Positions 1 to 64,000 of a DNA stretch of 64,000 nt are shown piece after piece. Position 1 is the stretch's first letter. Each line of letters begins with the position of its first letter. Where the stretch lies: assembly GCA_945882415.1 (NCBI GenBank), contig CAMCWC010000008.1, positions 1-64,000 of the forward strand, given 5' to 3'. The translations under genes and the position numbers were made by a program. The DNA comes from Chthonomonas calidirosea (GTDB lineage Bacteria > Armatimonadota > Fimbriimonadia > Fimbriimonadales > Fimbriimonadaceae). The notes beneath the pieces were generated by a model. The model was not told the origin of the DNA, searched no databases, and worked only from the letters and a program-made list of their open reading frames with translations.

Positions 1-225
1 GAGGGCAAATCGATCGTCGTAGTCGTTCTGGTACAGCAACATCGCCAGACCGAGGTTGCGCTCGTTCGACATGCACTGGGTTTGCTTCGCGCTCTGTTTT
101 GCCTGAGCGAATACGGGGAACAGAATCGCCGCAAGAATGGCGATGATGGCAATGACGACGAGGAGTTCGATCAATGTAAACGCCCCGGATCGCTGGATCC
201 GAGGCGTTGGGGCGCGGAGTATCAC
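1..225 (-). CDS. Type IV pilin-like / pseudopilin (DUF1559-like), 3' part outside window
   Basis: The reverse strand encodes a prepilin N-terminus. A GTG at 225 opens a short basic leader ending in [12 protein letters not shown], followed by a hydrophobic helix ([18 protein letters not shown]) and then [18 protein letters not shown]. The G-F/T-L-I-E pattern is the type IV prepilin peptidase cleavage site. The QAK...CMSN-LG-A--LY--DYDD segment is typical of DUF1559-like pseudopilins of Armatimonadota and Planctomycetes. Only the first 75 codons are inside the window. The start codon lies 3 nt behind the stop of the sugar-binding protein and in the same frame, so it is probably co-transcribed with the ABC operon. 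An in-frame TAA two codons upstream excludes a longer start. The role in a pseudopilus or secretion machine is inferred from the family. Confidence 0.85.
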
Positions 226-228
226 TTC

Positions 229-1236
229 TTAATAGACGCTGTCTGGGAAGTAGTAGTTCTTCGCGTTCTCAGGAGTCACGAGTTCAACGTCAAGCAAGAT
301 GTGCTTGGGCATGAACTGGCTTCTTTCCTTCGCCTTTCCGTCTCGAAGTGAAGCGGCGGCAAGGTGCATTCCGACCGCGATCATCGACGGTGGGTAGGTG
401 ATGTCGGCAGGGAAGAGAGGATCTTTGTCCATCACTCGCTTGATAACGTCCTTCATGCCGGCTCCGCCGAGCATCCAAACGTTCTTGCGGTTGGCTTCCT
501 TAAGTGCCTGCTCGGCGCCGAGGGCCATGTCGTCGTCGCTTGCCCAAATCGCGTCGATCTCGGCGTGCTTGAGCAGCATGCTTTGCGTGACATTGAGCGC
601 CTTTTCCTTGCTCCAGTTTCCGGCCTGAGAGTCCAGAATGCTGATTCCAGGGAATCGCTTCATGACTTCTCGGAATCCGGCAACTCGGTCGCTGTTAACC
701 GTGCTTGGGATGCCTTCGAGGATAACGATTTTGCCCTTGCCGCCAAGCTTTTCCGCCATGAATTCGGCAGACTTGCGGCCGAAAGCCTTGTTGTCGCCTT
801 CGACAAAAATGTCGGCTACTGGTTCGGTGAAGCCTCGGTCAACGTTCACAAGGAAGATGCCTTTCTCGTGGATCTGCTTTGCAACCGGGGTGAGCGGTGC
901 GGATTCGGTAGCCAGAACGACCATGCCATCCAGTCCTTCCAGCATCATCGTTTCGAGATCCTTGATCTGCTTGTCTGGGTTCTGTGCTGTCGTGATCTTC
1001 CACTCGACGTCTGGGTAAAGCGCCTTGGCTTGCTCAGCCCAGTAGCCAACGCCGGCCGTCCAGCCGTGGTCGGCCGCCGGGATCGAAACTCCGATCTTCA
1101 ACTTCTTGCCGGTGGTTGCCGCTGGAGCTTCCGTTCCGCCGGTCGAAGAAGCCGCGTCTTTGGTTGCCGTTGGGGTGCACCCGAAAAGCGCACCGAGGAG
1201 GCCGGCTGCCGCAAGAATTTTTGTTGTTAACTTCAT
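229..1236 (-). CDS. Sugar ABC transporter substrate-binding lipoprotein (RbsB-like)
   Basis: This 335-residue exported protein is the periplasmic sugar receptor of a ribose/xylose-type (CUT2) ABC importer. It starts with a lipoprotein signal peptide whose lipobox is LFGC (Cys20), so it is probably membrane-anchored. A Thr/Ala-rich linker precedes the Peripla_BP_4 fold beginning at KIGVSIPAADHGWTAGV. The VLATESAPLTP, VNVDRG and WASDDDMALGAEQALKEA segments are typical of RbsB-like receptors. It is third in the leftward operon after the ATPase and permease, with an 11-nt gap behind the permease. The sugar cannot be read from the sequence; ribose, xylose and related pentoses are all possible. Confidence 0.9.
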   Translation of the reverse strand: MKLTTKILAAAGLLGALFGCTPTATKDAASSTGGTEAPAATTGKKLKIGVSIPAADHGWTAGVGYWAEQAKALYPDVEWKITTAQNPDKQIKDLETMMLEGLDGMVVLATESAPLTPVAKQIHEKGIFLVNVDRGFTEPVADIFVEGDNKAFGRKSAEFMAEKLGGKGKIVILEGIPSTVNSDRVAGFREVMKRFPGISILDSQAGNWSKEKALNVTQSMLLKHAEIDAIWASDDDMALGAEQALKEANRKNVWMLGGAGMKDVIKRVMDKDPLFPADITYPPSMIAVGMHLAAASLRDGKAKERSQFMPKHILLDVELVTPENAKNYYFPDSVY

Positions 1237-1247
1237 AGTTAGTTCCT

Positions 1248-2249
1248 TTAGTCGCTTCGACCGCGCTGAATGAGCACGGCAAGCAAGATGATAACTCCCT
1301 TCACGAATCCTTGCCAGTAGACGGACACGTCCGAGGCAGTAAGAATGTTCGTGATGATCCCGAGCATCAGGACGCCGAACACCGTTCCGGTGATTCGAGC
1401 GTAGCCTCCGCTCATGCGAGCGCCGCCGATGACAACCGCGGCAATCGCGTCCAGTTCAGCGTTGTTGCCCAGCTGTCCCGACGTGACGCTGTTCATTCGC
1501 GAGCTCACGCAGAGGGAAGCAATTCCCGCGCAGAGCCCGACGATGATGTACGTCCAGAGCTTGATTCGGTTGGTGTTGATGGCCGAGTATTTCGCTGCCT
1601 GCTCGTTCGCGCCAACGGCAATGCAGTAGCGGCCAAAGGGCGTTCGGTTAAGAACGAATCCAACTGCCGCCGCCATGACGAAGAAGATGAAAACGGGCCA
1701 CTGAATGACCAGCGGCGTGGTGATCCAGAAGGGCAGGGCTGGGATGGTAATGCCGTCCTGGCCGAGCGCAGCGAAGGTGCTTCCAACTGCTCGCACTTCG
1801 CCACCATCCGCAAACGCTTGCGCCATCGAACGGAAGCCGACGAGTCCGGCCAAGGTCACGATGAACGGGGCAATTTTGCCGCTGGTGACCAACAAACCGT
1901 TTATGAGTCCGGCGATCCCGCCAATGGCGATACAGCTTGCCGCTGCTACCCAGATTCCTTTGGGATCTGAGGCGTTGGTACCAAGTGCCTGGTTCATCCA
2001 CTGAACGCCAAGGACTCCGGCAAGGGCCATCAGCGAGCCAACGCTCAGGTCGATCCCGCCCGCAACGATCACCAGGGTCATTCCGAGGGCCAGAATGCCA
2101 ATGCTGGCGTTCTGGTTCAGGATATTGCGGATCGATTCTGGCTGGAGAAAGATTCCCGGCTTCCAGAGCGCGCTACCGATAAACAGGATGAGGAAGGCGA
2201 ACAACGCGCCGTTGCGCTCAACCGTGGATTTCATGGACTGGGTGTTCAT
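1248..2249 (-). CDS. Sugar ABC transporter permease (RbsC-like)
   Basis: This 333-residue, highly hydrophobic protein is the membrane subunit of the CUT2 importer. The N-terminal helix (GALFAFLILFIGSALW) and the segments GILALGMTLVIVAGGIDLSVGS and NAELDAIAAVVIGGARMSGG are hallmark motifs of the RbsC/XylH/AraH family. About eight to ten transmembrane segments are visible and the length matches the family (about 320-330). The ATG is 1 nt downstream of the ATPase stop, so translation is probably coupled. A homodimer of this subunit would form the channel, as in related systems. Confidence 0.93.
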   Translation of the reverse strand: MNTQSMKSTVERNGALFAFLILFIGSALWKPGIFLQPESIRNILNQNASIGILALGMTLVIVAGGIDLSVGSLMALAGVLGVQWMNQALGTNASDPKGIWVAAASCIAIGGIAGLINGLLVTSGKIAPFIVTLAGLVGFRSMAQAFADGGEVRAVGSTFAALGQDGITIPALPFWITTPLVIQWPVFIFFVMAAAVGFVLNRTPFGRYCIAVGANEQAAKYSAINTNRIKLWTYIIVGLCAGIASLCVSSRMNSVTSGQLGNNAELDAIAAVVIGGARMSGGYARITGTVFGVLMLGIITNILTASDVSVYWQGFVKGVIILLAVLIQRGRSD

Positions 2250-2250
2250 G

Positions 2251-3732
2251 TTAGGCTTGCTTCTCCAACCCTGCGGCGGAGGTCATGATCGTTTTTTCGT
2301 TGAGCTGATCGCCGGCTAATTCGGCTTCACACGTGCCATTTCGGAGCACAAGAACGCGGTGGCAAAGGCCAATGACTTCGGGCAATTCGCTGGAAACCAG
2401 AATCACCGCGAGACCCTGCTTTGCAAGATCGACGATGAGGTTATAGATCTCTCGCTTCGCCCCAACGTCGACGCCGCGCGTAGGTTCGTCGAAGATAACA
2501 ACCTTCGGATCGCACTGGAGCCACTTGGCAATCGCGACCTTTTGCTGGTTGCCGCCGCTTAGTGATTTCACCGGGGCGTGAATGTTTGAAGTCTTGATCC
2601 CGAGCTTCTCGACCCAACCATTGGCGATCGAATCCACCTGGGTGTCGTTGACGCGGAAGCGGTTGGCGTCGGCCAAAGTCGGCAGGCTGGCATTCTCCGA
2701 GATCGCGAGGGTGAGATGCAGTCCGCGACCTTTCCGGTCTTCGCTCACATAAACCAAGCCGCGCTTTCGGCGGTCGCTTGGCGATAGTTTTTCAATCGCT
2801 TCGCCAGCAAGTTTCACCTGCCCAGTCGATTTCCGGAAGCCCGCGAGCGCTTCAGAGATTTCGGTTCTTCCTGCACCGATGAGGCCTGCCATGCCTAGGA
2901 TTTCGCCTGCGCGAAGTTGAAAACTGACTGGCTGGTGGTGCGGCGTTGTGCTGAGGTTTGTAACTTCGAGAACAACTTCGTCCGACGTTCTCGCTCCGAG
3001 CGGAGGGAAGACTTCGCCAAGCTCGCGTCCCACCATGCTCTCGGCCAAAATCTGAGGAGTCGACGTTTTGGGATCAAGCTCCCCGACAAATTCACCGTCT
3101 CGCAAAACCGAGATACGGTCCGAAATCTCCAGAATTTCTGGCAACAAGTGGGAGATGTAGACCACGGAAACGTTGCGAGCCTTGAGGTCGCGGATCAAAG
3201 CAAAGAGACTTCGAACCTCCGGACCCGTAAGCACCGCGGTCGGCTCGTCCATTATCAAATACTTCGCGTCGTAGCTGATCGCCTTGGCGATTTCCACCAA
3301 TTGCTTGTCGGCAATGCTGAGTCCCCGAACGCTCGTGTCCGGCCCAAACTTAGCATTGACTTTTTCGAGCAGGCCAGCGCACTCCGTGCGCATCTTGGCG
3401 TAGTCAATCGCCAAACCCTTTCGCGGTTCGCGACCTAGGAAAACATTTTCGGCCACGGATAGATCGTCAACGAGATTGAGCTCTTGGTGGATCATTACGA
3501 TCCCGCGGTCGATGGCGGATTGCACGCCCTTCAGGTTCACCGCGGTGCCATCGAGGCGAACTTCTCCAACGGTGGGCTGCTCTAGTCCGCTGAGCAGTTT
3601 CATCAGCGTGCTCTTTCCCGCGCCGTTTTCACCGATGAGGCCGTGGACCTCTCCCGGACGGAATTGAAGGCTCACGCCGCGAAGGGCGATGACCGTGCCA
3701 AACTCCTTGCGTACACCGACGACGTCAAGCAT
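2251..3732 (-). CDS. Sugar ABC transporter ATP-binding protein (RbsA-like)
   Basis: This tandem nucleotide-binding protein energises the sugar importer. The first domain has Walker A GENGAGKST and Walker B YLIMDEPTAVL. The second has the degenerate loop GLIGAGRTE, the signature LSGGNQQKV and Walker B VVIFDEPTRGVDVG, exactly as in RbsA/XylG/MglA. The ATG at 3732 gives 493 residues beginning MLDVVGVRKEFG, where family members start. An upstream in-frame TTG at 3783 would coincide with the start of the divergent gene and is less likely. It is the first gene of the leftward operon rbsA-rbsC-rbsB-pseudopilin. Only 50 bp separate it from the divergent ThuA-like gene, so both promoters must lie there. 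Confidence 0.93.
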   Translation of the reverse strand: MLDVVGVRKEFGTVIALRGVSLQFRPGEVHGLIGENGAGKSTLMKLLSGLEQPTVGEVRLDGTAVNLKGVQSAIDRGIVMIHQELNLVDDLSVAENVFLGREPRKGLAIDYAKMRTECAGLLEKVNAKFGPDTSVRGLSIADKQLVEIAKAISYDAKYLIMDEPTAVLTGPEVRSLFALIRDLKARNVSVVYISHLLPEILEISDRISVLRDGEFVGELDPKTSTPQILAESMVGRELGEVFPPLGARTSDEVVLEVTNLSTTPHHQPVSFQLRAGEILGMAGLIGAGRTEISEALAGFRKSTGQVKLAGEAIEKLSPSDRRKRGLVYVSEDRKGRGLHLTLAISENASLPTLADANRFRVNDTQVDSIANGWVEKLGIKTSNIHAPVKSLSGGNQQKVAIAKWLQCDPKVVIFDEPTRGVDVGAKREIYNLIVDLAKQGLAVILVSSELPEVIGLCHRVLVLRNGTCEAELAGDQLNEKTIMTSAAGLEKQA

Positions 3733-3782
3733 TCCCGTGATGTTGGCGAATTCGGGGACAAAATTGCTAAGGGATCGGAACA

Positions 3783-4439
3783 ATGAACGTCCTGATTTTT
3801 ACTAAAACCACTGGCTATCGCCACTCCAGCATCGAATTCGCCGTAGCCCGTTTGGTTGAAGAACTCGGAGACCTTGGCATTAACGCCGATCACACCGAGG
3901 ATGAACAGACCTTCCGTCCCGACTCGCTGTCCAAATATGAAGGTGTCGTTTGGCTCAATACCACCGGAGAAGTCCTGGACGACGAAGGTCGGGCCGCTTA
4001 CGAGGCATTCGTCCGAGCGGGCGGAGCTTGGATCGGCGTTCATGGCGCAACCATCACCGAGCCTAACTGGCCGTTCTATCAGGAACTATCGGGTGCCTAC
4101 TTTGCCCGACATCCAGAAGGGGAGCACGAGGCCACCGTGCAGATCGAGATTCTCAGCCACCCGACCATGGCCGGAATTCCGTTTCTCTGGAAGTTCAAAG
4201 ACGAATGGTACGACTTCGTCGAAAACCCACGGTCTAAAAAGGTCACGGTTCTAGCTACCGTCGATGAAAAATCGTATCCCGGCGGCGGCATGGGCGAAGA
4301 TCACCCCATCATCTGGTGCCACGAAAAGTTCAGCGGTAAGGCCTGGTACACGGGTCTGGGCCACCTAGCGGAAGCCTACGAGGATGAGTTCTTCATGAAC
4401 CATCTCATCCTAGGCATCCGCTGGGCCATCAACGTTTGA
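3783..4439 (+). CDS. ThuA-like domain protein
   Basis: This 218-residue protein has the class I glutamine-amidotransferase-like fold of the ThuA family (trehalose/sugar utilisation proteins of unclear activity). Typical segments are VLIFTKTTGYRHSSI at the start, the YEGVVWLNTTGEVL strand, GGAWIGVHGAT, a PWEDEWYDF-like motif (KDEWYDFVENP), and the closing GKAWYTGLGHLAEAYEDEFF--HL--GI-WA. There is no signal peptide, so it is probably cytoplasmic. It faces away from the sugar ABC operon across 50 bp, a common context for ThuA genes, and could act on the imported sugar. An AAGGGA stretch about 9 nt before the ATG may serve as ribosome-binding site. Confidence 0.88.
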   Translation: MNVLIFTKTTGYRHSSIEFAVARLVEELGDLGINADHTEDEQTFRPDSLSKYEGVVWLNTTGEVLDDEGRAAYEAFVRAGGAWIGVHGATITEPNWPFYQELSGAYFARHPEGEHEATVQIEILSHPTMAGIPFLWKFKDEWYDFVENPRSKKVTVLATVDEKSYPGGGMGEDHPIIWCHEKFSGKAWYTGLGHLAEAYEDEFFMNHLILGIRWAINV

Positions 4440-4445
4440 GCCGTC

Positions 4446-5714
4446 CTAGTTGGCCACGCCGCCCTTGACGACCACCGTCGGGGTGTTAATGCTGAACTCT
4501 TTGCCGTCGATGCGATACCGCACTTCGGCAAAGACGGCAACGTTTTCGCTTGGCATGAGATCTTTTCGAGGCTCAAACGTCGCCGAAGTCGCACCCGGCT
4601 CCAGCATCGTGGGCCGCGCACGGTAGACGCGCTTTCGGAAGTCGGTCGTGACGCTAACTGCGGTCCAAAACTTCAGGCCAACAAGATTCTGCGGCTCAAA
4701 TCGAACGGTGTACGCGTCCTTGCGCAGGTCGTAGGTTCCAGACGGATTGACCGGAAGGCTCTTGCTCTTCGCGATGGCGCGTGCCATGGCACTGACAGAC
4801 TCAATGGCCTGAACTTTGTTTCCGAGACTGTGGCCCGCGTTTGGCATGGTCACTAGCCACTTCGGCTGCTTGAGCTCGTTCCAGTAGTAGCTCGTCGCAT
4901 CCGCGGCCCAGTAAGCGTCGTTCGCGCCATTCACGATCATCGTCGGGACTTTGATGTTGCCACGGTATTCGAACGGGTCCACCATCTTTTGCAGGCGCTG
5001 ACCTTCCTTGGTTGCGAGTTTTTGCTGAAGGCCGCGACGGGTGTAGTCCTCGATCTGCTCGCTATAGGCGCCCCAGTGCTCGAGCTGGTGCGACATTTGT
5101 GGGGTGAAGTTGAGGTTGTCGAACACAAGTGGTGCGATGCCGACCACGCGCTTGTCGCGGGTTGCGGCGGTCAGCCAGGTGGTCCAACCGCGCTTGCTCG
5201 CTCCGGTAACAATGAACTTGGTGACCGGGTGCCCGGTCTTGGCGGAAAAGTCCTGGATCGCGTCCATCGCCTTGATTGCCGACTTCGTCATCGGGAACAG
5301 AAGCGGCCAAGTTGGGTCCTTCGTTTCCAAATACTTGTTGAAGGTGTGGGCGATCAGGTCATCTTCCTTCATGTCCCAAAGCGGTTGGTTTGGAATATTG
5401 AAGAGCATATAAACGGGAAGCTGAGTTGCGCCGGAGATCAAACCCAAGTCGATGTTGTCTCCAGGACGAGGGCCGTCGCCCGTGATGAACAGGATCGCCG
5501 TGTCCGTTGGCATGTCCTTTGAGCCAGCTTGATAGAGCACGTTGTGCTTCCAGGTCGTTCCTTGCCACACTTGTGACGTGACCTCGAGCTGCGTTCGAGG
5601 ACCGGAAGTGTCCACAACTCGGTAGGAATAAGCGGGTTCGGGCCTTTGAATGTACGCCTCGAGGGGCGAAATCGCGGGCGCAAAGAGCACAAGTGTCACG
5701 CATGAACTCAGCAT
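4446..5714 (-). CDS. PhoPQ-activated pathogenicity-related (PqaA-like) exported hydrolase
   Basis: This 422-residue protein belongs to the PhoPQ_related alpha/beta-hydrolase family. The chosen ATG at 5714 gives a signal peptide (MLSSCVTLVLFAPAISPLEA); a longer frame would run into the divergent gene at 5842. Family landmarks are W-GTTWKH, ILFITGDGPRPGDN, the nucleophile region TGASKRGWTTW with Ser173, APLVFDNLNF, and the C-terminal IVNGANDAYW and MPNAGHSLGN segments that carry the likely Asp and His of the triad. The physiological substrate is unknown for the family. The gene converges on the ThuA-like gene with a 6-nt gap and no obvious hairpin terminator. Confidence 0.88.
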   Translation of the reverse strand: MLSSCVTLVLFAPAISPLEAYIQRPEPAYSYRVVDTSGPRTQLEVTSQVWQGTTWKHNVLYQAGSKDMPTDTAILFITGDGPRPGDNIDLGLISGATQLPVYMLFNIPNQPLWDMKEDDLIAHTFNKYLETKDPTWPLLFPMTKSAIKAMDAIQDFSAKTGHPVTKFIVTGASKRGWTTWLTAATRDKRVVGIAPLVFDNLNFTPQMSHQLEHWGAYSEQIEDYTRRGLQQKLATKEGQRLQKMVDPFEYRGNIKVPTMIVNGANDAYWAADATSYYWNELKQPKWLVTMPNAGHSLGNKVQAIESVSAMARAIAKSKSLPVNPSGTYDLRKDAYTVRFEPQNLVGLKFWTAVSVTTDFRKRVYRARPTMLEPGATSATFEPRKDLMPSENVAVFAEVRYRIDGKEFSINTPTVVVKGGVAN

Positions 5715-5771
5715 CGAACGGGATTGTACGCACGTCCCGTCATTAAAAAGGTTAAGAAATGGCCAGGAAGG

Positions 5772-5800
5772 TTGACAACCAACGGCCATTATGAAAGAAT
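5772..5800 (+). promoter_or_regulatory. Candidate sigma70-type promoter for the stalk protein
   Basis: A perfect -35 TTGACA (5772-5777) is followed after 17 bp by AAGAAT (5795-5800), a 4/6 match to the -10 consensus. Transcription would start near 5807. The short leader contains a CCACC/GGTGG hairpin (5808-5823) just before the AGGGA site of the gene at 5842. Confidence 0.55.
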
Positions 5801-5841
5801 GTAGACGCCACCTTGGGGGGTGGTTGTTGAGGGAAAACCAA

Positions 5842-7290
5842 ATGAACTTTTGGAACATAAAGAGTATTAGTGTAACTGCGGTAGCCGCCGCGTTGGCGAC
5901 TTCGGCAATTGCGGTGCCACTGGACGCAAAGATCACCATCGATCGAGCGTTGGGGAACTCGACCCTAACCATCAAGTATTCGGGCGCATCGGCAAACTTG
6001 GCCGAACTTCGCTTGAACGGTGAAAGCCTCGGCACCAGAACGCTGGCCTCCGACAAATCGGCCGGCGAAACCAATTTCACGCTCAATCCTGCCGACCTTA
6101 AGGACGGCGAGAACACCGTCGAAGTCCGACTCTTCGACCGAACTGGCCGAACCGTAGGCGTTCAGAAACAAATCATCCTTGCTGAGCAAAGCAGCGGTAG
6201 CGCCGTTTTCATGGCCAAGCCGAAGCTCGGACAGACCGTTCTCGGCATTGTTGAAGTTCAGATTGGATTCAACGCGTCGCTCAAGAACACCTACGTCAGC
6301 TACTTCGTGGACGGTCAGTTCAAGGGAATGACAAACTACCCACCGTACAGCCTTAACTGGGACACGTCGAAGGAAACCAATGGCTGGCACGAAGTGGAAG
6401 CCTGGGCCGTCGATGAGTCGAGCAACACCTACAAGACTCGAAAAGTCCGACTCTTCGTCAACAACCCAAGTGGTCGAACCGACCGAACGGGCGTCGAAGA
6501 AGCAACCCCGGTTGCAAACGGCGTTTCTGGCTCCACGTTCGTGGTTGCTCCTAGCGGAATGAAGTCTGTCAAGCTCGGCCGACCAACCGTCGCCGGTGCG
6601 TTGACCGCAGGGGTTACGCCAAAGACCACGATGGCCGCCGCTAAGTCCGGCGCTTCGGCAAAACCAACTGCCGTTCCAAAGGCTGTTGTCGCGGGACCAA
6701 AGCTCATGATGCCAACTGGCACGCGAGTCGCCGCTGCGAAGCCGCTAGTAAAGCCAGTGGTCAAATCTCCGGTCAAAACGGTCGTTGCAAAGGCAACCAA
6801 GCAGATCGTCAACCTCGGCGCAGTCAAGACTGCGACGGTTGCTGGAAGCAACGCTTCGGTCAACGCTGCGGTCGGCGCAATGCGAACCGCCGCAACCCTC
6901 GCAATCAGCAAGGGAACGCGACTTCCAAACGTCGGCACCTTCGCGGTTGCCCTCAACTCGAAGTTCGTGAACTTCGATGTGGCTCCACGAGTTGAAAATG
7001 GCATCCCAATGACCCCGTTCCGCCACTTGTTCGAAGCGGCAGGCGGCAAGGTCAAGTGGGAGAACCTCACCAAGTCGGTCACCGCGTCGGCAGACGGTAG
7101 CCAGATCATGATCTTGATCGGCGATCCAAACGCCAAGGTCAATGAGCTCTCGATCAAGATGGAAGCAATTCCTTACCTTGAGCGAGGCCGAACGATCATT
7201 CCGGTGAGCTTCCTTCGAGACGCTCTGAAGGTCGAAGTCGAGTACGACAAGGCCACCAACCACGTTCTCATCACCACGAAGAAGAACTAA
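5842..7290 (+). CDS. Exported protein with Ig-like and copper-amine-oxidase N-terminal (stalk) domains
   Basis: This 482-residue secreted protein starts at ATG 5842 behind GAGGGA; the next upstream ATG would add 17 residues without homology to a signal peptide. The signal peptide is MNFWNIKSISVTAVAAALATSAIA. Two Ig-like modules follow, the second containing YVSYFVDGQFKG and YSLNWDTSKETNGWHEVEAWAVD. A long Ala/Lys/Pro/Val-rich low-complexity linker spans about residues 215-350. The C-terminal ~110 residues match the copper amine oxidase N-terminal-like domain (PF07833): GIPMTPFRHLFEAAGGKVKW, then ILIGDPNAKVN and GRTIIPVSFLRDAL. That domain is a cell-surface stalk or peptidoglycan-associated module in many bacteria; it is not an oxidase. 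Arginine is almost always CGA, suggesting high expression. Confidence 0.88.
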   Translation: MNFWNIKSISVTAVAAALATSAIAVPLDAKITIDRALGNSTLTIKYSGASANLAELRLNGESLGTRTLASDKSAGETNFTLNPADLKDGENTVEVRLFDRTGRTVGVQKQIILAEQSSGSAVFMAKPKLGQTVLGIVEVQIGFNASLKNTYVSYFVDGQFKGMTNYPPYSLNWDTSKETNGWHEVEAWAVDESSNTYKTRKVRLFVNNPSGRTDRTGVEEATPVANGVSGSTFVVAPSGMKSVKLGRPTVAGALTAGVTPKTTMAAAKSGASAKPTAVPKAVVAGPKLMMPTGTRVAAAKPLVKPVVKSPVKTVVAKATKQIVNLGAVKTATVAGSNASVNAAVGAMRTAATLAISKGTRLPNVGTFAVALNSKFVNFDVAPRVENGIPMTPFRHLFEAAGGKVKWENLTKSVTASADGSQIMILIGDPNAKVNELSIKMEAIPYLERGRTIIPVSFLRDALKVEVEYDKATNHVLITTKKN

Positions 7291-7302
7291 GCAGGGAAAA
7301 TG

Positions 7303-7334
7303 GCCCCGGCTCGATAAACGAGCCGGGGCTTTTT
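7303..7334 (+). terminator. Rho-independent terminator
   Basis: An 11-bp GC-rich perfect stem (7303-7313 with 7319-7329) around an ATAAA loop is followed by TTTTT (7330-7334). It ends the transcript of the stalk protein, 12 nt after its stop codon, and sits against the convergent aldolase gene. Confidence 0.92.
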
Positions 7335-8164
7335 CATGCCTGAAGCTTCGAGATGGCCAGGGCCAGCTCCGCTGGAAACGCAGACTGTGTCAGTGGTAAG
7401 CGAACGGCGTCGCTGCCAATCACTCCTAGCGACTTAAGAATGGCCTTGTGGGCCATCGGCTGCCCGCTTGCGCGGACATGGTCTAGGATGTCGGCAATCA
7501 ACGCGCTGGCGGCACTCCCGCCGGGCTGTGTGGCCCTGGAGAGCCAAAGAGGAAGCACATTCGCGGCACCGCTGATGCTCCCGCTCCAGCCTTGCGCCAG
7601 CGACTCAGGAATCAGCCGCTCATCCCCTACAAAAAGCGAGCCACTTGGAAACGCTTGTCGGTAGCTCTCGATATTGCCTCTTTCGCCACTGCTGTCTTTC
7701 AAACCCACGATGTTGTCAACCTTCGCCAATTCCGCAACTAACCCAGCAGAAAGCGTGATTCCGGTCCGTTTCGGAAAGTTGTACAGCAAAATTGGCGAGC
7801 TCGTCCGTTTGGCAAGTGCCTCAAACCAAAGCTGAATGTTCGCTTCCGGGACCTCGCGAAAGTACGCGGGAGGCATGACCAGCACTCCTGCCGCGCCGGC
7901 TTTCCGCGCTTGCTCGCTGAGCCAAGCCGCTTCTTCCAGACTCGGGGTCGCGATGCCGAGGATGATCGGGAGGTCGGTCAACCGCACTGCCTCGCGAACG
8001 AGATCCCGCTTCTCAACCGCGCTGAGCGATGGTCCTTCGCCGTTTGTCCCCGCCAGCACCACGCCGCTGCATTCGTTCGCCTTGAACCAGCTCAGCAGCT
8101 TCAGCAAGCTAACATAGTCAATCTCTCCCGATTCGGTAAACGGAGTTACTGCCGCTGGATACAA
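7334..8164 (-). CDS. Dihydrodipicolinate synthase / KDG aldolase family protein
   Basis: This 276-residue class I lyase has the DapA/NanA/KdgA (beta/alpha)8 fold. The GTNGEG motif (Thr40), Tyr128 in YNFPKRTG with Arg133, and the Schiff-base lysine Lys156 in GLKDSSG are all present. The reaction would be pyruvate-dependent aldol condensation or cleavage; the exact substrate (aspartate semialdehyde, keto-deoxy sugar acid or another) cannot be told. The only usable start in this frame is TTG 8164, 8 nt behind the fumarylacetoacetase stop, so it is the last gene of a three-gene operon. The context (a sugar ABC operon nearby and FAH upstream) favours a catabolic aldolase over lysine biosynthesis. 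Confidence 0.85.
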   Translation of the reverse strand: MYPAAVTPFTESGEIDYVSLLKLLSWFKANECSGVVLAGTNGEGPSLSAVEKRDLVREAVRLTDLPIILGIATPSLEEAAWLSEQARKAGAAGVLVMPPAYFREVPEANIQLWFEALAKRTSSPILLYNFPKRTGITLSAGLVAELAKVDNIVGLKDSSGERGNIESYRQAFPSGSLFVGDERLIPESLAQGWSGSISGAANVLPLWLSRATQPGGSAASALIADILDHVRASGQPMAHKAILKSLGVIGSDAVRLPLTQSAFPAELALAISKLQA

Positions 8165-8172
8165 CCCGGGTT

Positions 8173-9330
8173 TTACGATGGAACCACGACTCCACGAACT
8201 TCGCCAAGGCTGATGAAGTGACCGTCTTTGCTTCCGTAGCCCCGGAGCACAACTTCGTCGCCGTCCTGCAAAAAGGTCCGAGTTTGGTCTCCGACCGCAA
8301 TCGGCTGACTGCCGCGCACCGTGAGCTCAAGAAGCGAGCCGAACGTGCCGGGCTCGGTGCCGCTGATCGTCCCGGTCGCATAGAGATCACCCGATTCCAA
8401 AGCCGTGCCGTTGGATGACTGGTGGGCAAACTGCTGGGCGAAGCTCCAGTAGAGTTCGGCGCTTGTGGTTCGGCAAACAACGTGCTCGACGCCGTCCACA
8501 ACCAGAGCAACCTCCAGTTTCAGATCGTAATGCTGAGGGCCATCGATGGCGAGGTGCGGTAGAACGGCAGGCTCTTGTGCCGGACCTTGAATTCGAAACG
8601 GTTCCAAGGCATCGAGAGTCACCAGCCAAGGTGAGATGCTCGTGGCAAAAGACTTCGCCAAGAATGGCCCGAGCGGTTGATACTCGAACCGCTGCACATC
8701 ACGGGAAGACCAATCGTTAACCAGCACCACTCCGGCGATGCTCGAGTCCGCTTCTGAGATCGGGACGACCTCACCTAGAGCAGTGGAACGGCCAATGTAG
8801 AACCCAAGTTCAAGTTCGAAATCCAGTTCCTGAGTCGGGCCGAAGATCGGCGGCACCTCGCCCGCCGGTTTGGTGATGCCGTTTGGTCGAGTAATGGCCG
8901 TGCCTGATGGAACCACGGTGGAAGCGCGCCCGTTGTAGGCGACTGGAAGGTGTCGGTAGTTCGGCAGAAGCGGCGGCATGTCTGGTCGGAACATGCGCCC
9001 GACGTTGCTCGCGTGGTTGATGCCGCTATAGAAATCGGCAAAGGCCTTGACGGGCATCGGGGTCAACAGCTCAAGCTCGGCGATTGGAAGCAGCTGTCTC
9101 GGTTCTTCCAGATATGCACGGGCTGCGCTTCGAGCGGCCTGAACTTGTGCGGTCGTGAGCGGTACAAGCGGGTCCAGCCACTCTAGAATTCCCGCGCTCG
9201 AAAGGTCATCGGTCGCGATGGCGTGATCCTCAATGCGGATCACGTAGCCGTGGTTCCGGCATCTCCCGAGGGGCAAGTTGTCGAGTCCGAATCCCTCGGT
9301 GCCCGGTTGCAGCCAACTTGGATGTCTCAT
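8173..9330 (-). CDS. fahA: Fumarylacetoacetase
   Basis: This enzyme hydrolyses 4-fumarylacetoacetate to fumarate and acetoacetate, the last step of tyrosine/homogentisate degradation. The 385-residue sequence has the N-terminal SH3-like domain and the FAH catalytic domain. Key residues line up with animal FAH: Asp99 and His106 in ADFYSGINHASNVG, Glu172 and Glu174 in DFELELGF, Asp206 in NDWSSRDVQ, plus HLPVAYNGRAS, PLGPFLAKSF and GTISGTEPGTFGS. ATG 9330 overlaps the upstream stop as ATGA; an ATG at 9339 would add three residues. No homogentisate dioxygenase gene is in the window. This is a full-length true FAH, not a short FAH-superfamily sugar-acid hydratase. Confidence 0.93.
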   Translation of the reverse strand: MRHPSWLQPGTEGFGLDNLPLGRCRNHGYVIRIEDHAIATDDLSSAGILEWLDPLVPLTTAQVQAARSAARAYLEEPRQLLPIAELELLTPMPVKAFADFYSGINHASNVGRMFRPDMPPLLPNYRHLPVAYNGRASTVVPSGTAITRPNGITKPAGEVPPIFGPTQELDFELELGFYIGRSTALGEVVPISEADSSIAGVVLVNDWSSRDVQRFEYQPLGPFLAKSFATSISPWLVTLDALEPFRIQGPAQEPAVLPHLAIDGPQHYDLKLEVALVVDGVEHVVCRTTSAELYWSFAQQFAHQSSNGTALESGDLYATGTISGTEPGTFGSLLELTVRGSQPIAVGDQTRTFLQDGDEVVLRGYGSKDGHFISLGEVRGVVVPS

Positions 9331-10166
9331 AACGTCCATCCTAGCTTGCTGAGACCCTCAGCGGGTTCTTCAACTGAGCAAGAACCAAAAGAAGCGAAGA
9401 GCGCGCGAGCATCCTCGATGGCGTCGCGAGAGACATCCCAGTCGCGGAACAGGAATTGTTGCTCTTCAAATCGCCACTCACTCGGCTCTTCCGACTCGAG
9501 CACGACTTTGATCTCGGAAACCGAAAGATCGTGCTGAATCGCCGCTGCGGTGGCGCCCAAGACGTTCACGAAGCCCAGCATCCCGTGTCCGCTCAGCGGC
9601 TCGTGCAATCCGGCGGTGAGCTTGAACGGTAGCTCCAACGCAACACACTCCCAAATGAAGGTCGCCACGATTGCGGTGGCGGGTGGAGTCGGCCCGGTGC
9701 GCAACTTAGCGCCGAAAGCATCAGCATCGGCGAGGGCATCAAGAATCATCGGAAACGGCCGATCTGGGTTCAGCTCCACTAGCACTTCGTCGGCCGCACT
9801 AAATCCGCGCAACTGACCGAGGACTTCATCCACGTCATCGGTATCCGGCAGTTCGCATTCGTACGACCCAACCTTGCCGCCGGCTTGGAGAAAAGCATTC
9901 AGATCACGAGCGTCTTCAAATCGATCGTTCTCCCACTCGCCTCCTCGGCGCCCGATGACGGCCACGGGCTCGTCAGTGAGGGTCAATACGGCCGAGTGAG
10001 AAAGCGCGGTAATCGGTGCCGAGAACCGATGCAACATCCAGCGCAGATCCGATGACTGCAAGGCTCGGTATTCGCCTACTGCCTCTTCTGCTCGTAACTT
10101 CGCGGGCGGAAACATTCCGCTGTAATCGATGCCTCTCCGCAACAGGTCTCGCAAGGATGCTTTCAT
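9327..10166 (-). CDS. Conserved protein of unknown function translationally coupled to fahA
   Basis: This 279-residue soluble protein has no signal peptide or membrane helix. Notable segments are the N-terminal RGIDYSGMFPPAKL, the central GSYECELP, LVELNPDRPFPMILDAL, KLRTGPTPPAT and the C-terminal LPFKLTAGLHEPLSGHGMLGFVNVLGATAAA. The repeated strand-helix rhythm and the PFKLTAGLH motif suggest a barrel-like fold, but I cannot name the family. ATG 10166 (MKASLRD) was preferred over a TTG five codons upstream. Its TGA overlaps the fahA ATG by 4 bp, so stoichiometric expression with FAH is likely. Involvement in aromatic amino-acid breakdown is inference from coupling only. Confidence 0.8.
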   Translation of the reverse strand: MKASLRDLLRRGIDYSGMFPPAKLRAEEAVGEYRALQSSDLRWMLHRFSAPITALSHSAVLTLTDEPVAVIGRRGGEWENDRFEDARDLNAFLQAGGKVGSYECELPDTDDVDEVLGQLRGFSAADEVLVELNPDRPFPMILDALADADAFGAKLRTGPTPPATAIVATFIWECVALELPFKLTAGLHEPLSGHGMLGFVNVLGATAAAIQHDLSVSEIKVVLESEEPSEWRFEEQQFLFRDWDVSRDAIEDARALFASFGSCSVEEPAEGLSKLGWTL

Positions 10167-10192
10167 ATCATAGGCCCACAACTTTTGAAAGG

Positions 10193-10198
10193 TATACT
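10193..10198 (+). promoter_or_regulatory. -10 element of the ANTAR regulator promoter
   Basis: TATACT is a 5/6 match to the -10 consensus, placed about 50 bp upstream of the response regulator start. No good -35 is visible at 16-18 bp. The 40-nt leader ends in CAGGGA before the ATG. Confidence 0.45.
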
Positions 10199-10247
10199 CC
10201 CTCTTTCAGACCGTTGGCGTTACGGCGTCGTAGCCCTCAGGGAAAAT

Positions 10248-10823
10248 ATGGCAACGATGAGAGTTTTGATTGCGGACGACGATCCGATTATTCGTTTGGA
10301 TCTTCGTCAGATGCTGGAAAGCCTCGGCTATGAAGTCGTGGCAGAAGGCGGCGACGGAAAGCAGGCAGTAGACCTCGCCCGCGAAACCCAGCCCGATGTT
10401 TGCATCCTCGACGTGAAGATGCCCGTCATGGACGGAATTGAAGCCGTCAGCATCATCACGGAAGAGAACATCGCTCCGACGATTCTTCTGACCGCTTACT
10501 CCGACAAGGAACTGGTTGACCGAGCTAAAGATGCAGGCGTGTTCGCCTACCTCGTCAAGCCATTCAAGCCTAGCGATTTGCCACCAAGCATTGAAGTTGC
10601 GCGAAGCCGGTTTGAGCAGAACCAGCAGCTCAATGGCGAAGTCTCGAACCTCCAGGAAAAGCTCGAGGCGCGAAAGCTCATCGACCGAGCCAAGGGCATT
10701 TTGATGGACGAGTACAAGGTCGGAGAGTCCGAAGCCTATCGTCGCATTCAGATGCAGAGCATGAACCTGCGAAAGTCGATGCGAGAAGTGGCCGAGGCCA
10801 TCATCCTCGCAAAATCGATCTGA
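10248..10823 (+). CDS. Response regulator with ANTAR RNA-binding domain
   Basis: This 191-residue protein has a CheY-like receiver (about 1-120) with acidic residues in IADDDPI, phospho-acceptor Asp55 in ILDVKMPVMDG, Thr in LLTAYS and Lys in YLVKPFKP. A coiled linker leads to an ANTAR domain (about 130-190): LEARKLIDRAKGILMDEYKVGESEAYRRIQ..., with the invariant alanine-rich AKGILM helix and MREVAEAI. ANTAR regulators bind paired hexanucleotide-loop stem-loops in nascent RNA and prevent termination. ATG 10248 follows AGGGA; an upstream ATG at 10185 would add an unrelated 21-residue tail. No histidine kinase is adjacent. The receiver's partner and RNA targets are unknown; nitrogen metabolism is a frequent theme in the family. 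Confidence 0.92.
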   Translation: MATMRVLIADDDPIIRLDLRQMLESLGYEVVAEGGDGKQAVDLARETQPDVCILDVKMPVMDGIEAVSIITEENIAPTILLTAYSDKELVDRAKDAGVFAYLVKPFKPSDLPPSIEVARSRFEQNQQLNGEVSNLQEKLEARKLIDRAKGILMDEYKVGESEAYRRIQMQSMNLRKSMREVAEAIILAKSI

Positions 10824-10845
10824 CCGTTCCGGTCAAAATGACGTC

Positions 10846-11346
10846 ATGAACGACGTCTTGTGGGCTCCGTGGCGCTTAACCTACATCGAGAAGCCTGCTC
10901 AGTCGTCGGGCACCGGCGACATCTTCGTGGATCTTCCGGCCGAAAATGACGACCGGAAGAACTCCATTCTCTTTCGCGGCACGACGGCGTTCGTAATGCT
11001 CAACGCCTACCCGTACACCAACGGGCATCTCTTAATTGCCCCGTATCGGCAAGTCGCCGATATTGATCTTCTCGACGACGCCGAATTGCTTGAGATTAAT
11101 CAGCTGCTCGCGCAAGGCGTCCGCTGGCTCCGCACGGCATACAACCCAGATGGGTTCAACCTCGGCGTCAACATGGGCAAGGCGGCCGGGGCAGGGATAC
11201 CGGTCCACATCCATTGGCACATCGTGCCGCGCTGGAACGGGGACACGAACTTCATGACCGCCGTCGGCGAAGTGCGCGTGATGCCGCAGTCGCTGGAAGC
11301 CAGCTACGACCGACTTCGCGGAGTGATTGATGGAATCCCTCGCTGA
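10846..11346 (+). CDS. HIT family nucleotide hydrolase/phosphorylase
   Basis: This 166-residue protein carries the histidine-triad motif at residues 121-125 (HIHWHIVPRW), whose middle histidines form the nucleotidyl intermediate. The N-terminal LWAPWRLTYIEKP and the segment FVMLNAYPYTNGHLLIAPYR are typical of the AP4A-phosphorylase-like HIT branch. It probably cleaves dinucleoside polyphosphates or nucleotide conjugates in the cytoplasm. It starts 22 nt after the ANTAR regulator and its end overlaps the UDG gene by 17 nt, so the three form an operon. Confidence 0.9.
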   Translation: MNDVLWAPWRLTYIEKPAQSSGTGDIFVDLPAENDDRKNSILFRGTTAFVMLNAYPYTNGHLLIAPYRQVADIDLLDDAELLEINQLLAQGVRWLRTAYNPDGFNLGVNMGKAAGAGIPVHIHWHIVPRWNGDTNFMTAVGEVRVMPQSLEASYDRLRGVIDGIPR

Positions 11347-11929
11347 GCTTCGGTCCCGGGCATTAGTCTGCACCGCTTGTCCGCTGTCCGAGCGGCGAAC
11401 CAACGTCGTTTTTGGTGAAGGCGATCCTAAGTCGCCACTGGTACTTGTGGGAGAAGGACCCGGCGAGAACGAGGATAAGCAGGGAAGGCCCTTCATTGGC
11501 CGCGCAGGGCAGTTGTTGGACCGAGCCCTTGTCGATGCTGGCTTGACGCGAGAAATGGTCTACATCACGAACACGGTCAAGTGTCGCGCTGCCGATTGGA
11601 GCACCGGGAAGCCAGTCAATCGTGCGCCAACCGAGGCCGAAGCGACCGCTTGCCGCGAATGGCTCGTGCCACAGCTCGCAATCATGGCGCCGAAGGTCAT
11701 TCTGTGTATCGGCGCACCAAGCGCGAAGAACTTAATCAAGAAAAACTTCCAGATCACAAAGGAGCGCGGTAAGTACTTCCCCTGCGAATTCGCCAAGACC
11801 GCCATCGCGACCCTTCACCCGGCTTACATCCTGCGTCAGGCGAACATCAGTGGCGACGGCGGATATAGCTTGCTCGTGGCGGATATCGCCCGCGCTTGGG
11901 AAGCCGCTAATCGCCTGGTCCAGATGTAG
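11330..11929 (+). CDS. Family 4 uracil-DNA glycosylase (Fe-S)
   Basis: This 199-residue DNA repair enzyme removes uracil from DNA. Four cysteines for a 4Fe-4S cluster are visible: Cys14 and Cys17 (CTACPL), Cys85 (TNTVKCR) and Cys108 (ATACREW). The active-site motif GEGPGENEDKQGRPF and the C-terminal LHPAYILR are diagnostic of type 4/5 UDGs of thermophiles and many non-model bacteria. ATG 11330 is preferred over an adjacent TTG. It overlaps the HIT gene by 17 nt, indicating translational coupling. Confidence 0.93.
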   Translation: MESLAELRSRALVCTACPLSERRTNVVFGEGDPKSPLVLVGEGPGENEDKQGRPFIGRAGQLLDRALVDAGLTREMVYITNTVKCRAADWSTGKPVNRAPTEAEATACREWLVPQLAIMAPKVILCIGAPSAKNLIKKNFQITKERGKYFPCEFAKTAIATLHPAYILRQANISGDGGYSLLVADIARAWEAANRLVQM

Positions 11930-11972
11930 CAGGCCGGATTCGCAATCCTGAAACGTTGTGTGATGGTTTTGG

Positions 11973-11978
11973 CATACT
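11973..11978 (+). promoter_or_regulatory. -10-like element directly before the aminopeptidase start
   Basis: CATACT ends 7 nt before the ATG at 11986 and there is no Shine-Dalgarno. The spacing fits initiation at or next to the start codon, that is, a leaderless mRNA. Confidence 0.4.
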
Positions 11979-11985
11979 GTTTTGC

Positions 11986-14286
11986 ATGCTCGGTGCCATC
12001 ACCCCGTTAATGCTCGCCTCCGCCGTCGCGGATCGCCGGCCACCCCGAACCTTTGATCTTCTCCACGTCAAGTGGGAGATCAGCATCAACAAGAACCGGC
12101 CCGGGCAGATTGTCGGGAAAGTCACGAATCGCTTACAACTCATGCCTGGTCAGCGATCGGTAAGTTTTGATTGTCAGCGGCTCTCCGTGCAAAACGTTTT
12201 GGTAGATGGCAAGCCAAAGTCGTTTTCGCTCCAGAACAACCGCCTCAACATCCCAAACGCGGGCAAAAGCCTGCGGCCGATCAACGTAACGATCACCTAC
12301 GTCGGCACGCCAGAAGCCGGAGTCTATTACGTTCCCGCCGAGCGCGCCTACCCAGCGAAAACCCCGGTGTATTACACCCAGGGCGAAATGGAAGACACCC
12401 GAAATTGGCTTCCTACCTACGACTACCCAGATGACAAGGCAACCAGCGAAGGCACATTGATCCTGCCGAAAGGCTGGAGCGGATTGAGCAATGGAAAGCT
12501 GGTCAAAAAGGTTGTCGGGAAAGTGAATGACACCTTTAGCTGGAAGATGAATCAGGCGCACTCGACCTACCTGATTAGCTTCGTCGCCGGACCGTATTCG
12601 GAGATCTTCGAACAACGGTCGCCACTCCCGGTGAGCTACTGGGTTCCAACCGGACTTGAGGCTCAGGGCAAGGTCGCGTTTCAGGGAACGGCTCGCAACG
12701 TTGCCGTCTACGAAAAGTTGACCGGCTTCAAGTATCCGTACGCAAAGTACAGCCAGTCCGCCGTTCCCGACTTCATGTTCGGTGGAATGGAGAACATAAC
12801 GGCGACGACTCAGACAATTAGCACGCTCCATCCGCAGCATGTTCACCCCCTCGAAGATTCGACCGGGTTGGTCGCACACGAACTGGCGCACCAGTGGTTT
12901 GGCGACACCGTGACGACGCCAAACTGGTCGCACATCTGGATCAATGAAGGCTGGGCCAGCTTCATGCCCGCTTTCTACACCCGCGAAATTGAGGGCCAGG
13001 ATGCGTTCGACCTCCAGCGGGTCGACATCTTCTCGGGCGGTCTTGGGGCGCACGCGGGCGGCAATCGCCCAATGGTCTGGTTTGGCTACAAAGACCCCAT
13101 CGAAATGTTCGACGGCTTTGCCTATCCCGGCGGAGCATCGCGCATGTTCATGCTGATGCGAATGGTCGGCGAGCCCGCATTTTGGGACGCCACCAAGAAG
13201 TACTTGAACGCCTACAAGTACAAAAACGTCGACACGGAGCAGTTCTTCACGTTCTATTCCAAAACGCTCGGCACCAATCTCGACTGGTTCCGGAAGCAGT
13301 GGTTCTACGAGAATGCCGCGCCGAAGCTGACGGTGAAGCGAGACGGCAAGAAGTGGACGATTGAGCAGTCGGGCACCAACTTCCGTATTCCAACCGAAGT
13401 TCTGCTCATCAACGGCGAGCAGATTGGTATCGAGAAAGTCACGCTGACCGGTACGAAGACGGAAGTCAGTTTCCCGGCCGAACTGGTTCAACTCGACCCG
13501 GCGGCTTGGCAGATGGCGGATATTCGCTATGAAGCTAACCTGACCCCAGCTGAATGGATGAAGATGTACCGTTTCGCCAGAAACGCTGGACAGCGCGCTC
13601 GGCTGGCACCGGTTGCTTTCCCCACGCTATCCGAGCCACAGAAGGTCGAATTGGCCAAGCTGAGCATCAGCAACTCACTCCGAAGCCGATTGATCCCGCT
13701 CATTTCGGATGAGGCGTATCTTTCGAGCTTGCTTACAAGTGCGAGCCCGTTTGAGCGCCGCGCGGCGGTGAGCCGACTCGGAGAGCTGAAACCCACTGAA
13801 GCAACTCAGGGCAAGATTCGCGAGCTGATGCAGTCGGATAAGAACGATTTGATTCGGCTTGATTCCCTTCGGGCGCTGGTCCGCGTAACCGGCGACAAAA
13901 GCCTTGTCGAAGATGCCTGGGTCACCGATTCCCACCAAGACGAGTTCCGAAAGTTTGCGATGAATCACTTTGCCGATACCGACAAAGATCGAGCACGGGG
14001 CATCAGCCTCAGCCAACTGAAGACGCCACGAAACGAAGCGCTCCGAGTTCAAGCGATCGAAATTCTTGGCCGAATCAAAGATGAGCCGGGCCAGACCGAA
14101 GCCTATGACGCCCTCGTAAAGGTCACCAAGGAGAAGTCCTTCGGTGCCCGGGCGGCGGCGATCAATGCGCTAGCCGAATACGGCGACAAAAAAGCGATTC
14201 CAGTACTGGAACCGCTTTTGAGTCATCCGCTGTCGTTCATCAGGAACAACGTTCAGGGAGCCGTGGCAAGGCTCAAAGGCCGCTAG
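11986..14286 (+). CDS. M1 family zinc aminopeptidase with C-terminal HEAT-like repeats
   Basis: This 766-residue peptidase has the GAMEN-type motif GGMENIT (266-272), the zinc site HELAHQ (His298, His302) and third ligand Glu321 in NEGWASF, all intact. A hydrophobic N-terminus (MLGAITPLMLASAVA) looks like a signal peptide, implying export. The N-terminal beta-domain and central thermolysin-like domain are followed by about 270 residues of alpha-solenoid HEAT-type repeats such as EALRVQAIEILGRIKDEP and GARAAAINALAEYGDKKAIPVL. ATG 11986 was chosen over a TTG at 11956 because it gives the signal peptide. The 3' end overlaps the convergent gene by 14 bp. Confidence 0.92.
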   Translation: MLGAITPLMLASAVADRRPPRTFDLLHVKWEISINKNRPGQIVGKVTNRLQLMPGQRSVSFDCQRLSVQNVLVDGKPKSFSLQNNRLNIPNAGKSLRPINVTITYVGTPEAGVYYVPAERAYPAKTPVYYTQGEMEDTRNWLPTYDYPDDKATSEGTLILPKGWSGLSNGKLVKKVVGKVNDTFSWKMNQAHSTYLISFVAGPYSEIFEQRSPLPVSYWVPTGLEAQGKVAFQGTARNVAVYEKLTGFKYPYAKYSQSAVPDFMFGGMENITATTQTISTLHPQHVHPLEDSTGLVAHELAHQWFGDTVTTPNWSHIWINEGWASFMPAFYTREIEGQDAFDLQRVDIFSGGLGAHAGGNRPMVWFGYKDPIEMFDGFAYPGGASRMFMLMRMVGEPAFWDATKKYLNAYKYKNVDTEQFFTFYSKTLGTNLDWFRKQWFYENAAPKLTVKRDGKKWTIEQSGTNFRIPTEVLLINGEQIGIEKVTLTGTKTEVSFPAELVQLDPAAWQMADIRYEANLTPAEWMKMYRFARNAGQRARLAPVAFPTLSEPQKVELAKLSISNSLRSRLIPLISDEAYLSSLLTSASPFERRAAVSRLGELKPTEATQGKIRELMQSDKNDLIRLDSLRALVRVTGDKSLVEDAWVTDSHQDEFRKFAMNHFADTDKDRARGISLSQLKTPRNEALRVQAIEILGRIKDEPGQTEAYDALVKVTKEKSFGARAAAINALAEYGDKKAIPVLEPLLSHPLSFIRNNVQGAVARLKGR

Positions 14287-14896
14287 CGCGGGCTTTCTTG
14301 TCTAGGTCGAGAAGAATGTCGTAGGCCAGTGGATCAAGGAAAATGACGCGGATAAAGAACTTCATCTTGTCCGCGTCTGACTTACCAGCAAGATCGGCGG
14401 ACGGATCGAATTCTTTCCAATCAATGCTGGTCATCACTTTCTTCTGACCGGCATCGAAGCACTCGTCGATCGTCTTGTAGAGCATTTCCGAAAGTTCGCC
14501 GCGGGCCATGATTCGGCGGATGCCGAGGGCGCGGACGAGTAGGATGCACTTTTTGACAAGGTCTTTCTTGGGAAAGACGCCGTTTTCGCGGGCCTTCTTC
14601 AGCGACTCATTAACTTCCGCTTCGAGCGCCAGGAGTTGCTTGTCTTCGTCTTCCAGAACCTTGCGTTGCTCGGACTTGATCTTCGCGTAAACCGGAAGGA
14701 TCTTGTCGAATTGGTCCTTTCGGATGATCAGCGGCATCAATTGCATCAGCAAGTCGATCCGGCGCATGTTCTCCTGAACCTTCTGGCTACGCGCCGCAAC
14801 TTCAGGGTCTTGGAGTTTGGGGGAGGTTCCGGCCGATGCCGAAGCACCGATCACGAACATCGCAGCGATGGTGATTGCAACACGTGAAAAGCTCAT
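14273..14896 (-). CDS. Small exported alpha-helical protein, unknown function
   Basis: This 207-residue protein begins with a signal peptide (MSFSRVAITIAAMFVIGASASA) and is otherwise rich in Lys, Glu and Leu, with predicted long helices or coiled coil (KVQENMRRIDLLMQL, KIKSEQRKVLEDEDKQLLALEAEVNESLKKA). I do not recognise the family. Its ATG overlaps the stop of the upstream membrane-protein gene as ATGA, so the pair is translationally coupled. A periplasmic scaffold or chaperone-like role is possible but not shown. Confidence 0.75.
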   Translation of the reverse strand: MSFSRVAITIAAMFVIGASASAGTSPKLQDPEVAARSQKVQENMRRIDLLMQLMPLIIRKDQFDKILPVYAKIKSEQRKVLEDEDKQLLALEAEVNESLKKARENGVFPKKDLVKKCILLVRALGIRRIMARGELSEMLYKTIDECFDAGQKKVMTSIDWKEFDPSADLAGKSDADKMKFFIRVIFLDPLAYDILLDLDKKARASGL

Positions 14897-15261
14897 TTCA
14901 AATTCTCGTTCTGGTTGGACGATTGTATGGCATCGCCGGTTTGTCTTGCATCCATAGCAAGGGAAACGGCGACGCTCATCGCTGCGGTTTGGAGCCAAAC
15001 GAACACCGAGCCCGATAGAGCAAGCAGCAGCCACGCCCAAGGAGCAAGCCCGGTCGGGGCGAGACCATTGAACGCCGCGATGCACGCGATGCCGCCTCCA
15101 AGAAGCAAGATAGCCACCGGGAACAAAAGAATGAGCGCCGTGAGGCGCTGCTTTCGCGGTCGCTTTCGGAGCTCGTGAGGCGACAATAATGGCACCCGGC
15201 GCACGGACAAGCCAGCCGCAATCCAAATGACAAAAGCTAAGCCCGTTTGAATCCAGAACAC
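14893..15261 (-). CDS. Small integral membrane protein, unknown function
   Basis: This 122-residue protein has three hydrophobic segments: the N-terminal GLAFVIWIAAGLSV, LTALILLFPVAILLLGGGIACIAAF, and LAPWAWLLLALSGSVFVWLQTAA. A polar basic loop (LSPHELRKRPRKQR) and a polar tail separate and follow them. The start is GTG 15261, with CATAAT 8 nt upstream and no Shine-Dalgarno. It is coupled by an ATGA overlap to the exported helical protein downstream, so the two may work together at the membrane. No family is recognised. Confidence 0.72.
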   Translation of the reverse strand: MFWIQTGLAFVIWIAAGLSVRRVPLLSPHELRKRPRKQRLTALILLFPVAILLLGGGIACIAAFNGLAPTGLAPWAWLLLALSGSVFVWLQTAAMSVAVSLAMDARQTGDAIQSSNQNENLK

Positions 15262-15276
15262 GAATCGGTATTATGC
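15247..15276. promoter_or_regulatory. Divergent promoter with a symmetric -10 shared by two leaderless-looking genes
   Basis: Rightward: TTGAAT (15247-15252), 16 bp, TATTAT (15269-15274), then 9 nt to the TTG start at 15284. Leftward: CATAAT (complement of 15270-15275), then 8 nt to the GTG start at 15261. The two -10 hexamers overlap in ATTAT/ATAAT. Only 22 bp separate the two genes, so both promoters must be in this patch. Neither gene has a visible ribosome-binding site. Confidence 0.6.
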
Positions 15277-15283
15277 GTCCACT

Positions 15284-16213
15284 TTGATCCTTGTTTTTGG
15301 AACAATCTGCATCGACCGGCTGCGGCGGGTAGCGCGCCTTCCCGAACCCGGTGGGTATGTGGAAGTCGAGCAAGAGCAACTCATGCTCGGAGGCGAGGCC
15401 GCGAACACCGCGACGGCTCTTTTGCAATGGGGCGATGCTCCGGTTCTCACTGGGAATGCGATCGGTACCTCCCTGGAATCAGATGTCCTGTGGTCCGCGC
15501 TTCGGGCAAAGAACCTACCGGTCGAGAACCTGCGGGCGCTCCCGGAAGGGCGACAATCGGGCCCGATGCTCTCGCCAGTCTGTGACGTGTACATCACGCC
15601 AGATGGACAGCGGACGATGTTTGGCACGGGCTTTGGCCGAATGGGGCCAGGGATTCCGGTTGCCAGGCTGCCTTACTCTGAAGGAGACTGGTTCACCGTC
15701 GAATCCAACATGTCTGGACCTTCCCGAGATGCTGTTCGCGCCGCTTCCGAAGCGGGAATGAAGGTTTATGTGATGGACTTCTTTCGAGAAGAAGAGCCGA
15801 TCAAAGAGCACATGTTCTGGCAAAGCAGCACTGACTGGGTTGGTGTGCGCGGCAACACCCAGCGAAATGTGCGGTGGGTGAAAGATTGGGTGGCAAAGTA
15901 CGGCTGCTTTGCCATCTTAAGCGACGGCCCGAACGGATTCGTTGCAGGATCGCCAAACCACCCGGTGCGGATGTATCCGCCGTTTCCCGCGCCAGATATG
16001 GTGGACAGCACGGGCGCGGGGGATATGTTCCGCGCTGGGATGCTACATGGCCTTTCACGCGGCTGGTCAATCCCGGATTGTTTACGGTTTGCCGCGTCGG
16101 CCGGATGCCTCAAGTGCGGCTACTTTGGTGCCACTTCGCATGTTCCGCCGATTGCGGACATCGAGAGCTTAATCGCAGAAAACCCGGATGTCGCCGCTCA
16201 GTACGAGCGATGA
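15284..16213 (+). CDS. PfkB family carbohydrate kinase
   Basis: This 309-residue ribokinase-fold protein should phosphorylate a sugar or nucleoside with ATP. The N-terminal GGEAANTATALLQWG motif and the C-terminal PfkB signature DSTGAGDMFRAGML, with catalytic base Asp247, are clear. The start is TTG 15284; no ATG or GTG in this frame could replace it. The protein begins ILVFGTICIDRL, the usual first beta-strand. A bidirectional terminator is built into its 3' end. It could serve the ribose-type importer 12 kb away, but that is only a guess. Confidence 0.88.
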   Translation: MILVFGTICIDRLRRVARLPEPGGYVEVEQEQLMLGGEAANTATALLQWGDAPVLTGNAIGTSLESDVLWSALRAKNLPVENLRALPEGRQSGPMLSPVCDVYITPDGQRTMFGTGFGRMGPGIPVARLPYSEGDWFTVESNMSGPSRDAVRAASEAGMKVYVMDFFREEEPIKEHMFWQSSTDWVGVRGNTQRNVRWVKDWVAKYGCFAILSDGPNGFVAGSPNHPVRMYPPFPAPDMVDSTGAGDMFRAGMLHGLSRGWSIPDCLRFAASAGCLKCGYFGATSHVPPIADIESLIAENPDVAAQYER

Positions 16214-16225
16214 CAGCCGGGTTTT
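16179..16225. terminator. Bidirectional terminator overlapping the end of the PfkB gene
   Basis: Left arm AAAACCCGGATGTC (16179-16192) pairs with GACAGCCGGGTTTT (16212-16225): 14 positions with one mismatch. The 19-nt apex contains a small CGCTC/GAGCG stem. The flanking A4 and T4 give a U-tract on both strands. The stop codon of the PfkB gene (16211-16213) is inside the structure, and the convergent lipoprotein gene ends at 16238. Confidence 0.8.
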
Positions 16226-16237
16226 CGAGTTGCGCAG

Positions 16238-17650
16238 TTAGCGGACTTGGCAGAAGACGGCGATGATGACCTCACCGTCCAGACGTCCCTTAACCTTGAC
16301 CACCGCACCAGGTGCAGCGATAAGTTCGAGGAAGCTAGCCGCGGAGATCATGTCACCGGACTTGTTCTTGAACTGAGATTCGGCAGCGTTGACGCTGACG
16401 ACCTTGCCAAGCGCTCCGGGGAATCCTTCCCACTCGGAGAGAGTGATCTTGAATTTCTTTTCCACAACGTTGATGTCCGATACGGCACCCTTGCCTTCGA
16501 CCTCGTTTCCAGGACCGCCGTCATCTTCACCTTCAAAGTGAACGGACTTAGCAGTGAGCGTGTTCGTCTCGGCGTTGTAGAGGCCCTCGGCTTCGACCGG
16601 TGCTGCTGGTTTTGCCAAGGCAAACCATTCGGCTTTGGTCGCGGTGAGTCCGCGTCGGAGGCGGAACCGAGTCGTGTCGGAGGTCTGAATTTTCACCGTG
16701 CTGGCTGCAGGGATGAAACCGCGGACCAGCTTGGCTTCGACCACGAAGGTTCCAGCCGTCGCATTGATCTCAGACATCGGTCCGAATACCTTTGGTTCTT
16801 CGGCTCGAGCATCTTCGATCTTAATGCTCTTGGCTTCAATCGTTCGCGTCGTGATGTTGAACGTGCCGCGAACTTCCGCTCTCTGGCCGTTCGCCAATAC
16901 TGGGTTCACGCCACCGTCTTCGCGGAAGATGACCGTGTTTGCCGTCGTGACAACGTTGATTGCCGCGCCTCGACCACTGAGGGTGAAGGTTTGGGTTGGA
17001 ATCGTTCCGGCGAGGGCGCCGACGGTGCCCTTGTAGTCCTCATCTCGATGGCGATCGTCGTTGCCAAGATTTGGATCTTCAACGCGCTTCGCTACTGGAG
17101 TGACGTGGGTTGCCGTCTCGGTCCAGTTTTCAAGATCGAAGTCAACAATGACGTTGGTCGTGCTGTTGACTTCTGCCTCGATTGAGACCGGGATGTGAGT
17201 TTTGCCGTCTGGCCCGTCAAACGAGGCAGCGAACTGCTTCGTGACACCAACGCCAGCAATGTTGACCAAGGAGACGGAATGGTCGACGATGACGTCGGCT
17301 CGCTTGTATCGGCCAATCGGAATGTTGCCCTGTGCGAGGAAGGAGAATCGTCGAGTGCCCGCTTGGTTAAGCGCGCGTAGGTCAGTCACGGTGCCAGCCG
17401 CATCTTCGAACACGGTGACGGCGGTGCCGTCTGGTCGCACAAGGCGAATACCGTGGACCTTGACCCAAACTTGAGCGTAGTCGTTAACTGCATCGGTGGC
17501 AAACATAGCAACAGGAACGGTTCCAGCGGTTGAACCCGTAGAACCGCCACCACCACCACATCCAGCCAACAGCGCTGTTGTGAGGATCGCGGCACCTGCC
17601 ACGAACGAGTGGAAGCCAATCAGCTTCTTAGTGAAGCAATGAAATCTCAT
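16238..17650 (-). CDS. DUF4382/DUF5666 lipoprotein
   Basis: This 470-residue lipoprotein has a long signal region ending in lipobox LLAGC, followed by a Gly/Ser/Thr linker. The first domain (about 55-195) matches DUF4382: VPVAMFATDAVNDYAQVWVKV, GNIPIGRYKRADVIVDHS and VIVDFDLENW. Several DUF5666-type beta modules follow, each with the form T-F--dGg-NPVLANGQRAEVRGTF...ARSIKIE. Such proteins are surface-exposed or periplasmic and of unknown role. ATG 17650 was chosen because it gives a basic n-region; a TTG at 17698 is also open. A perfect palindrome lies 72-92 bp upstream. Confidence 0.85.
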   Translation of the reverse strand: MRFHCFTKKLIGFHSFVAGAAILTTALLAGCGGGGGSTGSTAGTVPVAMFATDAVNDYAQVWVKVHGIRLVRPDGTAVTVFEDAAGTVTDLRALNQAGTRRFSFLAQGNIPIGRYKRADVIVDHSVSLVNIAGVGVTKQFAASFDGPDGKTHIPVSIEAEVNSTTNVIVDFDLENWTETATHVTPVAKRVEDPNLGNDDRHRDEDYKGTVGALAGTIPTQTFTLSGRGAAINVVTTANTVIFREDGGVNPVLANGQRAEVRGTFNITTRTIEAKSIKIEDARAEEPKVFGPMSEINATAGTFVVEAKLVRGFIPAASTVKIQTSDTTRFRLRRGLTATKAEWFALAKPAAPVEAEGLYNAETNTLTAKSVHFEGEDDGGPGNEVEGKGAVSDINVVEKKFKITLSEWEGFPGALGKVVSVNAAESQFKNKSGDMISAASFLELIAAPGAVVKVKGRLDGEVIIAVFCQVR

Positions 17651-17721
17651 CCCTTCTACGATATCGGACAGAAAGTTGGAGAACAAGATTGTTTCCAATG
17701 TATTGACCGATTTTCGCGCGA

Positions 17722-17742
17722 TTTGCCAGATTATCTGGCAAA
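17722..17742. promoter_or_regulatory. Perfect 9-bp inverted repeat, candidate operator
   Basis: TTTGCCAGA-TTA-TCTGGCAAA is perfectly palindromic. It is not followed by a U-tract on either strand (T-run precedes it in the leftward direction), so it is a poor terminator. It lies between the PepSY gene end and the DUF4382 lipoprotein start, suiting a dimeric repressor site for the lipoprotein gene. The remaining 17651-17806 stretch holds nothing else I recognise. Confidence 0.5.
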
Positions 17743-17806
17743 AATCTCATAAACTGGTTCACCGCGTGGGTTAAAGGTGTCGCCGGTTTGGCGAATTTAA
17801 TGTCAG

Positions 17807-18367
17807 TTATTCCGCGTCGCGCCGGTTGGATTTCGGGTCGACTGCGCTTGCCTTTTCCTTGAGGAACTTGCGTTTTCGAAGAATTGGCGTGAAGAACATG
17901 CCGATGCCGCTTATTGCCAAAGTTAAGAGTCCGAGTGCGGTGATCGGAAGTCCAAATTCGTGCATCAGGTCCGAAAAAATGCTGAAGTCGTGAATGTCTT
18001 CGGCCAGTTGGTCGTTTCGGAACGAGACGGTAAGTACCTTGCCCGTCTTGCCGTCAACCTGGACTTCTTGATACCCCTCTTTGCTTATGATCTTAAAAAT
18101 GTTTGACTTCGGTCGGTAGTCGACCCGGTCAACATCCTTCATTGTGCGAAGCTCGGGGATGCCCTTGGCAAGGGCCGCTTCCACGGCGACTTGCACCGAG
18201 ACGATTTCCGCAGGAGATTCCACCTTCTCGGCTTTCGCCTCGGGTGGCCGCATCCATTCAATCTTGCCCTTCGTGGCGAGCAAGAAACCGGTGGTCGCAA
18301 GGACAACCAGCAACAGGGAGGCAATGACGCCGACCCACTTGTGGGATTGCCGGAGGATTCGGAACAC
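17807..18367 (-). CDS. PepSY-domain membrane protein
   Basis: This 186-residue protein has an N-terminal helix (KWVGVIASLLLVVLATTGFLLA) preceded by the RQSHKWVG motif typical of PepSY-associated TM proteins, a PepSY-like domain (ESPAEIVSVQVAVEAALAKGIP ... EVQVDGKTGKVLTV), and a C-terminal helix pair region (FGLPITALGLLTLAISGIGMFF) before a basic cytoplasmic tail. Relatives include accessory proteins of iron/flavin reductases and peptidase inhibitors. The start is GTG 18367 with TATTGT 5 nt upstream. It diverges from uvrC across 63 bp. Confidence 0.85.
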   Translation of the reverse strand: MFRILRQSHKWVGVIASLLLVVLATTGFLLATKGKIEWMRPPEAKAEKVESPAEIVSVQVAVEAALAKGIPELRTMKDVDRVDYRPKSNIFKIISKEGYQEVQVDGKTGKVLTVSFRNDQLAEDIHDFSIFSDLMHEFGLPITALGLLTLAISGIGMFFTPILRKRKFLKEKASAVDPKSNRRDAE

Positions 18368-18430
18368 GCCTTACAATACGTCAAACTTTCTTTGCCCCGC
18401 TCTAGCGGCGTAGCGTAGTAAGAAACCAGC

Positions 18431-20275
18431 ATGGCCAGACGATCCTTGAACGAAACCGTGAACGAGCGGCTGGAAAAGCTTCCGGCCACTCCGGGTTGCT
18501 ACATCTACAAGGACGAGAAGGGTGGCGTGCTCTATGTCGGCAAGGCGATTTCGCTCAAGAACCGGGTTCGGAGCTATTTCCAAGCTTCTGCCAAGCACGG
18601 GCCGCGTATCGCCCGCTTGGTCGGCAAGGTCCGCGATATCGAATGGATTGTCGTGGACACCGAGCTTGAGGCACTCGTGCTTGAGTGCAACCTCATCAAG
18701 CAGTACCGGCCTCCGTACAACGTCCGGCTTCGCGACGACAAGTCGTACCCTTACGTCGCGATCACGAACGAAGCCTTTCCTCGCTTGATTTTTACGCGAA
18801 AGGTTCGAAAGGATGGTGCAAAGTACTTCGGCCCGTTCACGAGCGCTTTCGCGGTGCGGGACACGATCCAGCTGCTCCACAAGATCTTTCCGTTGATCCC
18901 GTGCGGAAAGAGCTGGACCGGTGCGGAGGTGCAGAGGCCCTGTTTGTACTTCCACCTCGGACGCTGCCTCGCACCTTGCGCGGGTAAGAGCGATCAGGCC
19001 GAGTACAAAAAGATCCTCGACAAAGTCGAGCGATTTCTCCAAGGGAAAGAGGAAAGCATCGTCGCCGACCTCACCGCGGATATGGAGAAAGCAGCAGAGA
19101 ACCTCGACTTCGAAAAGGCAGCCGGGATTCGAGATCAGATCCTCGCGATCGAAAAGGTGCTTCAACGCCAGAAGGTGCTGAGTTCCGATGCCGTGGATCA
19201 AGACGTCATCGCAGTCGTGAAAGACGAGCGCGGCGCGGCAATTCAGATGTTGTACATCCGAGGCGGAAAGCTCATCGGGCAGCGCCAGTACATGCTCGAT
19301 GGCGCGATGGAAGTCCCGCCCGCGGAAGCGGTCCAAGAGTTTGTGAAGCAGTACTACGCCGACGCTCCGGAGATCCCCCGGGAGGTTCTGCTGCCGCTAG
19401 AAATCGAAGAGCGCAACATTGTCCAGACGTGGCTCCGCCAGAAACGCGGATCGACGATGACGGTCGAAGTTCCGCAGACGGGAGAAAAAGCGCGCCTCGT
19501 CGATCTTGCGGCCGCCAACGCGGAACAGGCCCTCAACCAGTTCTCCCAAGAGATGGCGAAAAAGGAAGCCTGGGTAGAAGAGGCAATTGTGCAGCTTCAA
19601 GAAGCACTCGGTTTGCCGACTTTGCCGTCGCGAATTGAGGGCTACGATATCTCCAACATCCAAGGCACCGCGCCGGTAGGCAGCATGGTGGTTACGGAGA
19701 ACGGGGAGCCAGCGAAGGCGGAGTACCGGCGATTCAAGATCAAGTGGTTGCCCGAGGTGCCGAACGACTTCGCAATGATGAACGAAGTCATGATGCGGCG
19801 GCTCCGGGCTTACACCGACGGCGACGAAAAGTTCGCCAAGCTCCCGGACCTGATCCTGATCGACGGCGGAAAACCGCAGTTGAGCGCGGCGCTTAAGGCG
19901 AGGGATGAATTTGGTATGACCGTGCCGATGGTCGGCCTCGCCAAGCGGTACGAACTGCTATACATGCTGGACGAGAACGGCTTCCGCGAGATCGAATTGC
20001 CACTCAACTCCCCGGGACTCATGCTGCTTCGGCGCTTGCGAGACGAGGCGCACCGGTTCGCGTTGAGCTTCCACCGAAAGATTCGCGACAAACGGATGGG
20101 CGGCTCGGCGTTGGAAGAAATCCCGGGCGTGGGGCCGCGCCGACGTCGGTTGCTGCTGCGCACTTTCGGCTCGATCGACGCGATTCGGCGAGCCACCATT
20201 GAAGACCTAGCTTCTGTTCCCACGATGACCAATGCGCTGGCTGCAAAAGTTAAGGATTATCTTCAAGAAGCGTAA
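18431..20275 (+). CDS. uvrC: Excinuclease ABC subunit C
   Basis: UvrC makes the dual incisions of nucleotide excision repair after UvrA/UvrB damage recognition. The 614 residues show, in order, the GIY-YIG nuclease (PGCYIYKD...LYVGKAISLKNRV), a Cys-containing RPCLYFHLGRCLAPCAG motif, the UVR UvrB-binding motif (ENLDFEKAAGIRDQI), the RNase H-like endonuclease domain (EGYDISNIQGTAPVGSMVV, LILIDGGKPQL) and C-terminal helix-hairpin-helix motifs (EEIPGVGPRRRRLLL). Length and order match the family. It is a single gene between divergent and tandem neighbours. Confidence 0.97.
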   Translation: MARRSLNETVNERLEKLPATPGCYIYKDEKGGVLYVGKAISLKNRVRSYFQASAKHGPRIARLVGKVRDIEWIVVDTELEALVLECNLIKQYRPPYNVRLRDDKSYPYVAITNEAFPRLIFTRKVRKDGAKYFGPFTSAFAVRDTIQLLHKIFPLIPCGKSWTGAEVQRPCLYFHLGRCLAPCAGKSDQAEYKKILDKVERFLQGKEESIVADLTADMEKAAENLDFEKAAGIRDQILAIEKVLQRQKVLSSDAVDQDVIAVVKDERGAAIQMLYIRGGKLIGQRQYMLDGAMEVPPAEAVQEFVKQYYADAPEIPREVLLPLEIEERNIVQTWLRQKRGSTMTVEVPQTGEKARLVDLAAANAEQALNQFSQEMAKKEAWVEEAIVQLQEALGLPTLPSRIEGYDISNIQGTAPVGSMVVTENGEPAKAEYRRFKIKWLPEVPNDFAMMNEVMMRRLRAYTDGDEKFAKLPDLILIDGGKPQLSAALKARDEFGMTVPMVGLAKRYELLYMLDENGFREIELPLNSPGLMLLRRLRDEAHRFALSFHRKIRDKRMGGSALEEIPGVGPRRRRLLLRTFGSIDAIRRATIEDLASVPTMTNALAAKVKDYLQEA

Positions 20276-20309
20276 CAAAATTTTCCGATCCTGAAGCCAA
20301 ATCTTGCTG

Positions 20310-20315
20310 TAATAT
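20310..20315 (+). promoter_or_regulatory. -10-like element upstream of glutamate synthase
   Basis: TAATAT preceded by TG lies about 60 bp before the gltB start in the 99-bp gap after uvrC. No convincing -35 is seen. The leader from about 20322 to 20374 is short and unstructured to the eye. Confidence 0.35.
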
Positions 20316-20374
20316 GTGCGAGCCTCGGCAACGGTGACGAGCAGATTCCCAATGACGGGACGTTCTGAGCCTCA

Positions 20375-23300
20375 ATGTTTCAAGTCATTCGTCACGGACG
20401 CCCTCATCTCGAAGCCGACGCTTGCGGCATCGGATTTCTTGCAAGTCGAAAAGGAGTTGCCGACCGCACCGTTGTTCAACACGCCCTTGAACTGTGCCGT
20501 CAATTCGACCACCGCGGCGCTCCTGGGCATGGAGCCGGGGTGCAGTTGGATATCCCCTGGCCGCTCCTTCTCGATCGGTTTCCTGACCACGCAAAGCTCA
20601 TCGCGCAACAGGACTTGGCGCTCGGAATGTTCTTCCTGCCGTTGGAAACCACAGACCGCCGACGCTGCACCGCCATCGTCGAAGAGCTTGCGCACTTGGC
20701 CGGATCGGAGGTTCTTCAGTGGGCAGAAGTCCCGATTAACCCGGATGCGTTGCCCGAAGGCAGCTCGGCCCGGATGACGATGCCGAAGGTGAGACAGGCG
20801 ATCTTCCGCCGACCCGAGGGAATGAGCGAGGACGGTTGGTTTGCTTGTCGGTACTTGCTTCGTCTCGCGATTGATGAGGAAGCGAACAAGATGTATGGCG
20901 ACAACTTTGCCATCGTCAGCCTTTCGAACCGAACGGTTGTGTACAAGGGCCTTGCCGAACTCTCAAAAATCGGCGACCTGTATCCCGACCTCCAAGACCC
21001 ACATTTCCGCTCTCGGTACGTTCTGTTCCACAGTCGGTATTGCACCAACACGACCACGGCATGGCGTCGTGCTCAGCCGTTCTGGGCGTTGGCGCACAAC
21101 GGCGAAATTTCGACCATCCAGGGCAACGTCGCGTGGATGCAGGCGATTGGGCGCGACCTCATTGCAAACCTCGTTGAGCAGTTCCCTTCCATCCAAAAGC
21201 TCGCGAGCCGCATCACGAGCGTCGTGTGTCCCGGCGGCTCAGATACGGCAAACCTCGACGACATGCTCATCGCCCTTCTTGCGGGCGGCATGAACGTGCC
21301 ACAGGCGATCCTCGCTTTGCTTCCGCAAGCGACCAGCACGCTGCCAGATGGTTCGCCGCTTCGTAAATTCAACGAAGCCATGGAAGTCTTTCTCGGCGCA
21401 TGCGACGGACCTGCAGCGATTGTCGCCTGCGACGGAGACGATGCGGTTGCGCACCTTGATCGTAACGGCTTGCGCCCGCTTTGGATGACCGTGACCAAGG
21501 ACTTTGCCTTTGCGAGCAGCGAGCCGACGGGCACCTTCCCGCTCGGGCCATTCCAGTCTCAGCGCATCATGGGACCGGGCGAAACGATGCTCGTTCACCT
21601 TGCCGATGGCGCGATCCTTACCAACGAACAGGTTCACGACGAAGTTGGCCGAAAGGACTATCCGGGCCTCCCTCACGATGTCGTTCTGCTCTCAAGCACT
21701 GAAGAGCTTCCTGAATTCGGAGACCTAACTCGGCTGCAGCGGGCCTTTGGCATGGGTAAGGAAGACATTGATGTCGTCCTCGCGCCGCTGCTCAAGACCG
21801 GAAAGCCTGCGGTCGGCTCAATGGGAGACGACACTTCTCCCGCCGCCATTCTGGACCACTTCCCACGTCGGATCGAAGACTACTTTGCGCTCCGATTTGC
21901 CCAAGAAACCAGTCCGCCGATTGACCCGATTCGGGACGCGTGGGTGTTCGATTCCAGCGCCTCCATCGGTAACAGATCTGGGCTTTTCGGTGGTGAAGAC
22001 GGGCTGGTCTTCCGCTCCGAGCATCGCGTCATCTCCCTTGGTGAATGCGCTTGGTTGTCTTCCCAGGCCAGCGCTCACGTGCTAGATGCGACCTTCGATG
22101 CCGCAACCGGGAGCGAAGGTCTAGAAGCGCGTCTTTCAGAGTTGGTCGCCGAGGCGTCCGCCCTTGATGCCACTGTCCTCATCTTGAGTGACCGAAATGT
22201 CGATGCCGGTCGAGTGGCGGTGCCGATGTTGCGCCTCGTTTCGCGGTTGCATGAAGCGCTGATCCAAGAAAACCGTCGCCACCGCGTCGGACTCGTCGCG
22301 GATGCCGGGGTGTGGGACATCCACCATTGCGCTCTGTTGGTTAGCGTTGGCGCAGACGTGGTGTGTCCGTGGCTCGGGTCGGCTTCGGCTGGAGAGGAGG
22401 AATACAACTATCTGAAGGGAGTTCGCTCAGGATTCGTCGAGGCGATGTCGATGATGGGCGTCACGCCGTCCTCGGCTTATTGCGGCGCGCGATTGATCGA
22501 AGCCATCGGGCTTGATAAAGACTTCCTCGCCCGAGAGATTCCAAATGTTCCGGGACACCTGGAAGGCATTGGGGTCGACACCCTCAATTCGGAGTGGCTG
22601 CAATTCCACGCGGAGGCGTTCGTCGAAGAGTGCGCCCTGCCCGACTTCGGCGAATATCGGCACACCAAGTCTGGACGCGCCCATGCGAATAATGCCGACA
22701 TCGTTCGGAATCTTCAGTCCGCTACGGGTTACTCCAAGAAGATTCACGAAGGAAAACCCGGGACTTACGAGGCTTATCAAACTTACGCAATGTTGGTCAG
22801 CGAGCGAACGCCGATCACGCTTTTGGACTGTCTCCACCTGAAGCCCGGCTCACCCATCCCAATCGAGGAGGTTGAGTCGGAGCTTTCAATCGCTTGGCGC
22901 TTCATGGCACCCGGCATGAGCGAAGGCGCTCTTAGTTCGCCCGCGCACATGGCGGTTGCGAGCGGCCTGAATCTCCTGCGCCGTTACATTTCGGTCTTCG
23001 AGAAGTCGGCAACCCTAAGCGGCATCGGGCCAATTGCGAACAGCGGTGAGGGTGGGTTTGAGAAAGAGCGCATCGGGACTCGCTTCGGCAACCGGAGCGT
23101 TCAGTACTCCGGCGGTCGCTTCACGATCACGCCGTGGACGGCCTCGACCGCGTTGGAAGCAGAAGTAAAGTTTGCCCAAGGGGCAAAGCCCGGTAAAGGC
23201 GGTCAGCTCCCCGGCAAAAAGGTCTCGGTCCAAGTGGCCCGACAGCGTGGATGCGAACCCGGTTACGAGCTCATTAGCCCGCCGATCAATCACAACTTGT

Positions 23301-24802
23301 ATTCCATCGAAGACGTGAAGCTCATGATCGAGAGCTGGCGTCACTTGAACCCCAACGTGAATTGCGCACTGAAGTTCGTCGCCACCCACGGCATCGAAAT
23401 GGTCGTGATGGGCGGCGTAAACGCCGGGGCCAACCGATTGCATATCAGCGACGGATGCGGCGGTACGGGTGCGGCCAAGCGGGTCGACCAAAAGCACGCC
23501 GGAATACCGGTTGCCGCTGTTCTGCCAAACGTCCACGAGACTTTGCTGGAAGAGGGTGTGCGACACCTGGTTGAAATCAGCGTGGATGGCGGTGTTCAGA
23601 ACGGAGAGCAGGCGCTAAAGTTGATTCACCTCGGTGCGGACCGAGTAGGAATCGGCACCAGCCTGCTTATCGCCGTGGGATGCTCGATGCTGCGTAAGTG
23701 CCACCTTGCCGGTCCCGATCCAGCGGATCCCACCGGAAAGCGGCGTCTCGGCTGCGCGCCAGGCGTTGCTACGCAAGACCCAGCGCTCGTCGCAAAGTTC
23801 CAAGGGAAAGGGAAGCACGTAGCGCGCTACTTGCTCTTCATGGCCCGCGAAGTGCGTGAGCTGATGGCGGCAAACGGGATTCGCAACCTGAGCGAGATCG
23901 TCGGTCGGCGGGATCGCCTTGAGCCGAAGCCTTGTCTCACCGGAAAGTCAGCCCAGCTTGATTTCGGCGTGTTGCTCGCACCACCGATTTCCCGGGAAAG
24001 TAAGCGCGACTACGCGTTGCAAACCCGGAGCCATGCGCCCACTTTGCGGGCGCAGGAGCTTGCGGCGGCCGAAGTTGCGCTACGAGGAGATAGCGATCAG
24101 CTCACTGAGCAACTCACGAATGTCGACCGATGCGTTGGCATCGCGGCGGCTGGTCAGATCGCACGGGCAAAGGGTGACCTTGGATTAACCGAGGGCAAGC
24201 TCAAAATGCACCACACCGGTGCGGCGGGCCACTATTACGGCGCCTATCTGGTCAACGGGATGGAGCTACGCCTCACGGGATCGGTAGCCGACTCGGCGTT
24301 CACGGCGGCATACGGCGGAAAGCTTGTCATCCGACAAGCCGAGGGCCAAACCGGTCTTACCGTGGTTGGTAACGCCTTCGGCTACGGTGCCCGGGGAGGC
24401 TCGGCCTTCATTGCTGGTCGGGCGGGTAACCGGTTTGGCGTTTGCTTCCGCAAGAACCCGGAAGGCGGCGGCCCCACCGTTGTTGTCGAAGGCGTGGAAT
24501 CCAACGCGTTCCAATACATGACCGGTGGCGTTGCCGTTGTACTCGGTCCCACTGGCTTCAACTTGGGCGCCGGAATGACGGGAGGGAAGGTTTATCTCCT
24601 GGAAGCCGACCTTGCCAACCTGAACCCAGATTACGTTCACGCCATTGCCCTAGACGAGTCCGATCTAGAGCTTGTCCAAGATCTGATTCAGCGGCACATC
24701 GTTGAAACAGGTAGCGAAATCGCGAAGAGGGCTCTGAGCCAAGTATCGAATGAGCATTTTGTTAAAGTGGTCACCAAACTACTGCCCGAGTCACTCGAAT
24801 GA
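20375..24802 (+). CDS. gltB: Glutamate synthase large subunit
   Basis: This 1475-residue enzyme makes glutamate from glutamine and 2-oxoglutarate. Domains in order are the N-terminal class II amidotransferase with nucleophile Cys17 in DACGIGF (probably exposed by propeptide removal), the central domain, the FMN-binding synthase domain (GGTGAAKRVDQKHAGIPV, DGGVQNGEQALKLIHLGADRVGIGT) and the C-terminal beta-helix (GNAFGYGARGGSAFIAGRAG). The 3Fe-4S cysteines are Cys1103, Cys1109 and Cys1127. The usual spacing is C-x5-C-x4-C; here the last interval is 17 residues, an insertion rich in Pro, Asp and Lys. No gltD small subunit is adjacent, so the electron donor could be a distant GltD or ferredoxin. 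Confidence 0.95.
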   Translation: MFQVIRHGRPHLEADACGIGFLASRKGVADRTVVQHALELCRQFDHRGAPGHGAGVQLDIPWPLLLDRFPDHAKLIAQQDLALGMFFLPLETTDRRRCTAIVEELAHLAGSEVLQWAEVPINPDALPEGSSARMTMPKVRQAIFRRPEGMSEDGWFACRYLLRLAIDEEANKMYGDNFAIVSLSNRTVVYKGLAELSKIGDLYPDLQDPHFRSRYVLFHSRYCTNTTTAWRRAQPFWALAHNGEISTIQGNVAWMQAIGRDLIANLVEQFPSIQKLASRITSVVCPGGSDTANLDDMLIALLAGGMNVPQAILALLPQATSTLPDGSPLRKFNEAMEVFLGACDGPAAIVACDGDDAVAHLDRNGLRPLWMTVTKDFAFASSEPTGTFPLGPFQSQRIMGPGETMLVHLADGAILTNEQVHDEVGRKDYPGLPHDVVLLSSTEELPEFGDLTRLQRAFGMGKEDIDVVLAPLLKTGKPAVGSMGDDTSPAAILDHFPRRIEDYFALRFAQETSPPIDPIRDAWVFDSSASIGNRSGLFGGEDGLVFRSEHRVISLGECAWLSSQASAHVLDATFDAATGSEGLEARLSELVAEASALDATVLILSDRNVDAGRVAVPMLRLVSRLHEALIQENRRHRVGLVADAGVWDIHHCALLVSVGADVVCPWLGSASAGEEEYNYLKGVRSGFVEAMSMMGVTPSSAYCGARLIEAIGLDKDFLAREIPNVPGHLEGIGVDTLNSEWLQFHAEAFVEECALPDFGEYRHTKSGRAHANNADIVRNLQSATGYSKKIHEGKPGTYEAYQTYAMLVSERTPITLLDCLHLKPGSPIPIEEVESELSIAWRFMAPGMSEGALSSPAHMAVASGLNLLRRYISVFEKSATLSGIGPIANSGEGGFEKERIGTRFGNRSVQYSGGRFTITPWTASTALEAEVKFAQGAKPGKGGQLPGKKVSVQVARQRGCEPGYELISPPINHNLYSIEDVKLMIESWRHLNPNVNCALKFVATHGIEMVVMGGVNAGANRLHISDGCGGTGAAKRVDQKHAGIPVAAVLPNVHETLLEEGVRHLVEISVDGGVQNGEQALKLIHLGADRVGIGTSLLIAVGCSMLRKCHLAGPDPADPTGKRRLGCAPGVATQDPALVAKFQGKGKHVARYLLFMAREVRELMAANGIRNLSEIVGRRDRLEPKPCLTGKSAQLDFGVLLAPPISRESKRDYALQTRSHAPTLRAQELAAAEVALRGDSDQLTEQLTNVDRCVGIAAAGQIARAKGDLGLTEGKLKMHHTGAAGHYYGAYLVNGMELRLTGSVADSAFTAAYGGKLVIRQAEGQTGLTVVGNAFGYGARGGSAFIAGRAGNRFGVCFRKNPEGGGPTVVVEGVESNAFQYMTGGVAVVLGPTGFNLGAGMTGGKVYLLEADLANLNPDYVHAIALDESDLELVQDLIQRHIVETGSEIAKRALSQVSNEHFVKVVTKLLPESLE

Positions 24803-24895
24803 CAATGGATCAGCGGTTTAGGATCAAAGAACCAGATGGGTTAGTACCGCTTTAGAGGTACGTTAGAGCACAAGGCTAGCACCAATTATTTGCAT

Positions 24896-27814
24896 GTGCG
24901 TCTACACTTTTTGGCTATGTCATTGCTTGGATTGCTGGCTTCTTCGAGCTCGGCGATTGGTGCCGATCACCTGCCGTCCCAGTCAAGCAACTTGTCAGAC
25001 ATTTCAGACAGGCTAGCGCGAGGTTTTGACCAAACGGGAACGGGGTACATCGCTCGGCAGCCCAATCGGTTTTCCGCGGAGTTTTCGAACAGCGGAGCCG
25101 TGAAGCTCCGGGCGAACGCCGATGGCATCGCCATTCGAACCGTTGCGTTTGGAAGCGGAGCATCACGAGTAACAACCGGCGCGCCCCAAGTCAGCCGAGG
25201 CGTGGACAATTCCGGTTGGCCAAGGCTGAACCTCACGCGACCCAATTTCCGAGAGTGGTATGTCAATGAGCGCGCCGGATTGCACCACTGGATGCAAGTT
25301 CAAAGCAAGCCAGGAATCGGCCAAAACCTGTGGGTCAAGTTGGCTGTCAATGGCGCTACCGGTCTCGAACAGATTGACGAGCAAACGGTGGAGTTCAAAA
25401 CCTCGACGGCCAAGTTTTCCTATGCTGGCCTTTCGGTTTGGGATGCCAACGGAACCGTGCTTCCTGCACATCTCGAAGCCGCAAACGATGCGATGTACGT
25501 TGTGGTCGATGACCAAAATGCTCAGTATCCGGTGACGATCGACCCCGTCTGGACGCAGCAGGCCAAGCTCATTGCCAGCGACGGCGCGAACAGCGACCAA
25601 TTTGGATTCAGCGTTTCCGTATCTGGCAATTTGGCGGTCATTGGTGCACCCTACGTTAACCTGCCCGGCAGTGACTTTGGTGCAGCGTACGTGTACCGTC
25701 GAGAAGGCGTGACTTGGACCCAAGAGGCCAAGCTCGTGGCGTCCGACGGTGCCAGCGGTGACTACCTGGGTTACAGCGTCGGGATCTTCGGCGAAACCGT
25801 GGTGCTTGGCGCATACGGCGACGGTGGTGGCTCCGCTTATGTTTTCGTGCGGAACGGTACGTCCTGGTCGCAACAGCAAAAGTTGATTGGCAGTGATACG
25901 GGATCTTCTGACCAGTTTGGGTTTGCGGTCGGAATTTCTGGAAACACGGTGATCGTCGGTGCCCGGAACGCGGATCCAGGTGGAAGCAATCGCGGGGCGG
26001 GATACGTGTTTGTCCGAAGTGGTAGCACTTGGACCCAGCAGGCGAAGCTCACCGCAAGCGATGGTCGTAACTCGGACCAGCTTGGCTACAGCGTTGGGAT
26101 TTCCGGCGACCGAGTTGTGATGGGCGCTTATGGTGTGGATGCTGGAGCGACAAACGGTGGCGCCGCCTACGTTTATGAGCGGAGTGGAAGCACATGGACG
26201 CAGGCGCTAAAGTTCGTCGCTCCAGACGCCGGCCCCAACGACCGACTCGGTTTTAGCTGCGCCATGTCTGGCGATACTTTCATCACGGGTGCTCGATTTG
26301 CCGATACCGGAGGCACTGACCGTGGTGCCGCGTATGTTGTGTCCAAGGCATCTGGCTCGTGGGCGATGCAAGCAAAGCTCACGGCAAGCAATGCGACGAA
26401 CGGCGATAACTTCGGCTTTGCCGTGGGTATTTCGGGAGACCTCGCGGTGGTTGGCGCATTCAGCTCGGACATCGGCGGCTCAAATCGAGGGGCGGCTTAC
26501 TCCTACACTCGTACGGCGGGAGTTTGGGGATCGGAATCTTTGATCCTGGCTACGGACAGTGCGAACGGAAACCAATTCGGCTGTAGCGTGGGCATCGATG
26601 GAGAGTCCGTTCTCGTTGGCGCGCGACTTGCCGATCCAGGCGGTTCCAACCGAGGTGCGGCATACGCTTACGCGGTCTATCGGACCATGTCGATTAGTTT
26701 TTCGACCCAAGGGGTAACGACCAGTAAGGCAACCACGGGCACGGTTACGATCAGCAGCGCTTCCGCAACCGACACTGTCATCAATCTATCCAGCAGCACA
26801 CCGGCTTTGGCGGTTCCAAGCACCGTCACCGTTCCGGCCGGGTCCACGTCGGCGACCTTCCCGGTTTCCGCCGGTAGCGTTAATGCAGATACAACCGTGA
26901 CTGTGACGGGTACGGCGACGGCGTTCACGTCTGGGACCGGAACGATTATCGTCCGCATCCCTCGAGTCGGTGGCGTCACGTTTGACCGTACGCAAGTTGA
27001 AACGGGGCAAACGGCGATGGCAACCATCTTGCTGCAGGCACCGGCTCCAGTCGGCGGAATGACCGTCAACCTGAGCAACTCGATGCCGAGCGCGCTCGAA
27101 TGCCCGGCGACTGTTTCGGTGCCGATGGGGGCCACGCGTGCTTCCGTACTGGTCACAGGAAAGCCGGTCCCAACGGACTTCACGGCTAAAGTTACGGCAA
27201 CGCCTACGTTCAGCGAAAAGTCGGCCACGATTCTCGTCAAGCATGGCGCAGTCTTGAGCGCGTTCAGTTTCCAGGAGTCCAGCATCTCGACTTTTGGAAG
27301 CACGGTGGGAATGGTCACCCTCACCGCGCCGGCGCCGGTCGGTGGGGTCGAGATCGCTCTGAGCACAAGTTCAAACCGCTTGACGGTTCCCGCAACCGTC
27401 ACCGTGCCAGAAGGGGCCACATCGGCTACCTTCCCGGCAGAGAGCGGTGCGCTATCGCATCCATCAGTCGTTGTTCAGGCCTCCAGCAGTGGAGTGACTC
27501 GCACAAGTTCTGTCGCCATCGTGCGTAGCGCGATCACCTCGGTCACCGCTCCGTCCAGCGTTGTCTCTGGAGACTCAGCAATCATGACCATCTCTATCAC
27601 CGGGGTTGCACCGGCAAGCGGGACGGTTGTGACGCTTGGCACAGACGCCCCGGCGGTGGCGTCCCTGCCCGCTTCGGTGATCATTCCAGCCGGTCAAAGC
27701 TCGGTGCAGGTGACGGTTATCACGACTCTTGGTAAGCGTGGGCGAGTGAACCTCTACGCAAATCTCCAGGGTCAAGGCACCAAGAGTGCTCGAATGGAAG
27801 TCACAGAGAACTAG
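24896..27814 (+). CDS. Large secreted FG-GAP repeat protein with C-terminal Ig-like domains
   Basis: This 972-residue extracellular protein has about seven FG-GAP/integrin-alpha-like blades (residues ~220-600), each of the form QAKL-ASDG--SDQFG-SV-ISG---V-GA---D--GSNRGAAYVY. Three to four Ig-like modules with VTVPAGSTSATFPV-type strands follow (about 605-970). GTG 24896 gives the best signal peptide (RLHFLAMSLLGLLASSSSAIGA); ATG 24917 and TTG 24890 are alternatives. AATTAT lies 6 nt before the GTG, so a leaderless transcript is plausible. The role is probably adhesion or a surface-display scaffold, inferred from fold only. There is no C-terminal sorting motif that I recognise. It meets the DUF488 gene tail-to-tail with a 4-bp overlap. 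Confidence 0.87.
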   Translation: MRLHFLAMSLLGLLASSSSAIGADHLPSQSSNLSDISDRLARGFDQTGTGYIARQPNRFSAEFSNSGAVKLRANADGIAIRTVAFGSGASRVTTGAPQVSRGVDNSGWPRLNLTRPNFREWYVNERAGLHHWMQVQSKPGIGQNLWVKLAVNGATGLEQIDEQTVEFKTSTAKFSYAGLSVWDANGTVLPAHLEAANDAMYVVVDDQNAQYPVTIDPVWTQQAKLIASDGANSDQFGFSVSVSGNLAVIGAPYVNLPGSDFGAAYVYRREGVTWTQEAKLVASDGASGDYLGYSVGIFGETVVLGAYGDGGGSAYVFVRNGTSWSQQQKLIGSDTGSSDQFGFAVGISGNTVIVGARNADPGGSNRGAGYVFVRSGSTWTQQAKLTASDGRNSDQLGYSVGISGDRVVMGAYGVDAGATNGGAAYVYERSGSTWTQALKFVAPDAGPNDRLGFSCAMSGDTFITGARFADTGGTDRGAAYVVSKASGSWAMQAKLTASNATNGDNFGFAVGISGDLAVVGAFSSDIGGSNRGAAYSYTRTAGVWGSESLILATDSANGNQFGCSVGIDGESVLVGARLADPGGSNRGAAYAYAVYRTMSISFSTQGVTTSKATTGTVTISSASATDTVINLSSSTPALAVPSTVTVPAGSTSATFPVSAGSVNADTTVTVTGTATAFTSGTGTIIVRIPRVGGVTFDRTQVETGQTAMATILLQAPAPVGGMTVNLSNSMPSALECPATVSVPMGATRASVLVTGKPVPTDFTAKVTATPTFSEKSATILVKHGAVLSAFSFQESSISTFGSTVGMVTLTAPAPVGGVEIALSTSSNRLTVPATVTVPEGATSATFPAESGALSHPSVVVQASSSGVTRTSSVAIVRSAITSVTAPSSVVSGDSAIMTISITGVAPASGTVVTLGTDAPAVASLPASVIIPAGQSSVQVTVITTLGKRGRVNLYANLQGQGTKSARMEVTEN

Positions 27815-28317
27815 AACAGACTCGCTTGAGGGGGAATCGATTCCACTGCGACCACTCGTTGCGGAACCGGTTCCCCTTCGTCGTTTAAGTGCATCAACTC
27901 CACGCCGCGATCCAAGAGCGCGGGCCCGAGCAGTCGTGAGCGATGACAGCGGTGCGGTCGGAGACAGCCGCACATCAAGCACAAGAACCGGTCTGGACTC
28001 TCAGCCGCTTTCAACAGTCGATCGATCCCAAGTGCAAGCTTTGGCTCGTCGAAAAGGGGTGGTAACTCCACGGCCTCGGGATCTTTGCACAGCATCGGAC
28101 TGTCGGCAATTCCGCCCAGGGTGTCGCCCATGTAGACATAGCGAAGACCGGTCGGTGGCAGGAGGCGTTCTAGGTTCTCGCGCCGAAAATCAGTCCAGTA
28201 GCTGGATTGCGGCACGCTGCGGACATCTACAAGGTGAGTCACCCGGTGCCGCTTCATCAGCTCGATGAACGCCGGAAATCCCCGGTTGCCGTAGCCGGCG
28301 GTCAGGATCGGGTTCAA
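27811..28317 (-). CDS. DUF488 family protein
   Basis: This 168-residue cytoplasmic protein matches DUF488: GYGNRGFPAFIELMKRH near the start, LVDVRSVPQSSYWTDFRRENLE, YMGDTLGG, and the cysteine-rich LMCGCLRPHRCHRSRLLG motif. The biochemical role is unknown. The start is TTG 28317, 1 nt behind the stop of the coiled-coil protein, making it the last gene of the oppA-like/coaD operon. Confidence 0.85.
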   Translation of the reverse strand: MNPILTAGYGNRGFPAFIELMKRHRVTHLVDVRSVPQSSYWTDFRRENLERLLPPTGLRYVYMGDTLGGIADSPMLCKDPEAVELPPLFDEPKLALGIDRLLKAAESPDRFLCLMCGCLRPHRCHRSRLLGPALLDRGVELMHLNDEGEPVPQRVVAVESIPPQASLF

Positions 28318-28318
28318 G

Positions 28319-28873
28319 TCACTTGACCTTGACGTTCTGCGGCGCGGGCTTGGCTTCCACCGAAGGGGCCATTTCCTGCTTGCCGGCGTTCACCGTGGTC
28401 ATCGCTTTACTGAGAACATGCTCGAGTTGCGACAGTACGTCGTAGGCATACTTCTCGGCTCCGCGCCGCATCTGAAGCGAGTCTCTGTCCGCAGCGTTTC
28501 GAATCTCTTCGCTTTGAGCCTTACTGAGCTTCAGGACTTCACTCTCGGCGACCATCTGCTGCTGCTTCAATCTCGCTTGTTCGAGGATCCGCTCTGCTTC
28601 TTGCTGCGCTTCTACGAGGATCCGTTCGGCATCCTTTTGCGCGTTCAACAGCGTGAGGGCAACGTCCTCTTTGGCACTTTCGAGCAGCCGCTCACTTTCG
28701 CGGGCAGTGTTTGCTGCCGTTTTCATTTCTTGCGGCAAGCTCGCACGAATCTTGGTGATGAGCAGCGAAATCTCGTCCTTGTCTAGCCCCCAATAAAGCG
28801 GAATGCCAGGAAGATGTGAAGGCTTCTCAATCGTTAAATCGTGTAGTTGATCCAGGAGGCGAAGGGTGTCCAT
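28319..28873 (-). CDS. Coiled-coil protein, DivIVA/SepIVA-like or ATP-synthase-B-like
   Basis: This 184-residue protein is mostly one long charged helix (about residues 45-140) with heptad-like EAQQEAERILEQARLKQQQ repeats, after a short ordered head (LRLLDQLHDLTIEKPSHLPG). It lacks a signal peptide. Proteins like this often sit next to coaD in other phyla and resemble DivIVA/SepIVA septum-associated factors; membership here is inferred from shape and context. It starts 18 nt after coaD and ends 1 nt before DUF488. Confidence 0.78.
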   Translation of the reverse strand: MDTLRLLDQLHDLTIEKPSHLPGIPLYWGLDKDEISLLITKIRASLPQEMKTAANTARESERLLESAKEDVALTLLNAQKDAERILVEAQQEAERILEQARLKQQQMVAESEVLKLSKAQSEEIRNAADRDSLQMRRGAEKYAYDVLSQLEHVLSKAMTTVNAGKQEMAPSVEAKPAPQNVKVK

Positions 28874-28891
28874 TGAGAGCAGTTGTCTAGT

Positions 28892-29413
28892 TTAGCCGTG
28901 TTGCGAAGTTTCCATCGCCGGAATATGATCCCGTGCTTCGAGCGCCGCCGCGACAATGGGGACAACTGGCTCGGGAACGAGGGTGGAATAGTCTCCGCCG
29001 AGGACCGCCACTTCGCGGACCATCGAACTGCTGAGGTAGCTATAATCCCAGCGAGTCATAAGAAAGACGCTGTCGACGTCGCTCGCGAGTCGCCGATTGA
29101 TCATCGCCATCTGAAATTCGTACTCAAAATCGGCCGTCGCCCGAAGGCCCCGAACAATCGACTTTGCGCCGACGCTCCTCGCGTATTCAACCAACAGCCC
29201 GCTGAAGCTTGCGACTTCCACGTTCGGAAAGTGGGCAGTCGAAAGCCGAAGGGCTTCGATGCGTTGATCGGTGGTCAGCAACGGCCGCTTAGCCGAATTG
29301 ACGCCCACCGCGATGATCAGTCGATCAAAGAGGTGAGTTGCCCGCTCGATGACATCAAGATGCCCGAGAGTCGGCGGGTCGAAGCTCCCGGGGTAGATGG
29401 CAAGCATTTTCAT
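28892..29413 (-). CDS. coaD: Phosphopantetheine adenylyltransferase
   Basis: CoaD joins ATP and 4'-phosphopantetheine to dephospho-CoA, the penultimate step of coenzyme A synthesis. The nucleotidyltransferase motif YPGSFDPPTLGH (Thr15, His18) and the C-terminal YSYLSSSMVREVA signature are intact, along with SIVRGLRATADFEYE. Length (173) is slightly over the typical ~160. ATG 29413 overlaps the upstream TGA by 1 nt (TGATG); ATG 29407 is a possible alternative. coaE, the next enzyme, is at 45.7 kb in this window. Confidence 0.96.
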   Translation of the reverse strand: MKMLAIYPGSFDPPTLGHLDVIERATHLFDRLIIAVGVNSAKRPLLTTDQRIEALRLSTAHFPNVEVASFSGLLVEYARSVGAKSIVRGLRATADFEYEFQMAMINRRLASDVDSVFLMTRWDYSYLSSSMVREVAVLGGDYSTLVPEPVVPIVAAALEARDHIPAMETSQHG

Positions 29414-30993
29414 CACTTTTCGGCAATTTCTACCGTGGTATGCACCATAGTGCCAAAAAGATTCGTGCGCAAGCCCTTAACCTGAGGTTTGACCAAAATC
29501 ATGTCCCGACCGAAATAAGCCGGAATGCGGGCCGCGTCTTCGAGAAGGAGATCTTCGGCCTGTTGGTACATGGCCCGCCGCTTTTCTACATCTGGCTCGA
29601 CATCTGCCCGTGCGCAGAGATCATCGACTTTGGCATTTGAATACCCGTCGCGGTTTTCGACCGCTTTGCTGGTCAGCAGGAAGCTGATGAAGTTTTCGGG
29701 ATCGAGGTAGTCAGCGAACCAACTCAGGCCAACGAACTGAAGCTTCTTGGCGTTTCTTGCTTCAAGGAACGTTCGCCATTCCATTGCCCGGGTCGCGACT
29801 TCAACGCCGAGATTCTTCTTCAGATCGGTCACCGTCGAGACGGCGAGGAGCTGGCTATCCGGCCGACCTTCTCGGTAAGTAATCGTTAGCGGCGGAAGTC
29901 CCTTTCCGCCGGGATATCCCGCCTGGGCGAGCAGATCGCGCGCCGTGGCTGGATCGAACGGGATGCCCTTGATGTCCGGTCGATGGCCATCAATGCCCGC
30001 CGGGATGAAGCCTTTAGCCTCGGGGAGGTGGATGATGTCCCCGGCAATCTTTGCGCGGTTAATTGCCATCGCAAAGGCCTTCCGAACCCGAACGTCCTTG
30101 AAAGGAGCGTAGAGCCCCTGGTTCATTCCGATGTAGTAAATCGCTGGTCGATCTACTGCCTTTAGTTCGGCTTTGAGCTTTGCATCGGACTCTACGGCAG
30201 GAAGGTCTTGCCGCTCGAGGGTCAGAATGTCCAACTCATTGTTTCGATACTTCAGAAGGCGCGTGGAAGCGTCCTTTATCACCGGCCGAACGAGTTTTCC
30301 AATCTTTGGCGCACCCAGATAGTAGTCCGCAAACGGAGCCATTTCGAGCTGTTGGTCCTTGTCGTACTTCGCCAGCTTAAACGGACCCGTGCCGATCACT
30401 TCTTCGATGTCGTTGATCTCCTCGTCTTTAGCGGTCTCCTTTGCGACCACGAAGGCGCATGGGTAAGTCAACTTTCCGAGGAAGTACGGTCGAGGCTTGT
30501 CGATGGTGATCTTGATCGTTTTGCTGTCAACCACTACGAGACCGGAAATCTCTTTCGCTTTGCCTTCGAAGCGCTCAGCAAAGCCAACGATGTCGGCCAA
30601 GTAGCTTCCCGCGGTTGGGGATCCAAATTTAGGATCGCTGTTGCGCTCCAAGCTGAACTTCACGTCCTCGGCGGTGACGTCTCGTCCGTTGTGAAACTTC
30701 GCGTTCGCACGGAGCTTCATGACGTAGGTCTTGCCGCCGTTCTCCATTGTCCAGCTTTCGGCTAGCTGGGGGATGATCTTGTTCTCCTCGGAGTAACTCA
30801 CCAGACCTTCGTAGAGGTTCTGAATGAGGTCGCCGGTGTCGACATCCTGCACTTTGCCGGGATCCAGCGTTGTGGGCGAGGTGTGCATCGCGTACCGGAA
30901 GGTGGACGTCGAGGATGTATTCCGCTTGCTGAACCCACCCTGGCTGCAGCCAGCGAGCAATACGGGAACGAGGAGCCAAGAACTTCGTTTCAA
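29413..30993 (-). CDS. Oligopeptide/dipeptide-type ABC substrate-binding lipoprotein
   Basis: This 526-residue SBP family 5 receptor starts with a lipoprotein signal (VPVLLAGC, lipobox Cys16). Family landmarks are SPTTLDPGKVQDVDTGDLIQNLYEGL, NAKFHNGRDVTAEDVKFSLER, VIGTGPFKL and VRKAFAMAINRAKI. It probably binds peptides or another small solute at the membrane. No OppB/C/D/F partner is in the window, so it is an orphan receptor. The start is TTG 30993; TAACAT ends 7 nt upstream and there is no Shine-Dalgarno. It heads the operon with coaD, a coiled-coil protein and DUF488. Confidence 0.9.
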   Translation of the reverse strand: MKRSSWLLVPVLLAGCSQGGFSKRNTSSTSTFRYAMHTSPTTLDPGKVQDVDTGDLIQNLYEGLVSYSEENKIIPQLAESWTMENGGKTYVMKLRANAKFHNGRDVTAEDVKFSLERNSDPKFGSPTAGSYLADIVGFAERFEGKAKEISGLVVVDSKTIKITIDKPRPYFLGKLTYPCAFVVAKETAKDEEINDIEEVIGTGPFKLAKYDKDQQLEMAPFADYYLGAPKIGKLVRPVIKDASTRLLKYRNNELDILTLERQDLPAVESDAKLKAELKAVDRPAIYYIGMNQGLYAPFKDVRVRKAFAMAINRAKIAGDIIHLPEAKGFIPAGIDGHRPDIKGIPFDPATARDLLAQAGYPGGKGLPPLTITYREGRPDSQLLAVSTVTDLKKNLGVEVATRAMEWRTFLEARNAKKLQFVGLSWFADYLDPENFISFLLTSKAVENRDGYSNAKVDDLCARADVEPDVEKRRAMYQQAEDLLLEDAARIPAYFGRDMILVKPQVKGLRTNLFGTMVHTTVEIAEK

Positions 30994-31000
30994 GGCGGAT

Positions 31001-31028
31001 ATGTTACACCCGGTTTTGCAAAATCAAA
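31001..31028 (-). promoter_or_regulatory. Candidate promoter of the SBP/coaD operon
   Basis: On the reverse strand TTTGAT (31028-31023) is followed after 16 bp by TAACAT (31006-31001), then 7 nt and the TTG start. The -35 abuts the A-tract of the secA terminator. The spacing suggests a leaderless transcript. Confidence 0.45.
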
Positions 31029-31030
31029 GC

Positions 31031-31062
31031 GAAAAAAAGACCCCGTTTGAATTCAAACGGGG
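31031..31062 (-). terminator. Rho-independent terminator of secA
   Basis: A perfect 22-bp palindrome (31041-31062, arms CCCCGTTTG/CAAACGGGG around AATT) is followed on the reverse strand by TCTTTTTTT. It lies about 75 nt after the secA stop. Confidence 0.93.
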
Positions 31063-31138
31063 TACCTGATGAGTAATTGCAGTCTGTCACAACCGCATTG
31101 ACATCTTGTTGACGACGAGTTTCTCCAGAGGTTCCCGG

Positions 31139-34100
31139 TTAGATCACGCCATCGGCACGAAGTTGCTTGTAATGGCACTCCTTGAACTTGTGACCGCTTC
31201 CGCAAGGACAAACGTCATTTCGACCGACACGCTTCGCATCGATGTCCTTGGGAAACGGCAAAGTGCCTGGCTCGGCCTTCGTCATCGTTGCCACGCCACC
31301 CGACTCGGTGCCTTCCGGTAGCGCCGGAGCACCGCCGAGGAGATCGAGTTCGAGTGGAGTTGGATTCTCCACCTGAATGTTCATGCGGAAGATGAGCTTT
31401 GCCGCATCGGTTCGGATTCCCTTATCGGTGCGCTGGAAGAGATCGTAGGTCTCTCGCTTGTAAGCGACCAGCGGGTCAACCTGACCATAACCGCGGAGGC
31501 TGATACCGTCTCGAACGTACTCGACCATCTGCAGGTGGTCCATCCAGCGATCGTTGACCGCCTTGAGGATGACAAACCGCTCGAGTTCGTTCATTGCGTC
31601 GCTCAGGCGAGCAACCTTCTCGTCGTAAGCTTTCATCGCGACGCCGTAGAGAAACTCGACCAGCTCTGGGCCGGGCTGATACTGCTCCAGCTCGCTTAGG
31701 GTGACGTGGTCGACCAGCGGGAAGAGCTCGTTCGCGTCTTCAAACAGCGCCGAGTGGTCGTAGAACTGCTCGCCGGAGGTCTCGTCCACCATCCAAGCAT
31801 CGTCCACGAGTTCGGCCATTGCTTCGCGCAAGTAGGCCTGAAGCTCCGTTCGGACATCCTTGCCCAACAGCACTTCTCGTCGCATTCCATAGACGTGTTC
31901 GCGCTGGGCGTTGAGAACGTCGTCGTATTCGAGAACGTGCTTTCGGGCCTCGAAGAAGTGGTTTTCGATGCGCTGCTGGGTCTTCTCGATCATGCGCGAG
32001 AGGAACCGCGTGTCCACCATTTCCATTGGCGGCCACATCTTCAGCGCCGGGTTCTCCATCATGTTCGCGTTAAAGATCTTCCAGAGGTGATCTTCGAGCG
32101 CGACGAAGAATCGCGATTCGCCTGGGTCGCCCTGTCGTCCGGCTCGACCTCGGAGCTGGTTGTCAATTCGGCGAGACTCGTGTCGCTCCGTTCCGAGGAT
32201 GAACAGACCGCCAAGGGCGCGGACTTCTTCGGCGGCAGCGCGTCGCTCTTGGTCGTCCAACGGAAGCGGCGGAGCGGCTCGCTCCATTCCGCCACGTCGG
32301 AAGCTGACGTAGGTGTCGCCGTACTCGTCGAGTCCGTCTTGTGCGACCTCGGTTTGAGCGCGAGCTTGTCGTACGAGCTCGTCCTCAACACGTCCGCCGA
32401 GCAGAATGTCAACGCCTCGACCGGCCATGTTCGTGGCGATCGTGACGGCGCCCTTTCGTCCGGCTTCCGCGATGATGACGGCTTCGCCTTCGTGGTTCTT
32501 TGCGTTCAGAACGTTGTGGGGGATTCCGTGCTTGAGCGCTTCTCGGAGATATTCCTCGGCTTCGGTCGGGAGCTTGAACTCGTTCAGGCACCACGAGATG
32601 TGGTCGCCCTTGAAAAGGTCAGCTTCCAGATCGATCTTGGCAAGCAACGTGTTGAGGCTTTGCTTATCGATGTCGGGAAGATTCGTTTCGTAAAGTCGCT
32701 TCGCTTCTGCGCCGCTTTCGCCCTTGAGGTCCTTCTTGATCTCAACCCGCTCTCGGAGTCGATAGATCAAAACCAGTCGCTGAAGCATGTCGCCGGTCAA
32801 TCGCGCGGAGACTCGCTCCGACATTTCGATGGATCGCGTTCCAACCAGAACGGGCTGTTGCTTGGAATAAAGGCGAAGGAGTTCCCAGCCGATGCCTCGG
32901 AATTTTGCCTCAATGGTCTTGTAGATCAGGTCGGCTTGGTCTTCTCGCTTGCTCGGACGGTGGGTGGGCACCGAGACCACGTCGAGGCCATAAATCTTTC
33001 GGAATTCGTCCTCTTCGGTCTTGGCCGTACCGGTCATTCCGCCGAGCTTTTCGTAAAGTCGGAACAGGTTCTGGAAGGTGATGGTCGCAACCGTCTGGCT
33101 CTCTCGCTGAACGGTGACGCCTTCCTTCGCCTCGAGGGCTTGGTGCAGGCCATCGCTGAAGCGGCGACCGAACATCATTCGACCCGTGTTTTCGTCAACG
33201 ATTACGACCTCGCCCGATCGGACAACGTAGTCAATGTCCTTGTCGAAGAGTGCGTGCGCTTTGACACTGGCGTTGACGTGGTGGAACAATCGCGGATCGG
33301 CGGCGATGTTCTCGATCTCCATCATCTGCTCAATCATGTCCATGCCTTCTTCGGTAAGGCTGGCGCTGTGATTCTTCTTGTCCGCCGTGAAGTGGACCTC
33401 GGGTTGAAGCTGCTTGACGTATTCGTTGACCTTTGCGTAAACGCTAACGTCTTCGTTCGAAGGACCGCTGATGATGTGCGGGGTTCGTGCTTCGTCGATG
33501 AGGATCGAGTCGACTTCGTCAACGATCGCGAAGTTCAGCTCGCGCATGACAAGTTCGCCTTCGCTGAACGCCATGTTGTCGCGCAGATAGTCGAAGCCAA
33601 ATTCGTGGTTCGTCCCGTAAACGATGTCGCAGCCGTAAGCATCGCGTCGCGAACATGGCACCAGGTTCATGTATCGCGGGTCTTCCATCGCGTTTGCGCC
33701 GGGCACGTAGAGGTAAGAACCGCCTAGCTCATCGCTGTCCTGGCTTTGGCCCTGGATGATTCCGACGCTCAAGCCCATGAAGTGGTAGATCGGCCCCATC
33801 CAGACGGCGTCTCGTCGAGCAAGGTAGTCGTTGACCGTAACAAGATGCGCGCCCTTTCCGGGAAGTGCGTTGAGGACCATCGGCGCGACGGCAACGAGGG
33901 TCTTTCCTTCACCGGTCTTCATTTCGGCGATTCGGCCCTGGTGGAGAACCGTTCCTCCGATCAGCTGAACGTCGAATTGGCGCATGCCGAGGGCTCGGCG
34001 ACTGACCTCTCGGACAACCGCGAATACTTCGGGCAGCATCTTGTCGAGGCTTTCGCCGCCAGCGACACGCGACTTGAACTCGTGCGAAATTGCCTTGAGT

Positions 34101-34216
34101 TCGTCGTCCGTGAGGTTGGTGTAGTTGGCTTCGAGGCCGTTGATTTTGGTGATGATCGGCGAGACGGCGTCTACGTCGCGTCGGCTAGTGTCGAAAAGTT
34201 TGCGTAAAAAGTTCAT
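31139..34216 (-). CDS. secA: Preprotein translocase ATPase
   Basis: SecA drives Sec-dependent protein export at the inner membrane. The 1025-residue sequence has Walker A KTGEGKT (Lys105), DEVD/DEAR (233-243), the preprotein cross-linking domain, NBD2 motifs (AGRKGAVTIATNMAGRG and RGRAGRQGDPGES) and a C-terminal zinc finger (CPCGSGHKFKECH) that contacts SecB or ribosomes. It is about 125 residues longer than E. coli SecA. Extra segments lie in NBD1 (about 157-190), in NBD2 between SIEMSE and GIPHNVLNAK (about 472-558), and in the variable subdomain. It is monocistronic, ended by a strong terminator. Confidence 0.97.
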   Translation of the reverse strand: MNFLRKLFDTSRRDVDAVSPIITKINGLEANYTNLTDDELKAISHEFKSRVAGGESLDKMLPEVFAVVREVSRRALGMRQFDVQLIGGTVLHQGRIAEMKTGEGKTLVAVAPMVLNALPGKGAHLVTVNDYLARRDAVWMGPIYHFMGLSVGIIQGQSQDSDELGGSYLYVPGANAMEDPRYMNLVPCSRRDAYGCDIVYGTNHEFGFDYLRDNMAFSEGELVMRELNFAIVDEVDSILIDEARTPHIISGPSNEDVSVYAKVNEYVKQLQPEVHFTADKKNHSASLTEEGMDMIEQMMEIENIAADPRLFHHVNASVKAHALFDKDIDYVVRSGEVVIVDENTGRMMFGRRFSDGLHQALEAKEGVTVQRESQTVATITFQNLFRLYEKLGGMTGTAKTEEDEFRKIYGLDVVSVPTHRPSKREDQADLIYKTIEAKFRGIGWELLRLYSKQQPVLVGTRSIEMSERVSARLTGDMLQRLVLIYRLRERVEIKKDLKGESGAEAKRLYETNLPDIDKQSLNTLLAKIDLEADLFKGDHISWCLNEFKLPTEAEEYLREALKHGIPHNVLNAKNHEGEAVIIAEAGRKGAVTIATNMAGRGVDILLGGRVEDELVRQARAQTEVAQDGLDEYGDTYVSFRRGGMERAAPPLPLDDQERRAAAEEVRALGGLFILGTERHESRRIDNQLRGRAGRQGDPGESRFFVALEDHLWKIFNANMMENPALKMWPPMEMVDTRFLSRMIEKTQQRIENHFFEARKHVLEYDDVLNAQREHVYGMRREVLLGKDVRTELQAYLREAMAELVDDAWMVDETSGEQFYDHSALFEDANELFPLVDHVTLSELEQYQPGPELVEFLYGVAMKAYDEKVARLSDAMNELERFVILKAVNDRWMDHLQMVEYVRDGISLRGYGQVDPLVAYKRETYDLFQRTDKGIRTDAAKLIFRMNIQVENPTPLELDLLGGAPALPEGTESGGVATMTKAEPGTLPFPKDIDAKRVGRNDVCPCGSGHKFKECHYKQLRADGVI

Positions 34217-34296
34217 GTGGATAGGCCGGAGGTTTTCCGTGGGTTGGACCTCGCGCTAGGCGCAAGGGAAGGGAACCGAGGGGAGCGGGATTTTGC

Positions 34297-34590
34297 TCAG
34301 GCCACGGGTCCAGCACGGTTTCGGCGGCACTTTCGGCGGCCCGCCACTTCGCTTGGGCACTCATCGGAATCGATCCGAGTGCTCGGCTGCTTTGGCGCTT
34401 GCGCTGCAATGGGTTCCGGTTTTGCCGGGGTTTCGGGAATCTCCCGAGAAATTTCGTTTACCCACGCCAGCGTCAAATTCCGGCTCATGCGGCTGATGGC
34501 GAGTTGCCGAGCCGCGTCCGAAACGCTAGGGTCGTGTGCCCATGTGCCCTGCCAAAGGATCAGGAATAGGGCGGGAAGAAACGAAAACAT
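34297..34590 (-). CDS. Small exported protein, unknown
   Basis: This 97-residue protein starts at ATG 34590 with a hydrophobic signal (MFSFLPALFLILWQGTWA). A helical region (SDAARQLAISRMSRNLTLAWVNEI) leads into a Pro/Ala-rich and then Arg-rich tail (KPEPIAAQAPKQP). CATAAT ends 10 nt before the ATG, which supports the start. It is leftward, 80 bp ahead of secA. No family is recognised and a chance frame cannot be excluded. Confidence 0.5.
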   Translation of the reverse strand: MFSFLPALFLILWQGTWAHDPSVSDAARQLAISRMSRNLTLAWVNEISREIPETPAKPEPIAAQAPKQPSTRIDSDECPSEVAGRRKCRRNRAGPVA

Positions 34591-34651
34591 GCGACTGCCT
34601 ATTATGACGCTTGCCGAGGGAAGGAGATGACGGGGGCCTAAGGCACTTGGA

Positions 34652-34954
34652 TTACGCGTCGTTCTTTGGGCCGTCCGCTCGATGGGCGGATGCAGCAATT
34701 AAGTTTGCCCCTCGGTTCGCGATCCAGCTTCCGACTGCACCCATAACCAGGAGCAGTACGATTCGAATGAGAATTCCCGCGAGGTTAGTTTGGGCGGTGT
34801 TGTAATTGATGTCCTTTCCGGCTTCGACACCAAGCGCTTGTGCCGGGGGAGTTCCGAACATTTGCAATGCGAGCTGGAACGTGTAACCGAGGATTGCGAC
34901 GCCACCTAAAAAGGTGAGAAGTCCGAGCACCATGCTTAACGGATCGCGTCTCAT
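34652..34954 (-). CDS. Small membrane protein, unknown
   Basis: This 100-residue protein has two hydrophobic helices: SMVLGLLTFLGGVAILGYTFQLALQMF and LAGILIRIVLLLVMGAVGSWIA. A polar loop (VEAGKDINYNTAQTN) separates them and a short polar tail follows. ATG 34954 has CATAAT ending 6 nt upstream, the clearest leaderless-type start in the window. It follows the MFS gene, which ends at 34991 and reads the same way. Function is unknown. Confidence 0.75.
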   Translation of the reverse strand: MRRDPLSMVLGLLTFLGGVAILGYTFQLALQMFGTPPAQALGVEAGKDINYNTAQTNLAGILIRIVLLLVMGAVGSWIANRGANLIAASAHRADGPKNDA

Positions 34955-34990
34955 GTTGGCATTATGGCGAGCTTAGCTCGGACTTGTTCC

Positions 34991-36265
34991 CTAGGCTTCG
35001 CTTATTGTCGTTTCGGCCTGTGCGGGATCCTTGAGCGTCCAGGCCGCCATCGCGGGGAACAGGATCGCGGCAGCCCCCAAAAGGTACGGATATTCCGGCC
35101 GCGCCGCGAAAAGTGGGTTACCAATAATCGGGCCAACGAGCCGGGCTAGCGCGCCGAGGGACTGTGTGATCCCAAAGATTCCGCCTTGGATCTGAGGAGG
35201 CGCATTTCGGGAGACAAGGCTGGAAAGCGAAGGCTGAGAAAGGCCGCTGCCAACGCCCTGCAGAATCACGACGCCAATCACGGGAAGCCATAGGGGTGCA
35301 TAAGGCACGAGTGCCAAAGCGGGAACGAGCATGATCATCCCGACCCGCAGCAGGTTGATCTCCCCAAACTTTGCTTGGAGCTTCGGCAAAAAGCCGCCTT
35401 GAATCACGGCGCCGGTGATTCCAACGATCCCCAGAATGTAACTGCCGTACTCCTTCGCATGCGTGACGTTCAGGTGAAAGACCGACCTCGGATCGGCAAG
35501 TAGCCGAAAGAACGTGGTTTGTAACATCGCGAAGCCGAAGTTAAAGGCGAAGAGCATGCAGAGCAAGAGCACCAAGCCCTTGGTGGTGAACGCAATTCGC
35601 ATCTCTTGCATCCAAGAAGCACGCTTGATCTCGGTCCCCGGTTTGAGGCTTTCCGGCAATCCAAAAATGATGTAGACCGCGTTGATCAGCGCGAGGCCCG
35701 CTCCGACGTAGCCGAGCAGCATCGGGGAATCGTTTCCAACCCGAATGAGCAATCCGCCGATGACGGGTCCCAGGATGAATCCCATGCCCAGGGCCGCTCC
35801 AACCATCCCGAGACCTTTGGCCCGATCCTGAGGAGCGGTAACGTCGGCCACATAAGCGAAGGCGACCCCGAGGTTCGCGGCCGCGATGCCGGCGATCAGG
35901 CGGCTGCCTAAGGAGAGGCAAAATTCCGTGGCATTGGCATAAACGACGTAGCTCAGAACCGACAAGATCGTCGTCGCGAGGAGAATCGGTCGACGGCCGA
36001 TTCGGTCGCTCAGTCTGCCAAGGATTGGGGAAGCAAACAGTTGGCAAAGGCTGAAGCCGGCGATCAACAGGCCGACCATGTAGCCGACTTCGCGATTCGA
36101 GCCCGCTTGGTCGAGGGGAACTTTCAGCATTTTTGCAGCAAGCGACTCTCCGCGCAGCTGCAAGTCCGGAATGAATAGTCCGAAGCTGAACAAGTCTAGG
36201 AAAACGGTCAGCAGGATCCCTATGAGTAGTGAACGAGAAGGTGGGCTGGCCGTTGACTCAGACAT
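34991..36265 (-). CDS. MFS transporter, TetA-like
   Basis: This 424-residue protein has about twelve transmembrane helices and major-facilitator motifs: the loop 2-3 motif GRLSDRIGRRPILL and FILGPVIGGLLI (motif C of drug:H+ antiporters). The N-half GLLIAGFSLCQLFASP and the C-half GVVILQGVGSGLSQPSL are typical of the TetA/multidrug branch. ATG 36265 (MSESTASPPSRS) was chosen over a more upstream start. TACAAT lies 14 nt before the ATG. The substrate is unknown; drug or sugar efflux are both possible. Confidence 0.88.
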   Translation of the reverse strand: MSESTASPPSRSLLIGILLTVFLDLFSFGLFIPDLQLRGESLAAKMLKVPLDQAGSNREVGYMVGLLIAGFSLCQLFASPILGRLSDRIGRRPILLATTILSVLSYVVYANATEFCLSLGSRLIAGIAAANLGVAFAYVADVTAPQDRAKGLGMVGAALGMGFILGPVIGGLLIRVGNDSPMLLGYVGAGLALINAVYIIFGLPESLKPGTEIKRASWMQEMRIAFTTKGLVLLLCMLFAFNFGFAMLQTTFFRLLADPRSVFHLNVTHAKEYGSYILGIVGITGAVIQGGFLPKLQAKFGEINLLRVGMIMLVPALALVPYAPLWLPVIGVVILQGVGSGLSQPSLSSLVSRNAPPQIQGGIFGITQSLGALARLVGPIIGNPLFAARPEYPYLLGAAAILFPAMAAWTLKDPAQAETTISEA

Positions 36266-36355
36266 GGGGTGTACTGGAGATTGTACTGGGTCGTCTGATA
36301 GAAGCACCGATCTCCGGATTCAAGAATTCGTATTCTCAAGTCTGCGCCGGTGTTG

Positions 36356-36361
36356 TATAGT
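36356..36361 (+). promoter_or_regulatory. Strong -10 of the CUT1 importer
   Basis: TATAGT (5/6) preceded by TTG lies 12 bp before the ATG at 36374, implying a 5' leader of only about 6 nt. No clear -35. The divergent MFS gene starts at 36265, so both promoters share about 108 bp. Confidence 0.5.
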
Positions 36362-36373
36362 GGTACCGACCAG

Positions 36374-38824
36374 ATGAGATGCCGACGTCCTATCTTGGCC
36401 GCGCTCGGGTGCGCACTTGCAACATTTGCATGGGCAGCACCGTCCGACCCCGGCAGTGTAACCCCGAAACGAGACCTCGTCATTTGGGGCGTCAGCATCG
36501 GAGCCGACTCGAAAGGCCAGAGCGCCGTCATCCGAGAGTTTGAGCGCCGAAACCCGGACGTGCGCGTTCGCATCCTAAGCATGGGCGCGGGACAGATGGA
36601 CCCGCAGAAGTTGATGACGAGCATCGTTGGGAACGTTGCTCCGGACGTGATCAACCAAGACCGCTTCACGATCGCCGACTGGGCGAGCCGCGGCGCATTC
36701 CGGTCGCTCGACGACTTGATTGAGCGAGATAAGGATAAAGATCCCCTCACTCCCAAATTTGAGGACTACTACGAGGCGCCTTGGAAAGAGGCGATGTATG
36801 ACGGCAAGATTTACGCCATCCCGACCGGTGCCGACAACCGCATCCTCTACTGGAACCGAAAGATTTTTCGTGAGCAATCGGCCCAACTGACTGCGGCTGG
36901 TCTCGATCCGAGTCGCCCCCCGCGAACCTGGCCCGAACTGCTCGCTTACAGCAAAGCCCTTACCGTTCGAAACAGCGACGGTTCGCTAAAGCGAGCAGGG
37001 TTCATTCCTAACTTCGGCAATGCATGGTTGTACATGTATTCCTTCCAGAACAACGCTGACTTCATGACGGCGGACGGGAAGAAATGCACGTTATACAGCC
37101 CGGCCAGCGAGGAAGCCCTCAACTTCATGAAGGAGGGCTATGAACTCCTCGGGGGTTATGAGAACGCGAAGTCATACGAATCCGGATTCCTTGGCAAAGA
37201 GAACGATGCGTTCATAACCGGGAAAGTCGCCATGAAGATTGATGGCGACTGGATATTGAACGACCTGTCTCGCTACGCTCCACAACTCGAATTGGGGGCG
37301 GCCCCACCGCCGGTCCCCGAAGATCGATTCAACAAGGTCGGCCGATTCAAGGACGAGAAAGATACGTTTATCACTTGGTTCGGTGGCTTTTCTCTCGCCG
37401 TCCCGAGAGGGGCCAGAAATGTGGCCGACGGCTGGGAGTACATCAAGTTCGCCACCAGCACCGAGGGCCGAATGATCGAGTACGCCGCCCAAAGGGATTG
37501 GGAGCGTCGCCGTGGTCGGACCTTCATCCCGCGAATGCTCGCCAGCCGAAATGCGAACGAGCAGGCATTTGAGCGGTTCAAGCCGGCCGACAAAAAGTTT
37601 GCCGATGCGCTGTCCATGCACATCGAAATGGCACCCTATGGCCGAGTTCGGCCAGCGACGTTCGTCGGTCAGACGCTATGGAGCGAGCACGTGAAGGCGA
37701 TGGAGGCGGCTCTTTACGGGAAAGCCACTTCGAAGGAAGCGTTGCTGGCCGGACAGGCCGCCGTGCAGCGGGAACTTGACGCTTTTTATAGCAAATCGAA
37801 TTATCCCGTCATCGACTTGGCGATCCCAACCTACATCGCGATCGGAGTCCTTGTTGTAGCGCTTGCGATTGGTGGCGTTTGGTTCTCGAAGCTGAACCTC
37901 GGAAGACTCGCGAAGAACGAGGCGAAATGGGCTTACCTATTTGTTGCGCCTTGGGTGATTGGGTTTGTCGTGCTCACGCTCGGGCCGATGATCGCATCGC
38001 TGTTCTTCAGCTTCACGCAGTACGACGTTCTGAACGAAGCTCGATGGGTGGGTCTCCGCAACTATCAGGAGATGTTCACCAGCGACCGAACCACGGTTCT
38101 CAAGGCATTTAGCAATGCGGCTTATCTTGCGATGGTTGGTGTTCCTCTTGGGCTCGCAACTGGGCTAGCGGTAGCAATGCTGCTCAACGTATCGACGAAG
38201 GGAATGCGGTTCTACCGAACCCTCTTCTACATGCCGGCCATCGTCCCCGTCGTAGCGAGCGCCGTTTTGTGGACATGGGTGCTCACTCCCGACCCGAGCA
38301 AGGGGCTCATCAACTCGTTTTGGAAGGAGACCTTGACCGCGTGGCTTTCCGTACCGCCACCGACTTGGCTTCAAAGTGCGGACTGGGCAAAGAACGCGCT
38401 GATCCTCCAAGGACTTTGGGGAGCAGGGAGCGGAATGTTGCTTTGGCTCGCTGGATTGAAAGGCGTTTCGACGACGCTTTATGAAGCTTCCGGGATTGAT
38501 GGAGCCACCCCACGGCAGCAGTTCTGGAACGTTACGTTCCCGATGCTCACGCCAATTGTCTTCTTCAATTCGGTCATGGGCTTTATCGGGGCGATGCAGG
38601 AGTTCGACCGGCAGTACGTTATGAAGCCATCGAAGGATGGCCCGATCGGTCCGGACGATGCGCTCCTGACTCCGGTCTATCACCTCTTCCGAAACGGCTT
38701 TGCCTTCTTCAAGATGGGTTATGCCTCCTCCCTCGCCTGGTTGATCTTCGTGGTCATCATGGTCCTGACCTTCACCCAGTTTCGACTGCAAGATCGCTGG
38801 GTCCACTACGAGACAGATAAGTGA
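36374..38824 (+). CDS. Fused sugar-binding protein and CUT1 ABC permease (MalE/UgpB + MalF/UgpA type)
   Basis: This 816-residue protein joins two normally separate subunits. Residues 1-25 are a signal peptide. About 30-470 are an SBP family 1 receptor (VIREFERRNPDVRVRI, LMTSIVGNVAPDVINQ, GKIYAIPTGADNRILYWNRKIF, GKVAMKIDGDWIL). A helix at about 480-503 (TYIAIGVLVVALAIGGVWF) returns the chain across the membrane. From about 515 a full CUT1 permease follows (WAYLFVAPWVIGFVVLTLGPMIASL, VGLRNYQEMF) with the ATPase-docking EAA loop YEASGIDGATPRQQFW at about 702. Topology puts the receptor in the periplasm and the EAA loop in the cytoplasm. It overlaps the partner permease as GTGA. No ATPase gene is nearby, so a shared MsmX-like ATPase is likely. 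Confidence 0.93.
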   Translation: MRCRRPILAALGCALATFAWAAPSDPGSVTPKRDLVIWGVSIGADSKGQSAVIREFERRNPDVRVRILSMGAGQMDPQKLMTSIVGNVAPDVINQDRFTIADWASRGAFRSLDDLIERDKDKDPLTPKFEDYYEAPWKEAMYDGKIYAIPTGADNRILYWNRKIFREQSAQLTAAGLDPSRPPRTWPELLAYSKALTVRNSDGSLKRAGFIPNFGNAWLYMYSFQNNADFMTADGKKCTLYSPASEEALNFMKEGYELLGGYENAKSYESGFLGKENDAFITGKVAMKIDGDWILNDLSRYAPQLELGAAPPPVPEDRFNKVGRFKDEKDTFITWFGGFSLAVPRGARNVADGWEYIKFATSTEGRMIEYAAQRDWERRRGRTFIPRMLASRNANEQAFERFKPADKKFADALSMHIEMAPYGRVRPATFVGQTLWSEHVKAMEAALYGKATSKEALLAGQAAVQRELDAFYSKSNYPVIDLAIPTYIAIGVLVVALAIGGVWFSKLNLGRLAKNEAKWAYLFVAPWVIGFVVLTLGPMIASLFFSFTQYDVLNEARWVGLRNYQEMFTSDRTTVLKAFSNAAYLAMVGVPLGLATGLAVAMLLNVSTKGMRFYRTLFYMPAIVPVVASAVLWTWVLTPDPSKGLINSFWKETLTAWLSVPPPTWLQSADWAKNALILQGLWGAGSGMLLWLAGLKGVSTTLYEASGIDGATPRQQFWNVTFPMLTPIVFFNSVMGFIGAMQEFDRQYVMKPSKDGPIGPDDALLTPVYHLFRNGFAFFKMGYASSLAWLIFVVIMVLTFTQFRLQDRWVHYETDK

Positions 38825-40569
38825 TTTCTCCCCAATTCCTCTTCGCCATTGGGACCCTACTTGCCTGGATCGGCTGGGGATTCGCGCTGTCTGCCGTCGC
38901 AAAGTTGGCCAGATACTTCGGTCGCGATCCGCGAGTTGACCGGCCAGCAGAACTTCGCGGCGCGTTTGTGGCCGCTGCCATCGGTGGAGTGACTTTGCTC
39001 GTGAGCAGTCAAGCGAACCTCCTCACTCCGACCAAGGCGACCGGTGTTTGGAGATTTCCGCTGACCTGGTTTGTCATGCCGTTTACGGCCTGGCTAATGG
39101 CGATATCGGTTGTCATGATCAGCATTCGCTCCGTGCAGTCCTTCTTGGCCATCACGCCAGAAGAGCGAACCGAGAAGTTGCAGACCCTCTTTGGATGGGT
39201 TGTCGTTATCGCAATTGCCGGCACCCTTTACTTCACCGACAAGACCTCCAAGATTGATGTCTTGACCGGTGGGATCGAGGTCACTCCCGCGACCGGTGCA
39301 GGGCTGTTGTTCCTCGCGGTCGCTGCCGTTGCCGGAATGACCTTGGCGGCTCAGGCCACGCGATCACGCGATATTGCCCGGGGGCTCACGAGCCAGCTGA
39401 TGTTGTTGATCGGGTCATTCGTCTTCGGAATCCCGTTCGTCTTTGCGTTGGTTACCAGCTTTAAAGAGGACCAGGACATGGTCTCCCCTTCCGGTGGAAT
39501 TGTTTGGATTCCGCGAGTGCAGCAGACCGTTCCGTACATGGACAAGAAGACTCCGCTCTATGCCACCGATTACAAAGGTAAGAGTATTCAGGGCACCGTT
39601 CTCGATCGAAATGCGGACGGATCGGTGACGGTTGACATCTTCAAACCTCTTTCGATCCGCGGCACAACCTTCCAAACCGACGCATCAAAGCTAAAGGAGA
39701 TTCCAAGAGATGCTCCCGTCGTGACAGCCAAGTTCGAATCACAGGAAGTGACTGGTTTTGTCACGGAAGAGATGGAAGACGGTCGCCGGCAGGTGGAGAT
39801 CACCGAGCCGGAGTCGCTCAAGGGGAAAGTTCAGGTTTTCGAGCCGGCCCAAGTTCAAGCGGTACGTAAGACCGGCCTTCGCTGGCAGAACTATGAGGAC
39901 ACGTTCAGCTACTTACCGCCCGAGACGAACAACGGATTGGTGTATTTGAAAAATACGCTGATCCTTGTGATCTTTTCCGTGATCGGCACGATCATGAGTT
40001 CGGCAATCGTGGCTTATGCCTTCTCCCGCATGTCATTCCCTGGCAAGGAAGCCCTGTTCAAGCTGTTGCTCAGCACGATGATGCTACCGGCGGCGGTGAC
40101 CCTGTTGCCGCAGTTCCTCATCTTCCGCGGCCTGGGTTGGATCGACACCCTGTTCCCGCTCTGGGTGCCGGCGTTCTTCGGCAGCGCCTTCAACATTTTT
40201 CTTTTGCGGCAGTTCTTTAAGAACATCCCGATGGAATTGGAGGACGCGAGCAAGATTGATGGCTGCTCCTACATTCGGACCTTCTGGGACATCATGCTGC
40301 CCCAAATCAAGCCGGCACTGGCCGTCATCGCGATTTGGACCTTCATGGGTGCGTGGAACAACTTCATGGGCCCGCTGATTTACATCAACTCACCCGAGAA
40401 CATGCCGCTTAGCTACGCGCTTCAGCTGTTTCAAGGCGAACGTTCCGGTGAACCTGGCTTGTTGATGGCGTTCAGCGTGATGACGATGATGCCGGTGCTC
40501 TTGCTGTTCTTCTTCGCCCAGCGGTACTTCATTGAGGGCGTGACGCTGAGCGGGTTGGGCGGCCGCTAG
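38821..40569 (+). CDS. CUT1 ABC permease (MalG/UgpE type) with extra N-terminal helices and periplasmic insertion
   Basis: This 582-residue protein is the second permease of the fusion importer. A normal MalG-type protein is about 280-300 residues. Here about 190 N-terminal residues add five predicted helices (e.g. [37 protein letters not shown]). The MalG core begins at [23 protein letters not shown]. Its first periplasmic loop (about 214-370) holds an extra beta-rich domain ([34 protein letters not shown]). The EAA loop [22 protein letters not shown] (about 473) is intact. The start is GTG 38821 overlapping the upstream TGA. The loop domain may contact the tethered binding protein. Confidence 0.92.
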
Positions 40570-41309
40570 AGCTTCAGAAACTCTTTCATCTCGGCGAACT
40601 TCTTCGGACCAATGCCTTTGATCTTGAGAAGTTCGTCGATGGTTGCGAATCCGCCGTATGCCTGACGATAGTCGATGATTCTTTGTGCGGTTGCTGGGCC
40701 AATGCCCGGCAGGGACTGAAGCTGGTCCGCGCTGGAAGTATTGAGTGAGATCGGACGGGCAGGCGGCTGTTTCTTGCTACTTCCCGGCTTCTTGACCGGA
40801 GATTCGTCCGAACGTTTGCCGACATATTCCGGTGGCATCGCGAGCGGAAGTGGGGCGAGGCTGCCAGTGAGCGGCGTAGGGCGGCCGGCTTTGGCAACCC
40901 GACTTCCTTTTGATCGGTTGGATCGACTGCTTGCCGGTGCGGCTTCGCTCCCGCGTTGAGAAACAAAAATCTGGCTGCCGTCAATCACCTTCGCCGCAAG
41001 ATTGAGCCCGCTCAGATCTGCGTTCTTGGTCGGCTTGGCTTTGGCAATGGCCTCCTTGAGGCGAGTCGACGGCGCAAACGTGTAGATCCCGGGAAGTTGG
41101 ACAGCTCCGGTGATGTGGACAACGGCCTCGGAAGGTTTGCCAGACTTGTTCTCAGGTTTTGGCTCAGTGAGGGCAGAGTCCCATCGCATCGGAGCCGGAG
41201 CTTGCCGAGAGCTGGTCGCCCAGTATCCGAATCCTGCAGCGATCACAAGTCCAACCAGCGACGCCAGATTTCGGCCGGTTTGGTTGAATTTGCCGTCTAA
41301 GCCGCTCAT
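40566..41309 (-). CDS. ComEA-like DNA-binding protein (SLBB + helix-hairpin-helix)
   Basis: This 247-residue membrane-anchored protein has an N-terminal helix ([17 protein letters not shown]), a SLBB-like segment ([16 protein letters not shown]), a basic Ser/Pro-rich linker and a C-terminal tandem helix-hairpin-helix ([24 protein letters not shown]... IKGIGPKKF). This is the ComEA layout, which binds incoming DNA in competence. The linker is longer than usual. It is downstream of the ppx-like gene by 19 bp and converges on the permease with a 4-bp overlap. Confidence 0.88.
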
Positions 41310-41328
41310 CTTGCCCCTTGCGGCAAGT

Positions 41329-42240
41329 TTAGACCAAGTTCAACATCGCCCATCGCCAGCCGCGAATGGAGACGTAGCACTCGGGCGCGGCGAGGGAGTT
41401 GAGCATCCGTTCCAAAATGAGCGCCGCGATATGAATCGTCGTGCCTCGACCCTTTTGAACGCCGATGACGACATCTCGCTCGGCGTCCGTCATCCGCATG
41501 AGCCATCCGACCGCTTTCCCGACTTCTTCATAGTCCAGCCGCGCGCCGTGGACCTCGTCGGGTCGCCAATTTTCCCAGCCTTCGCGGACGCAAACAAGAT
41601 CAGTTCCGGGAGCACCGAGGCAAACGATCTTCCCTGGGTCTGCCGGATTGATCGCGGTGCCGATCGTGTCGTCGATCCAGCTTGAAGCTCGCATAATCTC
41701 GGCTGGGCCGGGAGTTTCAACCGCGAGAAGTTCTCCTCGCAATTGCAACGTTCCGATCCCGAAACTTTTTTCGAAGCTCTTAACCCAGCCGCCATCCGTT
41801 CGAGTGGCCTGAACGACTTCGGTGCTCTGCCCGCCCGGATCAATGATCGTGATTCGGCTGGCATCGGCAAATGCCGCGTCATCCGCAACGGCTAGGAACC
41901 CAAGCTCGGCCTCTTGGACATCCGAAAGCACGACTACGGGTGTGCCCTGTTGCTCAGCCGCCTGCAGAAACACTGGAGCGTTCTGAGCGAGTCGAAGGGC
42001 GGCCGTACCTCCGGCGAAGATTGTGGTGGCGCCCTCAGATTGAGCAATCGCCCAAAACTCAGCCAAAGTTGCGAGGGTGTCCGCCTTTCGATGGGCGAGA
42101 ATTTGCCCAGTTTGTTTGACGCCTTCGCCAAGCAAAGTCACTTTGCTTCGCTCCGCAACGGCATTCCAGCCCGCCTCCGATTTCTCGGCAACCAACAGCA
42201 GAATGGATCCCGATCCAACATCAATTACGGCGTGACGCAC
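41329..42240 (-). CDS. Ppx/GppA family phosphatase
   Basis: This 303-residue ASKHA-fold protein resembles the N-terminal catalytic half of exopolyphosphatase/pppGpp phosphohydrolase. The phosphate loops [16 protein letters not shown] and [12 protein letters not shown] are visible, with [13 protein letters not shown] and [10 protein letters not shown] between them. It lacks the C-terminal HD-like domain of E. coli Ppx. GTG 42240 puts the first strand at the N-terminus; longer frames run into the divergent kinase. TACCCT precedes the GTG by 6 nt, so it may be leaderless. The substrate is polyphosphate or (p)ppGpp by family. Confidence 0.86.
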
Positions 42241-42286
42241 CGGGAGAGGGTACCGCCGGAATCCACTTTGCAACGGGTAATTTGAG

Positions 42287-43738
42287 GTGGTGGCGAAACT
42301 TCTTGGCATCGACATCGGCACTTCCGGCTGCAAAGTCATCCTCATCGACGAGACCGGCAAGGTTCTCAAACAAGCTTCCGCCGAGTATCCGCTGAGTTCG
42401 CCTCAACCCCTTTGGTCCGAGCAGAACCCCGAAGATTGGTGGACCGGGGTCGAAAAGTGCCTTGTTGAAATAGGTGAGCCAAATCCAGACGCAATCGGAA
42501 TCGCCGGCCAAATGCACGGTGCGGTGTTCCTCGATGAGAACGACGCCATTATTCGCCCTGCCATTCTTTGGAACGATCAGCGGACCGCTGAAGAGTGCGC
42601 AGAAATCGACGCCACCGTTGGCAAAGATCGGATGCGAGACATCACGTTCAACCCACCTCTCACGGGGTTTCAGCTGCCAAAACTGGTCTGGCTCCGAAAT
42701 CATGAGTTGAGCAAGTACTCGCAAGTTCGGTCGCTGCTGCTTCCGAAGGACTACATCCGATTCCGGCTGACGGGCGAGAAAGTCACGGAAGTCAGCGATG
42801 CAAGCGGAACGAGCATGTTGGATGTGACGAGCCGAAATTGGTCGCAAGAAATTCTCTCGGCGCTAGAGATTGATGCCGCCATCTTGCCAAGGGTTGTTGA
42901 ATCTGACGAAGTGACTGGGCACACCAAAGCGGTTGCCGGGTTGTCGGCGGGAATTCCGGTCGTCGGCGGCGGTGGCGACCAGGCCGCGGCGGCGGTTGGA
43001 ACTGGAGCTGTTTCGCCGGGCATCATCAGCGTCAGCCTGGGTACAAGCGGCGTTGTTTTCACTTCGGTCGAGAAGCCGATCTACGATGCCACCGATGCAA
43101 CTCACACTTTTTGCCACGCCAATCGCGGCTGGCACCGAATGGGCGTGATGTTGAGCTGCGGAGGGGCGGTTCGATGGCTGCGTGACACTTTGTACGCCGA
43201 TTCACCGTTCGACAACGTGACGGCGGCCGCAAACTTGGTCCCGGTAGGTTGCGGTGGTTTGACTTTTGCTCCGTACCTTGCTGGTGAGCGAACGCCACAG
43301 AATGATCCTTACCTTCGCGGTGCGTGGGTCGGGCTTACGCTCTCGGCCGGGCGAGCAGAAATGGCCCGGGCTGTTTTTGAAGGCGTCACGTTCGGTTTGC
43401 TCGATGGGTATCGCGCGCTGGTTGGCGATTCTGCCGCCGACGCGGAAGTTAGGATTACGGGTGGCGGAGCGAAGAGTCCGTTTTGGGCTCAGATGATCGC
43501 AGACGTCTTTCAAGCCAACTGTGCCAGTTTGGAAACCGATGAGGGGCCGGCGTTCGGAGCGGCGATTCTTGCCGGAGTTGGTGTCGGAATTTGGCCAAAT
43601 GTGGCCGAAGCGTGCGCGGCAACCGTCCGTTCTCGGGCGGTAACCGTACCTAGCGGCGCGGATTATTCTGAAAGTTACGCAAGATTTTCAGAAATCAGTG
43701 CTCCGTTACAGAAATGGTGCGCTCGTTACCGGTCATAA
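42287..43738 (+). CDS. xylB: Xylulokinase
   Basis: This 483-residue FGGY kinase should phosphorylate D-xylulose with ATP. The phosphate-1 loop LLGIDIGTSGCKVILID, AGQMHGAVFLD with WNDQRT (substrate site), VVGGGGDQAAAAVGTGAV, and the C-terminal ITGGGAKSPFWAQMIADV are xylulokinase-type. GTG 42287 and GTG 42290 are both possible starts; the second has TAATTT 6 nt upstream. Together with the CUT1 importer and the ribose-type ABC system this suggests pentose use, though no xylose isomerase is in the window. Confidence 0.92.
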   Translation: MVAKLLGIDIGTSGCKVILIDETGKVLKQASAEYPLSSPQPLWSEQNPEDWWTGVEKCLVEIGEPNPDAIGIAGQMHGAVFLDENDAIIRPAILWNDQRTAEECAEIDATVGKDRMRDITFNPPLTGFQLPKLVWLRNHELSKYSQVRSLLLPKDYIRFRLTGEKVTEVSDASGTSMLDVTSRNWSQEILSALEIDAAILPRVVESDEVTGHTKAVAGLSAGIPVVGGGGDQAAAAVGTGAVSPGIISVSLGTSGVVFTSVEKPIYDATDATHTFCHANRGWHRMGVMLSCGGAVRWLRDTLYADSPFDNVTAAANLVPVGCGGLTFAPYLAGERTPQNDPYLRGAWVGLTLSAGRAEMARAVFEGVTFGLLDGYRALVGDSAADAEVRITGGGAKSPFWAQMIADVFQANCASLETDEGPAFGAAILAGVGVGIWPNVAEACAATVRSRAVTVPSGADYSESYARFSEISAPLQKWCARYRS

Positions 43739-43762
43739 TTCCGTCGTACGTCTAGGTTGTTG

Positions 43763-43781
43763 CCAGAGTTTCTGACTCTGG
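43763..43781 (+). promoter_or_regulatory. Small hairpin in the rpsA leader region
   Basis: CCAGAG (43763-43768) and CTCTGG (43776-43781) form a 6-bp stem about 40 nt before the rpsA start. It could be an autoregulatory element for S1, as S1 represses its own synthesis in E. coli, but this is only positional. A weak TACATT follows. The rest of 43739-43822 shows nothing distinct. Confidence 0.3.
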
Positions 43782-43822
43782 TACATTCAAACCTCAGCCG
43801 TAGGAGCTTTTTCCTGTTTCCC

Positions 43823-45601
43823 ATGACCATCGACCAGAACCAGACGCCTGCGGAGGCGGACACCAACGTGACCCCCGAAGCTATTCAGGCGCCCGACATT
43901 GAAGCCGTGACCACCGATGCCGTTACTACAACGGTAGACACCCCCGATACATCATCGGACGTTGCGGAGGCAGCGTTGGACTCAGCCATTTCGACACCGG
44001 AAGCACCCGTTGCCGAAGCGCCCGCTGTTGAAGCGGTTCCCGCGGAAGCAGTTGCCGAAGTTGTCGAGACTGCACCGGCAGTTGAAGAAGCTTCTTCAGA
44101 GCCAGTTGCGGTTGCGACCGAGCCACAGGCAGCCGAAGTTCCTTCTTCGGACGCAGTAGCAAACGACTCGGCCGCGGTTGCGGCGCTAGCAAACGAATCG
44201 CCAGCACCAGCACCCGTTGTTGAGGCCGTTGAAGAGCCAGTGAATGCGGGCGTAAGCGTTGATCCAGGCGGAATGGACCTGTTCGATGCCTTCATGAGCG
44301 GCAACTTTGCCGTTGATGGAGACGGAGCAGAAGGCGGATTCAAGCGACTCAGCAAGGGCGAACGAATTGAAGCGACGGTTATTCAAATCGAGAACGACCG
44401 CGTATTCGTTAACCTTGGAACGAAGTCGGAAGGAATTCTGCCGCTCGAAGAACTTAGCGACGAGAACCTGACCACCGCAATCGGTCAGCTGACCGTCGGT
44501 CAGAAGATTAACGTTGTTGTTCTTCGCCCAGAAGGCGCAGAAGGCAACCCGATCGTTTCTAAGAAGCGAGCCGATTTTGAAGAGGTTTGGGATCGCGTAG
44601 AGCGAGCCCACCAGTCCCAGGAAACCTTGAACGCCATGGTCGTAGACCGGGTTAAGGGCGGCCTGGTAGTCGACGTCGGAGTTCGAGGATTCGTTCCCGC
44701 AACCCACGTTGGTAGCGGAAAGCTTCGCAACATCGAAAAGTACGTTGGGCAGGTTCTCTCGCTCAAGGTTCTCGAGATCGATCGAGATCGCCGAAAGGTT
44801 GTTCTCTCGAACCGAGTTGCAGAGGAAGAAAACAAGGCAGCCGCTAAGGAAGCCATTTTCACCACCGCAAAGCCTGGTGACATTCTTGAAGGAACGGTCC
44901 GACGACTTGCCGATTACGGCGCGTTCGTTGACCTTGGCGGCGTGGACGGACTCCTGCACATCTCAGAAATGAGCTGGGCACGAATCAACCACCCGAAGGA
45001 AATGTTCAAGGAAGGCCAGGAAATCAAGGTCATGGTCCTCCGACTCGATCCTTCGGTCGGAAAGATCAGCCTCGGACACCGACAGGTACTTCCAGATCCT
45101 TGGAACTTGATCAAGGACAATTACCGAAAGGGCCAAAAGCTCACGGTCAACATCAGCCGAATCGTTCAGAGCGGTGCGTTCATCCGATTGCCAGAAGGTG
45201 CAGAAGCCTTTATGCCGGTCAGCGAAATGAGCGTGCGCCGAATCCGAAAGCCACAGGACGTGGTTGAGGAAGGACAGGTTGTCGAGGCGGAGATCATCGA
45301 TCTTCGAACCGAAGACCGACGAATGGTTCTCTCGATGCGATCGTTGGGTGGCGGTGCCGAACTCCGACCTGGCGCAGAAGTCATGGAAGATGACGGACGC
45401 GGCATGCGCGGACGACGCAACAGCAAGACGGGCCGACGAGAAGGCGATGATGACGATGCGTCCGGAAGCCGACGTGGCGGATTTAGCAGCGGTGGTGCAA
45501 CCATCGGCGAGCGACTCGGAATGCTCAAGGGTCTTCTCAACCGAGAAGAGCCAGCAGAAGAGAAGGGCGAAGACTCGGCCGAAGAGCCAGCAGAAGCCTA
45601 A
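43823..45601 (+). CDS. rpsA: 30S ribosomal protein S1 with long acidic N-terminal extension
   Basis: This 592-residue protein has four S1 RNA-binding domains from about residue 174: SKGERIEATVIQIENDRVFV, LNAMVVDRVKGGLVVDVGVRG, GDILEGTVRRLADYGAFVDLGG and YRKGQKLTVNISRIVQSGAFI. Residues 1 to about 170 are a low-complexity tail of Ala, Val, Glu, Pro and Thr, almost without basic residues. The C-terminus is Gly/Arg/Asp-rich. ATG 43823 (MTIDQNQTPAEAD) was preferred over a TTG 66 nt upstream. Arginine is nearly all CGA, as expected for a highly expressed gene here. A terminator follows directly. Confidence 0.94.
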   Translation: MTIDQNQTPAEADTNVTPEAIQAPDIEAVTTDAVTTTVDTPDTSSDVAEAALDSAISTPEAPVAEAPAVEAVPAEAVAEVVETAPAVEEASSEPVAVATEPQAAEVPSSDAVANDSAAVAALANESPAPAPVVEAVEEPVNAGVSVDPGGMDLFDAFMSGNFAVDGDGAEGGFKRLSKGERIEATVIQIENDRVFVNLGTKSEGILPLEELSDENLTTAIGQLTVGQKINVVVLRPEGAEGNPIVSKKRADFEEVWDRVERAHQSQETLNAMVVDRVKGGLVVDVGVRGFVPATHVGSGKLRNIEKYVGQVLSLKVLEIDRDRRKVVLSNRVAEEENKAAAKEAIFTTAKPGDILEGTVRRLADYGAFVDLGGVDGLLHISEMSWARINHPKEMFKEGQEIKVMVLRLDPSVGKISLGHRQVLPDPWNLIKDNYRKGQKLTVNISRIVQSGAFIRLPEGAEAFMPVSEMSVRRIRKPQDVVEEGQVVEAEIIDLRTEDRRMVLSMRSLGGGAELRPGAEVMEDDGRGMRGRRNSKTGRREGDDDDASGSRRGGFSSGGATIGERLGMLKGLLNREEPAEEKGEDSAEEPAEA

Positions 45602-45613
45602 GTTTCTGACAAG

Positions 45614-45649
45614 AAAGAGGTCCGGCATAATGTGCCGGGCCTCTTTTTT
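45614..45649 (+). terminator. Rho-independent terminator of rpsA
   Basis: Arms AAAGAGGTCCGGCA (45614-45627) and TGCCGGGCCTCTTT (45633-45646), with one G-U pair, enclose TAATG and run into T6 (45644-45649). The coaE ATG is only 3 nt after it. Confidence 0.93.
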
Positions 45650-45652
45650 CGT

Positions 45653-46222
45653 ATGAACCCCCGAACTTTTCCTGATCCAGCTTCATTTCGGTATCGCATT
45701 GCGATCACGGGAGGCATTGCAGAAGGGAAGAGCACGGTGCTTGGGATGATCCGTGAGGCCGGCTTCTACACCGAGAACGCGGATTTGATTGCTCGCGATG
45801 TGCTGAACTCAACGGAGGTAGCCACGGAGGTGCATGCGGCGCTTGGAACGGTGGACCCTGTCGCGCTTCGAGCTTTGATCCGCTCATCGGATTCGGCCCG
45901 CACAACCCTGAACAGGATTACCCACCCGCGAATCATTCAGCGCCTGATCGAGGGAAGACCAGGGTTCTATGAAGTGCCGTTGCTGTATGAAACATGCATT
46001 GCGAGCGCCTTCGACCAGGTCTGGGTGGTCACTTGTGGCGCCGCGGAGCAACTTGCTCGATTGGTCTTGAGATATGGCTCAGAAACCGAAGCAAAGGCCA
46101 TGTTGGCCACTCAACTACCAACTTCGGTCAAGAGTTCCCTTGCCGACCGAGTTTTTCGAACCAATCTTGGTTTACAAACCGTCCGGGACCTTGTATCAGA
46201 CTCGATCTTAAACCTGAGTTAA
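45653..46222 (+). CDS. coaE: Dephospho-CoA kinase
   Basis: CoaE phosphorylates dephospho-CoA to coenzyme A. The 189-residue protein has the P-loop AITGGIAEGKST, the substrate loop ENADLIARDVL, THPRIIQRL, VPLLYETCIASAFDQVWVVTC and LADRVFRTN, all family signatures. ATG 45653 lies 3 nt behind the rpsA terminator. A GTG seven codons upstream is within that hairpin. Expression must come from read-through or from a promoter inside the hairpin, where CATAAT (45626-45631) is present. Confidence 0.92.
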   Translation: MNPRTFPDPASFRYRIAITGGIAEGKSTVLGMIREAGFYTENADLIARDVLNSTEVATEVHAALGTVDPVALRALIRSSDSARTTLNRITHPRIIQRLIEGRPGFYEVPLLYETCIASAFDQVWVVTCGAAEQLARLVLRYGSETEAKAMLATQLPTSVKSSLADRVFRTNLGLQTVRDLVSDSILNLS

Positions 46223-46229
46223 CCTTAGG

Positions 46230-46258
46230 TTGCTTGCGCGAAAGTATCGTGCTATACT
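46230..46258 (+). promoter_or_regulatory. Strong sigma70-type promoter of the surface-protein block
   Basis: TTGCTT (46230-46235), exactly 17 bp, TATACT (46253-46258). This is the best-formed promoter in the window. Transcription should start near 46265, giving a leader of about 200 nt before the gene at 46468. Confidence 0.75.
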
Positions 46259-46264
46259 CGCCGT

Positions 46265-46348
46265 GCCCTTGCGGTTAGGTCTTCGGACCTTATTGTGCGG
46301 GCCCAGCGATCGCGGGTTAAAGATCAAGGCAGAGGGTTAACACAATTG
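46265..46348 (+). promoter_or_regulatory. Structured mRNA leader with UUCG hairpin and paired GGGTTAA boxes
   Basis: The leader opens with a hairpin AGGTC-TTCG-GACCT (46277-46290) inside a GCCC/GGGC outer stem (46265-46268 with 46299-46302). GCGATCGC follows at 46306-46313. Two GGGTTAA boxes lie at 46314-46320 and 46334-46340, exactly 20 nt apart. It matches no riboswitch class I can recall. Confidence 0.4.
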
Positions 46349-46471
46349 ATGGAGATCAGAGGAAGGACTCAGCGCTCCGGATTGAAGGTCGCCGATCGGC
46401 GCTTGAATCCGCAAACAAGGGGCGATCGCCCAAATTTCAAGAGGATGTACATGGAGGACGCGTCAAAGTGA
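46349..46471 (+). CDS. Candidate 40-residue upstream ORF coupled to the surface gene
   Basis: ATG 46349 opens a 41-codon frame ending in TGA that overlaps the GTG start of the next gene as GTGA. The peptide is strongly basic (MEIRGRTQRSGLKVADRR... MYMEDASK). It uses AGA/AGG for four of its arginines, unlike the CGA habit of neighbours. It contains GCCGATCGGC (46391-46400) and GGGCGATCGCCC (46420-46431) palindromes. Its end carries GGAGGA (46454-46459), the ribosome-binding site of the downstream gene. It could be a leader peptide that controls the block, or simply an open frame. Confidence 0.4.
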   Translation: MEIRGRTQRSGLKVADRRLNPQTRGDRPNFKRMYMEDASK

Positions 46472-48495
46472 GGCGATTCATAGATTCACTGCCCGGAAGG
46501 GTTATCAGCCAACTGGTCGTCCTGGCCTTACTGTTGCCGACTTTGACTCTTGGCCTACTCGCTCGGGCGATGGCGCAGGATGGAGTCGGTGGCATTCGAA
46601 CGCCGCGAAATTTCGTAGCTGTAGTTGAGTTCAACAACCTTAAAGAGGGTGGAACGGACTACGGTGCACGAGCACAAGCGGCTTTGATTGGCGAATACGC
46701 CAAGGTCGGGGATCCAGATCTCGAACTTTTGCCGCAGGAGGTTGTCAAACTGGCAATCGACCGCCTTGGGGTGGATTCACCACCAAAGGGATTGGTCAAC
46801 CTACTGCGCGTGGCCCAAGAAGCTAAGGCGACGCGAGTCGTGACTGGCGACGTCGTGGACTACATGATCCGCGAAGTTAGTGGCGGCAAGCAGGCCGTCG
46901 TATCGGTTCGTGTTGTTGTTTACGACGTTGCCTCTGGCCTCACGGTCAACGGTGCAGCGGTTAAGGGCGAATCGACGATTCGACCCAGTTCGGTTGACAA
47001 TCGATCTCTCGTCAACGACGCAATCAGCCAGGCTGCTAGCGTTGCGATCCGAGACATCACGGCAAGAAAGCTTCCGTTCGGAACAGTTCTCAACACGCTC
47101 ACCACGAGCGCGCTGATCAACCAAGGAACCCGAACCGGATTCCGACCTGGCATGCAGGTCATCGTCAAGCGAGGACGCGAGCAGGTTGCAACGGCTCGAA
47201 TCTCGGAAGTTGAGCCAGACAGCTCTACAATTCAGATTCTCAACTCAACGAAGGGCCTCAAGCCTGGAGACCGAGTTGAAGCGATCTTCACCGTTCCAGC
47301 GGTTGCTGCAGGCTTCACCTCTTCTGGTCAGCCTCGAATCGAGCGACCACGAAAGTCCGGTAACCCAAGCGGTCTCATCACTGCCTTGATCGTTCTCGGT
47401 CTTGCTGCAGTCCTTCTTGGCGGCGGCAACTCTAGCGGAAACAATCCAACTTCGGATGTGTTTGCCCAGACCTACATGGATGCGACGCTCGCTCCAGAAG
47501 ACAGCGCGATCCAGATCAACTGGCGCATCAACGGATTTGCTAACGGCCGAGATAAGGTTCGATGGCAGGTCTGGCGAACGGACGTTCCAGAAGCTCCAGT
47601 GACCTTTGCTCAGGGTGCTGACAGTCAAGTCATTAACCGAAGCACCGATAACGCAACCACGAACTTTACGTGGCTCCAGAATACGGGCACTCCAGTTGGG
47701 CAGTGCTACGCAACTCCTGGCGCGAACTCGACCGCGTTCCGACCGGTAACGGCTGGCACGGTTTACAACTACTCGGTTGAATTGGTTCAGGCCATTGACA
47801 CGCTCAATGATCCAAACCAGACCGGTGGTGGTGGTGGAAACGCAGGTGGTAATGCTGGTGGAAACGCTGGCGGAAACGCTGGTGGCAATGCCGGCGGGAC
47901 GACCGCAACTGCAGGTGGAACCACGGCAACTACGGGAACCGGCGGCTTGACTACCGGCGGTACGACGACCACGGGTGGCACCACGGCTACGACTGGTACC
48001 ACGGCAACCACGGGTACTGCTGGCACCACTGGCACGACCTCGCAGACGATCTGCTGGGTTCTCTCAGACCGAGTTGCAGCTCGCGGATCGGCAACGGCAC
48101 TTCGCCGACCGACTCCTTCGGCTCCAACGGACGGTGCGCAGCTCAATGGAGTTAATGTCTTCTCATTCGCAGTGACCGGCGCGACTGGATTCAACACCCA
48201 GCTCGAAGCGGTTCTGGAGTTCTCGAACGACATCAACTTCGCGCAGCGAAATACGGCGATCGTGGCTCGAAAGAGTACGCGAGTCGGACCAGACAGCTTC
48301 CCATCGGTTGATGTCGGCTCCGCCGCGATTCCAGCGGCTATCCGCACGGCAGCAACCGTGTTCTGGAGAGTTGGAATCCGAAACGCATCAGACAGGCCTG
48401 GTGTCAAGCCAGAACGAAACGGATGGGGAGCGTATGTATACAGCCTCAGCCGAACGTTCAAGCCACCGGTCGGTCCTCCGCCCCCGCCTCAGTAA
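46468..48495 (+). CDS. Exported CsgG/FlgT-like protein with Gly-Asn and Thr-rich repeat region
   Basis: This 675-residue protein starts at GTG 46468 behind GGAGGA, with signal sequence VISQLVVLALLLPTLTLGLLARAMA. Residues ~45-275 look like the CsgG/LpoB/FlgT outer-membrane-associated fold: FVAVVEFNN, YAKVGDPDLELLPQ, ATRVVTGDVVDY, VRVVVYDVASG, and the FlgT-C-like GFRPGMQVIVKRGREQVATARISEVEPDSS. A hydrophobic helix (LITALIVLGLAAVLLGGG, ~310-328), a fibronectin-III-like domain, a GGNA/TTG low-complexity region (~450-525) and a second beta domain follow, ending in a Pro-rich tail. CsgG-like placement is my inference. It heads a block of four exported proteins. Confidence 0.8.
   Translation: MRRFIDSLPGRVISQLVVLALLLPTLTLGLLARAMAQDGVGGIRTPRNFVAVVEFNNLKEGGTDYGARAQAALIGEYAKVGDPDLELLPQEVVKLAIDRLGVDSPPKGLVNLLRVAQEAKATRVVTGDVVDYMIREVSGGKQAVVSVRVVVYDVASGLTVNGAAVKGESTIRPSSVDNRSLVNDAISQAASVAIRDITARKLPFGTVLNTLTTSALINQGTRTGFRPGMQVIVKRGREQVATARISEVEPDSSTIQILNSTKGLKPGDRVEAIFTVPAVAAGFTSSGQPRIERPRKSGNPSGLITALIVLGLAAVLLGGGNSSGNNPTSDVFAQTYMDATLAPEDSAIQINWRINGFANGRDKVRWQVWRTDVPEAPVTFAQGADSQVINRSTDNATTNFTWLQNTGTPVGQCYATPGANSTAFRPVTAGTVYNYSVELVQAIDTLNDPNQTGGGGGNAGGNAGGNAGGNAGGNAGGTTATAGGTTATTGTGGLTTGGTTTTGGTTATTGTTATTGTAGTTGTTSQTICWVLSDRVAARGSATALRRPTPSAPTDGAQLNGVNVFSFAVTGATGFNTQLEAVLEFSNDINFAQRNTAIVARKSTRVGPDSFPSVDVGSAAIPAAIRTAATVFWRVGIRNASDRPGVKPERNGWGAYVYSLSRTFKPPVGPPPPPQ
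47822..48035 (+). repeat. In-frame low-complexity repeats
   Basis: Tandem units encode (GGNA)n (47828-47895) then T/A/G-rich TTATTGT-type repeats (47900-48035). The units are 12 bp (for GGNA) and remain in frame. Such tracts are prone to copy-number change and probably form a flexible linker. Confidence 0.85.
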
Positions 48496-48533
48496 ATCGA
48501 AGGAATAACTTCTTTGAAGTGACCCTTTAACCC

Positions 48534-48564
48534 GCTTAACCCCGTCTAATACGCGGGGTTAAGC
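48534..48564 (+). terminator. Intergenic hairpin, possible attenuator
   Basis: GCTTAACCCC (48534-48543) pairs with GGGGTTAAGC (48555-48564) around GTCTAATACGC. The following CTTTCG is a poor U-tract, so it may give partial termination or protect the mRNA between the first and second surface genes. A further TTAACCC lies at 48527-48533. The remainder of 48496-48587 holds only AGGA before the next start. Confidence 0.5.
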
Positions 48565-48587
48565 CTTTCGCACCTAGGAACTGAATC

Positions 48588-51413
48588 ATGCGCGTTAGAA
48601 ATAAAAGTTTTGGAATTGCCGCTCTCATCGCGTGCAGTGCCTCCGTTTTTGCCCAAGGTGGAGCGTCATTCGACCCTTCTTGCTGGCCGCCAATGAGTAC
48701 GACAGGTCCGAGTACGGACTACCTCGTCTACAAGCTGACCGATGATGTGCCCTTCATCGCTGGACCGCAAACAAACAACTTTCTGTTTGGCGTGTCTATC
48801 GGTGTCAGCGGAACCGACACTTACAGTAACTTGTGCGTAGGTCCAAACGGTGCCACATTCAATACGCCTGGCCGTTTCGGATTTACCACCGGTTCTCTAG
48901 GTTCAATTCAAACGACCGCTGACGATTTTCTCCGAACCAACTTTGGAATGCCTTACATGGTGGGTGGCTCGATTGGCTACACCATGCTCATTCAGCAGAA
49001 TGCCGATGGCTCCAACCAGCAGAAGATTCGCTTTGGTGGAAACGGGATTCGGCTTGCGTTCGTCGGTGCCAGTGACCGGTACTGCATCACCGAAACCGAA
49101 GCTGGTGACTTTACGATTCGTCTTCAGACAGACGTGATTGGCGATGCCGCGCGCATGAGCTATCGCCTCACGAACAACGCGACTGAAATTCGACGCGCTG
49201 GCCTTTGGATGGGCAGTGAAATTCAGTTGACCGACCAGAACGGATTCAGCGGAGTTCCAGGCTACGTTTTCGCTCCTGGCTACCGGCCGTTCACAACGGG
49301 TAAGCGATTCCGACGCGGTGCAGATGGCACGACTTTTGACGCCGAAGGCGTTCAAGTTCTTCCGATGCCGAATACCGTTTCGTTCGGAATCAATCAAGAA
49401 CTTGCATACGGCCTCCAGGTCGTGACCACGGCTGCCACGAGCAATGGTCGAGCAACGAGCGATCAGACTCCATCGGACGAAATTGCAATCGGTAACGCTG
49501 ACTTCGGCGCAGCCGATAATGGTCTCATTGGCAACTTCGCCAATAACGGTGCGACGATGGCGGACCAGCTCATTTCACCCGACGTCCTCGTCGTTGACTG
49601 GGCGTTCCTCCAGAAGTGGAACCCAGAAATCGTTGCTGCTGGTTCTTCGCGAACGATCAACGCTTACTACAAGACCACTTGGGGTGTCTCTGACTATGCC
49701 GCTCCATTTGCGGTCGTCGCAGACGCACCACCCGTGATCACGACGGCAGCCGGAGACGCAAACACTCTGACGCCGAATCCTTACACCTTCCGCGTTTATG
49801 TGGACAACACTCGGGGCTACTCGACGATCGATCGTGAATTCACCCTTACGAACGTTCGTGTTGAGTTGAACCTGCCGCCAGGCATGTCCGATGCCGCGGA
49901 TCCGACTCGAACGCGAATCACTCGAGTGATCAACCAAATTCTTCCGCGAAACATTGGTTTCGTGGACTTCCAGGTCCAAGTCAGCAATGAAGCCAACGGA
50001 ATTCTTCCGTACACGGTCAAGGTTGACTCAACCACCGGTGCATCGAAGACTCTCACCGGCTCGATCAACGTAGCTACCACTCCACGACTTGGTCTGCCTG
50101 CAACGGCTAACCTGGTCGGATCGCCTTGGACGTATCAGGTCACGAACTGGGAAGCCATTTTGGGCTTGCAGGTCAACCAGGACTTCCAGGCATTCACTTA
50201 CGATCCTGCGCAGCGAGAGTATGTGATCCAGACCGGTCCACAGCGAGGCCGCGGTACCTGGCTCGTCTTCGGTCAGCCACAGGGAACGGTTGTTCTCGGC
50301 GGCTCGCCAACGACCCCAGCCGACACCACTACCGGAGCGGCGCCACAAACGCTGCAATCAGGCTGGAACTTGATCGCGAACCCGTATAACTTCTCGGTGC
50401 CGCTCGGACAGCTCAGCGGTATCTCGGCAGCGGACCCAGGCAACGTTCTCACGTTCCAAGAACTGGTCAACGCCAGCTTCGTGAGTGGATCGCTCGCTTA
50501 CTGGGACAACACCAGTCCAACGCCAGAGTACAAGTACATCTCGAATACGACTGACTTGATCCTTCCGAACAAGGGTTACTGGATCTTCGTGAACACTCAG
50601 CAGCAGCTCACGATGTCCTTCCCGCCGGTCTTCGAACCATTCCTCCCAAGCGGCGCAACCGTTCAGGGTAACTCGGCGAAGTCTTGGAAGCTCCAGCTTT
50701 CGGCTCGAACGGACAAGATGGTCGACGCTCAGAACTTCGTTGGAATCGCTGCAAGCGCAGCGGCTGCAGAGAAGGCAACTGCCTACGAAGCACCAATCGC
50801 TCCGCTCGACGGCGCGATTAGCCTGTCCATTCGACAGGAGAAGGGTGGAAAGGTCGAGAAGCTTGCTCAGTCCTTGGTTGAAAAGGTCGCTAAGCAGACT
50901 TGGAACGTCGAAGTCTTCACGAAGGAAGATGGACCGGTAACCGTTACCTGGCCAAATCTTGCCGGCGTCCCACGAAACGTTCAGTTCCGCATCACCGACA
51001 AGGCAACCGGCCGCTCGACGAACCTTCGACGAGCTTCGGGTTACACGTTCCAGGCTGAGGCCCGAACCACTCGACAGTTCACGGTCGAAATGGAGCCAGG
51101 CGCAACGGCCCGACCAGTCATCGGAATGGTTACGGCGATTCGAAGCAGCAAGCTCGCGAACGCTCCTCTCAACATCACCTACACGCTGTCTTCCGAGGCA
51201 ACGACTACGGTGCGAATCTTGAGCGGTGGTCGAGAGATCAGCACGGTGGTTCGAGCTCGAGCGGATAAGGCCGGTCAGAACTCGATCGTGTGGAATCTCC
51301 GAGACGGTGCAAACCGAGCGGTCGCTCCTGGACCATACACGGTTGAAATCACTGCGGAATCAGCAGACGGCGAACGCGTCCGACGCTTCTTCCCAGTCAA
51401 CGTCACCCGATAA
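48588..51413 (+). CDS. Large exported surface protein with FlgD-like Ig domain
   Basis: This 941-residue protein has a signal peptide (SFGIAALIACSASVFA). Residues ~25-370 are a beta-rich domain of unknown family (e.g. TTGRFGFTTGSLGS, RMSYRLTNNATEIRRAGLWMGSEI). Ig-like and SLH-like-free beta domains follow, including the SGWNLIANPYNFSVPLG segment seen in secreted proteins with T9SS-like or Ig tails. The last 85 residues resemble the FlgD Ig-like domain (TTVRILSGGREI... NSIVWNLRDGANRAVAPGPYTVEITAESADGE). Arginine is nearly all CGA, so expression is probably high. No function can be assigned; a cell-surface role is inferred. Confidence 0.82.
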   Translation: MRVRNKSFGIAALIACSASVFAQGGASFDPSCWPPMSTTGPSTDYLVYKLTDDVPFIAGPQTNNFLFGVSIGVSGTDTYSNLCVGPNGATFNTPGRFGFTTGSLGSIQTTADDFLRTNFGMPYMVGGSIGYTMLIQQNADGSNQQKIRFGGNGIRLAFVGASDRYCITETEAGDFTIRLQTDVIGDAARMSYRLTNNATEIRRAGLWMGSEIQLTDQNGFSGVPGYVFAPGYRPFTTGKRFRRGADGTTFDAEGVQVLPMPNTVSFGINQELAYGLQVVTTAATSNGRATSDQTPSDEIAIGNADFGAADNGLIGNFANNGATMADQLISPDVLVVDWAFLQKWNPEIVAAGSSRTINAYYKTTWGVSDYAAPFAVVADAPPVITTAAGDANTLTPNPYTFRVYVDNTRGYSTIDREFTLTNVRVELNLPPGMSDAADPTRTRITRVINQILPRNIGFVDFQVQVSNEANGILPYTVKVDSTTGASKTLTGSINVATTPRLGLPATANLVGSPWTYQVTNWEAILGLQVNQDFQAFTYDPAQREYVIQTGPQRGRGTWLVFGQPQGTVVLGGSPTTPADTTTGAAPQTLQSGWNLIANPYNFSVPLGQLSGISAADPGNVLTFQELVNASFVSGSLAYWDNTSPTPEYKYISNTTDLILPNKGYWIFVNTQQQLTMSFPPVFEPFLPSGATVQGNSAKSWKLQLSARTDKMVDAQNFVGIAASAAAAEKATAYEAPIAPLDGAISLSIRQEKGGKVEKLAQSLVEKVAKQTWNVEVFTKEDGPVTVTWPNLAGVPRNVQFRITDKATGRSTNLRRASGYTFQAEARTTRQFTVEMEPGATARPVIGMVTAIRSSKLANAPLNITYTLSSEATTTVRILSGGREISTVVRARADKAGQNSIVWNLRDGANRAVAPGPYTVEITAESADGERVRRFFPVNVTR

Positions 51414-51422
51414 GAAAACTGT

Positions 51423-51452
51423 GGCCGCGCGACGTACTTCCGTCGCGCGGCC
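51423..51452 (+). terminator. GC-rich hairpin terminator candidate
   Basis: A perfect 12-bp stem (51423-51434 with 51441-51452, GGCCGCGCGACG) has a 6-nt loop. It is followed by TTCGTCT rather than a clean U-run, so termination may be partial and the next gene at 51475 may be co-transcribed. Confidence 0.6.
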
Positions 51453-51474
51453 TTCGTCTATCTCATAGGCCCTC

Positions 51475-53517
51475 ATGCTCCTGCGGCACCAACATCGAAT
51501 CCTAGCATCGGCGCTGCTTCTCGCGTCTCTAGCTAGTGTTGCGTCCGCGCAACAGGGCATTCAACTTTCAAGCTTTCCGCTTCGCAGCGCCGCCGACGGT
51601 CGAAGCACCGTCACCATTACCGCCATCGTGCGCAGCGCGAATGGCTCCGTTGTTCCCGACGGTACGCTGGTGAACTTCACCGCGAGTCAGGGCCGATTTC
51701 GGCAGGACAGTGTCCCAACCCAGCGCGGCGTCGTTAATGCCGTCTACATTGCGGGCAATCTACCTGGCCTCGTCACCATCTCGGCCTCCGCATTGGCTGG
51801 AAATGTCCCACCGGCAACGCTACAGGTTGAGCTTGTTGCCGATCGAAGCCAACTGTCATCCGCGCAGGAATACATCGAAGTTTATAGCGATGGCTTCCTT
51901 GAGTACACCGCTGACAGTCGGTTCGTTTCCGCCACTACGCCAGATCAAGGCGTGAGCGTCCGATACCGCGACATCCTGATCAAAGCGGACGACGTCCAGA
52001 TCGACTCCGGCAACTACATTGTCCGAGCCAAAAACGCGCGCCTGCGCCACGGAAAGATCGATCAGGTGTTTGAAGAGCTGTACATGCAGCTCAATCAGCG
52101 CACGGGCCAGGGCATTACCGCGATGCCGAGCAGCAGTTGGGAGACTGTCATGTGGAACGGACATGGGCTGTCGTTCATGGAAAGCGATGGCGAAGACGGC
52201 TGGAAGCTAGCAGAGATTCGTCAGCGAGTTGTCCCGGTCGAAATTCAGTTCGGGAAACTAAAGTTTGTCAATCCAAAGACCTTTGATCCGGAACGTACGC
52301 GCTTCCAAGAACTCGAAGTCTCTCCGAGCACGATCCGGGCGAAGAAGGCAGTCGTATTTCCAAACCGCGGTGTCCAGTTCCAGAAGGCAGAAGTCTTCGT
52401 CGGCGATACAAAAGTTCTGTCGATGCCGATGTACGAGCTGAGTCAGTCAGCCCTGTCTCAGTCACCTCTCGTCACCGACCAGTTTGTGAGCATGTGGAAC
52501 AACTCGCTCACCGTCAACTATCCGTACTTCACCTCGGTGAAGCCCGGGCAGACCAGCCTGTTCCGATTCCGAACCGGTGAGCTCTACGGCCGTAGCTCGG
52601 TGGCCAGCCGTGGCATGTTCCTCGACTACGAGCTCAACTGGAACAAGGGAGATGAGCTCGACGGTTCCGTGGGCGTGCAAGGGCTTGGACGGAACGACTG
52701 GGTGGCCTCCGCGCGGCAGTCTTGGCAAATCGGCGACCGAGCCAATGCTTTCTTCCAGGCCCAGAGCCCCGGCTTCAACAGCGCGTTCGGCTCGTTTGGC
52801 GCTACCAACCAGTTCAATGGTTTTCAGGGTCAGTTCAACGGGAGCCTCAATAAGACTTTCCGCGGTCTCAAGTACACATCGCAAGACTACGGTCTTTCGC
52901 TTGAGAAGGACCCCATCAAAGTCGGGAAGCTTCCTGCCCAACTGAACATCGGGCTGAACGCTGCCTCCACGTCGAACAGCCTTCTGGAAACAACCGATCA
53001 AAGTACCGGCGTCTACGCCCGGCTGCAATCGAATGTCTTGGCCGTGCCCGGACTTGGCACGCTTCGGCTGGCCGGACAAGTTCGACAAGCCAACAGTTCT
53101 CGAACCGGGGGCCGAACGAGCTATCTCGGCACCGCGACCTTCTTTACGCCGGTCGCGCGCTGGGCGAGCCTGACTACTACTTACGACTATGTGCAAGATG
53201 GCGTGGAAGATCGTGTGCTGGGCAACCACCGCGTTTCCGTCCAAGGCTTCGCCCGATTGGGTCGCACAGAGCTAGACTTTAATGGTCTCCGAGCGCTCGA
53301 GGCCGATCGATTTACGCTCTATGGAAACCTTTCGTACTTCGTGAGCAAAATCTGGCGGCTTGGCTACCAATACACTTTCGACCGATTCAATGACTCTCAG
53401 TACCTGGATTACTTCGTCACTCTCGGCTACAGCATCGGCTGGAGGGAAGTGGGGCTTATCTGGTCTCGACAAACGAACCGTATTGGTTTCCAGATTCTCG
53501 GCTCTCGCATTTACTAG
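51475..53517 (+). CDS. Big1-domain LptD/OstA-like outer-membrane barrel protein
   Basis: This 680-residue protein has a signal peptide (ILASALLLASLASVASA), then an invasin-like Big1 domain (about 27-120: SAADGRSTVTITAIVRSANGSVVPDGTLVNFTASQG). A LptA/OstA-type beta-jellyroll follows (DILIKADDVQIDSGNYIVRAKNARLRHG), and then a C-terminal barrel of alternating amphipathic strands (e.g. YDYVQDGVEDRVLGNHRVSVQG, LYGNLSYFVSKIWRLGYQYTF) ending in ...GSRIY. This is the LptD layout with an added Ig-like module. It probably inserts lipopolysaccharide or another glycolipid into the outer membrane; that is inference from architecture. Confidence 0.75.
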   Translation: MLLRHQHRILASALLLASLASVASAQQGIQLSSFPLRSAADGRSTVTITAIVRSANGSVVPDGTLVNFTASQGRFRQDSVPTQRGVVNAVYIAGNLPGLVTISASALAGNVPPATLQVELVADRSQLSSAQEYIEVYSDGFLEYTADSRFVSATTPDQGVSVRYRDILIKADDVQIDSGNYIVRAKNARLRHGKIDQVFEELYMQLNQRTGQGITAMPSSSWETVMWNGHGLSFMESDGEDGWKLAEIRQRVVPVEIQFGKLKFVNPKTFDPERTRFQELEVSPSTIRAKKAVVFPNRGVQFQKAEVFVGDTKVLSMPMYELSQSALSQSPLVTDQFVSMWNNSLTVNYPYFTSVKPGQTSLFRFRTGELYGRSSVASRGMFLDYELNWNKGDELDGSVGVQGLGRNDWVASARQSWQIGDRANAFFQAQSPGFNSAFGSFGATNQFNGFQGQFNGSLNKTFRGLKYTSQDYGLSLEKDPIKVGKLPAQLNIGLNAASTSNSLLETTDQSTGVYARLQSNVLAVPGLGTLRLAGQVRQANSSRTGGRTSYLGTATFFTPVARWASLTTTYDYVQDGVEDRVLGNHRVSVQGFARLGRTELDFNGLRALEADRFTLYGNLSYFVSKIWRLGYQYTFDRFNDSQYLDYFVTLGYSIGWREVGLIWSRQTNRIGFQILGSRIY

Positions 53518-55315
53518 TCTGGCCCTCGCGGGAACGGTTTCCGCACAACCCTTTGGTCGATTCGGCTACGGAAAAACCCCGTTCCACGACCTCGTGAAGT
53601 TTCGAAACGACGGCATCGAGTCGGAAGGTTCTGAGTTCCTATCGTTTGCGGCACCCCTTGAAGAGCGCAAGATCTTCAAAAGCTCGAACATGGAGCAGAC
53701 GGTCGGGTTTAAAGTAGCTCCGGATTGTCCGTCTAAATTCAAAATCTCGCTCACCGCTCCGGGCTTCTCCATGTTTGCGGATGGAAAGGTGACCCTCGGT
53801 TCCACCGCCATTGGCGCACCGTATCTCACTTGGTCCGAAGGGTCGGTGCGGCAGGATGTCCCAACTCCGGCCGTTTCGTGGGTCGTCCTATCTTTCTCGC
53901 CGAAGCAACCGGCGTACATTTTTGGCTTTCCAGACACACCCGGCGCGATGACCATCAAGGGAAAACCAGGGAACTGGAGCGTTGAGCTCGCCCCTCGCAA
54001 AGGTTGGATTCGGGTCGGGCGTGTGCCGGCAGTTGTGGGCACAAACTCGGCCGCTTCCTTGGGGCAACTGAAGCTCGCTGCCCAAAAGCTCTCTTGGCTC
54101 TTCGTCCAGCCAGCTCCGGCAATCCTGCAAACCAAAGTTGGGGCGAACAACAACTCGATTCAAGCGACCTGGGTCTTTGATCGGCCCGGTGCAATCCTGC
54201 CTGCGCCTTTGTTCCTTGCCCGCCTAGATGGACTCAACGTTCGGGTGCTGAGCAAGTCCGAGCGGATCAGCCCGCGCGGACCGCTGGGGCCGGTTGAAGT
54301 GCTCATCGGAAAGGAGCTGATTGTCCAGTTTCCGCTCAAACGAATCCCGACGGGGCGACCGGTGACCATTGGGTCGCCAACTACATCTCCGCCAGGCACG
54401 GTCTCGCCGCTTGATGTCCCGAGCATCGCCGAGCTTGCGTTCGAAGCGATCCCCGCATCGCGCGATCCAGAAGTCGTCAAGACGGCAGAGTCGGCCTACT
54501 CCGAGTTTCTCAGTCAAGTGAACTTTGCCGCCGAACCGAGCACGCAAACCCAGTTGCCGTTTCTGGAATCCGGACAAGGAGCAGACATTGCATCTGCCCA
54601 TGCCCTTCTGACGCAAATCCTCGTTTCGGCCAAGCGCGCATCCTCGGAAGAGAACTCGCTGTTCACCGGACTTATCTGGGGGCAGGACTGGCTGACTTGG
54701 AAGTTCTCTTCTCCAGATGCTGCAATCAATCGCAGAGTGGGAGCCTTTGCCGCGATCACTGGAGCATTTTGCCCAGAGCCCGAACGAAGGCTCAGCGCCG
54801 CGATGTTCGAAGCCGGCCTTGCGGCCGATCGAGGATTCCTGCGTTGGCAGAATCGCCAACAAGCGAGCCCTGCGGTCCGAACCATCGTGCCGGACCTCGT
54901 CGAGCCGATGTGGAACGTCCGAAAGACGATCTACGGCTATACCAAAACACCAGGACCCATCGAGGCGGCAGACCCATTCGTGATGCTTCTTCGATCGCCC
55001 ATTCGGGCTTATGCCGATCCTGCATTTACGATGGTCAAAGATGAATCTGGACTTGTGTGCACCTGGTCAGCATTACAGCTGAGAAATCAGGGGCTCGCGT
55101 TTGCTTCCAGCGCTCCGATCAATTTTCGTGCCGTCTCAAACCTGTCGGAACTCACAACGACAAGTGCCCTCGGAATTGCGGAGGTTCGGTTTACGCCGGA
55201 AACTACCGGGCCATGCACCGCGAAGTTGGATTGGCCTACTTGGGCGCCGGATATTCCGGCTTGGGCTCCGCCGCCTCGCTACTCTGAAACTCCGCGGCCA
55301 ATAGATCTTCGTTGA
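53483..55315 (+). CDS. Exported protein of unknown function coupled to the LptD-like gene
   Basis: This 610-residue protein starts at TTG 53483, inside the last 35 bp of the barrel gene, which gives a signal peptide (VSRFSALAFTSLALAGTVSA). I recognise no family. The body is beta-rich in its first half and more helical later (residues ~325-510), with several tryptophan-rich motifs. The tail is Pro/Ala-rich and overlaps the convergent nadB gene by 80 bp. Coupling to the barrel gene suggests a shared envelope role. No ATG or GTG in frame gives a better start. Confidence 0.75.
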   Translation: MVSRFSALAFTSLALAGTVSAQPFGRFGYGKTPFHDLVKFRNDGIESEGSEFLSFAAPLEERKIFKSSNMEQTVGFKVAPDCPSKFKISLTAPGFSMFADGKVTLGSTAIGAPYLTWSEGSVRQDVPTPAVSWVVLSFSPKQPAYIFGFPDTPGAMTIKGKPGNWSVELAPRKGWIRVGRVPAVVGTNSAASLGQLKLAAQKLSWLFVQPAPAILQTKVGANNNSIQATWVFDRPGAILPAPLFLARLDGLNVRVLSKSERISPRGPLGPVEVLIGKELIVQFPLKRIPTGRPVTIGSPTTSPPGTVSPLDVPSIAELAFEAIPASRDPEVVKTAESAYSEFLSQVNFAAEPSTQTQLPFLESGQGADIASAHALLTQILVSAKRASSEENSLFTGLIWGQDWLTWKFSSPDAAINRRVGAFAAITGAFCPEPERRLSAAMFEAGLAADRGFLRWQNRQQASPAVRTIVPDLVEPMWNVRKTIYGYTKTPGPIEAADPFVMLLRSPIRAYADPAFTMVKDESGLVCTWSALQLRNQGLAFASSAPINFRAVSNLSELTTTSALGIAEVRFTPETTGPCTAKLDWPTWAPDIPAWAPPPRYSETPRPIDLR

Positions 55316-56783
55316 AGTGCAGCCCAATATTGCGGTCTCGGAGCAACGCCCCGCGAACAACGTGCTGAGCGGCGAGCATCACGTTTCGGCTTTCCACCGG
55401 ATACCGCGCGAACGGTGCGGTAGGTAACTGGTGGTACCGATGGAGAGTTTCGGCAATCATCTTTTCGGCGGCGCGCAATCCCTCAAAGTTTCGGACGATG
55501 CCGACGTGCTGGGTCATCATCTTCTGCAAAGCACGACGAAGCCGAATGGCTTCGGTCTCGTGAATGCATGGAGGAGCCTCGCCTTCGCCGAGTTTGCGGA
55601 ATGGCTCGTCTCGAACCGCTCGAGCCGCCGCGTCTGAAAAGACCATCGCTTCCAAGAGCGAATTGCTGGCTAGGCGGTTTGCGCCATGAACCCCGGTGCA
55701 AGCGACTTCGCCACTGGCATAAAGTCCAGGCAAACTCGTGCGGCCATCTAGGTCGGTCACTACGCCTCCGCATGAATAGTGTTGAGCCGGAACCACCGGG
55801 ATCCATTCCTTGTCCATCTCGATTCCAATACTCAGCAAGCGCTCGTAGATGGTCGGGAACTCGTGGTGAATACGGGCCGGATCAAGGTGGGTGAGGTCGA
55901 GATAGACGCACCACGTTTCGTGCTTCTTGATTTCTGAATCGATGGCGCGGGCGACGATATCTCGTGGGGCGAGTTCTAGCCGTTCGTCGTAGTCGTACAT
56001 GAAGCGCCGCCCAAGGTGGTTGCGCAAGGTCGCTCCCGCACCACGAACGGCCTCTGTTATTAGGAAGCTCCGCATCTGCGGGTGGTAGAGCGTGGTCGGG
56101 TGGAACTGCATGAATTCCATCTGCGCGATGGTTGCTCCGGCCTCGGTTGCCAAGGCAATGCCATCCGCCGTTGCAACCGCAGGGTTGGTGGTGTGCTGGT
56201 AAATTTTTCCGCTTCCGCCGGTGGCCAGCATGACGGCTCGGCAAGAGAACGCCGCTTCGCCGACATCTTCGATGTTTGCAACCACGCCCGTACACTCGCC
56301 ATCGCGAATGAGCAGGTGGGTGACGAACGCACGCTCAATGACGGTGATGTTCGGATTCGTGCGAACGGACGCGACGACCGCGCGCTCAACTTCCGCGCCG
56401 GTTCGGTCGGCAGTGTGAACAATTCGGTTGCGGCTGTGGCCGCCTTCTAGGCCGAGGTCGAGCACACGGCCATTGGAATCAAAATCCGCGCCGAGATTCA
56501 CGAGCCATTCGATGGCTCGAGGAGCGTTTTGAACGAGGAATCGGACCGCCTCGGGATCACAAAGTCCGGCGCCGGCGATGAGCGTGTCTTGCTCATGCAA
56601 CTCCCAAGAGTCGGCTTCTCCAACCGCAGCCGCGATGCCGCCTTGCGCCCACTTGGTGTTGCTGTCGGTAATGTCGCTCTTCGTAAGAACACAAACCCGT
56701 CCGTGCTCGGCAACCTTGATGGCAAAACTGAGCCCGGCGATTCCGCTGCCGATGACAATGTAGTCGTACTGGTAAGTGTCCAT
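55236..56783 (-). CDS. nadB: L-aspartate oxidase
   Basis: NadB oxidises L-aspartate to iminoaspartate for quinolinate and NAD synthesis. The 515-residue flavoprotein has the FAD motif DYIVIGSGIAGLSFA, SNTKWAQGGIAA, LGLEGGHSRNRIVHTADRTG, MLATGGSGKIYQHTTNP, MEFMQFHPTTLYHP, RRFMYDYDERLELAPRDIVARAID and the C-terminal LPGLYASGEVACTGVHGANRLASNSLLEA. Its ATG lies 10 nt behind the glycosidase stop, so the two may be co-transcribed. The 3' end overlaps the convergent exported-protein gene by 80 bp. nadA and nadC are not in the window. Confidence 0.96.
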   Translation of the reverse strand: MDTYQYDYIVIGSGIAGLSFAIKVAEHGRVCVLTKSDITDSNTKWAQGGIAAAVGEADSWELHEQDTLIAGAGLCDPEAVRFLVQNAPRAIEWLVNLGADFDSNGRVLDLGLEGGHSRNRIVHTADRTGAEVERAVVASVRTNPNITVIERAFVTHLLIRDGECTGVVANIEDVGEAAFSCRAVMLATGGSGKIYQHTTNPAVATADGIALATEAGATIAQMEFMQFHPTTLYHPQMRSFLITEAVRGAGATLRNHLGRRFMYDYDERLELAPRDIVARAIDSEIKKHETWCVYLDLTHLDPARIHHEFPTIYERLLSIGIEMDKEWIPVVPAQHYSCGGVVTDLDGRTSLPGLYASGEVACTGVHGANRLASNSLLEAMVFSDAAARAVRDEPFRKLGEGEAPPCIHETEAIRLRRALQKMMTQHVGIVRNFEGLRAAEKMIAETLHRYHQLPTAPFARYPVESRNVMLAAQHVVRGALLRDRNIGLHFNEDLLAAEFQSSEAAEPKPEYPAPK

Positions 56784-56793
56784 TTGCCCGGCC

Positions 56794-59019
56794 CTACTTG
56801 CGATTTACTCGGATCGCAAGGTCCTTCTCGAAGCTAGGTACGGGAATGCGAACGGCTCCGTTCGCACTGACCGAGACATTTGCCCGTTTGAATATCTCGC
56901 CGGTCCAAGTGTCCCAATACTGAACTTCCCACCGTCCAGGAGCTAGCCCCTTCAAGCCGAGCACGGCGGGAGCCGACTTCGCGAACTTTCGCTTCTCCTC
57001 AATCACCGCTCTCCAGCTTCGGCCGGTCGGGCGCATCCATAGGAGCGAGTAGTCGCGGCCGTTCAATGCCCAGACGTCAATCGCGGGCTTTGTCAGTTTG
57101 ACGGCATCCTTGAACCGGTACGAGACTTGAATCCAGTCGTTGCCATTGTTTCGCACGGCCACGGAGTGAGCTCCAGGCGAAAGGTCAACCCCATACTTTC
57201 CGTTGTACTTTTTGACGATGGCGCCGTCAATCGCGTTTTCTGCCGCGGGAAACGGTTTTGCGGCGACGCGCTCGTTGTCTACCCAGATTTCCAAGCGACC
57301 ACCACCGTAGCCGGACACCCCACGCACATCTACTTCGAACCGTGTCTTGCGCTCGAAGTTTACGGAGAATGCGACGGGGTTGTGCCAGGTCGGATGGTTC
57401 CGCTGACCATGTAAGAGTCCCGAAACCGGCACGTTACCAGTAACCGCTCCGGTGCGGGAGATTTTGACCCGCTGCGGCTGGTTTTGCGGCGCGGGTTCCC
57501 AGGCCTCCGGTCCACCCGAAATCTCAATGTCTTGATAAGATGCAACCTTCGGCTTGGTTTCAAAAGCTAACGTTGGTCGGGTCACGCGGAACTCTTCTTC
57601 CGCGAAGTTGATTCCCTTTGTGAACTCGCTAACGGGCTTGAAGAGCTTGAAAAGGTCTTTCGGAGCGATGAAGTTGTCCCACCACCACGGCATTGCGGCT
57701 CCGGCACCGCCGGTGACCACGGAGGCCCACATCGGGTCGTGGATCTGGAGACCGGTTGGGTCTTCTTCGGCTCTTGGTCCGGCCCAATCCGCGCCTATTT
57801 CGCCAACGTAATGCGGCTTGTCGAGGCTGGCCTTTCGAACTTGCTGATTGATAATCGTGCCGACGATATCGGGGCTGGAGTAATGGTGAGTTTGGACGTA
57901 ATCCATCTCGGGCATGCCGTCAATGTCTCGAACTCCAGTGGCAGCGGAGAAGCTGGTCGTTTGGAGATGCTTATAAGGGTCCAGGCCCCGTAAAACGGTC
58001 GACATCCGTTGGTGCCATTTTTTGACGGTCACGGGATCAAAGTCGGTTGTAATGTCGCATTCGTTCCAGAACTCCCACGCGAACATGTTGGTGTACGCAC
58101 CGTACCGAGCGACCAGGTAGCGGAGCTTATTTTGGTAGAGCCGGTCCATTTTGGCGTCGGTCCAAAAATCGCTCCAGATTCGCAGCGGCCCGCCGTGATC
58201 GCGGTTGTGGGGCGTCTGTTCCCAATAGTTAAAAGAGTCACGCTGGCGCAAGATGTTGAAGCTATCAATGCAGAGCTTGATATCGATCCCTTTCTTAGCC
58301 GCGGAATCCAGCACGTAGTCAATCTTCCAAGCCCTGCCAAGATCGAACTGACCCATCCCTAATCCTTCCTCCGCTTTGCCTTTTCGCTCGATGCCGAAGG
58401 TGAAGATCTCGGGCGAGAGCCAGAGGCGACCGAAGTTCGCCCCGTTCGCGGAGAGCTTGGGTAGCCAGTCATCGTAGTCGTACGTCCCGCGAGGACCAGC
58501 CCAGCACAGATTCGTGCCGATAGGGAAGACGGAACTACCATCCGTTCGGACAAAGTAGCGTGGATCTTTTCCGCCAACGGCAACGAATCCGGGCGCGGTG
58601 CCCTTGCTTACGGTAACGGTTTGGGCGGGCGTGAGGAAAGTGTCGTTTTGGTCTTTGAACCGAACTCGAACCTGGTAAGTCCCGGGTTCCGTTGGAGTCC
58701 AGCGAACTTTCCAGCCCGGCGAGCCGGATCGGGTGAGTTCTTCGGTATCGCCGTTTAGTCGTCGTTCAAACGGAGCCGTCCAGAAGCCGGGAACGCTAAA
58801 CTTCCGCTCCGAGTTTTCGACCAGCAAATCTAGGGCGGCGTCTTGCGGATCGAATGGGTTATTAAATGTTCCCTTGGCGTCGATGGCCATTTCGAACATC
58901 TCGAAGGTTTTGAGAGAAGGAATCGCCGGCGCGACGACCTCCAACTTGTACACCTGCGTATAAGGCGTTACCAACTTGGTTTGGGCGGCGGAGTAGGCAA
59001 TGGCCAGGCAGGTGATCAT
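56794..59019 (-). CDS. Exported GH5-like glycoside hydrolase with DUF5060 domain
   Basis: This 741-residue enzyme has an N-terminal signal-like segment (MITCLAIAYSAA), a DUF5060 Ig-like domain (FEMFEMAIDAKGTFNNPFDPQDAALDL ... GWKVRWTPTEPGTYQVRVRF), and a TIM barrel from about residue 150. The barrel has RTDGSSVFPIGTNLCW, NFGRLWLSPE, FAWEFWNECD with the likely acid/base Glu, and YVGEIGADW with the likely nucleophile Glu. Beta domains close the C-terminus. It probably cuts a beta-linked polysaccharide outside the cell. TACACT lies 11 nt before the ATG. Confidence 0.88.
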   Translation of the reverse strand: MITCLAIAYSAAQTKLVTPYTQVYKLEVVAPAIPSLKTFEMFEMAIDAKGTFNNPFDPQDAALDLLVENSERKFSVPGFWTAPFERRLNGDTEELTRSGSPGWKVRWTPTEPGTYQVRVRFKDQNDTFLTPAQTVTVSKGTAPGFVAVGGKDPRYFVRTDGSSVFPIGTNLCWAGPRGTYDYDDWLPKLSANGANFGRLWLSPEIFTFGIERKGKAEEGLGMGQFDLGRAWKIDYVLDSAAKKGIDIKLCIDSFNILRQRDSFNYWEQTPHNRDHGGPLRIWSDFWTDAKMDRLYQNKLRYLVARYGAYTNMFAWEFWNECDITTDFDPVTVKKWHQRMSTVLRGLDPYKHLQTTSFSAATGVRDIDGMPEMDYVQTHHYSSPDIVGTIINQQVRKASLDKPHYVGEIGADWAGPRAEEDPTGLQIHDPMWASVVTGGAGAAMPWWWDNFIAPKDLFKLFKPVSEFTKGINFAEEEFRVTRPTLAFETKPKVASYQDIEISGGPEAWEPAPQNQPQRVKISRTGAVTGNVPVSGLLHGQRNHPTWHNPVAFSVNFERKTRFEVDVRGVSGYGGGRLEIWVDNERVAAKPFPAAENAIDGAIVKKYNGKYGVDLSPGAHSVAVRNNGNDWIQVSYRFKDAVKLTKPAIDVWALNGRDYSLLWMRPTGRSWRAVIEEKRKFAKSAPAVLGLKGLAPGRWEVQYWDTWTGEIFKRANVSVSANGAVRIPVPSFEKDLAIRVNRK

Positions 59020-59252
59020 GGCTTGAGTGAAGTGTAGCCGGAGTGATGCAATATTGACCGGTCCGAAAGTTGCAGAAGTTAGATATATCTGGTGCTAATA
59101 AATCAATGACAGATATAACGAATTCATGATAAATCTATTGGTAATCCTGAAGACGCTCTGGAATTGTTAAGAAGTTCCTAACAAAGCGGGCGCGCGAAGG
59201 CGTCATCACATTTCAGGGCCCGCCAAATTGAGGGGCGCTGATCTAAGTAACC
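59020..59252 (+). promoter_or_regulatory. AT-rich regulatory region with imperfect palindrome before the pseudopilin
   Basis: The 233-bp gap is AT-richer than its surroundings. It holds AGATATATCT (59080-59089) and the near-perfect 21-bp inverted repeat TTGTTAAGAA-G-TTCCTAACAA (59164-59184, one mismatch), a candidate operator about 70 bp before the start. The immediate upstream region GAGGGGCGCTGATCTAAGTAACC has only a distant GAGGGG. No gene is seen here. Confidence 0.5.
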
Positions 59253-60170
59253 ATGAAAAAAGCCTTCACGCTGATTGAGCTGCTCGTCGTTATCGCAATC
59301 ATTGCGATCCTCGCTGCGATCCTATTCCCGGTGTTCGCCCAAGCGAAGGCTGCCGCCAAGGCTGCCGCAAATCTAAGCAATCTCAAACAGATTGGCCTCG
59401 CACATCTGCAGTACTCAGCTGACTACGACGACAGCTTTGCCCTTGCCGTGCGTTTCGAGTCGCTAGCCAACCAGCAAGCAACTTTCAACCTGCTGCCAAC
59501 TACCACGACCACGCCAGCGGGCGCCATTCCTTGGACGGAATCGGTTTTCCCATACACCAAGAACCGAGACATTTACACGTCTCCACTTGAAGGCGCCGTA
59601 GGCGGAACGGGCATGGCACGAGCCTTTGCCCAGTCGAACTACTTCGGCGTCGTCCCTTCGGCGGCGGCTATCCAAGCCGCAAACAACATTGCGGCACCGT
59701 TCTTCCTGACGAACCCCTACGGTTCGGCGCGAGTAGACGGACCGTTTGGCTATGCCGTTGAAGGCGGAGCCTCATTCCCATCTCTCTCGCAGACGGCGAT
59801 CGAGGACCTTTCCAACAAGATCATGGTCTCCGATGCCGGTGCCTACGATCAGGGCTTCTTGACCACTCCAGGTGCTTCGACCTTCGTTCAGGGAACCGCA
59901 ACTACTCCGGCAGTCTTTACGGCTTACACGCCATCAAGCTGGACCGGAACGGTTTACACCGGACCTTGGGGCCGAAAGAACACTTCGGGCGGCTGGGGCG
60001 GCGGAAAGACAAATGTCTTCACCGTCGGACAAGCAGGCCAGTCCACTTACGCAGCAGCTGACGGATCGGCACGATCCCAGAACATCGGGCAGGTCTATGA
60101 AGTCCGCACGATCGATGGAACGGTCGGCAACGTAGCCTTCATCAAGCTCTACGCCGGCGCGACTCAGTAA
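59253..60170 (+). CDS. Pseudopilin (DUF1559-like)
   Basis: This 305-residue protein begins [20 protein letters not shown], with the prepilin peptidase site A/F-T-L-I-E and the helix [18 protein letters not shown]. The head is followed by [23 protein letters not shown] and a variable beta-rich body. The C-terminal [17 protein letters not shown] resembles the H-x9-DG motif of the family, with Gly in place of the His. It is the second such pseudopilin in the window and is monocistronic. A long hairpin follows it. Partner assembly genes (secretin at 63.5 kb) may be linked. Confidence 0.92.
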
Positions 60171-60188
60171 TTTGGGTTAAGAAAAGTT

Positions 60189-60228
60189 ACTTGGAGCCCC
60201 GCCGAGCTAAATCGGCGGGGCTCCAAGT
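60189..60228 (+). terminator. Very long terminator hairpin
   Basis: A perfect 17-bp stem (60189-60205 with 60212-60228, ACTTGGAGCCCCGCCGA) has a 6-nt loop GCTAAA and is followed by TCGTTT. It ends the pseudopilin gene; the RNHCP gene ends at 60233 on the other strand. Confidence 0.85.
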
Positions 60229-60232
60229 TCGT

Positions 60233-60619
60233 TTAAGGGGCTGTTCTCTGCTCGTGATGGAGATGTTCCAGCGGGAACGGTGGTCGGGCTAGCGGTTGGA
60301 CCGCAAGCGAGAGAAGGACATGGGCGTTGTCGTCGCCCGCGATACGGTTGCTCCGGAGCACGCCGCAAGTTCGGCATCGGTGAATGAGGGCCCATTCTCC
60401 GCCTGTGCGAACCCAAACGGAGATCGGATCCATCACTCCGCCGCATCGGGCACTTCGATCACCCGGAACTTCGTCAAGGTGAACGCTGTGCAAGCACTCG
60501 GGACAGTGATTTCTTTGGCTCGTGCCGATTCCGCTGATCGGAATAGCGAAGCCGCAATGACGACAAGTGAAAGTTTGATTTTGTGGTTTCAAGAATGATC
60601 GGTAAATGTGATGCGGCAC
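60233..60619 (-). CDS. RNHCP domain protein
   Basis: This ~128-residue protein matches the RNHCP family (PF12647): a CxxC pair (TFTCRHCGFAIP), the naming motif RNHCPECLHSVHLDEVPGDR, CGGVMDPISVWVRTGGEWALIHRC and CGVLRSNRIAGDDN. Six to seven cysteines suggest zinc binding. Function is unknown in the family. No ATG starts the frame; GTG 60619, TTG 60631 and TTG 60592 are candidates, and the last is closest to the conserved core. Confidence 0.88.
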   Translation of the reverse strand: MPHHIYRSFLKPQNQTFTCRHCGFAIPISGIGTSQRNHCPECLHSVHLDEVPGDRSARCGGVMDPISVWVRTGGEWALIHRCRTCGVLRSNRIAGDDNAHVLLSLAVQPLARPPFPLEHLHHEQRTAP

Positions 60620-60633
60620 CGACCTTCGCAAAG

Positions 60634-60825
60634 GACGGCTAGATGCAAAGCCGAATCAGAACAATTTCCATAACCACACTCCTAGTCTAGCAGTGAGCAG
60701 CAGAATATGCAAGCGCAACTCTCGCGGACGATCGTTCTCGGAAAGCAGCCGAAGGGTACGTAGGATGACGTCACAAAGCACATACCTAAAAGGCATCTTT
60801 CCGAGATGGAGAGTTGCGGGATCGG
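60634..60825. other. Gap without a recognisable gene
   Basis: Between the RNHCP and regulator genes I see no coding frame with family features, no hairpin terminator and no clear promoter. A short leftward frame over 60656-60856 overlaps the regulator end and looks like chance. Confidence 0.5.
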
Positions 60826-62427
60826 TCAGTCCAATACTTCGCGGATGTAAGCGCAATAACGAGGATGATCGCCGGCATCAATGCACGACAGCATCAATTC
60901 AATATTCACCTCAGCGCCACACTTTCGCTTTCCGACGATGTTCACGAGTTGACCCATCACTCGGCTAACCCCGGTCTCACGGTGCCGTTTCAGTCCTTCC
61001 AAATGGGCATCTTGGTATCGGTCCGGGATAACTAACTCAACGAGCATTTGTCCCAATGCCTCTCCAGCGCTGTAGCCGAAAATGGATTCAGCGCGTTTGT
61101 TCCAGTGCTGGACTACGCCATCGTCGGTGATCACAATGATGCCATCACGTGAGTGCTGAAGTACTTCGCCAAAAGCTAAACGATCTAATTCAAGCTTTGT
61201 TACGTCAGATAGTTTCCAGATCAGGCCCGTGCACGTGTCTTCTACTCGAACTCCGATGCTGTCAATCTCAATGATTCGAGAGTTTTGCAAGTGTATCGTT
61301 TGACCGAATCGGCTTTCACCCGTTGAAACAAGCGATTGGATGATGTTTGTAAGCAATTCTGCGTTGCAGACAGAAGGAAGACATTCTTCCAACAAGCTCG
61401 ACACTGGACGGCCAGCAAAACGGTTCTCGTCAGACTTTAAGCCAAAGGTGTCTAGGAACATGCGATTTACGTGCAACACAGTTCCATCGGAGGATGCGTA
61501 AATGAAACCGTTCGTAAGTTCATCTGTAACCGTCTTCAGCATGATCGCTGTGTCAGCAATCTTACGATCTAAAGCCAGTCGGTCAACTTGACTCACCCAA
61601 GCTTCGATAAATGTTGCACACTCATTAAGTAGGGGTTCAAGGAACTTGACAATAGATTCATTGTATCCGCCAGGTCTATTCGCTAAGCAAAGCAAACCAA
61701 CCACAATGCCGTCTCTCACTAAAGGGAGCCCAACGAAGCTTTCAACAATCGGAGTCTGCAGGTGTTCGCTCACAACCGAATGTTCTGCAGATTGCTCATT
61801 TGCGAAGTGTGACTCTTTTGTGCACAGGACATCAGCAAACCAACATCCGTAGTCCATTGGTTGCGGGTTAACTTCGTTCCAGCCCGTGATTACGATGGGA
61901 GACAGAGTGCCTGGCTCTAAGTTGAACGTGGCGCTCGCCGAAACATAGTAGTTATGATCGGCGTCTTGGCGTATTCCTGCCAAGAATCCGCTAGCGGAAT
62001 CGGTTAACATAACGCACTCTTGGAGGTATCGGCGAAACACGTCGTCGCTACCGGCCAACCCTTCTGCAGAGAGAGCCCGACAATCTTGGACTGCATTTTC
62101 CATGCTGCGGCGAAGGGACTGCGATATCCCGCTTCCTCGCGGTGGCCTTGCGAGTGTCACATCTGGGAGGTTCATGAGAGCATCAGCGTTGATTTCATTG
62201 CGGGCTAAGGCGGCTGAATATCTAGCGATTACAAGTGTCCGGTTAACCGCGCCGTTTCTGAGTAAAATGTTTTGCCAGTGACTTGCCACCGTAAATTTAC
62301 TAATCGAAAGGGCGGTAGCGATCTTTTTGTCCGAATATCCTAAGGATCCCAGATGGACAACTTCTAATTCTCTAGCTGAGAGATTCAGCATCGTTTGCAA
62401 TCGCGTAATGACGGTGGATGTGTTCAT
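60826..62427 (-). CDS. HTH-GAF-PAS-PAS sensory transcription regulator
   Basis: This 533-residue protein has a LuxR-type helix-turn-helix at its N-terminus (about 13-65: LSARELEVVHLGSLGYSDKKIATALSISKFTVASHWQNIL), which is normally C-terminal. A GAF domain (~105-270; SASGFLAGIRQD, VGLPLVRDGIVVGLLCLANRPGGYN) and two PAS domains (~290-400 and ~410-530; GTVLHVNRMFLDTFG, DGVVQHWNKRAESIFGYSAGEALGQ) follow. It probably senses a small ligand and controls transcription. It has no receiver or kinase domain. Base composition is lower in GC than neighbours. AAGGGA lies 12 nt before the ATG. Confidence 0.87.
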   Translation of the reverse strand: MNTSTVITRLQTMLNLSARELEVVHLGSLGYSDKKIATALSISKFTVASHWQNILLRNGAVNRTLVIARYSAALARNEINADALMNLPDVTLARPPRGSGISQSLRRSMENAVQDCRALSAEGLAGSDDVFRRYLQECVMLTDSASGFLAGIRQDADHNYYVSASATFNLEPGTLSPIVITGWNEVNPQPMDYGCWFADVLCTKESHFANEQSAEHSVVSEHLQTPIVESFVGLPLVRDGIVVGLLCLANRPGGYNESIVKFLEPLLNECATFIEAWVSQVDRLALDRKIADTAIMLKTVTDELTNGFIYASSDGTVLHVNRMFLDTFGLKSDENRFAGRPVSSLLEECLPSVCNAELLTNIIQSLVSTGESRFGQTIHLQNSRIIEIDSIGVRVEDTCTGLIWKLSDVTKLELDRLAFGEVLQHSRDGIIVITDDGVVQHWNKRAESIFGYSAGEALGQMLVELVIPDRYQDAHLEGLKRHRETGVSRVMGQLVNIVGKRKCGAEVNIELMLSCIDAGDHPRYCAYIREVLD

Positions 62428-62440
62428 GTAACTGGTCCCT

Positions 62441-62695
62441 TTATCGCAACAAACGCTTCAGCTGCTTTTGTATCAACTTGAAATGTGTGTCAGCAGTTGC
62501 GAAGAGCACTTCGTCAAACATGAAAGCTTGATTGCACCCTTCGCTGTTTAGGAGACTAGTCTTTTTGAGTGAGTTGAGTAAACCATGCTTTTGGGGGCCC
62601 ACGTTTCGGCTACGGGAATAATGCGCCTTTAAAAATACTACCAGATACATGGTAACCCAAAAAAACCACGTGATTATACTAGGATGTGAATTCAT
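62441..62695 (-). CDS. Possible small protein upstream of the PAS regulator
   Basis: An 84-residue frame reads the same way and ends 13 nt before the regulator start. It has an N-terminal hydrophobic stretch (IITWFFWVTMYLVVFL) and a basic remainder (HYSRSRNVGPQK, IQKQLKRLLR). I recognise no family, and composition is AT-rich. It may be a real membrane peptide or a chance frame in a decayed region. Confidence 0.3.
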   Translation of the reverse strand: MNSHPSIITWFFWVTMYLVVFLKAHYSRSRNVGPQKHGLLNSLKKTSLLNSEGCNQAFMFDEVLFATADTHFKLIQKQLKRLLR

Positions 62696-63464
62696 TGGGT
62701 CCTGGTGTGACGGAATGAGCGCACTCGACCAATCAGGTCTGCTATGAAGCAGATGAGTATTGCGGCAAGTTTATGATGGTAGCACAATAACCTAATGTAA
62801 GGCAAATGCGAAGAGATGTTCTAAAAATTTCGCCTGACGTCTATCCAAATCGATTGGACAATGTGGAGTATCGAAAAAGTTTTAAGCTCAAGGGCGAGCA
62901 ATGAACGAATCAGATCGATCGTTCACCAGATTGATCTAGTGCAAATGGGGCGATCGCACGACAAAAGCTGAGCGTCCAGCAAGATCTTGGGACTCTTAAT
63001 GGGGCACATCTTGCTAAGTATCTTAACGCCGAAAAGCTCCGCCGCCCGGCTGACGCGCAATTTTGCCGACCGATCTTTCACCAGATTTTGAACGAACACA
63101 GAAGCCGCTGATCGTACGCGAACCAAATGTGAAAAATTTTAAGAAGCAACGCTCTTTGGGGCAGGTCATGATGAGATTATAGCTTTCGACGAAGGCGTTT
63201 CAATACGCAAAAATGCAATAAATAATCGTTATGAATGGAGTCGCCCCAAAAATTCGTGCTGCGCGTTCGCGTGCCAACGTCACGACCAATTTGAATGAAA
63301 TCATCTGCAGAAAACGCATCTACTGACATTCCTAATGTCGATTTATACTTGCTGTCTCCTGGAGTACAGTTTTGTGGTTTAGTTCCCTTTAAGCAAAACG
63401 ATGAAGTACGTTTCGTTTTGGAAGGATCTAGTAGGAGTAAGCGTTTGGGTGCGGTTCTGCTGAC
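62696..63464. other. AT-rich stretch without a confident gene; possibly decayed
   Basis: This 770-bp region has no convincing full-length gene. Two near-identical 16-mers occur at 62917-62932 and 63072-63087 (GATCGTTCACCAGATT / GATCTTTCACCAGATT, 15 of 16 match). Short frames such as ATG 63229 (31 codons) and ATG 63295 (whose last third is antisense to the secretin) look protein-like only in part and use AGG/AGT codons atypical of this genome. I suspect remnants of lost genes. Confidence 0.45.
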
Positions 63465-64000
63465 TCACGAATTGATCAAACGCGGGGTGATAAGAATGAT
63501 GATCTCCGTGCGCTTCTTGCTTTTTCGGGAGTTACGGAAGAGGGAACCGACGACGGGGATGTCTCCGAGGACAGGCACCTTTTCGGACTCATTGGTCTCA
63601 GTATCTCGGATCAAACCACCAATCGCGATCGTTTGGCCTGGCTCAACTCGAAGGTAAGTATCTACTCGGCGAACGGTCATCGAAGGGTTTCCACCAACCG
63701 GTGCGGCCGCATCGCTGACTTCGGGCTGTAGATGTAGGTTCAGTGCTCCACCGGGCTCAACGAATCCCGTGAGCTTGAGTGTGATACCGGTGTTGACTCG
63801 CTGCAACTGGGTGAACGTGTTGTTCGCGTTGCCGGTAACGATGCTGAAGTACGTTTCCGAACCGATGGTCAAGCTGGCTTCGCGACCTTCGACCGCCAAG
63901 ATGGACGGGTTGGCTCGAAGGGTTGCCTTGTTGTTCGAAATCATGGCCTTCAGGTTCACGATGTCGGCAGTCGTCGCTTTTGCGTAAGACATTCCAAGGT
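63465..64000 (-). CDS. Secretin (type II/IV, GspD/PilQ-like), N-terminal part outside window
   Basis: The C-terminal 178 residues of a secretin are visible and the frame stays open to the window edge (upstream codons read ...LGMSYAK). Family landmarks are NNKATLRANPSILAVEGREASLTIG, TGITLKLTGFVEPGGALNLHLQPEVSD, VRRVDTYLRVEPGQTIAIGGLI and the hallmark VPVLGDIPVVGSLFRNSRKSKKRTEIIILITPRLI. It forms the multimeric outer-membrane channel for pili or secretion. With two pseudopilins in the window, a type II/IV machine is expected in this genome. The ATG at 63992 is internal, not the true start. Confidence 0.93.
   Translation of the reverse strand, partial: LGMSYAKATTADIVNLKAMISNNKATLRANPSILAVEGREASLTIGSETYFSIVTGNANNTFTQLQRVNTGITLKLTGFVEPGGALNLHLQPEVSDAAAPVGGNPSMTVRRVDTYLRVEPGQTIAIGGLIRDTETNESEKVPVLGDIPVVGSLFRNSRKSKKRTEIIILITPRLINS

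Follow-up and report, generated by a model that had tools for sequence, protein, structure and literature searches.

A sugar receptor and a CUT1 permease joined in one chain across Armatimonadota, usually beside a partner permease with an enlarged periplasmic loop

CUT1 sugar importers are usually described with free or lipid-anchored receptors, present in excess over the channels. Escherichia coli MalEFGK2 and UgpBAEC combine a family-1 receptor, MalF/UgpA-like and MalG/UgpE-like permease halves with EAA loops, and a MalK ATPase encoded with the system. Covalent linkage of a receptor to the membrane domain occurs in OpuA. Fused receptors have been treated for ABC importers generally (PMC8276074), and in GlnPQ, too, the receptor domains are joined covalently to the membrane domain (PMC8025302). 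GlnPQ and OpuA are receptor–permease fusions, as is the protein described here, but they are amino-acid/osmolyte importers, not CUT1 systems, and have a different receptor family. For the CUT1 class, Licht et al., in Res Microbiol in 2019, are said to have reported a Bdellovibrio receptor domain, MalE, fused to MalF. PDB entry 6ffl bears the title of a maltose/maltodextrin-binding domain, MalE, from Bdellovibrio bacteriovorus, with "permease homologue" as the name of its chain; the Bdellovibrio arrangement is taken here from that title and chain name.

We analyzed a 64,000-nucleotide stretch of DNA (the window), whose plus strand carries at 36374–38824 a single stop-free open reading frame of 816 residues. 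From N to C terminus, the translation comprises a Sec-type signal peptide, a full family-1 sugar-binding domain, a single transmembrane helix, and a whole UgpA/MalF-type CUT1 permease with its EAA loop intact:

36374–36439, plus strand: predicted Sec-type signal peptide, residues 1–22 (MRCRR...ATFAWA↓A), with a charged start, hydrophobic helix 4–20, and an AWA↓A site
36470–37789, plus strand: family-1 sugar-binding receptor domain, residues 33–472 (Pfam, Foldseek)
37790–37819, plus strand: short periplasmic tether, residues 473–482, between the last receptor helix (453–472) and the membrane helix
37820–37891, plus strand: extra transmembrane helix leading from receptor to permease, residues 483–506 (hydropathy, AlphaFold)
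37916–38812, plus strand: CUT1 permease core, UgpA/MalF-like, residues 515–813 (solved relatives AlgM1, SugA, and MalF)
38480–38545, plus strand: EAA loop of the fusion, residues 703–724, with E704, A705, D709, G710, A711, and P723 invariant in 51 relatives (alignment rows)

The fold classes are those of the E. coli systems, in which, unlike here, receptor and permease are separate proteins; an N-terminal receptor continuous with a MalF-like permease is the arrangement of the Bdellovibrio MalE–MalF kind. Both Pfam domains lie above cut-off: SBP_bac_1 at residues 51–366 (E 2.7e-30) and BPD_transp_1 at residues 593–754 (E 5.6e-9). Together with the stop-free frame and the invariant EAA residues, they bear out a sequence-only reading of this DNA that had described one 816-residue chain holding a complete receptor and a complete permease. 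The nearest NCBIfam model for residues 519–812 is UgpA (E 5.7e-30), with the archaeal glucose permease GlcT also near; the UgpA match reaches 105 bits against a cut-off of 335, and with scores well below the equivalog cut-offs the domain is classed as a CUT1 permease without a named substrate.

The AlphaFold model is confident over the whole chain (mean pLDDT 87.7, pTM 0.82) and places the hydrophobic helix 4–20 first, then a two-lobed receptor up to residue 472, helix 483–506, and the permease helices. The best Foldseek match of the receptor domain is CpMnBP1, a manno-oligosaccharide receptor (4r9f; E 5.4e-23, TM-score to target 0.81), and further matches include cycloalternan, acarbose/maltose, sophoro-oligosaccharide, sucrose, and trehalose/maltose receptors. 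The oligosaccharide-receptor fold and the SBP_bac_1 match identify the extracytoplasmic family-1 receptor of a CUT1 importer, and by analogy with the nearest solved receptors, an oligosaccharide is the likely substrate. Bdellovibrio 6ffl, likewise a CUT1 maltose/maltodextrin receptor belonging to a permease chain, matches this receptor profile at E 2.4e-24, with the receptor domain alone compared. N-termini of relatives mostly end in AxA-type signal-peptidase sites, and a conserved lipoprotein motif was not seen there.

At the join, residues 482–500 are strongly hydrophobic (mean Kyte–Doolittle 2.36), the modeled helix covers 483–506, and a basic segment, GRL.R, follows as expected for a cytoplasmic end; the crossing helix proposed from the letters alone is predicted here, too. 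Only about 10 residues of tether separate the end of the last receptor helix (472) from the start of the membrane helix (483). Among 43 Armatimonadota rows, mean identity is about 25% in the join helix, the lowest in the protein, and about 25–30% over tether and helix. The stretch 470–512 nevertheless keeps its length in 42 of these 43 rows, a constancy that is unexceptional on its own, as insertions are rare elsewhere in the chain as well. Constant length despite such low identity suggests that what counts is the spacing and not the particular residues. The same poor conservation would suit a polypeptide cut in the periplasm at the tether to give a free receptor and an ordinary permease, the fusion then fixing only equal synthesis; but the join length has been kept despite the divergence, and a released receptor would need no transmembrane helix after it, so that we regard cleavage as improbable. 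With the receptor remaining attached, the reading we prefer, fixed stoichiometry and a raised local receptor concentration would follow from the architecture.

The frame that follows encodes a second permease half, and its start overlaps the fusion stop by four bases (GTGA):

38821–40569, plus strand: partner permease, MalG/UgpE-like, 582 residues, with BPD_transp_1 at 397–571 (Pfam) and Foldseek matches to MalG/SugB
38821–39366, plus strand: five extra N-terminal helices (model helices 4–33, 41–66, 88–109, 113–139, and 156–179; an N-terminal extension in alignment A2)
39466–39936, plus strand: enlarged periplasmic loop that separates core helices 1 and 2 (local model pLDDT about 80)
39508–39873, plus strand: two small predicted beta-barrels within the loop (model; weak Agenet-like Foldseek match)
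40234–40314, plus strand: EAA loop of the partner ([11 protein letters not shown]...LPQIKP), with E474, D475, A476, D480, and G481 invariant in 28 rows

Clustering finds this partner in 30 of 32 fusion-bearing sources (31 related loci and the window). Fusion and partner supply two different permease halves, one MalF-like and one MalG-like, each with an EAA loop, and the C-terminal half of the partner is the MalG/SugB-like permease. The partner model as a whole is moderate (pLDDT 71.7, pTM 0.49), and the loop and extra helices give only sub-threshold Pfam matches. The extra helices number five in the lineage of the window and usually three or none in deeper members.

The partner loop measures about 160 residues. 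In the MalF/MalG topology, the MalF P2 domain contacts the maltose-binding protein; we take the partner loop to occupy the equivalent position on the opposite subunit. By the same measure, the loop spans 97–324 residues in 15 of the 17 deeper clade members from Armatimonadota (short in L118 and L128) and 311–339 in three Planctomycetota members, against 32–51 in 13 of 15 unfused systems, among them E. coli MalG and UgpE at about 40. Two unfused MalF-like/MalG-like pairs—the second pair of L114 (11878–13870, plus strand) and L151 (4137–6373, minus strand)—also have a MalG-like member whose loop is enlarged, and neither has a receptor gene detected next to it; three of four fusions outside the focus clade have short loops. 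An enlarged loop therefore does not strictly mark a fusion. We regard its link to tethering as an association that characterizes the clade without holding as a rule, and one confounded by shared ancestry. It is possible, though doubtful, that the loop barrels serve as a receptor-docking module and arose in step with tethering, giving a permanently assembled receptor–channel complex whose docking arm is on the opposite subunit from that in E. coli MalFGK2. The swapped position makes the enlarged loop a direct test of receptor positioning on type I importers. In one Planctomycetota partner (L071:8190–10334, plus strand), the periplasmic insert at the same place is about 430 residues long and unlike the small barrels of the window.

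Receptor–permease fusion is already known as a kind, from GlnPQ and OpuA and, for the CUT1/maltose class, from Bdellovibrio (6ffl), and the novelty implied by the sequence-only reading was overstated; what is new is the phylum-wide version with an enlarged MalG-side loop. That reading also passed over the enlarged MalG-like partner, the ATPase that is probably shared, and the two other fusions of this genome. Our literature search found no description of the Armatimonadota fusion, and the portion of the first Fimbriimonas genome paper that lists ABC transporters leaves fusions unmentioned.

Gene neighborhoods gave little further indication of substrate. A divergent MFS gene lies beside the fusion in eight close loci, with no other conserved neighbor, and 78 neighboring ORFs around 20 deeper loci share no common pathway, comprising only scattered housekeeping and carbohydrate genes. 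Homologous proteins occur upstream in L054, L057, L061, and L067; of these, the L061 protein was tested and proved to be a CBM48/GH13 alpha-amylase. Recurrence in four loci is too few to assign a substrate from neighborhood, and alpha-glucans are a lead only. Elsewhere on the plus strand, the window encodes a 941-residue protein that has a FlgD Ig-like domain close to the C terminus (48588–51413) and a 974-residue protein made largely of FG-GAP repeats, in seven matched stretches (24890–27814). In L052, the gene immediately upstream of the fusion encodes a 986-residue protein that has this domain, too.

No ATPase gene was found in the fusion operon; in the E. coli systems it is encoded with the importer, whereas the MalK-type gene in the genome of the window is distant from the operon. 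That genome (99.2% complete) contains one OB_MalK match and one TOBE_2 match. Both fall in a single MalK-like ATPase of 382 residues on contig C5, the only recognizable MalK-type gene, and the genome has about nine CUT1 permease sets. The simplest inference from these gene counts alone is that the MalK-type ATPase is probably shared among the CUT1 systems of the genome, though other ATPases lacking TOBE/OB domains could supply the fusion importer. Multitask CUT1 ATPases of the MsmX, MsiK, and MsmK type are encoded by one gene apart from many permease operons, and the genome of the window likewise has its single recognizable MalK-type gene away from the fusion operon. MsmK serves several carbohydrates in Streptococcus suis (PMC4519317).

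On the evidence as a whole, we consider it very probable that the locus encodes an ABC sugar importer of the CUT1 (type I) class in which receptor and MalF-like half form one covalent chain. The N-terminal receptor domain would leave the cytoplasm by the Sec pathway and stay at the periplasmic face, anchored about 10 residues from the membrane by the one extra helix. Closing on a sugar or oligosaccharide, it would hand its ligand to a channel formed by the permease domain of the fusion and the MalG-like partner of the next gene, while both EAA loops would serve as docking sites for a MalK-type ATPase from another locus, one that other CUT1 systems of the genome probably use as well. By analogy with the MalF P2 loop in E. 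coli, the tethered receptor is probably guided or supported by the enlarged loop on the MalG side. The receptor–permease complex might instead act mainly as a sugar sensor or regulator, given the lack of any consistently adjacent metabolic gene or ATPase in the operon and the extra partner helices. Invariance of both EAA loops implies coupling to an ATPase, however, a MalK-type ATPase is present in the genome, and no signaling domain is attached; we consider a sensor role improbable, too.

We return to the tethered importer and its distribution. The sequence-only reading had suggested looking for the same fusion across Armatimonadota, and whole-genome sampling covered that phylum and Planctomycetota. 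The full-length fusion is present in every sampled genome of the genus of the window (identity 63–93%), and full-length relatives overall are 40–93% identical. Of 251 evenly sampled Armatimonadota genomes, 205 give a match of E 1e-40 or better, and roughly 146 (our own count from the results table) have full-length relatives with a best E below 1e-140, a level far from that of permease-only matches (about 1e-80 at best). Planctomycetota carry it sparsely, with a strong match in 14 of 199 genomes, some of these fused. An assembly or frame artefact joining two genes has next to no probability and is refuted, as the earlier reading had argued from the frame: An unbroken frame of the same kind is found throughout Armatimonadota and again in Planctomycetota, far more often than chance would allow. 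Well over 100 independent assemblies show it, single-contig genomes among them, and nothing was found in favor of an artefact, the one related item being a TAG inside the receptor part of one relative. Phylum-wide conservation and the confident structure model together support a tethered receptor, a crossing helix, and an intact permease.

In the permease tree, the focus clade, which contains both phyla, is monophyletic at 99/96 support. A single clade of all fused permeases is weakly rejected (p-AU 0.027), so fusion was probably gained or lost more than once. A single origin of all receptor–CUT1 fusions was likewise set aside, the tree needing several changes; gain followed by loss also fits, and the basal branches are open. 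Fusions outside the focus clade include two in the window's own genome and others in Planctomycetota. One of the two, a less related 809-residue fusion (G000:C8:143158–145416, in L005; L132:11503–13929), precedes a MalG-like gene whose product has a short loop; the other, also less related, has 804 residues (G000:C16; L136:4167–6578, minus strand), and no MalG-like gene was detected within 10 kb of it. Unfused CUT1 sets coexist with fusions in this genome. An ancient, phylum-wide lineage with receptor and channel fixed one to one, and unfused systems in the same cell, would provide a natural experiment on receptor excess and free diffusion.

A search of plasmids for fusions returned mostly separate neighboring genes merged by the search. 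Among the listed clade members, the only interrupted fusion is L114:8213–10702 (minus strand), with an in-frame TAG inside the receptor part. The contig of L049 is labeled "Methanoregulaceae archaeon isolate SJ84" but contains the Armatimonadota operon, and it matches a genome assigned to the family of the window; evidently its archaeal name is wrong, or the bin is mixed.

Follow-up and report, generated by a model that had tools for sequence, protein, structure and literature searches.

An extended MalG-type permease with predicted SH3-like loop barrels accompanies a receptor-MalF fusion in Fimbriimonadaceae

What does a sugar permease subunit do with several hundred additional residues when its partner subunit already carries a binding protein? 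This question is raised by two adjacent genes of Chthonomonas calidirosea (Fimbriimonadaceae, Armatimonadota), found in a 64,000-nt stretch (the window) of contig CAMCWC010000008.1, assembly GCA_945882415.1. The upstream gene (36350..38824) encodes an 824-aa protein, which comprises a solute-binding protein (SBP), an extra transmembrane (TM) anchor and a MalF-type permease. The downstream gene (38821..40569), an intact open reading frame with the Pfam domain BPD_transp_1, encodes a MalG-type permease of 582 aa. All features described here lie on the + strand.

The first-pass annotation claimed that the partner carries a tethered binding protein, and Pfam bears this out, with SBP_bac_1 at residues 59-374 and BPD_transp_1 at residues 601-762 of a single 824-aa frame. 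The combination of SBP and TM domain in one polypeptide is conserved across relatives. The solute-binding domain spans residues 40-470 approximately (36467..37759; Pfam, with MBP1, 4r9f, as the best solved relative). It is followed by the membrane anchor at the receptor-MalF junction (residues 485-518, 37802..37903; hydropathy) and the MalF-type permease domain (residues 520-824, 37907..38821; NCBIfam and hydropathy). Judging from the sequence, the true start is likely to be the ATG at residue 9, ahead of a signal-like stretch. The best NCBIfam scores of the pair were UgpA (105 bits) and UgpE (103 bits), both under the cut-off. Only one OB_MalK ATPase was found in the genome, and ATP would probably be supplied by a MalK of this kind, shared with other importers and encoded away from the pair. 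The neighbouring genes gave no substrate clue: in 37 named loci, no gene family besides these two was shared by the majority.

The extended permease was described as about twice the normal size, and this agrees with the MalG relatives of the same genome, most of which lie in open frames of 281-313 aa, with frames of 390 and 519 aa as the exceptions. BPD_transp_1 matched residues 397-571 only (60.2 bits against a cut-off of 26.4). We found six core TM segments, with hydropathy peaks at 202, 389, 420, 453, 500 and 556. The canonical TM1 (residues 183-212, 39367..39456) was placed by the AlphaFold2 model and by SugB and MalG chain alignments, several of which begin at residues 187-193 or thereabouts. 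The remainder of the core (TM2-TM6, 39889..40566; Pfam and family conservation) includes a loop near residues 470-495 that we take to be EAA-type. The protein missed the NCBIfam equivalog cut-offs for MalG (92.4 bits against 261) and UgpE (102.6 bits against 297), and therefore we call it MalG-type only.

A wrong start codon could have produced the N-terminal extension artificially, a possibility already raised in the first-pass annotation. It was ruled out, since residues 1-370 are matched in 82 of the 85 genomes of the family (Fimbriimonadaceae-type Armatimonadota). The GTG start at 38821 overlaps the TGA stop codon of the fusion gene, and W83 and G150 in the N-terminal region are invariant across the family; both the overlap and the invariant residues also counter such an artefact. 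The claim of five extra helices in about 190 residues was confirmed by hydropathy and the AlphaFold2 model, with a module of about 182 residues (residues 1-182, 38821..39366). Family-averaged hydropathy showed five peaks ahead of TM1 (centres at 14, 56, 93/102, 129 and 168; TM1 at 202), and the model placed helices at residues 4-33, 41-66, 88-108, 113-139 and 156-178, followed by TM1 at 183-212. In the full-length model the core was poorly predicted (pLDDT 68, pTM 0.39). As TM1 starts inside, the N-terminus is probably periplasmic, and two strands (77-85 and 146-154) would lie on the periplasmic side by the same orientation.

The second addition, of about 140 residues, is located in the periplasmic loop that joins TM1 to TM2 in the MalG/SugB fold, as indicated by the AlphaFold2 model and structure alignment. 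The insert was modelled as two beta barrels with pLDDT of about 95 across residues 238-347, and we describe these as SH3-like on the basis of the model. The first unit covers residues 241-296 (39541..39708) and the second residues 297-351 (39709..39873), both delimited by hhalign, the insert model and structure matches. The two halves are homologous (hhalign probability 97.7%, score 55.4). Chance likeness was excluded by column shuffling, in which the best score of 40 runs was 20.4. Thus, the earlier claim of a beta domain of ~150 residues with two similar halves holds for the domain and its repeat, while its extent is narrower, with barrels at 241-351 instead of 214-370. The flanking linkers are at residues 214-240, approximately, and 352-357. 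The former is conserved (mean pairwise identity 0.72). The insert itself is poorly conserved, with a mean pairwise identity of 0.38, where the SBP reaches 0.62 and the MalG core 0.77. Another MalG of the same genome (L172) has an unrelated large TM1-TM2 region of about 270 residues.

No sequence family emerged for the additional regions. Against Pfam, neither the N-terminal module nor the insert, whole or split into its halves, scored above cut-off, and the rows listed to E 10 were at chance level. A PDB sequence search with the insert profile gave three chance-level matches (best E 0.03). With Foldseek, the best match of the barrel units was a tandem Agenet domain (E 2.6e-4). VIA gave Z scores of up to 7.3 (under 8), and its top rows aligned about 45-57 residues at an rmsd of 1.3-3.0. 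Most of the closest folds are Tudor/Agenet/KOW-type domains of eukaryotes, and their scores are intermediate.

The pair architecture was present in 20/20 genomes of the genus. A contig scan over all phyla, which used peptide patterns of the clade and detects close relatives only, yielded the 37 named loci, whose records almost all carry the title Armatimonadetes or Fimbriimonadaceae. The fusion frame is directly upstream of MalG in 35 of them, and the other two are at contig starts. Because the patterns come from the clade of the window, distant single-unit forms are possible in other phyla. On plasmids, the insert matched four rhizobial records, none better than E 0.06 and three annotated as alpha-glucosidase, which we judged to be chance; viral contigs gave no matches to the insert. 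For the fusion, the best plasmid rows covering most of the query span two separately annotated genes. We collected 118 MalG cores (109 distinct), and built a tree from 92 rows, having thinned the clade with two units. In it, the form with two barrels and five helices makes up a single clade (support 100/96), and Armatimonadota orthologues outside it have a single barrel, with either three extra helices or none. Since the clade is nested among these one-unit orthologues, the two-barrel form is most likely an expansion, in which one unit was duplicated and helices were added. The insert changed at least 6 times on the tree.

If the insert were a dock for the fused receptor, as the first-pass annotation suggested, the two should be associated. 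At the genome level they usually are, with a fusion-like match in 116 of 124 insert genomes. Strict co-occurrence is ruled out at the locus level by exceptions in both directions. Five fusion-linked MalGs lack the insert (L193, L201, L202, L209 and L175), the last belonging to a second fusion pair of the source genome. Four insert-bearing MalGs are found beside unfused MalF (L182, L169, L155 and L148/L219). L182 and L169 adjoin separate SBP and MalF genes. L155 and the second locus of L148/L219 lie beside an unfused full-length MalF, with no SBP seen within the fetched stretch. The locus table of insert and fusion (64/5/4/5) was compiled from loci picked by insert or fusion matches and from same-genome MalGs, and is not a random sample. 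On the tree, insert and fusion co-varied in none of five independent pairs, in a test of low power that leaves out the 14 of 92 rows with unknown fusion status. Consequently, the docking claim is weakened and is unsupported in its original form: the first-pass annotation named inserts without fused receptors as its refutation, and such inserts occur here. A docking site is kept only as a hypothesis for the loop barrels.

Distance comparisons addressed which partner the insert follows. Beyond MalF distances, insert distances correlated with SBP distances (partial r 0.19, a value reached by 2 of 500 permutations), although the rows are related and the test is weak. For the N-terminal module, the same Mantel-type test, again on related rows, gave r -0.08 (393/500 permutations). 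Given the MalG core, the insert follows MalF (partial r 0.53) at least as well as SBP (0.42). This last result suits a role for the barrels and extra helices in the stability or assembly of the MalF-MalG heterodimer (for example, by packing on MalF loops or the receptor anchor helix) and never in docking, as does the insert in the free-receptor systems L182 and L169. The positive residual correlation with SBP speaks against it, as does the position of the periplasmic loop, which by the MalG fold must lie near the receptor landing site, and we regard this role as rather unlikely, though the likeliest of the alternatives.

SH3-like folds often bind peptides or polymers. The units might bind another periplasmic partner (peptidoglycan, an outer-membrane porin or lipoprotein, or an oligosaccharide), placing the importer at its sugar supply, and rapid divergence of the insert would suit a variable outside partner; we consider this improbable, and the nearest folds, mostly eukaryotic and of middling score, carry no ligand information. 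The loop could also be a neutral or lineage-specific embellishment of little function, drifting in size by repeated gain, duplication and loss. Several orthologues without the insert, the six or more changes on the tree, and the unrelated large TM1-TM2 regions of L172 and of Thermotogales MalG (PMC2246101) are in line with such drift. However, the insert is kept in nearly all members of the whole family with its conserved 214-240 linker, and drift seems to us a poor explanation, slightly less so than an outside partner.

We therefore tentatively favor, at a little under even confidence, a tethered-receptor CUT1 importer in which the loop barrels help to seat the receptor, usefully and not obligatorily. 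The pair would form the permeases of a CUT1-type (type I) ABC sugar importer, with the receptor covalently tethered to the MalF subunit. The tandem barrels would be at the periplasmic mouth, beside the receptor landing site, and may guide the tethered receptor passively, restricting how far it can rock and seating it over the pore. Such a guide would be comparable to E. coli MalF-P2, but contributed by the other subunit. It would be helpful and not essential, since orthologous pairs without the insert exist. The low identity of the insert is not what a docking surface under strong constraint would lead one to expect. As for the N-terminal helices, they probably pack on the extra anchor helix of the receptor or stabilise MalG in the membrane. 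A bolder version, which we think unlikely, is an Armatimonadota importer where MalF tethers the receptor, a tandem SH3-like cradle on MalG catches it in trans, and the N-terminal helices grip the tether. The cradle would have doubled in the Fimbriimonadaceae lineage, and the receptor would be captive and mechanically guided instead of diffusing.

GlnPQ and OpuA already provide examples of receptor domains fused to permeases, and their TM domains are homodimeric. These belong to amino acid and betaine importer families, whereas in the pair described here, a CUT1 heterodimer, the receptor precedes MalF in the chain and the extended MalG is a protein of its own. With UgpAE, MalFG and SugAB it shares the core of both permeases (SugB and MalG can be aligned both in sequence and in structure), but neither the fusion nor the extra helices and loop barrels occur in ordinary members. 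The P2 domain of E. coli MalF, of about 180 residues between TM3 and TM4 (PMC2246101), interacts with the binding protein, according to the title of Daus et al. 2009 (cited in PMC3150292). It is likewise a folded periplasmic domain in a CUT1 permease loop, but the domain described here is SH3-like by model and sits in TM1-TM2 of MalG; the MalF part of the fusion has no large domain between TM3 and TM4, as read from sequence spacing and hydropathy. Thermotogales MalG1 and MalG2 are, by position and description, similarly oversized with an insertion between TM1 and TM2. PMC2246101 gives a hydrophilic region of ~500 residues of unknown function, compared to about 140 here, ahead of ~300 C-terminal residues of ordinary MalG, and its section on these proteins reports no extra N-terminal helices, compared to five here. 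With these oversized MalGs and the fused receptors of GlnPQ and OpuA known, "new importer architecture" was too strong. A literature search, mostly open-access, found no description of the fusion/extended-MalG pair in Armatimonadota, and the pair is a modest variant from a poorly studied phylum.

Beside Thermotogales MalG1/2, this permease is another case of the MalG TM1-TM2 loop repeatedly accepting domains. If the cradle reading is true, it would provide a natural CUT1 importer with inseparable receptor and pore, in which docking could be studied without diffusion, and natural pairs with zero, one or two barrels would serve as ready-made controls.

The gene at 36350-38824 encodes, judging by its domain matches, a fusion of a receptor with a MalF-type permease (824 residues; SBP_bac_1 at 59-374, BPD_transp_1 at 601-762), and hydropathy places an additional hydrophobic stretch (residues 485-518) between the SBP and MalF parts. 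Its TGA stop overlaps the GTG start of the gene at 38821-40569, encoding an extended MalG-type permease of 582 residues in which BPD_transp_1 was matched only at 397-571. The window lies on contig C8 of a 3.36 Mb genome (G000), whose nearest named relatives are Fimbriimonadaceae/Armatimonadetes metagenome bins. The other MalG relatives in G000 are mostly open frames of 281-313 residues, with exceptions of 390 and 519 residues. The 390-residue frame, on contig C4, overlaps its own MalF gene, and the true size of this MalG is probably normal. The best solved relatives of the fused receptor are sugar-binding proteins, and the pair did not reach the NCBIfam equivalog cut-offs for a substrate.

Five family-averaged hydropathy peaks were found ahead of MalG TM1. 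The AlphaFold2 model places extra helices at residues 4-33, 41-66, 88-108, 113-139 and 156-178, strands of the N-terminal module at 77-85 and 146-154, and TM1 at 183-212. Assuming that TM1 begins on the cytoplasmic side, as it does in MalG-fold proteins, five extra helices ahead of it would place the N-terminus in the periplasm, along with both strands; the loop charges are compatible with a periplasmic N-terminus, though not decisive. Profile comparison and the model revealed two units in the loop after TM1 (residues 241-296 and 297-351). The unit profiles align with 97.7% probability and a score of 55.4 (hhalign), against a best score of 20.4 in 40 column-shuffled controls. Modelled alone from 38 sequences, the insert showed a pLDDT of about 95 across residues 238-347 and resembled tandem Agenet/Tudor-type SH3-like barrels (Foldseek E 2.6e-4). 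The top structure matches of single units covered about 45-57 residues, with rmsd 1.3-3.0 and Z up to 7.3. Since Z stayed below 8 and no sequence family was matched in Pfam or, by sequence, in the PDB, we use SH3-like as the name of a fold, not of a family. The first-pass description of a MalG of doubled size, with extra helices and a two-halved beta domain in its loop, was borne out in full.

Relatives at E 1e-80 or better were found in 20/20 genus genomes, most at full length, and residues 1-370 were matched in 82/85 genomes of the Fimbriimonadaceae-type family. The insert profile matched 84/113 order genomes and 124/291 phylum genomes; beyond the family, the phylum matches span just a single unit, and the open frames holding them are about 290-510 residues long. 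Direct inspection identified single-unit orthologues with about three extra helices (e.g. loci L158, L166 and L132), single-unit orthologues with no extra helices (L128, L137, L170), and further loci with a single unit that the phylum profile search had missed or matched only weakly (L185-L192, L194-L197, L203-L205). In the MalG-core tree, the two-unit form makes one clade of 25 rows (support 100/96), which lies inside a larger fusion-type MalG clade of 80 rows (support 100/99). Most simply, the ancestor of this larger clade would have had a single unit, which doubled in the Fimbriimonadaceae lineage and was lost several times. The two-unit MalG of locus L182 groups with plain MalGs of G000 (support 100/98), indicating that the insert is present on more than one MalG background. 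Two bins titled Chthonomonas sp. (L103, L116; UBA1950, UBA2387) carry the two-unit form, found elsewhere in Fimbriimonadaceae-type genomes. A contig titled Methanoregulaceae archaeon (L113, JADZEW010000011.1) holds a Fimbriimonadaceae-type pair and then a second SBP-MalF fusion at 7308-9788; the archaeal title probably reflects an error in binning or naming.

The barrels had been proposed as a docking site for the tethered receptor, with a strict tie between insert and fusion set beforehand as the test. At E up to 1e-100, 173/291 phylum genomes have a fusion-like match, usually though not always across both domains within a single frame. Compared by hand, 116 of the 124 insert genomes are among them; the other eight (G021, G029, G046, G051, G074, G154, G181, G192) include several incomplete ones. 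The fusion ORF lies directly upstream in 35/37 named loci, and the remaining two are at contig starts. Their coordinates show no linkage between the two genes in four genomes of the family (G048, G061, G062, G063), and in family f19 the MalG is located apart from the fusion. Neighbouring genes are known for 78 tree rows: 64 of these combine the insert with a fusion, 5 have the fusion only (L193, L201, L202, L209 and the second fusion pair of G000, L175), 4 the insert only and 5 neither. The strict tie did not hold, as the insert occurs without a fused receptor at L182, L169, L148 (at 7374) and L155. At L182, SBP, MalF and MalG are separate genes; at L148 (7374) and L155 an unfused full-length MalF adjoins the insert-bearing MalG, and no SBP gene was found in the surrounding stretches, that of L155 ending at the contig end. 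Fusion status follows the insert in 0/5 independent pairs, too few for significance to be attainable. Docking at the barrels is possible but not required, and the finding named beforehand as refuting it, an insert in MalGs without fused receptors, did turn up at the level of single loci. Elsewhere in L148 (3654-6087, genome G222), a fusion is split across two overlapping frames, through a frameshift or else a mistake in the assembly.

We compared identity and distances across 34 linked fusion-MalG pairs. Mean pairwise identity was 0.77 for the MalG core, 0.67 for MalF, 0.62 for SBP, 0.38 for the insert and 0.29 for the N-terminal module, and 0.72 for linker 214-240 of MalG. With MalF distances removed, insert and SBP distances gave a partial r of 0.19 (reached in 2/500 permutations), and the N-terminal module gave -0.08 (393/500). 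The insert-SBP correlation hints weakly that the insert may act where receptor and permease meet; it does not prove docking. Insert distances track MalF even more strongly (0.53 given core), and the main rival explanation is that the barrels act as a scaffold of the MalF-MalG heterodimer. The best account is that the barrels would guide the tethered receptor, being helpful but dispensable. A single OB_MalK-type ATPase was found in G000 (C5:134545; L217 5309-6493), versus several CUT1 permease pairs, so one ATPase is likely shared among these pairs.

Literature searches found no account of such a fusion with a barrel-bearing MalG. The nearest precedent is Thermotogales MalG1 and MalG2, enlarged in the same loop; the accessible text of PMC2246101 describes their TM1-TM2 region as hydrophilic, about 500 residues long and of unknown function, and places the 180-residue MalF periplasmic domain between TM3 and TM4. 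This MalF loop interacts with MalE, according to work cited in the accessible text of PMC3150292. GlnPQ and OpuA are likewise described as importers that carry substrate-binding domains of their own. The available part of the Fimbriimonas ginsengisoli complete genome paper gives 17 sugar ABC sets and does not mention fusions.

G000 contains a third SBP-MalF fusion of 804 residues (L216, 6167-8578; G000:C16), with no MalG nearby in the 12-kb stretch. A lone oversized MalG of 519 residues (L172, 4762-6318; G000:C15:68761-70317) consists of TM1, about 270 hydrophilic residues and the core. Its TM1-TM2 region was not matched by the barrel-insert profile and is unrelated to that insert. No MalF or SBP gene was found in the 10-kb stretch around it, and we can only guess that it may be the unlinked partner of the third fusion. 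The second complete fusion pair (L175, 12003-15328; G000:C8:143002-146327) comprises an 809-residue SBP-MalF and an ordinary 301-residue MalG without insert or extra helices. Taken together, G000 combines a tethered receptor whose MalG bears barrels, one whose MalG lacks them and an unrelated large loop, and the L175 pair is a natural internal control for the window pair.
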